Positions 1-32,196 of a stretch of DNA of 32,196 bases are shown piece by piece (position 1 is the first letter of the stretch; the number at the start of each line of letters is the position of its first letter). This DNA is from Bacillota bacterium. GTDB taxonomy: Bacteria > Bacillota > Syntrophomonadia > Syntrophomonadales > DTU052. The stretch lies in contig JAKOVY010000047.1 of the NCBI GenBank assembly GCA_029781825.1, positions 1 to 32,196 on the forward strand. The letters run 5' to 3'. The position numbers and the translations under genes were made by a program. The notes under the pieces are model-generated. The model was not told the DNA's origin and did not search any database. It saw only the letters and a list, made by a program, of their open reading frames with translations.

Positions 1-30
1 GATTTTACCTCTCCCTACCAGAACAACTCA

Positions 31-1236
31 TTAATGGCTGCATTCACCGTGGTGCTTATGATCATGACAAACCGCCCCTGTCGATTTAAGCATACCTTTC
101 AAGTATAACTCGGCCGCAACCCGGGCTTGTCCCTGAGCTCCGGTGATTACTTCAATATTTTTTTCGTTAAAAATCTCGACAGCACCTGCACCCATTCCTC
201 CGGAAATGACAACGTTTACTCCCTGGTCATTTAGGAAGTTGGGTAAAAAGCCGGGTTTATGGCCCGGATTCGGTATGGACTGGCTCCCAACGATTTGGCC
301 GTTTTCGGCTTCAAAGATTTCAAAAGTCTCGCAATGTCCAAAATGCCGGGCAACCTCTTCTCCCTCACTGGCTACCGCTATCTTAATCATGTCTTTTCCT
401 TCCTCCTCAATTTTGACTGTCCTTTTTGTTCCCGCTTCCGTTTCCAGTCTTGCGGCAATGCCTTCCGGCCATTCGCCATCGTAGTATTCAATCTTGCCAT
501 TATCGCATGCCGCCGCAATACCTGGATCGATCGGAATTCTAGCGAGAACCTCCAGGTTGTAATCCCGTGCAATTTTCTCAATGTGGCTCTCGCCAAATAC
601 ATTGTGCTCCTTTCCGCAATCAGGGCATTTAACGTAAGCCATGTTCTCAACCAAGCCCAGAACTGGTATGCCCATCATCTCAGCCATCCTCACCGCTTTG
701 GACACTATCATGGAGACGAGTTCCTGGGGTGAGGTCACAATTATAATGCCATCCACAGCCAGGGACTGGAATACCGTAAGCGGTACATCCCCGGTTCCAG
801 GGGGCATATCGATAAACATGAAATCGACTTCGCCCCATACCACATCGGACCAGAACTGCTTAACCGCCCCCGCCAGCAGGGGTCCCCTCCAGACAACCGG
901 ATCGGTGTCATTATCCAGCAGCAGATTGATCGACATAATCTTGATCCCGGTAGCGCTCTCAATGGGTAATAATCCCTGTTCACTGCCGCTTGCTTTCTCT
1001 TTTATGCCGAAGGCCTTCGGTATGGAAGGGCCCGTTACATCAGCATCCAGAATTGCTGTCCGGTAACCCCGTCGGTTCATCATCACGGCCAACAATGAGG
1101 TAACTAGGGACTTACCCACTCCGCCCTTACCACTCATTACGCCGATCACCTTGTTGATTTTGCTTAACTCATGTGGTTTAACTGAAAAATCGAATTTCCC
1201 GGCGTTCTTTTTGTCCTGATTAATATTTCCACTCAT
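31..1236 (-). CDS. Mrp/NBP35-type Fe-S carrier ATPase fused to a NifX-like domain
   Basis: 401 aa. Residues about 25-265 form an Mrp/ApbC P-loop ATPase: deviant Walker A SGKGGVGKS at 35-43, the DMPPGTGD switch near 143-150, and the paired cysteines C204 and C207 (KCPDCG) that in Mrp/Nbp35 proteins bridge a transferable Fe-S cluster between two subunits. Residues about 283-388 are a dinitrogenase iron-molybdenum cofactor binding (NifX/NafY/ORP-like) domain. The end is a histidine- and cysteine-rich tail (390-401). The role is probably assembly or transfer of an Fe-S or mixed-metal cluster in the cytoplasm; the client is unknown. It is the last gene of the operon starting at 4058, 12 bp after the preceding ATPase gene. 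The start ATG has a GAGGGG ribosome binding site. Family assignment is firm; the substrate is inference. Confidence 0.9.
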   Translation of the reverse strand: MSGNINQDKKNAGKFDFSVKPHELSKINKVIGVMSGKGGVGKSLVTSLLAVMMNRRGYRTAILDADVTGPSIPKAFGIKEKASGSEQGLLPIESATGIKIMSINLLLDNDTDPVVWRGPLLAGAVKQFWSDVVWGEVDFMFIDMPPGTGDVPLTVFQSLAVDGIIIVTSPQELVSMIVSKAVRMAEMMGIPVLGLVENMAYVKCPDCGKEHNVFGESHIEKIARDYNLEVLARIPIDPGIAAACDNGKIEYYDGEWPEGIAARLETEAGTKRTVKIEEEGKDMIKIAVASEGEEVARHFGHCETFEIFEAENGQIVGSQSIPNPGHKPGFLPNFLNDQGVNVVISGGMGAGAVEIFNEKNIEVITGAQGQARVAAELYLKGMLKSTGAVCHDHKHHGECSH

Positions 1237-1248
1237 CTCTTCTACCCC

Positions 1249-2115
1249 TCACTCATTTAATATTTTGATAGTTTCCCGGAAGACCTTTTCCGTTGCCTTT
1301 CCTGCCGGGCAGTCGATGTCAATAACGCTAAGTCCGTTGTTAACAGCTTCTACCGCCTGCGGGTCAAATGGTATCTTCCCTACATAAGGAAGTGCGAACT
1401 CTCGGCAAAACGCTTCTATCCTCCTGGTAATCTCAATATTGGTATCATACTTGTTGATACACACGGCGATCTTTAATTGAAATCCCTGCGCGGTTTTAAT
1501 TATGCGTTCCATATCACTGACACATGAAATTGAAGGCTCCGCAACAATCAAAACCATATCCACACCGCTCATGGATGCAATGACCGGGCAGCCGATACCT
1601 GGTGACCCGTCAATGATAGCCACTTCCGTATCAATATCGACAGACCTCATCTGGTTCTTCACTTCGGTAACCAGCTTTCCCGAGTTGCCATTCCCCATTC
1701 TCAACTGCGCGGTAGAGAACACCTCATCATCCACATAGAGCATGAGTTCTCCGGTGATTGCCGGTTGGAGGGATACGGCCTCGACCGGGCAAACAGCCTC
1801 ACAAACACCGCAGCCCTCACAGCCGTAATGATCAACTACATACCGACCTTCCCCGTCCATATATATAGCGTCAAAGCGGCAATTCCACCGGCAGACATCA
1901 CACTTTAGACATGACTCATCATCGATTTTTGCTTTCGGCAAACCGTAATAGTCTCTGCGTTGGGGTGCTGATGACCGGTTAACCATCAGGTGTAAATTGG
2001 GAGCATCCACATCGCAATCTGCATAGGCTTTGGAATTCGACAGCTTTATAAAAGCACAGGCAATAGTTGTTTTGCCCGTGCCCCCCTTGCCGCTAAGGAT
2101 TAACAACTGTTTCAT
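1249..2115 (-). CDS. MinD-superfamily ATPase with inserted ferredoxin domain (paralog 2)
   Basis: 288 aa. It begins MKQLLILSGKGGTGKTT, so the P-loop is at the N-terminus. Near residues 60-115 two [4Fe-4S] motifs are inserted (CLKCDVCRWNC and CEGCGVCEAVCP), followed by the rest of the MinD/ParA fold (DGSPGIGCPV). The open frame extends upstream to 2295, but ATG at 2115 has AAGGAGGTG seven to eight bases ahead and starts directly before the conserved P-loop, so that start was chosen; the longer version would overlap the previous gene by about 200 bp. It still overlaps that gene by 23 bp, which suggests translational coupling. Members of this family sit in pairs beside Mrp and NifX-like genes in anaerobes. 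They are thought to couple ATP hydrolysis to Fe-S or electron handling, but the reaction is not established. Confidence 0.88.
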   Translation of the reverse strand: MKQLLILSGKGGTGKTTIACAFIKLSNSKAYADCDVDAPNLHLMVNRSSAPQRRDYYGLPKAKIDDESCLKCDVCRWNCRFDAIYMDGEGRYVVDHYGCEGCGVCEAVCPVEAVSLQPAITGELMLYVDDEVFSTAQLRMGNGNSGKLVTEVKNQMRSVDIDTEVAIIDGSPGIGCPVIASMSGVDMVLIVAEPSISCVSDMERIIKTAQGFQLKIAVCINKYDTNIEITRRIEAFCREFALPYVGKIPFDPQAVEAVNNGLSVIDIDCPAGKATEKVFRETIKILNE

Positions 2116-2950
2116 CTCGCACCTCCTTAGTGACAGTGTGAAGCAGAGCCTTAAACAGTTCCCGGTACTTCTCACTTTCCCGGACCGGGATCCGGGCATA
2201 AGAATTAAGTCTGCCCAGGGCTTTGTCAAATGGAATCCTGCCCAGTATTTTGATTTCATTCCTGACACAGTAATCTTCCGCGGGATTATATGCATCCAAA
2301 CACTTGTTCAACAGCACACCATGAGGTTTACCAAAGAGCTTCACCAATTCACATACCATGTTGAGGTTATGCACCCCAAAGGTAGTAGGTTCCGCCACCA
2401 AAATACAATAATCTGCATCCTTGATACTTTCCATAACAATACAAGCACTACCGGGAGGACAGTCGATAAACACGGGTTTTGGCGACCGAGGAATATAAGT
2501 TAAAAGTCTCTTGATTATGGGCACACCGGATGCTTCTCCCGTATTCAACCTCCCGGTAATCACCGAAACCCCTTCGGAAAGGCCTTGTTGGATCTCACCA
2601 ATTACCTTGCTTTTTTCCGACAAGGCCTGCTGAGGGCAGAACATTACACATCCGCCGCATGAGTGGCAGACATCGTCAAATACTATTAATCGGTTGTTGA
2701 CATAGGCCAGGGCATTAAATCTGCAGAAATCAACACATCTTCGACAGCCGTCGCAAAGCTGATCATCTACCAGAGGAATTCTGACGGATACCTCTTCCGT
2801 TCCAAGGTCTCGAGGTTTGAAAAAAAGATGCCCGTTGGGCTCTTCAACATCGCAATCGATGTAAGTCGATTCTTCTGCAACCGCAGCCATATTTACAGAT
2901 ACAAGTGTTTTACCGGTACCGCCCTTGCCGCTTAAGACAGCTATCCTCAC
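2093..2950 (-). CDS. MinD-superfamily ATPase with inserted ferredoxin domain (paralog 1)
   Basis: 285 aa from GTG at 2950. P-loop LSGKGGTGKT lies within the first 20 residues. Two CxxCxxCxxxC clusters follow (CDGCRRCVDFC and CHSCGGCVMFCP), so it should bind two [4Fe-4S] clusters. The switch region reads DCPPGSAC. An ATG further upstream (2986) gives 297 aa, but it lacks a ribosome binding site and overlaps the preceding gene by 32 bp. The GTG follows the previous stop codon by four bases and has GGGGAA upstream, so it is preferred. The gene is a paralog of the next one in the operon, and the two products may act as a heterodimer (inference). Function otherwise as for its neighbour. Confidence 0.88.
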   Translation of the reverse strand: MRIAVLSGKGGTGKTLVSVNMAAVAEESTYIDCDVEEPNGHLFFKPRDLGTEEVSVRIPLVDDQLCDGCRRCVDFCRFNALAYVNNRLIVFDDVCHSCGGCVMFCPQQALSEKSKVIGEIQQGLSEGVSVITGRLNTGEASGVPIIKRLLTYIPRSPKPVFIDCPPGSACIVMESIKDADYCILVAEPTTFGVHNLNMVCELVKLFGKPHGVLLNKCLDAYNPAEDYCVRNEIKILGRIPFDKALGRLNSYARIPVRESEKYRELFKALLHTVTKEVRDETVVNP

Positions 2951-2954
2951 GTTA

Positions 2955-3323
2955 TCATCTTCCCCTATGGTTATGAAAACCGGCATGGATCTTATCGAGC
3001 AAGGGCAGAGCGCCGTTAGTCAAGGCCTCGATGTTGTCCCGGATTGAATCATTGGTGATCCGGTATATTTTGATATTGGCAGCGGATAATACTGAAGCCG
3101 CCTGCTCCCCACACCGCGGGGTTAATAACGCCTTAACCTTGCTATCTACTATTGTTTGAGCCGCTTTGATTCCTGCACCACCTTGACTGACCGCCCCTTG
3201 GTTATCGAGAAAAACGCTCTCCTGTGATTCGGTATCGAATATCAGGAAATACGGTGCTCGTCCAAATGACTGACATATAGTAGATTCCATCGATTTGTCC
3301 TCAACTGGAAGTGCTATCCTCAT
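2955..3323 (-). CDS. NifX/NifB-type dinitrogenase Fe-Mo cofactor binding domain protein
   Basis: 122 aa, a single small domain of the NifX/NafY/ORP family: begins [24 protein letters not shown], with the typical middle segment [25 protein letters not shown]. Proteins of this fold bind iron-molybdenum or other metal-sulfur clusters non-covalently. No nitrogenase genes are present here, so a nitrogen-fixation role is unlikely; a metal-sulfur carrier working with the adjacent MinD-type ATPases is more plausible. It resembles the orange-protein (ORP) loci of Desulfovibrio by gene content (from memory; not checked). The first 23 bp overlap the end of the DUF134 gene, indicating coupled translation. 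The tail ends HNHRGR and may contact metal. Confidence 0.85.
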
Positions 3324-3720
3324 CGAAAGCCTCCTTCAATTTTCTCATCCTATTCGGCTGCCATCTGCACAGATCTTCACCCGGAACTTCCCGACGGCAG
3401 CCCCTGCCTCTGCAGGATGGCAAGCCGCCTTCACAGAGCTTGTAGTTTCCGCCCTCAATCCACAGCACTTTCCCGTTCACGATAAACTCCGCCAGCTTCT
3501 TTCTGGCCTCGGCATAGATCCCCTGAACGGTTGTACGGGCAATATTCATTTGCTGGGCACATTCTTCCTGCGTAAGTCCCTCCAGGTCAATCAGCCTTAT
3601 CGTTTCATACTCTTCAACGGTCATAATGACACGATCAGGTTGGACCGGAGCGTTTAGGGGCCCAAACCGGTTGCTCTCCGGCAAACAGCATACCTTTCTC
3701 CATTTCCTTGGTCGTGGCAT
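3301..3720 (-). CDS. DUF134 family putative DNA-binding regulator
   Basis: 139 aa. The N-terminus [11 protein letters not shown] and the segment [22 protein letters not shown] are characteristic of DUF134. Residues about 48-80 form a sigma-70 region-4-like helix-turn-helix ([25 protein letters not shown]). Seven cysteines, notably C11, C12 and the C-terminal set C96, C103, C108 and C118, could bind a metal or Fe-S cluster, so the protein may sense metal or redox state (inference). It lies in the operon it may control: two palindromes flank the operon promoter at 4080-4137. Start ATG has AAGGAG nine bases upstream, and a long RNA hairpin (3739-3778) sits just before that site. Confidence 0.85.
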
Positions 3721-3738
3721 ATTGATATTCTCCTTACC

Positions 3739-3778
3739 ATGGTAGAGTGACAGGAGCCGTCTCCTGCCACTCCACCAT
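3739..3778 (-). other. 18-bp intercistronic RNA hairpin before the DUF134 ribosome binding site
   Basis: Arms 3739-3756 and 3761-3778 pair around a four-base loop. On the plus strand there are two A/C mismatches, but in minus-strand RNA both become G-U wobbles, so the stem is continuous only in the direction in which the operon is transcribed. No U-run follows, so this is not a standard terminator. It may set mRNA stability or processing between the first gene and the rest of the operon. Confidence 0.6.
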
Positions 3779-3782
3779 TCGT

Positions 3783-4058
3783 TTAAAGGTCTTCTAATTC
3801 CTTGTCGATAATACTCAACTTTCGTTCAAGCACCTTTTTTTGCTCTTGCAGCAGCTCCTTCCGGGATAAACCCGCAAAACCTCCGCCCCAGCCCGGACCT
3901 CTCCCGGGACTTCGCCCAAAGCCTCTTCTCAATCCACGGGCCTGCCCTGGTCCTCGACCGATTCCATAGCCGGCATCACCGAAACCCGAACAGTATCCCC
4001 GGCCTCTTCCCGTAATTGAACCACGTCCCAGCGGGCCGGTTCCATCTCCTCCTGGCAT
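3783..4058 (-). CDS. DUF5320 domain-containing small Gly/Arg-rich protein
   Basis: 91 aa. The N-terminus [19 protein letters not shown] is the signature of DUF5320 proteins. The first 65 residues are dominated by glycine and arginine with few hydrophobic residues, and the last 25 are a charged helix ([25 protein letters not shown]) likely to form a coiled coil. Such proteins occur almost only beside Mrp/NifX/DUF134 genes in anaerobes; their function is unknown. It is the first gene of the operon, with GGAGGTGA before the ATG. Binding to a nucleic acid or a metallocluster protein would suit the composition, but nothing here proves it. Confidence 0.8.
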
Positions 4059-4079
4059 GCAACATCACCTCCCAATTAG

Positions 4080-4137
4080 TTAATGACATATGTCGCTTTC
4101 ATGTTTATTATACCCCATTTGCGACATATGTCATTAA
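4080..4137 (-). promoter_or_regulatory. Promoter of the Mrp/NifX operon bracketed by paired GACATATGTC operators
   Basis: On the minus strand, ATGACA (4134-4129) and TATAAT (4112-4107) are separated by 16 bp. Two 17-bp blocks, 4080-4096 and 4121-4137, are exact inverted copies of one another, and each contains the perfect 10-bp palindrome GACATATGTC (4085-4094 and 4123-4132), with centres 38 bp apart. The upstream copy covers the -35 element; the downstream copy lies just after the expected start of transcription. This layout suits repression by one regulator bound at both sites. The regulator is unknown; the operon's DUF134 protein is the nearest candidate. Confidence 0.8.
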
Positions 4138-4348
4138 TAATTTTTAAGAATTCCTCGCCGCGTCTCCAAAATACTATTTCTGTTAATCCCGGAGAAAAGC
4201 AGAGTACCTACCCGTTTCAAGTCGCTCAACAAGATTAAAAAGTGTTACCATCCAATGATAGCCATATAATTGACAATCCATTTAATTAATGTAATGTATG
4301 AAATATACAGTGTAGCGTTCGGGTTAAATTGAGGGGGAGGTATTTTTC

Positions 4349-5092
4349 GTGAAGATTGTAGCTATTAATGGCGGGCCGAGAAAGGCGAAGATATCGAAAA
4401 CTACCATGCTCCTGGAGGCGTTTCTGGCCGGCTGCCGCAGAGCCGGAGCGGAGGTTGAAGTTATCAACCTGAGGGAAAAGAACATAAAAAACTGCATCGG
4501 GTGCTATACCTGTTGGATCAAGACTCCCGGAGAGTGTGTCCAAAAGGATGATATGAAAGAGATCCTGGAAATTCGCAAGGGAGCCGATCTGGAAGTGTGG
4601 GCTACACCCGTGTATATCTTTGGTCCCACTGCGATGTTCAAGAACTTCCTGGATCGGTCAATCCCCATGTACCTGCCGTACATCGTCGAGAAGGACGGAT
4701 TGTGCACCCACCCGCCTCGGGACGGCTCGATTTCTGATAGGGTTATCATTTCTGTTGCCGGATTTTACGAAATAGATCACTTCAAGCCCATGTCCGACTG
4801 GTTACATTTCATAGCCGGACGCGGTCTGGGGAAAATACTGGCCGAGATCTACCGCCCGGAGGCGGAATTCATGAGCGCCCCTCCCCTGAGGGAAAAAGTC
4901 GAGGAAATCCTGGCGGCCACGGAAAAGGCTGGCTTTGAAATCGTTACCGAGGGCATTATTTCCGAAGAGACCATGAGGGTTATCCAGCAGACCATCATAC
5001 CGGATAAGCAGACCTTCCTCGAGCAGGCGAACAAGTATTGGGACTGGGAAATCGACCGCTGGAAGAAGAGGAGAGAGCAGGGCCAGGCTTAA
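4349..5092 (+). CDS. Iron-sulfur flavoprotein, NADPH-dependent FMN reductase family
   Basis: 247 aa, cytoplasmic flavodoxin-like fold. It begins MKIVAINGGPRKAKISKTT, the phosphate-binding loop for FMN, then has a compact cysteine motif CIGCYTCWIKTPGEC (C49, C52, C55, C63) as in the [4Fe-4S] iron-sulfur flavoproteins of anaerobes. WATPVYIFGPTAMFKNFLDR is the usual flavin-binding strand-loop. It probably carries out one- or two-electron transfer between ferredoxin-like donors and small acceptors; the physiological substrate is not deducible. GTG start with GGGGGAGG eight bases upstream. It is transcribed alone, divergent from the Mrp/NifX operon, and ends at a terminator at 5152-5180. A weak TTGACA at 4270-4275 may be part of its promoter, but no good -10 follows. 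Confidence 0.87.
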   Translation: MKIVAINGGPRKAKISKTTMLLEAFLAGCRRAGAEVEVINLREKNIKNCIGCYTCWIKTPGECVQKDDMKEILEIRKGADLEVWATPVYIFGPTAMFKNFLDRSIPMYLPYIVEKDGLCTHPPRDGSISDRVIISVAGFYEIDHFKPMSDWLHFIAGRGLGKILAEIYRPEAEFMSAPPLREKVEEILAATEKAGFEIVTEGIISEETMRVIQQTIIPDKQTFLEQANKYWDWEIDRWKKRREQGQA

Positions 5093-5422
5093 GGTTTTTC
5101 TCATCTCACAACCCAAGATATTGATTTCGAATTTTAAATGAATACAACATCGGCCGACAACTACAATGTCGGCCCTTTTTGTTAGGTATAATTTGGCAAA
5201 TTTTTGTTAACGCTTTAAATGGAGAATATTTTGTACTCGATCCCGTTGGGAATCTCCTGGACGTCTCACAAATTCCTTGGGGTACAAGAGTTTAAATGAA
5301 TCTTTACCGATTTTTCACCGGTTGTTCACATTTAAGCGCTATACTGGACGTGTTGTGAGTTTTCCTGACTTCACGACAAGTTTTCAGAGTATTGCCCGAG
5401 TGGCGGATTGGAGAATGGTTTT
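5093..5422. other. Intergenic region with one terminator, otherwise unremarkable
   Basis: Apart from the terminator at 5152-5180, this stretch is AT-rich. It holds a possible -10 (TATACT, 5340-5345) for the small membrane protein gene, with no convincing -35. No further gene was seen on either strand. Confidence 0.5.
5152..5180 (+). terminator. Rho-independent terminator after the flavoprotein gene
   Basis: GGCCGACA (5152-5159) pairs with TGTCGGCC (5167-5174) around a seven-base loop, followed by CTTTTT. It lies about 60 bp after the stop codon. Confidence 0.85.
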
Positions 5423-5782
5423 ATGAGCGTTGTTCAGAGTAAATCCAGACAAAAAACCGGATCTCCGCTTGAGATCCTGCGAATTGTTTTGGCGGCAGCA
5501 GCAGCACTGGCCGCAGCAGCTTTGCTGGTTTTGAATGTGGTATCGTTTCTAGACAGCATAAATTATTACCTGGCTATGGGGTATCCTTCGGAAGATGTCT
5601 ATAAACACGTAATTCCATCCCAGCTTCTGCCGGGAATCTTTGAGCCCCTGGCAATCTACGGCGGCATGGCTCTGCTTTTAATCTATGTCGGCAGAATCAA
5701 CCAGAGGGTTTCCGATTACCAGACAATGCCAACATCGGCTGACTCTGACGTCGTAGTCGACTCAGGCATTAAGGAACCGTAA
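5423..5782 (+). CDS. Small two-helix membrane protein of unknown function
   Basis: 119 aa from ATG at 5423, which has GGAG nine bases upstream; the frame could also start at TTG 5408. No family was recognised. An alanine- and leucine-rich segment (LRIVLAAAAALAAAALLVLNVVSFL) is the first membrane helix and LAIYGGMALLLIYVG the second, with a roughly 40-residue, tyrosine-containing loop between. The C-terminus is polar. The frame ends at TAA, but the next 20 codons in the same frame (5783-5842) continue with an acidic, proline-containing sequence up to a second TAA at 5843, so the protein may have been shortened by a recent nonsense change. It appears to be transcribed alone, ahead of a terminator at 5917-5964. 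Confidence 0.6.
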   Translation: MSVVQSKSRQKTGSPLEILRIVLAAAAALAAAALLVLNVVSFLDSINYYLAMGYPSEDVYKHVIPSQLLPGIFEPLAIYGGMALLLIYVGRINQRVSDYQTMPTSADSDVVVDSGIKEP

Positions 5783-6454
5783 TTAATCGAGGAAACGCCT
5801 GCGGAACCAAACAAAGATTCTGCTGATCAGCAAGTAACAGATTAACCTGGGATACAGAGATCGGCTCGACAAGTTATTTGTCCTGCCTTTTCAAAAAGGA
5901 CATAACCCCTCCCCATAAAAAATCCCGTACCACTGCAGAGGCGTATACGGGATTTTTTATTTTGGCATCACTGTATAAAGGTTCAGAACGGTCATTATCA
6001 TACCTCCCGAACAGTATCACTCGTTCATTCACCTGTACACCTTATCCGCTCCCTGCTTGAACTCAAATAACAGACTGGAACCCGTCTGCCGCCCCCCCCG
6101 ATCAATTGCAATGTCACGCCCATCCTGACAAAAAAAGTTGTCCCAGCAGCGCGCTCCTTAAGGCAAACCCATCAACGGGACCGAGATAATTCTTGGATTC
6201 AGCAGCTTGCAAGCCGATCTTTGCAGATCACTTATTCAGGCTTAACCCGGGTTATTTTAAACCGGCATAAGCTTTTTAACCAGCAGGAAAAGAGAATAAA
6301 CTGTCGAAATTTTTCCTCTATTAGATTATTATGTTGTTTATAGATATTTTTTCGATGTCACTGTTCTTATCTTTAGCATGAAGGGGGATGGCAAGCTCAA
6401 ATGGCCGGTGGTGCAGCAAAACTTATTTGAATTGGAAAACTGGGGGGGGTATAC
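5783..6454. other. Long intergenic region (672 bp) with one terminator
   Basis: Besides the terminator at 5917-5964 and the possible coding tail at 5783-5842, no gene with a credible ribosome binding site was found. The last 150 bp are AT-rich and probably hold the promoter of the chemotaxis transducer gene. A fragment near 6166-6185 recalls a c-di-GMP riboswitch but lacks the other conserved parts. Confidence 0.45.
5917..5964 (+). terminator. Rho-independent terminator, potentially bidirectional
   Basis: A 13-bp perfect stem joins 5917-5929 (AAAAAATCCCGTA) and 5946-5958 (TACGGGATTTTTT), with a 16-base loop. Runs of A before and T after let it work in both directions. Confidence 0.85.
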
Positions 6455-8203
6455 ATGAAACTAAAAGTGCGTACACGGCTTATTATCATTACGGCGGTTG
6501 CTTTGGTCGGTATCACACTAATGCTGGCTGTTGCCAGCCGAAGCACAACTAATCTGGTTTCTGATTTGGTTTCGAGCCAGTACGATCACGGGTTTGTCAA
6601 CAGCAGTCTGGTGCTTAATGCCGATCGCGATTTGTATCAGGCCTTACTTGCCCTGCATGCAAGTTTTCTTGTCGAGCCAGACTCCAAACAGTACGCAGAT
6701 CACAGAGCATCGTTTAACGAAAATATTGAACAAGTAAATCAAAGGATGACCGAAGCGCAAACAGACATGCAGGACATTCCTGTATTGTACCAGAACATTC
6801 AGGCGACCGAGGGAGGACATACGGCCAAGGAATCATATGAAATTTTCTGGAAGGAATATGATCTGTGGTTGAAGGACGCCGAGGAGCTTTTACAGTTGTA
6901 TGAAAGCGGAGCCCTCGTTGATCTCAACGACCGGTTAAGGAACAATGATGTGCAATTTGAAAAAGCCCGGGAACCTATTAACCAAATTGGCGAAATTCTT
7001 GACCAATACGCCAAACAAGCGGCGGAGGACAGCAAAAATGACAGCCGCGCCACTCAACAGACAATGCTTGTTATTGGGATACTCACAATTCTTCTTTTAT
7101 CTTTCTTTAGTTACCAAATCATCAAAAGCATTATGGCCTCTGTTCAGCGGCTGACAGTTCGATTGGAAGAGGTTTCAAACGGAAACTTAAGCGTTACGGA
7201 AATAGATGAACAGGGTGATGAACTGCACTATCTCGAACTGGTTATCAATCGCATGAATATGAGCTTGCGAAAACTGATTCAGGAAGTGATTAGTTCAAGC
7301 GAATTGCTGGTTACTGCCAGTAAAGCGTTGGCGACTTCGAGCTCTGATGTGCTTGAAAGAATTAAAATGATTACCTCCTCAACCCAAACAATTTCGCTGG
7401 GACTGGAGACGGTTTCCGCTGCAACGGAAGAGGTTAATGCATCCAGTGAGGAGATTAATACCTCCATATCTTTATTGGCTGACGAATCAACCAAGGGATT
7501 TGAATTTACGCAAGAAATGGAAGCTCGCACCCTGCAGGTTTTGGAAGACATTAAAGCCGCCCAAAGAAGAACCTTTGAAACCTACGAAAACATTAAGCAG
7601 GAAGTGATCAATGCCATCGGGCAAGCCAGAGTAGTCGATGAGATTTCCAACATGGCGGCCGCCATTTCAGCAATCGCGGAGCAGACCAACCTGCTGGCAT
7701 TAAATGCGGCTATAGAAGCGGCCCGTGCCGGTGAACAAGGACACGGCTTCGCGGTGGTCGCCGAAGAGGTCCGCAAACTGGCCAGTGAATCTTCAAGCAC
7801 TGTAAGCCGAATTCAACTGTTAACGAGCCAGGTTCGTGATGCGATTAAGAATCTTACTGTAAACACAGAGCAATTACTGAAATACATAAATGAAAATGTT
7901 GTAGAAGCTTACGAAGGCTTCATCGGAGCCAGCGAGCAGTTTGGCACCGACACCAAAAAATTTAAGAATCTCAGCAACCAGGTAAACAACATGAGCATCC
8001 AGTTATCCAATGCGATTGATGAGGTTTCACGTGCGATTGAATCGGTAACCGCTACGATTTCGGAGAATGCGGTCAATTCACGAGAGATTCTGGATAGCGC
8101 CGCCAAAGCCCAGGAATTCATGACTGAAATTAACGAAATGTCAATTGCCCTGGAACTGGAAGCGCAGAAGCTCCAGACGCAGATCAGCAACTTTAAACTT
8201 TAA
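6455..8203 (+). CDS. Methyl-accepting chemotaxis protein
   Basis: 582 aa inner-membrane chemoreceptor. First membrane helix at residues about 9-28, an extracytoplasmic mainly helical sensing domain at about 30-200, second helix at about 202-224, a HAMP linker at about 225-280, then the long cytoplasmic coiled coil. The hairpin tip that contacts CheA and CheW is at about 408-443 ([19 protein letters not shown], then [15 protein letters not shown]). No tail pentapeptide for CheR binding is present. The ligand cannot be told from sequence. Start ATG follows a run of eight G that serves as ribosome binding site. No che genes lie nearby, so it is an orphan receptor. A GC-rich hairpin follows at 8234-8280. 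Confidence 0.93.
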
Positions 8204-8233
8204 ACATTAACATCATTTTTATAAGTCATAACG

Positions 8234-8280
8234 GGCGGCACGCGGAGTTCCCAGTTAACCCTGAAACCCTGTGTGCCGCC
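8234..8280 (+). terminator. Possible terminator hairpin after the chemoreceptor gene
   Basis: GGCGGCAC (8234-8241) pairs with GTGCCGCC (8273-8280) around a long loop; only a short T-run (GTTTC) follows, so termination strength is uncertain. It lies between convergent genes. Confidence 0.45.
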
Positions 8281-8373
8281 GTTTCAAACTTAACTCACTC
8301 TCCGTATCACTCAACATAGGACAAGATGAGTTTTGATTTCAAATCTATTTGTCTTTAAAGGCTTGATGCCGGG

Positions 8374-8853
8374 TTACTTGTGATACGGTTCACCCCTGAT
8401 TATCTTGAAGCTGCGGTAGATCTGCTCCAGCAGCATGAGAACTGCTAGCTGGTGAGGAAAAGTTAACTTGGAGAAAGAAAGGATTGTTTGGGCCCGTTTG
8501 AGTATGTCCTGAGCCAGGCCGTGAGAGCCGCCAACGACAAAAGCCACGCGGGATGTTCCCTGGTTCATGAGTTCTCCAATTTTATGGGCCAGTTCTTCGG
8601 AGGTCATGGACTCTCCCCTGGAATCAAGGGCTACAACATAGTCCCCTTCTTTGATATAGGATAAAACCCGCTGTCCCTCCTTTTCCAGCACTGAAGCAAT
8701 CTCGGCCGGTGAAGGATGGGGCTGGATTCTCTGTTCCAGACCTTCTACATATTCAATGCCTGCATAAGGACGCAGCCGGGTCAGGAAATCCTTAATCCCG
8801 GCATTGAGATACTTTTCGCGTACCTTACCCACGGAAATAACCAGCAAACGCAT
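8374..8853 (-). CDS. rlmH: 23S rRNA (pseudouridine1915-N3) methyltransferase RlmH
   Basis: 159 aa from ATG at 8853 (MRLLVISVGKVREKYLNAGI), with AGAGGA upstream; this is the usual RlmH length, and the upstream extension to 8883 was discarded. SPOUT-fold methyltransferase that uses S-adenosylmethionine to methylate pseudouridine 1915 in helix 69 of the large ribosomal subunit. Visible motifs are FVVGGSHGL near 105-115 and the C-terminal knot LLEQIYRSFKIIRGEPYHK, which completes the cofactor and RNA site. It follows the htrA-like gene on the same strand, an arrangement common in Bacillota (yyxA-rlmH in Bacillus). Confidence 0.95.
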   Translation of the reverse strand: MRLLVISVGKVREKYLNAGIKDFLTRLRPYAGIEYVEGLEQRIQPHPSPAEIASVLEKEGQRVLSYIKEGDYVVALDSRGESMTSEELAHKIGELMNQGTSRVAFVVGGSHGLAQDILKRAQTILSFSKLTFPHQLAVLMLLEQIYRSFKIIRGEPYHK

Positions 8854-8881
8854 AAATAATCCTCTGGACAGTTGGGTTGAC

Positions 8882-8911
8882 AAGCCCTGTTTATTTCACA
8901 AACCGGGGCTT
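8882..8911 (-). other. Hairpin between the HtrA gene and rlmH
   Basis: AAGCCC (8882-8887) pairs with GGGCTT (8906-8911), with an additional short TTT/AAA inner pairing. It lacks a U-run and lies about 30 bases before the rlmH start, so it may affect mRNA processing rather than termination. Confidence 0.3.
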
Positions 8912-9053
8912 CCCTAACATTGTCTCATAAAAAGAGGAAAACTGGAATCATAGTCGCAAAGCGCTTCGGGCCGATACGCGAGCCGAATCAGGCCTCTGCT
9001 GAATTTGCGCCTCATCATTGTCCGCTGTCGGCTTCAACCCCTTGCTTTTCCCC

Positions 9054-10118
9054 CTAACCATCACTGCAGAGCGTCACCTTGCAGTCAAAGTTTTTTACCT
9101 GCTCTCCGGATTTGCGGGCCAACCGGGTAACGCTTAAAGTAGCTTCATCTCCCACTTTACAGTTGAACAAGCATTCCTGAAGGTCATATACACTCTGTAC
9201 TTTTTTGCCGTTAACCGCCCTGATTATGTCATAGTCTTTCAGACCGGCCTTCTCAGCCGGACCTCCCTTTATCGGTTTAACCGCCACCCCGTAGGTTACG
9301 GGGAGATTGTAGTAGGTCGCCAGTTCGGAGGTCAATTCGTGAACTACCTGCAGCCCCGCTACCGGGCGCTCCACCCTCCCTTTGACGCGCAGATCATTTA
9401 TTACCTGAACCACCTGATTGGAGGGAATGGCAAACCCCATGCCTTCATAACCCGATACCGCGATCTTGACCGTATTGATCCCGATCACCTCTCCCTTCAG
9501 GTTGCAGAGGGCTCCACCCGAGTTGCCGGGGTTTATCGCGGCATCCGTCTGGATCAGACGAAAGACAAATCCCTCCTCGGTAGTCAGGATACGGTTCAAT
9601 CCGCTGACTACCCCAACCGTTACCGTGCGGGCGAATTTCTCCCCCATTGGATTCCCAATAGCAACTACTTCCTGTCCCACCACCAGACTATCCGAATCGC
9701 CGAAGTTGGCCACGGTAACCTTGACCCCGTCAACCTTCAGCAACGCCAGGTCGGTTCGCCGGTCTTTACCGATAAGCTTTGCCGTCTTCCTGCGGCCGTC
9801 GTGGAAAGAAACCTCAATTCTATCGGAACCATCGATAACGTGGTTGTTGGTAACAATGTAACCCGAAGGATCAATTACCACCCCCGAACCGCTTTTGGTT
9901 ACCCTGCGCTGAGAAAAAAAATCGCCCTGGTCACTGTAACTGAGAACACCAACAATACATGGGCTCAGATCCCGGGCGGTCTGAATAACCGAATCATTTC
10001 CGGCTTCGACCCCGGTCGACTGCCTGTTCGCCAATAGAGGCTCAACCAGTTGCCCGGATATAAAACCGGATGCCACCAACAGCAAGGCCACCGTCATCAG
10101 AATCAGCTTTCGTTTCAC
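9054..10118 (-). CDS. HtrA/DegP-family trypsin-like serine protease with PDZ domain
   Basis: 354 aa. Residues 5-21 form an N-terminal membrane anchor or uncleaved signal, so the protease faces the outside. The catalytic triad is complete: H93 in TNNHVI, D123 in RRTDLALLKV, and S200 in NPGNSGGAL. A single PDZ domain at about 255-350 includes GPAEKAGLKDYDIIRAVNGKKV. Such proteins degrade or refold damaged envelope proteins. The GTG start has GGAGG seven bases upstream. A TATACT -10 embedded in a 14-bp palindrome (10137-10150) lies just ahead, giving a very short leader. It is the upstream partner of rlmH and diverges from a PAS-domain kinase-like gene. Confidence 0.94.
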   Translation of the reverse strand: MKRKLILMTVALLLVASGFISGQLVEPLLANRQSTGVEAGNDSVIQTARDLSPCIVGVLSYSDQGDFFSQRRVTKSGSGVVIDPSGYIVTNNHVIDGSDRIEVSFHDGRRKTAKLIGKDRRTDLALLKVDGVKVTVANFGDSDSLVVGQEVVAIGNPMGEKFARTVTVGVVSGLNRILTTEEGFVFRLIQTDAAINPGNSGGALCNLKGEVIGINTVKIAVSGYEGMGFAIPSNQVVQVINDLRVKGRVERPVAGLQVVHELTSELATYYNLPVTYGVAVKPIKGGPAEKAGLKDYDIIRAVNGKKVQSVYDLQECLFNCKVGDEATLSVTRLARKSGEQVKNFDCKVTLCSDG

Positions 10119-10136
10119 TTCTTCACCTCCGTCTTA

Positions 10137-10150
10137 GTTAGTATACTAAC
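10137..10150 (-). promoter_or_regulatory. 14-bp palindrome overlapping the -10 of the HtrA gene
   Basis: GTTAGTATACTAAC is a perfect palindrome. It contains TATACT on the minus strand (10145-10140), which would start transcription about 15 bases before the GTG codon. No good -35 is visible, so an activator or alternative sigma factor may be needed. Confidence 0.45.
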
Positions 10151-10249
10151 GGCGCCCAATGAATATGTGTTCCGGTATTAGGCATTAAGAGCCCCCCCAA
10201 ACCGCAACATTCTCTCATAATTCGATGAATAATAATGGTGTCTTATACA

Positions 10250-10285
10250 AAAATAGTCAATCTTCGCTAGAGGATTGACTATTTT
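10250..10285. terminator. Bidirectional terminator-like hairpin between divergent genes
   Basis: A 13-bp perfect stem joins 10250-10262 (AAAATAGTCAATC) and 10273-10285 (GATTGACTATTTT), with a 10-base loop and T-rich ends in both directions. It lies 47 bp upstream of the PAS-domain gene, where a terminator has no obvious upstream transcript to stop; it may act as a leader attenuator or an insulator. Confidence 0.6.
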
Positions 10286-10332
10286 GTTGGTGGAATATCA
10301 AGTTATATGTTGAGCAAATTCTGGGTCGCCTT

Positions 10333-11745
10333 ATGAAGGGGGACAAGTTCTTGCACTTTATGTCTAGTGAACAAGACACTTCTGCCGACGCATTACAAAA
10401 ATATACATTAGACGCACCTTTTCAAAGCGGTCTGTTAAATATTGATTACGCCGGTACGATCATTTACGCCAATAGCTTTATACTTCAAATATTGGGATTG
10501 CCGGCGAAAAAGGTTATAGGGAAAAATCTCTTCGCACTCTTGGCGAGGCTGTTTAAGAAGAGGGGATTTTTAAAACACTGGGAATTCCCCAAGCATTTAT
10601 ACCAAACAGACGCATACCTGACCATTCAAAACGATCAGGGGGATGAGGTCCGTCTAAAGATATCGGCACATGAAATGGCTGACATGGGATTGGCATTGAT
10701 AGTTGATCAGTGTCATGAACCTCCATATCAGTACCAAACCGACAGCGCTGTTATTGAGCATCTGCCAGTTCCGGTGATTTCGATCCTGGCGGATGGAAAA
10801 ATAAACAGGTTAAACCATGCCTTCGAGAAGTTTTGTCAGCTCTCGGCTTCCACTCTGGTGGGAGCTCCGGTAGCAGTGCTTGAGGGTTTATTTCCGGAGC
10901 TGCCAAGCCTGTTTCTGCAAACACTCCATGACGCCCACCCTCAGACTCAGTTGATCCCATTTAGCCGCTTAAGCCCGCAGGCGGTGTTAAGGGTGGATAC
11001 CAATCCTATTACGGCATGGGGAAAGGTCATAGAAGTAATTGTCTGTCTGCATGTCAGCGACAACCCGAAAAGCGTTTCCGAGCTGATGCCAAATCACGAG
11101 GTGCACGACATAATCTCTCGCCTGGTGGAAGAAACCGCACACCGGGTCAGAAACCCCCTGACGGTTGTCAAGGGATTCATCCAGCTTTATCGGGACAATC
11201 CCGAAAACATTCCCTGGGATTTGCTGCTGGAGGAGGTTTCCAGAATTGAAAAGACTCTGCAGGATTTAATGATCCTGTCCTCCAACTATCGAGATATGCG
11301 CGAACAGGTCAACCTGAATCATATCATTGCCGAGCTTTATCCGAATATTGAAGCCAACGCCCGCCAAAAGGGAGTTTGGCTGGAACTCTATCTGGAGAGA
11401 TCACGAAAGGTTAACATCTGTGGGGACGCCGACAGAATAAAGGCTTTGGTTAACCACCTGATTACAATGTTTCTTCATTTCATGGGCGAAGGCGAGCTTC
11501 TCACCATTCAAACCAAATCCTGCAAAGATGGAGTTATGCTGATGATGGCGGACAGCGGAGATGCGAAAGAGGATCAGCTTGAAAGCGTGTTTAACCCCTC
11601 CGCCCAATTCGGAGCACGAGGTACCGATTTTAGGCGAGCCGTTTGCAAGCATCTGGTCGACAGCCTGGGAGGACGCGTCCACATTACACACAAGAAGAAT
11701 TCCGGAAATGTGATTACCGTTACCATCCCGCACACCACAGGATAG
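10333..11745 (+). CDS. Cytosolic PAS-domain histidine kinase-like protein with degenerate catalytic domain
   Basis: 470 aa with no membrane helix. Two PAS domains lie at about 30-125 (GLLNIDYAGTIIYANSFILQILG) and 138-240 (LPVPVISILADGKINRLNHAFEKF). A HisKA dimerisation helix follows with His270 in EETAHRVRNPLTVVKG; the acidic residue normally next to the histidine is Arg. The ATPase domain (about 340-468) is eroded: the N-box asparagine appears to be Met (NHLITMF), the DxGxG motif reads DSGDA (407-411) and the GxGxG motif reads GTDFRRA. It may therefore not phosphorylate itself and could act as a phosphotransfer or scaffold protein, as Spo0B does (analogy only). The ATG at 10333 lacks a clear ribosome binding site; TTG at 10351 has AAGGGGGA seven bases ahead and is an alternative start. 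No response regulator gene is adjacent. Confidence 0.82.
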   Translation: MKGDKFLHFMSSEQDTSADALQKYTLDAPFQSGLLNIDYAGTIIYANSFILQILGLPAKKVIGKNLFALLARLFKKRGFLKHWEFPKHLYQTDAYLTIQNDQGDEVRLKISAHEMADMGLALIVDQCHEPPYQYQTDSAVIEHLPVPVISILADGKINRLNHAFEKFCQLSASTLVGAPVAVLEGLFPELPSLFLQTLHDAHPQTQLIPFSRLSPQAVLRVDTNPITAWGKVIEVIVCLHVSDNPKSVSELMPNHEVHDIISRLVEETAHRVRNPLTVVKGFIQLYRDNPENIPWDLLLEEVSRIEKTLQDLMILSSNYRDMREQVNLNHIIAELYPNIEANARQKGVWLELYLERSRKVNICGDADRIKALVNHLITMFLHFMGEGELLTIQTKSCKDGVMLMMADSGDAKEDQLESVFNPSAQFGARGTDFRRAVCKHLVDSLGGRVHITHKKNSGNVITVTIPHTTG

Positions 11746-11808
11746 CACCTTCGCAGTGTGTTATGTGAATCTCCGTATCTTCTGAAGTTTTCGAAATCAT
11801 GGAAGAGA

Positions 11809-13059
11809 TTAATTGATTAGTTTTACCCCGATGCCGGCTAATTTCCGCTCGATATCCTCATAGCCGCGGAATATATAGTACGCGTTCTCAATTACGGTCT
11901 GCCCGCGAGCAACCAACGCCGCAAGGATTAAAGCCGCACCGGCTCTGAGATCGGTAGCCTTGACCCGAGCTCCGTGAAGCTCCTTAACCCCTTCAACCAC
12001 CGCTGTATGTCCTTCTACTTTAATCTTGGCTCCCATCCGTTTTAACTCATCGACCACCTGAAAACGGTTGTCAAAGACATTTTCTACGATCACGCTGGTG
12101 CCTTCGGCAATAGTCAGTATGGCCAGCATCTGCGACTGCATGTCGGTAGGAAACCCCGGATAGGGCAGGGTCTTGATATCCACCGCCTTAATCCTTCCTG
12201 TTCCCTGTACCCGAATCGAGCCATTGTTTTGGGTTATAACGGCTCCGGTTTCCTCCAACTTCGCCTTAATCGGCAGGAGATGAGTGGGAATCACGTTTTC
12301 CAACAGTATGTCGCCGCCGGTAACGGTTGCGGCGGCCATATAGGTGCCGGCTTCTATCCTGTCCGGGATCACCGCGTAACGGACCGCCTTTAATTTGCTG
12401 GTACCCTCGATCTTAATTAAATCAGTACCTGCTCCTCTGATTCTGGCGCCCATGGCACTCAGAAAATTGGCCAAATCCACTATCTCCGGTTCCTTGGCAG
12501 CATTATCAATAATGGTTGTACCCGGAGTGACCGATGCCAGCATCATAATATTCTCGGTGGCGCCGACACTGGGAAAATCCAGATAAACTCGGCCTCCTTG
12601 CAGTTTGCCCGCTGTTGCTTCTATATAACCATGTTCCAAACTTACCGCGGCTCCCAGGGCCTGCAGTCCTTTCAGGTGCAGGTCCATAGGCCGCGAACCT
12701 ATGTCACACCCGCCGGGCAAACTTATCCTGGCTTCCCGCTTCCGCCCCAGGAGCGAGCCCAACAGCAGGTTAGAAGCCCGAAGTTTCTTGGAAAGCTCAT
12801 AAGGGCTCTCGGGAATAATATTATCCGGTACCTCAATGGCCAGGGTTCCATCATCAGTCCATTCGGTCAAACAACCCTGATGGTTTAGAATATCCAATAA
12901 AACCTCTACATCTTTGATCCTGGGCACATTTTCCAGTTCCGTTCGCCCATGGGCCAAAATACTGGCAGCAATTATCACTAAGCTGGCATTTTTTGCTCCG
13001 CTTACCCTTACTGTTCCTTCTACTCGGTTACCGCCTTCAATAACCAGGGTGTCTCGCAT
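11809..13059 (-). CDS. murA: UDP-N-acetylglucosamine 1-carboxyvinyltransferase
   Basis: 416 aa, the usual MurA length. It transfers enolpyruvate from PEP to UDP-GlcNAc, the first committed step of peptidoglycan synthesis in the cytoplasm. Active-site K23 and N24 are seen in SGAKNASL, and the PEP-attacking cysteine is C118 in LPGGCDIGSRPMDLHLKGL, so it should be sensitive to fosfomycin. Two-fold repeated inside-out barrels extend over the whole length. Start ATG has GAGGAGG upstream. It lies 27 bp after a metallopeptidase gene on the same strand, and is likely cotranscribed with it. MurA has paralogs (murA1/murA2, murAA/murAB) in many Bacillota; which one this is cannot be told here. Confidence 0.96.
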   Translation of the reverse strand: MRDTLVIEGGNRVEGTVRVSGAKNASLVIIAASILAHGRTELENVPRIKDVEVLLDILNHQGCLTEWTDDGTLAIEVPDNIIPESPYELSKKLRASNLLLGSLLGRKREARISLPGGCDIGSRPMDLHLKGLQALGAAVSLEHGYIEATAGKLQGGRVYLDFPSVGATENIMMLASVTPGTTIIDNAAKEPEIVDLANFLSAMGARIRGAGTDLIKIEGTSKLKAVRYAVIPDRIEAGTYMAAATVTGGDILLENVIPTHLLPIKAKLEETGAVITQNNGSIRVQGTGRIKAVDIKTLPYPGFPTDMQSQMLAILTIAEGTSVIVENVFDNRFQVVDELKRMGAKIKVEGHTAVVEGVKELHGARVKATDLRAGAALILAALVARGQTVIENAYYIFRGYEDIERKLAGIGVKLIN

Positions 13060-13086
13060 TCGCTAACCTCCTCGCCCATGGTGTGT

Positions 13087-13959
13087 CTAGGCAGCAGGTC
13101 TTGACTGCTGCCCGGCAAGAAACTCTTTTTCAAATATATCGAAAGATTGTCCAGTAGCTTTGGCAAAAGACTCCGGCAGGTCATTACCCTTCTTCAGGTA
13201 ATCGAGAATCTGAAAGATCATGTCCTCTCCATATTGAGCAACAATCAGCTCAACGGCCTGCAAGCTCTGCCCGTAAGCCAACCCCGGGTCCAGCTCGTCG
13301 AAGTGCCGCTCCAGAGTGGCAAATTCACAGTATTTCACTGATTCACCATTATACTTGGCCGGGTTATATAATTCAAATCCAGTAATCTTTTTCTCCACAT
13401 ACTGAGCAATACCCTCTGTGTACCAGCGCGGGTAGTTGCCCAAGGTCAGGTAATCCACAAGCAGGTGCGCAAATTCATGGGCCATAGGGCCTTCTCTAAT
13501 AAATGTTTGCCTTTTATCACCGTCGGTAATCCACTCGTCCGGATTCAGGATGCGAATAGTTCCGCGCCAGTAAACCCCCATCGCTTTTTCAGCCTTATCC
13601 CAGCCAAATGCTTGGGCGAGGCTGTTTGAGTCCGGATGCAAAACTATTACCGTCGGGGCCGGCGGTTCATAATTGAACATCCGAGTCACCGGTTCGTATA
13701 TCAGTTCCGCCGCCTCCGCGACAATGGCCGCGTTTTGGAGATCCCCTTTACCGTATCTTATCGAAAAATGCTCCGTATCCACTTGCTCGTAGTTCCTGAT
13801 AAGCAAAAGGGCGTTCCCCTGGGACAAGAATCGAGAACAGTTAAACACTGCCTGTCTGGGGTTGCCGCTCTTCAGCCAGTGTAAAAAAGTAACCAGCAAT
13901 AAAGCAATCACCAGCCCCAAAAGAGGCCGGATGATCAAAAGGCTTTTCTCTCCCAACAA
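13087..13959 (-). CDS. Membrane-anchored MA-clan zinc metallopeptidase
   Basis: 290 aa. A single membrane helix at residues about 9-27 places the enzyme on the outer face of the membrane. The zinc motif is HEFAH (H161, E162, H165) with a downstream glutamate ligand E182 in WYTEGIAQYVE, the gluzincin arrangement of the peptidase MA family. The substrate is unknown; a cell-envelope or signal protein is likely given the murA and M23 neighbours. TTG start, chosen because AAGGAGG lies seven bases before it. A TATAAT at 13990-13985 is a possible -10. A terminator at 14044-14069 separates it from the M23 gene upstream. Confidence 0.88.
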   Translation of the reverse strand: MLGEKSLLIIRPLLGLVIALLLVTFLHWLKSGNPRQAVFNCSRFLSQGNALLLIRNYEQVDTEHFSIRYGKGDLQNAAIVAEAAELIYEPVTRMFNYEPPAPTVIVLHPDSNSLAQAFGWDKAEKAMGVYWRGTIRILNPDEWITDGDKRQTFIREGPMAHEFAHLLVDYLTLGNYPRWYTEGIAQYVEKKITGFELYNPAKYNGESVKYCEFATLERHFDELDPGLAYGQSLQAVELIVAQYGEDMIFQILDYLKKGNDLPESFAKATGQSFDIFEKEFLAGQQSRPAA

Positions 13960-14043
13960 AATAGCCCCTCCTTCCCCGAATCATATTATACTATTCGGGC
14001 TTGACCATAGGGGCGTCCAATTTATGGCAATGAATTTAAAATC

Positions 14044-14069
14044 AATTGCGGCACGATTGTACCGCAATT
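14044..14069 (-). terminator. Rho-independent terminator after the M23 endopeptidase gene
   Basis: In minus-strand RNA AATTGCGG (14069-14062) pairs with CCGCAATT (14051-14044), followed by GATTTT. It lies about 20 bp after the stop codon. Confidence 0.75.
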
Positions 14070-14091
14070 AAATTGAGTTAAACCCAAAATA

Positions 14092-15450
14092 CTAGTCAAG
14101 GTACCTTAAGGGATTCTGAAAAGACCCTCCGCTTATAACCTCAAAGTGGAGGTGCGAACCGGTGCTCTTGCCTGTGGACCCCACCCGGGCTATTACCTCT
14201 CCTCTGGAGACCTTCTGGCCTACCTTGACAAGTATGCTGGAACAGTGAGCATACCTGGTTATAAGTCCATTGCCATGGTCAATGGCCACCATGAGCCCAT
14301 AAGTACCCTGCCGTCCGGCAAAAGTCACGGTGCCGCTGGCGGCGGCGCGAACAGGATCCCCGGTACGGCCATCAATATCTATGCCGGTATGAGAACCGCT
14401 GCGCGAACCATAGCTTGATGTGATTTTGCCCGATGCCGGCCAGCTCAGGCCTCCAATGTGTGAGCCTCCACGGGAGGCGGTCATGGTGTAGCTGCTGCGG
14501 GGTCCGGTAACGACAATCCTGTCAACCGGTTCTTTCGTTATCACTTCGGCCAGGATTTTGTTTTCAACAACACGGCCGTTTTTCCTAACCTGGGTATAAG
14601 TAATCTCCTTCTCCCCGTTTCGGCCTGCCTGTTTGACCTGAGTTGAAGAGACCGAACTGCTGGTAGTTATCCGAGTCGTATAAGGAATGACCTCGGTCTT
14701 CTTGCCTTCAATAACTGACTCAACCGTAATCAGGGGATTGCTGGAACTTATAAGCAGTTTCTGATTGAGCTGTAATTTCTCTGACTTGAGGTTATTCAAG
14801 GCCATGATATTTGCGACCCGGGTGTCATGTTTTCGCGCTATCAGCCACAGGGAATCGCCCTGCTTGACTGTGTACTCGATGGGAGTGGTGTCGCCGGTTT
14901 CCAACAGTTTTTGGGCCTCGGCGGGTTCCATCACCTCACGAGCCGAAACCACAGCAGTCTCAACTTCAACCTTTTCGGCAAAAGCGACTTTAACTATCTT
15001 CTCGTTTTCATTGCAATTGCTGAGCCTAACCTTTAAGTCCGACAGGATCTGGTTGGCTGTGTCGACGCTGGCTACACACACAACCGGCTTGCCGTTTACC
15101 TTAATCTGAGCGGCTGAGGTTTTTAGAAGGAGAGATTCCTTCAGTATCTTCTTAATCTCGGACTGGTCGGCTACTTCGCTCTTAGGAACCAGAGCCAGGC
15201 GATACAGAGGTTGGGATGCTAGGGTTACTTGGTTTCCAATTCGCTTTTCTTCGCTTGCTATTAATTCCGCAATTACGGCTTCAACTTGAGCTTTGTCTTT
15301 GGCTGCGAATGAAACCGTTTTATTAATCTCAACAACAGTCGCCTTTGTTTTCTGCTCAGATATGATATTGAAACCTATATATGTAAGGATACAAAGCAGT
15401 CCCAATACCACGGGGACCAGGAGTCTCTTGTCTTTCAATTTTACCTCCAT
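14092..15450 (-). CDS. LysM-G5-M23 peptidoglycan endopeptidase
   Basis: 452 aa. An N-terminal membrane helix (about 11-29) anchors it outside the cell. An unassigned region (40-190) is followed by a LysM peptidoglycan-binding domain (192-236, YTVKQGDSLWLIARKHDTRV), a G5 domain (about 242-316) and a C-terminal LytM/M23 domain (about 335-450). The zinc and catalytic residues are visible: H354 and D358 (SHTGIDID), H402 (RYAHC), and H433 and H435 (GSHLHFEV). All are intact, so it should cleave peptide cross-bridges. Sporulation, cell separation or wall remodelling are possible roles. Start ATG has AAAGGG upstream. It is transcribed toward murA but separated from it by a terminator. Confidence 0.93.
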   Translation of the reverse strand: MEVKLKDKRLLVPVVLGLLCILTYIGFNIISEQKTKATVVEINKTVSFAAKDKAQVEAVIAELIASEEKRIGNQVTLASQPLYRLALVPKSEVADQSEIKKILKESLLLKTSAAQIKVNGKPVVCVASVDTANQILSDLKVRLSNCNENEKIVKVAFAEKVEVETAVVSAREVMEPAEAQKLLETGDTTPIEYTVKQGDSLWLIARKHDTRVANIMALNNLKSEKLQLNQKLLISSSNPLITVESVIEGKKTEVIPYTTRITTSSSVSSTQVKQAGRNGEKEITYTQVRKNGRVVENKILAEVITKEPVDRIVVTGPRSSYTMTASRGGSHIGGLSWPASGKITSSYGSRSGSHTGIDIDGRTGDPVRAAASGTVTFAGRQGTYGLMVAIDHGNGLITRYAHCSSILVKVGQKVSRGEVIARVGSTGKSTGSHLHFEVISGGSFQNPLRYLD

Positions 15451-15535
15451 AAAATACCCTTTCTATAAGATATCCTTTACTGCCTTGTTTTGAGAATCAT
15501 AAAAAGTAATTCTTCGGGATAGGAGGTTATTCCTG

Positions 15536-16066
15536 CTAGCGTACAAAATAAATTAACACAACCCCGGCCAGGGCCGCCGAAATCGTGGCCGCTGCCACAT
15601 TCCACCGCCGCGAATAGAAAAAAATAAAAGCCAGCAAGCCGGTCACCATGGTAGGACCATCGATCACCGCGCTGTGCATCATCCTCAATCCGGTAGCGAG
15701 AATAATACCGATGACCGCCGCGGTTACCCCCTTCAAAATCCCCTGCAAAGCCGGACGTGTCAGATAAGGCCTTACGTATCGGTCGGCCAGGTAAGCGATT
15801 AGGAGGGCGGGAGTTATAACTCCCAGGACCGCCACAATTCCGTATCCGATGGAACCCATCTTCAAACCGACCAGGGTTGCGGTGTTGGTGGCGAAGGTTC
15901 CGGGAACCGTCTGGGCTACGGCGATGATATTAAACATCTCCTCATGGGACAGCCATTTATGGCGATCGACGATATCCATGAAAAAGAGGGGGATCATCAT
16001 GTACCCACCGCCGAACCCGAGCAAGCCTATCTTGAGAAACTGGAGGTATAGTTTTAGATAGAGCAT
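15536..16066 (-). CDS. Chromate transporter, second half (ChrA subunit)
   Basis: 176 aa from ATG at 16066. This is one ChrA domain of about six membrane helices, with the family signature GLLGFGGGYMMIPLFF and the loop AVAQTVPGTFATNTATLVG. Short ChrA proteins come as adjacent pairs that form one transporter, exporting chromate (or another oxyanion) by anion-coupled transport. The start overlaps the stop of the first half in TAATG, so translation is coupled; the longer open frame reaching 16336 was rejected because it runs inside the upstream gene. Whether chromate is the real substrate here is unknown. Confidence 0.88.
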   Translation of the reverse strand: MLYLKLYLQFLKIGLLGFGGGYMMIPLFFMDIVDRHKWLSHEEMFNIIAVAQTVPGTFATNTATLVGLKMGSIGYGIVAVLGVITPALLIAYLADRYVRPYLTRPALQGILKGVTAAVIGIILATGLRMMHSAVIDGPTMVTGLLAFIFFYSRRWNVAAATISAALAGVVLIYFVR

Positions 16067-16620
16067 TATCCTGCCTCCGACGGTGAAAGGAATATGTATC
16101 CCAATACCCCGGCTCCCAGAAGTATGATAACCGGGCTTAATTGAAACTGATAGAACAGAAGCATGGCTGCCAACCCTACCAGCAGGCTTCTGTAACCCTT
16201 CCATGAACGGTTCCCAAGATTGACCGCCATCCCCAGAACGATTCCTACCAGAGCCGCCTTCAAGGCTGTGGTGGCGATATCCAGCCATGAGGTCTCGGCC
16301 GCCAGCACGAGCAGGATGAACAAACCGCCGGCACATATAAAGCCGGGAACAGTCACTCCCAGAATGCCGGCCACCGCTCCCATCCAGCCTCCCATACGAT
16401 AGCCGATAATCGCGGCGGCATTGATACCCATGGCGCCGGGAAAGCTCTGGGCGATAGCCATTATCTGCAGGAATTCGTCGCTGTCAGCCCCGAGCTCGCG
16501 ACGGGCAATCTCCTCCAGGTAGGGAAGCATACTGATGCCTCCGCCCAGAGCCAGGAATCCCACCTTTAAAAACGACAAGTAAGACTTGATAGCGTTAACC
16601 CTCCATTCTTCTGGCTGCAA
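16066..16620 (-). CDS. Chromate transporter, first half (ChrA subunit)
   Basis: 184 aa as drawn from TTG at 16620, overlapping the maturase gene by 26 bp. ChrA signature: FLKVGFLALGGGISMLPYLEE, then AIAQSFPGAMGINAAAIIGYRMGG, with about five to six membrane helices. The start is uncertain. The TTG has no ribosome binding site, while a good one (GGAGGG, in the last codons of the maturase gene) sits eight bases before an in-frame ATC at 16590, which would give MKSYLSFLKVGF, a typical ChrA N-terminus. Either an unusual AUC start is used or initiation is weak. Pairs with the next gene. Confidence 0.82.
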   Translation of the reverse strand: MQPEEWRVNAIKSYLSFLKVGFLALGGGISMLPYLEEIARRELGADSDEFLQIMAIAQSFPGAMGINAAAIIGYRMGGWMGAVAGILGVTVPGFICAGGLFILLVLAAETSWLDIATTALKAALVGIVLGMAVNLGNRSWKGYRSLLVGLAAMLLFYQFQLSPVIILLGAGVLGYIFLSPSEAG

Positions 16621-17965
16621 TATAAAACGAACATTCCAGGCGTTTCTGATGCATCAGGCAGGTCAACTGGTGGGGAACCGATATGTCACCGCTCTGGAAA
16701 TAGGCCTGGGCGTGACAGCCGCCTCCACAGTGGAACCTGGCCCAACAGTTGCGGCATTCCTTTTGACTTAAGGTATTGCCCGCAAATATCTGCCGCACGG
16801 ACTCATCAACCATTCCTTCCCTGACATTCCCCATTTTGAACTCGGGTATGCCTATAAATTGGTGACAGGGATAGATATCTCCTTCCGGGGTTACTGCCAG
16901 GTATTCAATCCCGGCGCCGCAGCCGGTCAGTCTTTTGGCCAAACATGGGCCGTTCAAGTCCAGATTGAAATGGAAGAAATTCAGCGGTTTGCCCTCCCTT
17001 TCTCGGGCCAGAATAACCTCCGCCAGCTCCTCATACTGGAGAGCAATCTGCGGCAGGTGTTCTTCGGTCAGAGCAATACCCGGTGCTCCCCCGCTCACAG
17101 GTTCCAGCGAAATATTTTCAAAGCCCAGACTTGCCAGATGCAAAAAATCGTTAATGAAATCCAGATTCCGGGCGGTAAAAGTTCCTCTTACATAATAACT
17201 GACCGGATTTGAAGCCACCATGGCCTGAATCCGTGGTGCAATCCTCCGGTAAGTCCCTTCCCCGTCGGGAAGGATGCGCATCCGGTCATTAACCTCGGGG
17301 CGACCGTCCAGACTGAGTATAACACTTATTCCCTCGGCCACGAGGTAATCCCGCACCTGTTCCTCAAGAGTCATGGCATTTGTTGTCAGGGTGAAACTTA
17401 CCTGTTTTCCGGCTTGGGAAGCCCGTTCCCTTCCATATTCAACCGTGGCTTTGACAACGTCCATATTAAGCAGGGGTTCACCCCCAAAAAAGTCAAGTTC
17501 CAGATTCTTTCTGGGGCCACTGCTCCTGATGAGGAAATCAACCGCCTGCCGAGCCACCTCCATGCTCATCAATCCCTGATTTTGCCCGAAGCTTCCCTGC
17601 TGAGCAAAACAGTACCTGCACCTCATATTGCAAAGGTGGGCCACGTTAAGACAGATGGACTTGGGAAAGAAACTGCCGTAATCGAATTCAAACTCCGCCT
17701 CTTCGGTAAATAGGATCCCAGCGCGATAGGCCTCCTCAAGCTCCTTTCCGATTTCCTCCGCCAGCACCGGTGAGTAAGCGGCGGCAGTCAGGGTCTGAGC
17801 CAGTTCCCAATCTCCGCGATTCCCGATAAGCTCCTTGACAAAATAAAAGGTCTGGTCGTCCAGGACATGAACGGCACCCGAGTTCACATCCAGCAGGATG
17901 CCAATGTCTTTCATGCGAAACAGGTGTATATTGGCGGAAAAGTTGTAATGGCGCAGATTGATCAC
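16595..17965 (-). CDS. scfB: Radical SAM maturase for SCIFF peptide (thioether-forming, SPASM domain)
   Basis: 456 aa. Residues about 20-95 form a PqqD-like peptide-recognition domain (DVNSGAVHVLDDQTFYFV). Then comes the radical SAM core with CNMRCRYC (C112, C116, C119) binding the SAM-coordinating [4Fe-4S] cluster and FFGGEPL for SAM contact. The C-terminal SPASM domain carries cysteines in GCGAG, YPCHQF, CRNCWARFHCGGGC and CLMHQKRLEC for two auxiliary clusters. FFPKSICLNVAHLC is typical of SCIFF maturases, which join a cysteine sulfur to the alpha-carbon of another residue in the precursor. The start is GTG at 17965 (GGAGG seven bases before); a TTG at 17971 abuts the ribosome binding site. 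The 45-aa precursor gene lies directly upstream, confirming the assignment. Confidence 0.95.
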   Translation of the reverse strand: MINLRHYNFSANIHLFRMKDIGILLDVNSGAVHVLDDQTFYFVKELIGNRGDWELAQTLTAAAYSPVLAEEIGKELEEAYRAGILFTEEAEFEFDYGSFFPKSICLNVAHLCNMRCRYCFAQQGSFGQNQGLMSMEVARQAVDFLIRSSGPRKNLELDFFGGEPLLNMDVVKATVEYGRERASQAGKQVSFTLTTNAMTLEEQVRDYLVAEGISVILSLDGRPEVNDRMRILPDGEGTYRRIAPRIQAMVASNPVSYYVRGTFTARNLDFINDFLHLASLGFENISLEPVSGGAPGIALTEEHLPQIALQYEELAEVILAREREGKPLNFFHFNLDLNGPCLAKRLTGCGAGIEYLAVTPEGDIYPCHQFIGIPEFKMGNVREGMVDESVRQIFAGNTLSQKECRNCWARFHCGGGCHAQAYFQSGDISVPHQLTCLMHQKRLECSFYIAARRMEG

Positions 17966-17988
17966 GAGCAAACCTCCATAAGGATTGA

Positions 17989-18015
17989 AGGCCCTACCAT
18001 CTGCAGGTAGGGCCT
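17989..18015 (-). promoter_or_regulatory. Stem-loop between SCIFF precursor and maturase genes
   Basis: A 10-bp perfect stem joins 17989-17998 (AGGCCCTACC) and 18006-18015 (GGTAGGGCCT) with a seven-base loop. In minus-strand RNA only TTCAATCC follows, so termination would be partial. It could lower maturase expression relative to its peptide, or protect the 3' end of the short precursor message. Confidence 0.55.
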
Positions 18016-18113
18016 ATTTCTCAAACATATGGGTTAATATTTGTACACGCGGAGCGGATTTTCAAGGATACCCAAATTATTTGGGGCTGCATGCAGAAGT
18101 TTTCCCCAATAAG

Positions 18114-18251
18114 CTATCTTCTGCAGACCTGATTGCCAACAGTGCATGAGGTCTTGCAGGCTGACTGACATGAAGCCTGACACTCTCTGCAATTTGTATC
18201 ATTTCCGTTCTTCAAGTTGGGTTGGATTATGGTTTTCAGGTGCTTGCCCAC
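18114..18251 (-). CDS. scfA: SCIFF ribosomal peptide precursor (six cysteines in forty-five)
   Basis: 45 aa, found by direct translation. The peptide starts MGKHLKTIIQ, has a polar leader, and ends in a cysteine-rich core with C21, C24, C28, C32, C36 and C43 (spacing C-x2-C-x3-C-x3-C-x3-C-x6-C) reading CRECQASC, CQSACKTSC and TVGNQVC. Exactly six cysteines in 45 residues is the definition of SCIFF, the most widespread ranthipeptide of Clostridia. C32 and T37 match the residues I recall being cross-linked in the Thermoanaerobacter homolog. GTG start with GAGGAG nine bases upstream. It lies 51 bp after tRNA-Gly with no promoter or terminator visible between, so it may be cotranscribed with the tRNAs. 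The biological role of SCIFF is not known. Confidence 0.93.
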   Translation of the reverse strand: MGKHLKTIIQPNLKNGNDTNCRECQASCQSACKTSCTVGNQVCRR

Positions 18252-18302
18252 TTTTTCACTCTCCTCATAACCGCACGAAATCAAGCCACAATAAAATGAA
18301 AA

Positions 18303-18377
18303 TGGAGCGGGAAAAGGGATTCGAACCCTCGACCCTCGGCTTGGGAAGCCGATGCTCTACCACTGAGCTACTCCCGC
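18303..18377 (-). tRNA. tRNA-Gly (CCC)
   Basis: A 75-nt cloverleaf with encoded CCA. The acceptor begins GCGGGAG, the D arm contains AGCTCAGTGGTAGAGC, the anticodon loop is TTCCCAA (anticodon CCC) and the T arm contains GGTTCGAATCC. Confidence 0.95.
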
Positions 18378-18384
18378 ACGTCTA

Positions 18385-18460
<76 letters not shown>

Positions 18461-18485
18461 GGATATTATGCCAACCGTCACCGAA

Positions 18486-18562
18486 TGGTGGGCGATGAGG
18501 GATTCGAACCCCCGACCTCTTGCATGTGAGGCAAGCGCTCTAACCTGCTGAGCTAATCGCCC
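18486..18562 (-). tRNA. tRNA-Val (CAC)
   Basis: A 77-nt cloverleaf with encoded CCA. It starts GGGCGATTAGCTCAG; the anticodon loop is CTCACAT between CTTGC and GCAAG; the T arm contains GGTTCGAATCC. It is the first tRNA of the cluster. Confidence 0.95.
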
Positions 18563-18576
18563 CGCCAGCGAAGAAT

Positions 18577-18605
18577 ATCATACTAAATCGTTGCCGTTTT
18601 GTCAA
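18577..18605 (-). promoter_or_regulatory. Strong sigma-A promoter for the tRNA cluster (and probably SCIFF)
   Basis: On the minus strand TTGACA (18605-18600) and TATGAT (18582-18577) are 17 bp apart, a near-perfect housekeeping promoter just after the purA stop codon. Transcription should begin about eight bases before tRNA-Val. Confidence 0.88.
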
Positions 18606-18607
18606 TG

Positions 18608-19894
18608 TTACGCGGGTGCGAAGACATCCCTGGTCACCATGGTTTGAGACCTGCCCGGGCCTACTGCCAACAGGCAGTGATTTACCCCGCATAATTCAAC
18701 CATTTTATTCACGTATTCCCGCGCTTTCAGCGGCAGGTCTTCAAAGCGCGTGATCCCGGCAATATCCTGCTGCCATCCATCCATCTCAATATATATCGGT
18801 TCACACTCCCGCAGCACTTCCAGGCTCTCCGGAAACTCCCTTATGATTTGGCCCCGGTATCGATAGGCCGTACAGATTTTGACCTTCTCGAAGGTGTCGA
18901 GCACATCCAGCTTGGTAATGGCTATGTCGGTTAATCCGTTGATTCTGGCCGCGTACCTCAGAATAACCGCATCCAGCCACCCGCACCGCCGAGGCCTGCC
19001 GGTAGTGGTGCCGTATTCATCGCCCCGCTGCCGGATGAGATCACCGGTTTCATTAAACAGCTCCGTAGGGAACGGCCCCTCTCCAACCCTGGTAGTATAG
19101 GCCTTTACCACGCCTACCACCCGATTAATCTTGGTTGGTCCAACGCCCGCTCCCACACAGGCACCTCCGGAAACCGGATGCGATGAGGTTACATAAGGGT
19201 AGGTTCCGTGATCGATATCCAAAAGGGTACCCTGAGCCCCTTCGAACAACACCTTTTTGCCTGCGTCGATGGCCTGGTTGACCAACAGCGAAGTATCTGT
19301 AACCATCGGCCGGAGACGTTCGGCATAATAACGAAACTCATCCAGGAGTTCCTCGTAGACGAAGGCCGTACTGCCATATATCTTTTCCAGAATACAGTTT
19401 TTCTCTTCCACTATAGCCTTTAACCGTTCTGGAAACAGATCTTTGTCCAGAAGATCGATTACCCGGAATCCTGTGCGGCTGATTTTATCAGCATACAGAG
19501 GGCCGATTCCCCTTCGGGTGGTTCCAATCCTGCGGCCGCCGTTTTCCTGAAGCGAATCGAGTTTTTTGTGATACGGCATAACAATGTGGGCTCGGCTGCT
19601 TATTTTGAGATTCTTGACATCTATCCCTCTGCTGCTCAGGTCGTCTATCTCTTTTAACAGGATAACCGGATCCAGTGCCACACCGTTGCCGATCACCGAC
19701 ACCTTATCCGGGTATAGAATTCCTGAAGGAACCAGGTGAAGCTGAAACTTTTCATTTCCCACTACCACTGTATGTCCAGCATTACTTCCTCCCTGATACC
19801 GGACAATATAGTCGGCTTTTTCTGCCAGGAAGTCGGTAATCTTTCCTTTGCCTTCATCACCCCATTGGGCTCCCACCAAAACAACTGTTGACAT
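18608..19894 (-). CDS. purA: Adenylosuccinate synthetase
   Basis: 428 aa, normal length. It joins IMP and aspartate using GTP, the first committed step to AMP. The N-terminal loop GAQWGDEGKGK contains catalytic D13, and H41 lies in NAGHTVV. Further signatures are GTTRRGIGPLYADK, the IMP/GTP loop GAQGTLLDIDHGTYPYVTSS, and GTTTGRPRRCGW for aspartate binding. The start ATG has AGGAGGTGG upstream. It is transcribed alone from the promoter at 19937-19966. Confidence 0.97.
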   Translation of the reverse strand: MSTVVLVGAQWGDEGKGKITDFLAEKADYIVRYQGGSNAGHTVVVGNEKFQLHLVPSGILYPDKVSVIGNGVALDPVILLKEIDDLSSRGIDVKNLKISSRAHIVMPYHKKLDSLQENGGRRIGTTRRGIGPLYADKISRTGFRVIDLLDKDLFPERLKAIVEEKNCILEKIYGSTAFVYEELLDEFRYYAERLRPMVTDTSLLVNQAIDAGKKVLFEGAQGTLLDIDHGTYPYVTSSHPVSGGACVGAGVGPTKINRVVGVVKAYTTRVGEGPFPTELFNETGDLIRQRGDEYGTTTGRPRRCGWLDAVILRYAARINGLTDIAITKLDVLDTFEKVKICTAYRYRGQIIREFPESLEVLRECEPIYIEMDGWQQDIAGITRFEDLPLKAREYVNKMVELCGVNHCLLAVGPGRSQTMVTRDVFAPA

Positions 19895-19936
19895 GGATCC
19901 ACCTCCTGCGGATGGCCTCGACCAAGGTCACTCCTA

Positions 19937-19966
19937 ATCTTATCAATTTTAGTCGGCTAAAGTCAA
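19937..19966 (-). promoter_or_regulatory. Sigma-A promoter of purA
   Basis: TTGACT (19966-19961) and TAAGAT (19942-19937) with an 18-bp spacer on the minus strand, about 35 bp before the purA start. No purine riboswitch or PurR box was recognised in the short leader. Confidence 0.65.
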
Positions 19967-20008
19967 CGAAGCCCCTCTTTCGGTGCCGTGTTTGAACTCT
20001 TTTGTATT

Positions 20009-20455
20009 TTATTCTTCTTCCACCCTTACTTTTATGTCCGCTATGGCTTTCTGGTGCAGCCTTATCCGCACCGGGTATTCACCCAGCTGCTTGATTGGTT
20101 CTTTAATTTCAATGCGCTTTTTATCAATACCCACCTTATGTCGAGCCTTTATGGCATCAGCAATCTCCTTGGAGGTAACGGCACCAAATAATTTCCCGCT
20201 CTCACCGCACTTGGCCTTAACCACAAACGTCTGTCCGTCGATCTGTTCCTTGATGCTTTGGGCAATTTGCTCTTCCTTTTTCCTTCTTTTCTCCAGCTGC
20301 TTGTTTTTCTGTTCAAGTTCCTGAAGACGAGCAGCAGATGCTTCTATAGCCATATTCCTGGGAAGCAGATAGTTGCGGGCGTAACCATCCGAAACCTGTA
20401 CCACATCACCCTGTTTGCCCAGCTTTGGTACATCAGTCGTGAGGATAACTTTCAT
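20009..20455 (-). CDS. rplI: 50S ribosomal protein L9
   Basis: 148 aa, usual length. N-terminal domain MKVILTTDVPKLGKQGDVVQVSDGYARNYLLPRNMAIEA is the classic L9 signature that binds domain V of 23S rRNA; a long connecting helix (about 40-78, rich in Lys and Glu) leads to the C-terminal domain. GGGGGAG lies before the ATG. It overlaps the preceding yybS-type gene by 4 bp (ATGA). The usual dnaB helicase gene does not follow; purA does. Confidence 0.97.
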   Translation of the reverse strand: MKVILTTDVPKLGKQGDVVQVSDGYARNYLLPRNMAIEASAARLQELEQKNKQLEKRRKKEEQIAQSIKEQIDGQTFVVKAKCGESGKLFGAVTSKEIADAIKARHKVGIDKKRIEIKEPIKQLGEYPVRIRLHQKAIADIKVRVEEE

Positions 20456-21414
20456 GTCGGACTCCCCCTTTTTCCATCCAGATTTCGATAATCTATCAAG
20501 GGATCAAAAATACCTAATACGGTTATGAACAGACACGCCTGTGTGGGAAGAAATAAAAACACCAATGCCATAAGCGCCAGCAACCAGGGTCGGGGGCGCC
20601 AGTTCTTGATGATGTACACTACCAGGCTCAGGCCAAAATAAAAAGCAATGGGCGTCATTAGAAAAATCAAGTTGGCTCCTATCTGGTTGAGCAGAGCCTG
20701 GTTCCAGTGATCACCCGCCAACCATAGGGCCAAACCGGCAATTATAACCCAGTCAAGCTCCCAGGCCATGCGCTGCATACTGAACGGAGGATTTGGCAGC
20801 AACTCACGGTGCTGGAGGAGAAGCTTGCCGATAATGATCCCCAACAGTATCCTTGCCCACTCCTCAAAGATATACAAACCCGGGCGCAGCTTGGCGAGGC
20901 TCTGGAGGAAGCCGTCAAAATACTCTCTGAGGACGGGTTGGGTAAGCCCCTGAGCCTCATAGTATTCACCAAATCCTGAAGCCTCCAAAGTGGGCAGGAA
21001 GATGTAATTGAAATAATCGGCAAATGAGGTCTCAATAAAATGCATGCTTAAATTGCCGGCCTGGAGATAATACTGATGCAGCCAAAACAGGCCAAACCCG
21101 ATCACCCCTGCCGAAAAACTGGCGACCAGCACTTTACCCAATGAAAAATAGCGAGTAACCAAATAACCCGCCGTACAACCTGGAATTACTGACAGCAGAA
21201 TAAAACCGAAGGCTTCTGTTTCCAGTGCCAAGGCCGCAGTGGCACAGACAACCAGGGTTATCACTAACAGGAATCCGGGTCCTCGCCTGCCGGACAGTGT
21301 TAAAACCGATATCGCCAATACACTATAGAGGCCGCTCCACTGGGATGCAAATTCCAACCCGATCCCAATGCTAAGAGCAGCCAAAAAAACCAGAATCTCA
21401 AAAGTGTGGTTCAC
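20452..21414 (-). CDS. DUF2232 (YybS-type) integral membrane protein
   Basis: 320 aa from GTG at 21414. About eight hydrophobic segments run through the protein, for example LVFLAALSIGIGLEF, LLVITLVVCATAALAL and the C-terminal WLLALMALVFLFLPTQACLFI. Its place between rpsR and rplI and its profile match DUF2232/YybS; members show similarity to ECF-transporter S components, but the substrate is unknown. The GTG overlaps the stop codon of the MazG-like gene (GTGA), and its own stop overlaps the L9 start (ATGA), so all three are translationally coupled. The longer open frame reaching 21465 was rejected on this basis. gdpP, usually found right after yybS, is missing. Confidence 0.82.
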   Translation of the reverse strand: MNHTFEILVFLAALSIGIGLEFASQWSGLYSVLAISVLTLSGRRGPGFLLVITLVVCATAALALETEAFGFILLSVIPGCTAGYLVTRYFSLGKVLVASFSAGVIGFGLFWLHQYYLQAGNLSMHFIETSFADYFNYIFLPTLEASGFGEYYEAQGLTQPVLREYFDGFLQSLAKLRPGLYIFEEWARILLGIIIGKLLLQHRELLPNPPFSMQRMAWELDWVIIAGLALWLAGDHWNQALLNQIGANLIFLMTPIAFYFGLSLVVYIIKNWRPRPWLLALMALVFLFLPTQACLFITVLGIFDPLIDYRNLDGKRGSPT

Positions 21415-21734
21415 TTCTTTTTGCTCTCCAGATAAGCCAACAAAGCCGAAAGATCCCCATACCACTTTTCAACTTCATGTGCTTCGTTGATGCTTAGTTT
21501 GAGTGTGCTCTCAACTTTAAAATCAATATACTGGAAATTTACTCCCACTCTTTTCCCCAAAATGTAAGTAGTAATTATTATGGTGGCCAGGCAATCACTG
21601 ACCGCTTCATCGCCTGCTTTGAGCAGGCTTTTTAACAAAGCGGCCACAGATTCTACCAGCTCTGCTTTCAGCCACTCGATGGTTCTTAAGTTCTTCGCAA
21701 TGTCCACCTGGGTTTTCGAGCTCAGAATATTCAC
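21411..21734 (-). CDS. MazG-like family protein
   Basis: 107 aa, helical. The segment LRTIEWLKAELVESVAALLKSLL followed by DEAVSDCLATIIITTYILGKRVGV resembles the small MazG-like proteins found between rpsR and yybS in Clostridia. The MazG fold usually hydrolyses nucleoside triphosphates, but the metal-binding EExxE/ExxD set is only partly recognisable here, so activity is doubtful. GTG start with a weak ribosome binding site (GAGGGGA about 14 bases upstream). A terminator-like hairpin (21819-21847) lies between it and rpsR. Confidence 0.65.
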   Translation of the reverse strand: MNILSSKTQVDIAKNLRTIEWLKAELVESVAALLKSLLKAGDEAVSDCLATIIITTYILGKRVGVNFQYIDFKVESTLKLSINEAHEVEKWYGDLSALLAYLESKKK

Positions 21735-21818
21735 CCCCGTTAGCTGTCCCCTCTTATTTCTCTAACATCGGGGGGTTTTCCTTCTAAACCCGGTGTTATC
21801 ACCAATCCGCAACAACAT

Positions 21819-21847
21819 AAACCGCAAGATCCTAGATCCTGCGGTTT
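21819..21847 (-). terminator. Hairpin after rpsR, probably an attenuating terminator
   Basis: A 13-bp stem (21819-21831 with 21835-21847) and three-base loop; the single mismatch is a G-U wobble in minus-strand RNA. The stem ends in UUU, but the U-run is short, so read-through into the MazG-like gene is likely. Confidence 0.6.
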
Positions 21848-21853
21848 TCCCGG

Positions 21854-22078
21854 TTATTCTGATGTAAATGGAAGCAGTGCGATGTTTCGAGCTCTCTTGA
21901 TGGCTGTCGTGATCTGCCTCTGGTGATGCGCGCAGTTTCCGGTTATCCTTCGAGGCAAAATCTTTCCTTTTTCAGTAATGTACCTGCGTAAGCGGGGTAC
22001 GTCTTTGTAATCAATGTACTCTATCTTCTCCGTGCAGAAATTGCACGGGCGTCTTTTTTTCTTGCGTTCTTTTTTCAA
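21854..22078 (-). CDS. rpsR: 30S ribosomal protein S18
   Basis: 74 aa. The motif RPCNFCTEK near the N-terminus and GNCAHHQRQ later mark the cysteine-containing (zinc-binding) form of S18; the core [21 protein letters not shown] contacts 16S rRNA and S6. TTG start, preceded by AGGGGGTG. Third gene of the rpsF-ssb-rpsR operon. Confidence 0.97.
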
Positions 22079-22089
22079 CCTTACACCCC

Positions 22090-22521
22090 CTAGAACGGTA
22101 TCTCATCATCTTCAGCCAAATCTACTCCGCCGGGATCGACTTCCCTGCCCAGCGAATCCCAGTCGTCACTTACCTGAGTTCGCTCGACCCCTCCGGTACC
22201 AGGACCTCTGTCCAGAAACCTAACCGTATCGGCAACTACCTCAACGGCTTTTCGTTTCTGGCCATCCTGGGTTTCATACGTTCTGGTTTGAAGTCGACCT
22301 TCCACCGCGACCAGACGGCCCTTGGTCATATAGGTCGCCACATTTTCGGCCAACTGTCTCCAGGCAACAATGTCGATATAATCCACTGGCCTCTCGCCCG
22401 CTTGATTGGTATAGGGTCGGTTTACGGCAATGCTGAAGGTACATACCCCAATCCCGTTGGCAGTATACCTCAGTTCAGGATCTCTGGTAAGTCGCCCAAT
22501 CAAGATAACACGATTAATCAT
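22090..22521 (-). CDS. ssb: Single-stranded DNA-binding protein
   Basis: 143 aa. The OB fold occupies about residues 1-108, starting [20 protein letters not shown], with the usual [14 protein letters not shown] and [14 protein letters not shown] strands. A flexible tail ends in the acidic DDEIPF peptide that recruits replication and repair partners, so the protein is complete. Lies 12 bp after rpsF and 11 bp before rpsR, as in most Bacillota. Confidence 0.97.
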
Positions 22522-22533
22522 CCTGAACTCCCC

Positions 22534-22821
22534 CTACTCTTCCCTGCGAACGATCATGTGGCGCAGGAAACCGTCGCTGATCTTCAACACCCTGTCCAAC
22601 TCATTGACAGTCTCAGTGGTTCCCTTGAAATGGGTCAGCATATAAAGACCTTCCCTGAAATCCTTGATTTCATAAGCAAGTCTTCTCCTGCCCCATACGT
22701 CAAAGTTCACCAGTTCACCTTTGGTTTGAGCGATGATGTCGGCAACCTTGCTTTTGGCTGCCTCCACCTCCTCGGAACCCAACTCGGGACTCAAGATGAA
22801 CATCATTTCATATGAACGCAT
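22534..22821 (-). CDS. rpsF: 30S ribosomal protein S6
   Basis: 95 aa, starting MRSYEMMFILSPELGSEEVE, with VWGRRRLAYEIKDFREGLY in the middle; normal length. S6 forms a heterodimer with S18 on the small subunit. First gene of rpsF-ssb-rpsR, with GGGAGGAGG before the ATG. The leader (22825-22880) contains hairpins that may bind S6:S18 for feedback control. Confidence 0.97.
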   Translation of the reverse strand: MRSYEMMFILSPELGSEEVEAAKSKVADIIAQTKGELVNFDVWGRRRLAYEIKDFREGLYMLTHFKGTTETVNELDRVLKISDGFLRHMIVRREE

Positions 22822-22834
22822 CCAGTCACCTCCT

Positions 22835-22868
22835 CCCTACGGACTAAGGCCCCAGGCAAAACCTGGAG
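22835..22868 (-). promoter_or_regulatory. Candidate S6:S18 autoregulatory leader of rpsF
   Basis: In minus-strand RNA a 7-bp stem (22868-22862 with 22856-22850) is followed at once by a second 5-bp stem (22849-22845 with 22839-22835) whose loop is GTCCG. An unpaired CCG beside a stem near the ribosome binding site is the feature reported for S6:S18 leaders. The match is by eye only. Confidence 0.4.
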
Positions 22869-22883
22869 CAGGGATACCTTTTC

Positions 22884-22912
22884 AGTATAACAATCCATCT
22901 ATCGATTGGCAA
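22884..22912 (-). promoter_or_regulatory. Sigma-A promoter of rpsF-ssb-rpsR
   Basis: TTGCCA (22912-22907) and TATACT (22889-22884), 17-bp spacer, on the minus strand. The -35 element abuts the stop codon of the preceding small gene. Confidence 0.75.
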
Positions 22913-22914
22913 GC

Positions 22915-23130
22915 TTACAGCTGCCCTCTTATCAACAGGTTGGTCAGCTCGGTTATCGGCTTTTCGATTATAAGGTCCTGGTTATAAAGACCTTTTAATA
23001 CAGCTATCTTATCGCCTTTCGCGGTAGTTTTAAATCCAATAATGCAGAACATCATCTTGTCATTCAGGGATGCTACTTTAACCAGGTCCCCTTCCCGAAA
23101 TCTGTGGTCGGTAACGTCCCTGACAGTCAC
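22915..23130 (-). CDS. Conserved-looking small protein of unknown function
   Basis: 71 aa from GTG at 23130, chosen because GGGGGAGGAG lies nine bases ahead; the frame is open to 23187, but that start lacks a ribosome binding site. No family recognised. The sequence (TVRDVTDHRFREGDLVKVASL, then DKIAVLKGLYNQDLIIEKPITEL) alternates beta-strand-like and charged stretches and suggests a small beta-barrel of the SH3 or PRC type (guess). It lies 61 bp after the DUF951 gene on the same strand, so the two may be cotranscribed. Confidence 0.55.
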   Translation of the reverse strand: MTVRDVTDHRFREGDLVKVASLNDKMMFCIIGFKTTAKGDKIAVLKGLYNQDLIIEKPITELTNLLIRGQL

Positions 23131-23191
23131 AACATCTCTCCTCCCCCAAGGATCTCCTGTAATAATTATATGTTGCATAACTGTCATTTGG

Positions 23192-23392
23192 TTAACTATC
23201 CGGGCTGTTTCTGACCACCCGGGTCATACTCTTCTCAAATTTCGAGCGAGGCATCATCACCTGGTGTCCACATCCACAGCACTTGATCTTTATGTCAGCC
23301 CCCAGCCTGGTTACCTCCCACTCCCAACTGCCACAGGGGTGTTTTTTCTTCATCCTGACAATATCGCCCAGATTGAACTTTTTTATCTCCAC
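23192..23392 (-). CDS. DUF951 domain-containing protein
   Basis: 66 aa. NLGDIVRMKKKHPCGSWEWE, then GADIKIKCCGCGHQVMMPRS is the DUF951 pattern. C20, C38, C39 and C41 plus H18 and H43 could bind zinc. Small DUF951 proteins are common near rpsF in Clostridia; their role is unknown, though an RNA- or DNA-binding zinc ribbon is plausible. GTG start with GAGGAGG upstream. Confidence 0.85.
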   Translation of the reverse strand: MEIKKFNLGDIVRMKKKHPCGSWEWEVTRLGADIKIKCCGCGHQVMMPRSKFEKSMTRVVRNSPDS

Positions 23393-23493
23393 CTCGTTTC
23401 CTCCTCACCTACAACCCCGGAATGACTACACGGCACGATAACGACAAGAGTTATAGTTCTGTTCGCTCCCTGCCGGGTACAAAAACGGTGCCG

Positions 23494-24063
23494 TTAAACG
23501 GTTATCACTTTGTCGGCGGCTGCCACCCGTTCCAGGATGGAGTACATATTGGTAACCTGACCTACCAGCAGTTGGTGTTTCAGTTGGTAGAAATCGAGAC
23601 AGGTCCCGCAGGACAATATCTCCACCCCGTTCTGTTCCAATTCCAAAAGATGATCCAGAACCTCGGAACCCTGTGAGGTTAACGCTACCCCGCTGTTAAT
23701 GAAGATTATTGTTGTCACCGCATCCCTCATCTGGGTCAGCGTATAAAGGAAACTTTTCATCAGGATCTTGCCTAAAGCATCATCTCCGCGCCCAAGATAC
23801 TGCCCGGTGACAAGAATGACTCCTTGATTGTATTTTTCCTGATCCGGCCGGCTCGCGTTTTTTTCAATATGGATATGATAGTCATTACCATGCCGTTCCA
23901 CTTCAACATTATAGCCCATACCCTGGGCTAAACGGCTGACATTCTCCACCGCCGTCTCGTTATCCACCACGGTGGTAACCGGTCCTCCTGCTTCCAGGGC
24001 TTTCTTGGTCAGAATAACCGGTTGAGGGCAGGAGAGTCCGCGGGCGTCAACATAGCTCTGCAT
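23494..24063 (-). CDS. yedF: Sulfurtransferase-like selenium metabolism protein YedF
   Basis: 189 aa from ATG at 24063. An N-terminal TusA/SirA domain (about 1-70) carries the CPxP motif at C12 (GLSCPQPVI), and a C-terminal DsrE-like domain (about 80-185) contains LSCGTCLDFYQLK. This two-domain architecture is the YedF family that travels with selD in selenium-using bacteria and is thought to carry activated sulfur or selenium; the exact reaction is not settled. The start overlaps the selD stop in TGATG, indicating coupled translation; a GTG one codon earlier is the alternative. Confidence 0.9.
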   Translation of the reverse strand: MQSYVDARGLSCPQPVILTKKALEAGGPVTTVVDNETAVENVSRLAQGMGYNVEVERHGNDYHIHIEKNASRPDQEKYNQGVILVTGQYLGRGDDALGKILMKSFLYTLTQMRDAVTTIIFINSGVALTSQGSEVLDHLLELEQNGVEILSCGTCLDFYQLKHQLLVGQVTNMYSILERVAAADKVITV

Positions 24064-25115
24064 CACTTGTCACCCCTCGATACTTTGATGTATCCGGCAC
24101 CGCTCTTGATCACTCGCCCGACCATAGTGAGCCCGACTGATTTGCTGCGGGCCAGTTTCTCCAGTTCATGACTTTTGGCAGCATCAACAGCCATTAAAAG
24201 ACCTCCGGAGGTCTCCGGGGAATACATGAGGTCCAAACGGGTATTGTCAACATCTTTGCCCACTTCAACCCGTCCCCGCAGGTAATCCCGGTTGGCATAA
24301 GCCCCGCCGGGAATAAGTCCCATGGCCGCCAGTTCCTCTACTCCCTTCAAGAGCGGCAGATGGTCCGCCCATAGTTCAATTTCTACCTGGCTGCCTGCAG
24401 CCATTTCCATGGTATGGCCGAGCAGGCCGAACCCGGTTATGTCGGTAGCCGCGTTTACTCCGACTTCCATCATAACCTCGCGGGCGGCTCTGTTCAGTTG
24501 GGTCATCGAACGAACCGCCTCTTCCACAAGTTGGGCGGGCGCCATTTCACCTTTGATGGCGGTGGTAACTATACCGGTTCCCAGGGGTTTGGTCAAATAA
24601 AGGTAATCACCGGCCTTGGCCCCTCGGTTGGATACCACTCTTCGAGGATCGATGATTCCGGTAACAGACAGGCCGTACTTGGGTTCCTGATCATCCACCG
24701 AGTGACCCCCGACCAGCACGGCTCCGGCTTCCTCGATCTTCGAAACCCCCCCTTTAAGAATCTCCTGGAGGATGGAAATATCGAGACAGTCCGGAAAGCA
24801 CACAATATTCATGGCGGTCAACGGCTCCCCTCCCATAGCGTATACGTCGCTTAAGGCGTTGGCCGCGGCAATCTGTCCAAACAGATAAGGGTCATCCACC
24901 ATAGGGGTAAAGAAATCGACGGTTTGAATCAGGGCCGTTTGTTCCGATAGTTTGAAAACTCCTGCGTCGTCGGCACCTTCAAACCCTACCAACAGCCTGG
25001 GGTCGGGACGCAGTTCTATTGCACTCAAAACCCGGTTCAGGGTCCCCGGACCCAGTTTGGCCGCTCAACCGGAAGCCCTGACCATCTGGGTCAACTTCAA
25101 CTGCTCCCCAGCCAT
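24063..25115 (-). CDS. selD: Selenide, water dikinase; a selenoprotein with Sec17 encoded by UGA
   Basis: 350 aa including selenocysteine. It makes selenophosphate from selenide and ATP for Sec-tRNA synthesis. Conventional translation would begin after the UGA at 25067-25065, but the frame continues upstream to ATG at 25115 and reads MAGEQLKLTQMVRASG-U-AAKLGPG, exactly the catalytic N-terminus of SelD, where residue 17 is Cys in E. coli and Sec in many anaerobes; K20 follows. Later motifs are TVDFFTPMVDDPY, NALSDVYAMGG, VLVGGHSV and DITGFGLLGH. A stem-loop for SelB lies after the UGA. The ATG has a run of G (GGGGGGAGCAGG) upstream and is 16 bp from the aminopeptidase gene, so it is in an operon with it and yedF. 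Confidence 0.96.
25032..25072 (-). promoter_or_regulatory. Bacterial SECIS element in selD
   Basis: In minus-strand RNA an inner stem GGGTCC/GGACCC (within 25040-25053) sits about 11 bases after the UGA, with G residues at the tip, and an outer stem AACCGG/CCGGTT (25067-25072 with 25032-25037) encloses it. Distance and G-rich apex suit recognition by the SelB winged-helix domain. Confidence 0.75.
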
Positions 25116-25131
25116 CCTGCTCCCCCCTTTT

Positions 25132-26508
25132 CTATTCAAACTCCTGCATAAACACCCTGTAAGCCTTGTAAGCTGCGTAAATATCCGCTTTGGCCGCTAC
25201 CTCAAAGGGCGAATGCATCCCCAGCAATGCCGGCCCGCAGTCCACAACTTCCATCCCATATCGGGACAGCAGGTAGGCCACGGTGCCACCTCCGCCCTGG
25301 TCAACTTTGCCCAGTTCCCCAACCTGCCAGGCAACACCATGATCATCAAAAAGCCTGCGGATCCGGGCCAGGTATTCGGGATTGGCATCGTTGGACTCCA
25401 CTTTGCCCCTGGACCCGGTATACTTGGTGAGGGCTACCCCCTGACCAATAATGGAGGAATTCCTCTTGTCAAAAGCCCCTTCGTAATTGGGATCCAGAGC
25501 TCCATTCACATCGGCGGAGAGGGCATAGGAATTTCGCAAGGCCAGCATAACCTGATAGTAGTCGGCATGGCCGTTCTTGTTCATCAGGTCAATCACCGCA
25601 TTTTCCAACAGAAATGAACGCAGTCCCGTGTTGCCGACGCTGCCAATCTCCTCTTTGTCGGCAAAAACGCAAATAGCCGTACGGGAAGGCACGCTGACAT
25701 CCAGCAGCGCACGGAAGGAGGTAAACACACAAACCCGGTCATCCTGACCGTAACCCCCGATGAGGCTGCGGTCAAATCCAACCTCCCGGGCCTTCATCGC
25801 CGGTACCATTTGAATCTCGGCGCTGGAGAAATCCTCATCCTCAATATTGTATCTCTCCTGCAAAATCTTCTTAATCGCCGCTTTTATCTTATCCTTTTCG
25901 GGACCGGGTTCAAGGGGAAGGCTTCCCACCAGGACATTGAGGTCCTCGCCGGTAATCCCTTCACTCATCTTTTTCTCCATTTGATCCTTTGCCAGATGGA
26001 TCAAGAGGTCGGTTATCGTGAACACCGGGTCATCCTCGTCTTCCCCGATATTAATCTCAATCTTCTCCCCGCGCTTTTTAACCACAATGCCATGCATGGA
26101 CAGGGGAAGAGCCGGCCACTGGTATTTTTTGATACCTCCATAGTAGTGGGTCTTAAAGAGCGCCATACCCGCATCCTCGTACAGGGGAACCGGTTTAAGA
26201 TCCAGTCGCGGGGTATCGGTATGGGAGGCGACAATGTTAAACCCTTCAATAAACGGTTTCTCCCCGATCACTGCCGCTACCGCAGCTTTGCCTTTATGAT
26301 TAATGAACACCCGCTGTCCGGGTCGCAGTTCATTCAGGTCCTTCAGGTCCACAAAGTCTTTCTTCTTAAGCTTTTCCCTCAAATATGACACAGTCTCCCG
26401 CTCAGTCTTGGCCCGATTGAGGAACTTGATATACTTTCGACCCAGGGCTTCTATCTCTTGCCTCTCGGCTTCCGAAGCCATCACCCACGCGTTTCTTTCT
26501 CTTTCCAC
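25132..26508 (-). CDS. M18 family zinc aminopeptidase
   Basis: 458 aa cytoplasmic peptidase with two zinc ions, removing N-terminal residues from peptides. Metal-site motifs appear in order: ASHTDTPRLDLKP (about residue 94), IGGYGQDDRV, the catalytic glutamate pair in FADKEEIGS, LSADVNGALDP, and MHSPFEVAAKAD near the C-terminus. All are present, so it should be active. M18 enzymes often prefer acidic residues, but specificity is not visible here. GTG start with AAGGAGGT upstream. It lies 12 bp after cvpA and 16 bp before selD. Confidence 0.93.
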   Translation of the reverse strand: MERERNAWVMASEAERQEIEALGRKYIKFLNRAKTERETVSYLREKLKKKDFVDLKDLNELRPGQRVFINHKGKAAVAAVIGEKPFIEGFNIVASHTDTPRLDLKPVPLYEDAGMALFKTHYYGGIKKYQWPALPLSMHGIVVKKRGEKIEINIGEDEDDPVFTITDLLIHLAKDQMEKKMSEGITGEDLNVLVGSLPLEPGPEKDKIKAAIKKILQERYNIEDEDFSSAEIQMVPAMKAREVGFDRSLIGGYGQDDRVCVFTSFRALLDVSVPSRTAICVFADKEEIGSVGNTGLRSFLLENAVIDLMNKNGHADYYQVMLALRNSYALSADVNGALDPNYEGAFDKRNSSIIGQGVALTKYTGSRGKVESNDANPEYLARIRRLFDDHGVAWQVGELGKVDQGGGGTVAYLLSRYGMEVVDCGPALLGMHSPFEVAAKADIYAAYKAYRVFMQEFE

Positions 26509-26520
26509 GTAAATACCTCC

Positions 26521-27174
26521 TTATTTAATCAGCGGTTCCGTTTGGATACCTGTTATTTTGCCCATAAATTCAAATATGCCTTCCAGATAAGGAAGTATCA
26601 AGGATTCGTCAAGGTAGTTCATCATGTCCGCCGCCAGCGGAAACCCGGTATCGGCCAGGGAACGGATCAGGGGCAAGGCCAGACCGGCAAGAATCGATAG
26701 CACCAGAAGTGTTTTCAAGGCTTCAAAAGCTGCTCCTCCGATGCGGTTGCCTGTTCCCAGTATGCCCCAATTAAAAACCATGCTCAGGAGGTGCCATACC
26801 AGAGCCAATAGCCGTGAAACCAGGAAAAGGAGCAGTATGAATACCAGCGCAGCCACTATCAGACGGGCGACGTGGTAAATCAGACCTTGATAGGCGTAAA
26901 ATCCGGTATTTAAAAGAGTGGAAGCCATCCCCTGCTGGTTGTCGAATACGGGCATTGGCAGCCGTTCGGCCAGGAATCGAGCCACATAAGTGATAAGCGA
27001 GTAGTGGTTCTGAAGATAGTCGGTAACCGGTTCCCAGTACAATATGGCGGCCCCAATCCCCAGTACCAATGAGGCTATGCTTCCAATACTGGCGATTAGG
27101 CCGCGGCGAAAACCCACCAAAAACCCGAAAAGAACCAAGGCCGCAAGAATACAGTCCAAAACAAGGGTCTGCAT
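26521..27174 (-). CDS. CvpA family membrane protein
   Basis: 217 aa from ATG at 27174 (AGGAGAG upstream). Four membrane segments: LVLDCILAALVLFGFLVGF, SIASLVLGIGAAILYW, LIVAALVFILLLFLVSRLLAL and LLVLSILAGLALPLI. The first segment followed by RRGLI is the CvpA signature. CvpA is needed for colicin V secretion in E. coli, but its general role is not clear. It heads the cvpA-aminopeptidase-selD-yedF gene string. A TATAAT at 27266-27261 is a possible -10. Confidence 0.85.
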   Translation of the reverse strand: MQTLVLDCILAALVLFGFLVGFRRGLIASIGSIASLVLGIGAAILYWEPVTDYLQNHYSLITYVARFLAERLPMPVFDNQQGMASTLLNTGFYAYQGLIYHVARLIVAALVFILLLFLVSRLLALVWHLLSMVFNWGILGTGNRIGGAAFEALKTLLVLSILAGLALPLIRSLADTGFPLAADMMNYLDESLILPYLEGIFEFMGKITGIQTEPLIK

Positions 27175-27514
27175 GCTCTCTCCTGTCAAGTAGGGTAATA
27201 AAATAACCGGCCCGAGATTGTTCACGACCGTTTATAGTTACAACCCGGGCTATTAGAGGAATTATACCATGGAATCATACCACGTAATTCTCTGCCGCCA
27301 AACGTAACCAGGGTCCGAACTGATGAGGTATGCCGTAAACCGTATTTGTTCAGGCGATAGCGGGGGAACAAACAACCGGTTCTGGGAACCGAATCAATTG
27401 CCGGGCCGTATTTGGATATTTACACCGTCGATTGCGGGGTTGTGAGCAAAAAACACCGCAACAGTCCTTAGTGTGGCTGGAAGTCCTGTATCCCGTTATT
27501 CACGTATGCATTTT
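27175..27514. other. Intergenic region with short hairpins only
   Basis: 340 bp with no credible gene. Two hairpins are present: TTGCGG/CCGCAA (27432-27461) and CGGTTC/GAACCG (27377-27391). Neither has a U-run; either could be part of a 3' end of the three-domain Fe-S gene. A minus-strand TATAAT at 27266-27261 may belong to the cvpA promoter. Confidence 0.4.
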
Positions 27515-28189
27515 TTAATGGCGACCCGGGATATGACTCCCATCACAGAATGGCGGATTGCCGGTTTTGCCGCAACGACATAACACCAATCGGTCTGCTT
27601 CCGCGATGAGTTCTCCGCCGGGACCAAACACCCGGTTGGGGCCTTCCACAATGAGGGGACCATCTCTAATTACCCGTATTCTTCCCGCCTTCGACGTATC
27701 AATCGTATAATCCTTCGATCCAGGTCCCCGGGCAAGAGCGGGGTCTACGGAAGAACCTTCCGGGAGACTGTACTGCAACGCTCGACTGGGACACTTGTCG
27801 ATGGTGCGGATGATTTCTTCGGCAGAAGCGCCGTCCACATTTACCCAGGGTCTCTTTGAAGTATCAAAGACCTCCGGCAATCCACCCCAGCATTTGCCGG
27901 CATGAGAACACATCTGGGGATTCCAGTAAACAACTATGTCCTTATTCCTGTATTCCTTTATAGTGACCGGCGCCTTGGCATTATCGGCTTGGGAAGCCTC
28001 GGGCTCCAACTTGGTGAAGAGCTCCCGGCCGGCTCCGCAAACCGGGCACGACCAGTCGGGAGGAAGTTCTTCAAAGGGTGTTGAAGCCGGGATCCCGCGC
28101 TCAGGGTCTCCAACCGCGGGGTCATAAATATAGCCGCATACCGCACATTGGTAAGCCCGGTTTTTTTCTGTACCGTTGGCAGTTCCCAT
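27515..28189 (-). CDS. Rubredoxin, Fer4_19 and CDGSH three-domain iron protein
   Basis: 224 aa. Three iron-binding modules are fused: a rubredoxin (about 11-62, [12 protein letters not shown] and SCPVCGAG; one iron on four Cys); a divergent mono-cluster ferredoxin domain (about 75-140, [17 protein letters not shown] and KCPSRALQY); and a C-terminal CDGSH domain (about 165-224, [17 protein letters not shown]; three Cys and one His for a [2Fe-2S]). All ligands are present. It should be a cytoplasmic electron-transfer or redox-sensing protein; the partner is unknown. The chosen ATG (28189) has GGAGG seven bases upstream; the longer start at 28207 lacks one. It is transcribed alone, downstream of the tRNA-Sec terminator. 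Confidence 0.92.
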
Positions 28190-28321
28190 CCCCATACCTC
28201 CAAACATTCGAACATTGGACTCCCGATATTACGATAAAGAAAACTCTATGCATCCGCCTTACGCCATGATCTTACCATATTCTGTCTTGAAGTGGTTTAT
28301 AAAAATCACATCCCGGATATT

Positions 28322-28356
28322 AAAAAGCCTCCTTCGTCGTTGAAAAACGAAGGAGG
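28322..28356 (-). terminator. Rho-independent terminator after tRNA-Sec
   Basis: In minus-strand RNA CCTCCTTCGT (28356-28347) pairs with ACGAAGGAGG (28337-28328), followed by CTTTTT. It would end the tRNA-Sec transcript. Confidence 0.85.
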
Positions 28357-28468
28357 TCCTCCTTTGATCCGATGATGACTCGTTACCTTATTATTGCCGT
28401 AATCCTGCTATTTATTTCTCTTTCCGGCTTTCATCCCTGCTTCCGGGTGGAAGGCCAAATACGTAAAT

Positions 28469-28567
28469 TGGCGGAAGCGTGTGGGAATCGAACCCACCCA
28501 CCGCAGGGCCACTGCGGCGCAAACTGGATTTGAAGTCCAGGCGACCCACCAGGACCGATCCGCTTCC
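28469..28567 (-). tRNA. selC: tRNA-Sec (UCA), selenocysteine-inserting tRNA
   Basis: A 99-nt tRNA with encoded CCA. The anticodon loop is CTTCAAA (anticodon TCA) between CTGGA and TCCAG, a long variable arm (CGCCGCAGTGGCCCTGCGG) follows, and the T loop is TTCGATT. The acceptor starts GGAAGCGG and ends CGCTTCC-G-CCA; with the 5-bp T stem this gives the 8+5 extended arm of bacterial tRNA-Sec, though the eighth acceptor pair (G with A) is a mismatch. It is charged with Ser, converted to Sec by SelA, and delivered by SelB. Confidence 0.95.
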
Positions 28568-28644
28568 ACGTGTTCATACCGCAATTGGTATTTTGTATAA
28601 CCCAAAGTATATATTAACGAATAATAGCATGGAAGGCAAACAGG

Positions 28645-29292
28645 TCATTGCTCCACGATTACATCCAAAATCTTGAAGCCGTGATGACGCAGGGATACTA
28701 CGGCTTCTTCAGCTTCGGTGCTGTCGAGGCGCAGTATCAGGTCATATAAGCCCCGCTCTTTCTCCACCAGGACAATGTTTTCGATGCTTATGCCGTGTTG
28801 GGCAATAATCCCGGTTACGGCAGCAACAGCTCCCACCCGCTCGTCAACCTCCATATCAATGCGGGTACCAGGCCGATTGACTCCCAGTATGTCTATAAAG
28901 GCATCGAAAATATTGGTCTCGGTAATTATGCCCACCAGTTCCCCGTTTTCCATTACGGGTATTCCCCCGATCTGGTGCTCCCGCATCAGCACGGCGGCCT
29001 TTTCAATGTTGGCATCCGCCTCAATGGTAATAACCTCCATGTTTTTCGGGAGAATATCCTTGATTTTCGTTTTGGCCAACAGATAGTTTAACTCAAAGAT
29101 ACTCAAACTGGTGGCGGATGACGGTGAAACCTTATTTAGATCTTTTATCGTCACTATCCCCACCAGTTTATTCTTGGACATTACCGGCAGCCTCCGGATC
29201 CGTCGCTCCTGCATCAGCTGAAACGCATCTGCTATGGAGGTCTCCGGGGTTACAACAGCAAGATCCCGACTCATCCTTTCTCTGACCTTCAC
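28645..29292 (-). CDS. Tandem CBS and ACT domain protein (AcuB-like)
   Basis: 215 aa. Two CBS domains (about 8-57 and 77-132, for example VTPETSIADAFQLMQERRI and GGIPVMENGELVGIITETN) form one Bateman module that usually binds adenosine nucleotides. A C-terminal ACT domain (about 141-210, DMEVDERVGAVAAVTGIIAQ) usually binds an amino acid. Such AcuB-like proteins often lie next to branched-chain amino acid transporter genes, as here beside livF, 12 bp downstream. It may regulate amino acid use in response to energy state (inference). GTG start with GGGGGGA upstream. Confidence 0.85.
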   Translation of the reverse strand: MKVRERMSRDLAVVTPETSIADAFQLMQERRIRRLPVMSKNKLVGIVTIKDLNKVSPSSATSLSIFELNYLLAKTKIKDILPKNMEVITIEADANIEKAAVLMREHQIGGIPVMENGELVGIITETNIFDAFIDILGVNRPGTRIDMEVDERVGAVAAVTGIIAQHGISIENIVLVEKERGLYDLILRLDSTEAEEAVVSLRHHGFKILDVIVEQ

Positions 29293-29304
29293 AAACCTTC
29301 CCCC

Positions 29305-30009
29305 CTAACCGCCTAAATAAGCTTTTTTCACCTGCTCGCTCTCCAACATTTCCTTGGCTGGACCCTCCAAAACAACCCTCCCGGTCTCCAGCACGTAAGC
29401 CTTATCCGCTATCGACAAGGCCATGCGGGCATTCTGTTCAACCAGGAGGATCGTAGTGCCGTTGGCATTGATATCCTTTATGATCTCAAAGATCTCCCGC
29501 ACCAGCAGGGGAGCCAACCCCATCGAAGGCTCATCCAACAGCATCAGCGTCGGCCGGGCCATTAACGCCCTGCCGATGGCCAACATCTGCTGTTCGCCTC
29601 CGCTCAAGGTGCCGGCCAGTTGTTTGCGCCGCTCCTTGAGCCGGGGAAATCTTTTGAATACGTTCTCAAAATCATTGGCAATGCCGTCTTTATCTTTTCG
29701 CCGATAGGCGCCCATCTCCAGGTTTTCCATAACCGTCATGGCGGGGAATACCCGCCTGCCTTCCGGCACCTGGGATATCCCCAGGGCCACAATATCCTGA
29801 GCCGGACGCGACGTTATATCCTGGCCTTTGAAACGGATGACCCCGGATCGAGGACGAAGGAGGCCGGATATGGTCTTCAGCGTTGTAGTCTTTCCGGCAC
29901 CGTTGGCACCTATCAGGCTCACAATACTTCCTTCATCCACACTTATCGAAACATCTTTGAGGGCGTGAATGGGCCCATAGTAAACATTGACGTTTTCCAA
30001 CTGCAGCAA
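29305..30009 (-). CDS. livF: LivF-type ABC transporter ATPase (branched-chain amino acid type)
   Basis: 234 aa. Walker A GANGAGKTT (34-42), signature LSGGEQQML (about 134-142), Walker B LMLLDEPSMGL and the following switch histidine replaced by the family-typical VEQN. MLQLENVNVYYGPIHALKDV is the usual LivF N-terminus. It powers uptake of branched-chain amino acids with LivG, permeases LivH and LivM and a binding protein, but none of these genes lies next to it: upstream is 257 bp of non-coding DNA, then selB. TTG start, GAGGAGG eight bases before. A possible -10 TATAAT is at 30095-30090. Confidence 0.9.
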   Translation of the reverse strand: MLQLENVNVYYGPIHALKDVSISVDEGSIVSLIGANGAGKTTTLKTISGLLRPRSGVIRFKGQDITSRPAQDIVALGISQVPEGRRVFPAMTVMENLEMGAYRRKDKDGIANDFENVFKRFPRLKERRKQLAGTLSGGEQQMLAIGRALMARPTLMLLDEPSMGLAPLLVREIFEIIKDINANGTTILLVEQNARMALSIADKAYVLETGRVVLEGPAKEMLESEQVKKAYLGG

Positions 30010-30266
30010 ATGGTTTGCCTCCTCTCCTCAGGCCATCGTGCACTTCCGAGCCCGCAAGAATGTAAAAACCAGGTTGGCAGCGTCCAGTTATTATACAGGT
30101 CCGTCTTGCATATCATAACAGTGTTGCTCACTGCTGTCCCGTAAATACTTTTTTACTTTCGTATCAGTATCATCCTGCAAAATGTTTTCAACCTGTTACC
30201 GCTTTCCGGGGGCGATACTTTGCTTTCATTATTAATTCGACGCCTGTGGGCAGCAACTCGGTCGGT

Positions 30267-32180
30267 CTAACGAGTAATCCTTATCCGGTTGTCTCCAATC
30301 CTCTTGGTATACTTAATGCGGTCAAAGTATTCCAACAGAGGCAGGGCATACTTCCTTGAAGTCTCCCATATATCACGGGCTTCGGCCAGTGACAGCTCTT
30401 TCTTTTCGTTAAAATGCTCGTTCAATCGGTTCCAGGCGAGATCGACCCCGAAACGGGAATAGTAGACGCCCTCAGCCACCTTGACTATCTGGCCGGAATC
30501 CTCCAAATAGGCAATTATCTCTGCAGGATCGTAGGACGAGTCGGATATTTCCTCCTGAATCTCTTTCAGTCCGGGCGGTGCCAAGGGATTCTTGTTCAGT
30601 ATTTCCATGACTTTCTCAATGGCCTTCGCAGCCTCCTGGTCAGGCTCGGTCGGTGCACCGGGGAGCCTGACATGCTTGGCATCGGCTGATAAAACACCTT
30701 TTGCTTCCATTAGGCTAATCACGGCATTAAAGACTTTGACCGGGTACTGTTTGAAGTAGCGGCTGCGCAGTTCTTCTCGGGGGAAACCGGGCCTTAAGGG
30801 GTACTTTTGGTGCCAATCTTCCAGCATCCTGTGGATGGTCTGGATACTGCGATCGATTCCCAGGCTGCTGATGTAGTAGTCATTGTTCTCCACCTTAAGA
30901 TGCTCAGCAAATCCCTGTTCGCACAGTTTGTTTAAAACTTCCCGGGTTTCCGTGGGATTATGGTTGACAGTCGCTGCCAGGTCCTCAAGGGATATTATTC
31001 GATCCGGGTATTTGTTTAATTCCTGCAGGGCTACCTCCTCCAGGTCGCCTTCTTCCTTGACTGCCATCTCTTCCAGGACCGCTTCGTTAAACCGCTTCTG
31101 TTTGGGGGGATGAGGATCAATCACCACTCCTCCGCCGATGGTGGTTACGGGTGAATAAAAACGGATAACAAACCGATCGCCCTTGGTACACACCACCGGC
31201 TCTTCCATCACTATTTGCACGTATCCATGTTCTCCCGGTTGGAGCTCATCATGCTCCAGCAACACGACCCGGCCCAGGCACTCATCCGTTCCCAGGTGAA
31301 ACCTTACCCGGGCCCAGTTTTTCAGGGGACGCGGACTGTTTTTCAAGAGGCGCAGATTCCCGCTTATCCGGTAGGTGGGCCTCAGGAATCCGGGAGCCGC
31401 CAGGACATTCCCCCTGTGGATATCCGAGGTATCGACCCCCTGCAGGTTTACTGCCACCCTTTGACCTGCCAAAGCTTCCTCCACCTTCTGGTTGTGGACG
31501 TGCAGGGTTCTAACCCGCACAGGAATGTCCTGGGGAAGGATCTGCAGGCTGTCATTAAGGCGGATGCGCCCTGACCAGAGGGTTCCGGTTACTACCGTGC
31601 CAAAACCGGTCATGGTAAAAACCCGGTCAATGGGCAGGCGAACCGGTCCCCGTGCCGATTTCTCCTGCACCTGTGCCGACATTTCCTCGATCAAACTAAG
31701 GAGTTCCGGTATGCCCTCTCCCGTAGTCGATGAAACAGCAATTATCGGCCACTCCTTAAGCTCGGTATCCGACATGTATTCTCTGATATCATCCTCCACC
31801 ATCATCAGCCATTCGTCATCGACCAGGTCCTTTTTGGTAATAACGACAATTCCCTGTTTGATACCCAGCAGTTGGATGATGTCCAGATGTTCTCTGGTTT
31901 GAGGCATTATTCCCTCGTCGGCCGCGATGATAAGTAGAACCAGGTCCATCCCGAACGCTCCCGCCAGCATCTGGCGAACGAACCGCTCATGGCCGGGAAC
32001 ATCGACAATGCCGGCCCGCTGACCGCTGGGAAGGGTCAGGGGGGCAAATCCCAGTTCGATGGATATGCCTCTTTTCTTTTCCTCTTTCAATCGATCGGTA
32101 TCAACTCCGGTCATAGCCCGTACCAGAGCAGTTTTGCCGTGGTCGATGTGGCCGGCCGTTCCGATGATCAGCCTCTTCAT
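30267..32180 (-). CDS. selB: Selenocysteine-specific translation elongation factor SelB
   Basis: 637 aa. The N-terminal GTPase has GHIDHGKT (10-17), the switch DVPGHERF (about 60-67) and TKKDL for guanine recognition; EF-Tu-like domains 2 and 3 follow (to about 360). The C-terminal half contains winged-helix modules that bind the SECIS RNA; the end is [15 protein letters not shown]. It brings Sec-tRNA to UGA codons, such as the one in selD at 25065. The ATG has GGAGG seven bases upstream and is only 16 bp from the window edge. selA, often its neighbour, may lie beyond. Confidence 0.96.
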
Positions 32181-32196
32181 TGCAGAGCCTCCAGAG

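Follow-up and report, generated by a model that had tools for sequence, protein, structure and literature searches.

A SCIFF ranthipeptide precursor gene and its maturase gene behind a tRNA-Gly(CCC) cluster in a draft genome of the Syntrophomonadales

The window analysed here, a whole stretch of 32,196 nucleotides from a draft genome (90.6% complete) of a Bacillota bacterium of the order Syntrophomonadales, carries on its minus strand a short cysteine-rich gene, a radical SAM enzyme gene behind it and a cluster of three tRNA genes in front. By coordinate, the features are:

16595..17965, minus strand: scfB, 456-aa radical SAM/SPASM SCIFF maturase (TIGR03974, CteB alignment)
17989..18015, minus strand: hairpin with a stem of 9-10 bp and a loop of 7 nt, in the scfA-scfB gap (from sequence; relatives have an intrinsic terminator in that gap)
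18114..18251, minus strand: scfA, 45-aa SCIFF (ranthipeptide) precursor (TIGR03973 and PF13165 matches)
18261..18266, minus strand: Shine-Dalgarno-like GAGGAG of scfA (from sequence)
18303..18377, minus strand: tRNA-Gly(CCC), 51 bp upstream of scfA (ARAGORN, Rfam)
18385..18460, minus strand: tRNA-Phe(GAA) (ARAGORN, Rfam)
18486..18562, minus strand: tRNA-Val(CAC), which opens the tRNA cluster (ARAGORN, Rfam)
18577..18605, minus strand: sigma-70-type promoter match TTGACA-N17-TATGAT, 14 bp before tRNA-Val (11/12 match)

Elsewhere in the window, the SelD frame (24063-25106, minus strand) continues across an in-frame TGA, at ASG-U-AAKLGPG, so that SelD is probably a selenoprotein; the window also holds genes for YedF and a SelB-like protein, and tRNA-Sec (28469-28567). 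A row of genes at the window start (31-2986, minus strand) encodes an Fe-S carrier of the MrpORP type and two ATPases of the MinD/ferredoxin type.

The product of scfA, VGKHLKTIIQPNLKNGNDTNCRECQASCQSACKTSCTVGNQVCRR (translation of 18114-18251, minus strand), is read from a GTG start over 45 codons and a stop, with 9 bp between GAGGAG and the GTG. It comprises a leader of approximately residues 1-20 and a cysteine-rich core (21-45), with cysteines at 21, 24, 28, 32, 36 and 43, and threonines at 7, 19, 34 and 37; the six-cysteine spacing C-x2-C-x3-C-x3-C-x3-C-x6-C is thus present in a product of about 45 residues. An earlier note on this DNA had described a 45-codon minus-strand gene with six cysteines, lying 148 bp from an scfB-type gene, had taken the two for a SCIFF precursor beside its maturase, and had proposed a search against the SCIFF model. 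The translation agrees with that description, and the search returned 66.4 bits for TIGR03973 (cut-off 50, E 1.5e-18) and 70.5 bits for PF13165 (cut-off 27, E 1.1e-19). With two curated models matched at these values and the core kept in 178 distinct relatives, the notion that scfA is a chance reading frame, or encodes a protein other than SCIFF, is vanishingly improbable and was ruled out. Matches of the 45-mer to DARPins in the PDB were judged to be chance. Opposite the tRNAs and scfA, the plus strand has an antisense open reading frame of 127 codons (18146-18529), which translates tRNA sequence and can almost certainly be dismissed as spurious.

The most plausible start of scfB is the GTG at 17965, preceded by GGAGG (17973-17977), which sets the gap from the scfA stop at 148 bp, in the same direction, as the earlier note had it. 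ScfB scores 512 bits against TIGR03974 (cut-off 425), and 459 bits against the 'not_ScfB' exception model, under the cut-off of 855 for that model. It aligns over its full length with CteB (5WGG/5WHY; 456 bits); the solved CteB structure contains an RRE, and the N-terminal part of ScfB is covered by this alignment, which is one of sequence. The CxxxCxxC motif occupies residues 112-119 (C112/C116/C119), the SPASM cysteines span C341-C436, and both sets of cysteine columns are unchanged in 11 members of the order. The closest named relatives are from the Syntrophomonadaceae MAG AS07pgkLD_164 (86% identity) and Thermosyntropha lipolytica (52%). Because both proteins exceed curated equivalog cut-offs, there is little doubt that 18114-18251 and 16595-17965 constitute an ordinary clostridial SCIFF ranthipeptide unit, in identity and in chemistry class; family membership and catalytic motifs are evident from the sequences, and cross-linking chemistry in the organism of the window would be expected to follow. 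A split ChrA-type chromate transporter pair (15536-16620, minus strand) lies between scfB and an M23 peptidase gene in the genus of the window; in other loci of the order scfB is followed by the M23 gene directly, without the ChrA pair.

SCIFF was found in 52 of 61 relatives, in 36 of the 40 class genomes of at least 90% completeness, and in 245 of 300 sampled genomes of the phylum, and a search of 14 control genomes gave no SCIFF match. By a tblastn criterion, 204 of 224 loci have ScfB on the same strand within 1.5 kb downstream of scfA, a minimum count because some contigs end early; the published pairing of precursor and maturase within 500 bp (PMC5300114) therefore holds here too, and the maturase gene of the window falls well inside that distance. 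The earlier note was right that so small a gene is easily missed, and this is already published, as are the family itself and the pairing. Given that SCIFF is near-universal in these lineages, the pair adds little as a discovery. Apparent absences were also considered. Loss in two genomes (G034 and G037) was rejected in favour of an assembly gap, because purA and the M23 gene sit at contig ends, where tRNA-Val follows purA in G037; in G022, purA lies within a long contig with neither scfA nor a tRNA behind it, and the loss seems real. Three further genomes (G008, G039 and G057) have ScfB fragments at or near contig ends. In one draft genome (G045) the scfA-scfB pair occurs twice, both times behind tRNA-Asp and tRNA-Gly(CCC), through either a duplication or a strain mixture.

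The residues of the predicted cross-link merit closer attention. The earlier note had named C32 and T37, and both are present at the positions first reported; the acceptor, however, is disputed. A Cys32-Thr37 cross-link was reported in vitro for Tte1186a and CteA, while the CteA link was later assigned anew, on the basis of co-expression, to Cys32 and Thr34 via C-gamma (PMC8326336, PMC8172795). In our alignment of 178 distinct cores, K33, T34, S35, N40 and Q41 are constant, whereas position 37 is Thr in 171 and Gly in seven; four of these seven were picked up through their own ScfB gene, and in the three scanned with NCBIfam, ScfB scored at least 715 bits in each. In two further precursors (L131:3791-3943 and L202:1901-2125), each next to a full-length ScfB, positions 32 and 37 are both Ser and one more Cys is present close to the C terminus; with the reported donor Cys32 replaced by Ser, they constitute natural tests of the cross-link assignment. 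As T34 is invariant while position 37 is Gly or Ser in some members with a full maturase, conservation favours Thr34 as the acceptor, in support rather than in proof, given that other core positions are also invariant and that the search pattern fixed the cysteine spacing. A link from Cys32 to Thr37 would accord with the in vitro reports and with the Thr kept at that position in most cores, but is difficult to reconcile with the Gly37 cores found via ScfB, with the invariance of T34 and with the co-expression result, and we judge it distinctly unlikely. In the published disagreement, conservation thus sides with Thr34, and supplies natural variants that could settle the matter. The earlier note had also looked to the cysteine spacing in relatives: that of the first five cysteines is shared across the 178 cores, where the search pattern required it, and six loci lacked it. 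In three precursors (L119, L176 and L179) Cys36 is replaced by Ile or Leu, leaving five cysteines.

The tRNA genes upstream of scfA form a recurrent neighbourhood. Of the order loci, 48 have 400 bp or more of sequence upstream of scfA; by our count, the first same-strand tRNA met within 400 bp upstream is tRNA-Gly(CCC) in 33 of these and tRNA-Asp in two. Outside the order, tRNA-Gly(CCC) lies on the same strand within 1 kb upstream of scfA in 14 of 59 families, and in none of the 59 does it occur in the other orientation or downstream; all tRNAs within 1 kb of scfA in families outside the order are upstream and on the same strand (49/49). The tRNA-Gly of the window is the sole one with a CCC anticodon among the loci examined in its own genome, a copy number that rests on the best-scoring tRNA loci and excludes about eleven low-scoring ones. 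Weak Rfam matches on the tRNAs (plastid ycf2, YrlA, tymovirus) fall far under gathering scores and were dismissed as chance. The literature searched yielded no paper naming SCIFF together with tRNA-Gly.

Several observations suggest that this neighbourhood reflects a shared transcript. In the window, neither a terminator nor a promoter match was found in the 51-bp gap between tRNA-Gly(CCC) and scfA, and the terminator search of the same gap found none in 31 of the 33 linked order loci. Of 49 clusters, 25 have a promoter match of at least 10/12 before the first tRNA, versus 5 with such a match in the gap between tRNA and scfA; the match at 18577-18605, equalled in none of 200 shuffles, is the proposed promoter of a tRNA-scfA transcript. 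Moreover, under a strict rule assessed against dinucleotide shuffles, an intrinsic terminator lies between scfA and scfB in 37 of 50 order loci (0.7 expected), in 21 of 72 loci of the phylum sample (0.5 expected), and in 23 of 70 in other Clostridia (0.2 expected). Because the gap is short and bare, the promoter tends to precede the first tRNA, and the order loci so commonly have a terminator after scfA, co-transcription of scfA with the tRNAs appears somewhat more probable than separate expression. An alternative, which we regard as possible if rather doubtful, is that the SCIFF pair is the same but a weak promoter within the 51-bp gap serves scfA separately, the tRNA neighbourhood being inherited order only. 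The block rplI-purA-tRNA-scfA-scfB-M23-murA is itself conserved and tends to stay together, and since these flanking genes are syntenic too, the linkage may be inherited gene order; we do not claim it alone as proof of selected linkage. Further, in several distant families, such as L080, L196 and L228, a terminator and a promoter do lie between tRNA-Gly and scfA, such that read-through from tRNA to scfA is not universal. Against a separate scfA promoter stand the shortness of the gap, its lack of a promoter-like pair or terminator in the window and in most order loci, and loci such as L261, in which tRNA-Gly(CCC) is followed directly by a terminator-like hairpin and not by scfA, although such cases are few.

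The hairpin of the window (17989-18015) fails the strict terminator rule. It is kept in the family of the window, and its outer stem pairs covary in L031 (GG/CC to AA/TT); its U-tract is poor in this genus (GGCCTTCAATCC), and termination here may therefore be weak. On the simplest reading, the terminator between scfA and scfB would provide an excess of precursor over maturase. Under co-transcription, RNA polymerase would start at the promoter before tRNA-Val and transcribe tRNA-Val, tRNA-Phe and tRNA-Gly and then scfA; a cut after the tRNA would release the scfA messenger, and the hairpin after scfA would either stop much of the transcript there, or stabilise the scfA end. ScfB would then be made by read-through, and precursor would exceed maturase as a result. 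The ScfA leader would bind the putative N-terminal RRE domain of ScfB, which would abstract a side-chain hydrogen from core Thr34 (less likely Thr37), and join that carbon to the sulphur of Cys32, giving a thioether peptide 2 Da lighter. More broadly, we tentatively entertain that in bacteria of the Syntrophomonadales type, and in several further families within the phylum, a tRNA-Gly(CCC) operon transcript ending at the terminator before scfB carries the SCIFF messenger as its 3' part; this seems to us somewhat short of an even prospect. If true, the supply of precursor would follow tRNA transcription and growth rate directly, and read-through would be the only source of maturase.

As to what the mature peptide does, the statement in the earlier note that function in Clostridia is still unknown is partly out of date: quorum sensing has been proposed from knockouts in C. 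beijerinckii and C. ljungdahlii, according to reviews that cite the 2020 study (PMC8102284; PMC8326336, table). That note had also called the pair a full biosynthetic unit; precursor and maturase do adjoin, but completeness is unproven, as no exporter or leader protease is linked to scfA-scfB. The draft genome itself yielded no match to a Peptidase_C39 exporter, and no AgrB. Given the near-universality of SCIFF in the order, together with the lack of a C39 exporter match, the likeliest role of the mature peptide is within the cell or as a general physiological signal, rather than that of a bacteriocin. That it is exported as a quorum-sensing signal, as those knockout transcriptomes are summarised to indicate, we consider on the whole unlikely in this organism, where no exporter or protease is linked to the pair and the draft genome showed no Peptidase_C39 and no AgrB; moreover, the core hardly changes throughout the phylum (178 distinct cores), which is unusual for a species-specific signal. 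We infer instead an intracellular or housekeeping role. The deep linkage of tRNA-Gly(CCC) to scfA, with the terminator before scfB, suggests that SCIFF is made constitutively, in step with growth, and not as a conditional antibiotic, a reading which narrows the search for its function.

Among known systems, the nearest are Tte1186a/Tte1186 and CteA/CteB (thermocellin), which belong to TIGR03973 and TIGR03974. These precursors have the same length and six-cysteine core as that of the window and share C32/K33/T34/S35/C36/T37 with it, and their maturases, like ScfB, are encoded adjacently and have radical SAM and SPASM parts, with an RRE that is probable in ScfB too. Freyrasin (PapA/PapB) is likewise a product of radical-SAM non-alpha thioether chemistry, and ScfB scores 270 bits against the PapB model; this is under the cut-off of 340, however, and the scfA precursor lacks Cys-X3-Asp repeats. 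The Nif11-type, quinohemoprotein (QhpD) and 'not_ScfB' maturases have the radical SAM/SPASM architecture in common with ScfB, which scores under the curated cut-offs of all three models. Within the SCIFF family, the core of the window starts TNCREC rather than the commoner GGCGEC, an N20/R22 variant that is common in this order, and the leader is one residue shorter than the model. Unlike the SCIFF systems named above, scfA of the window has a GTG start and lies directly behind tRNA genes.
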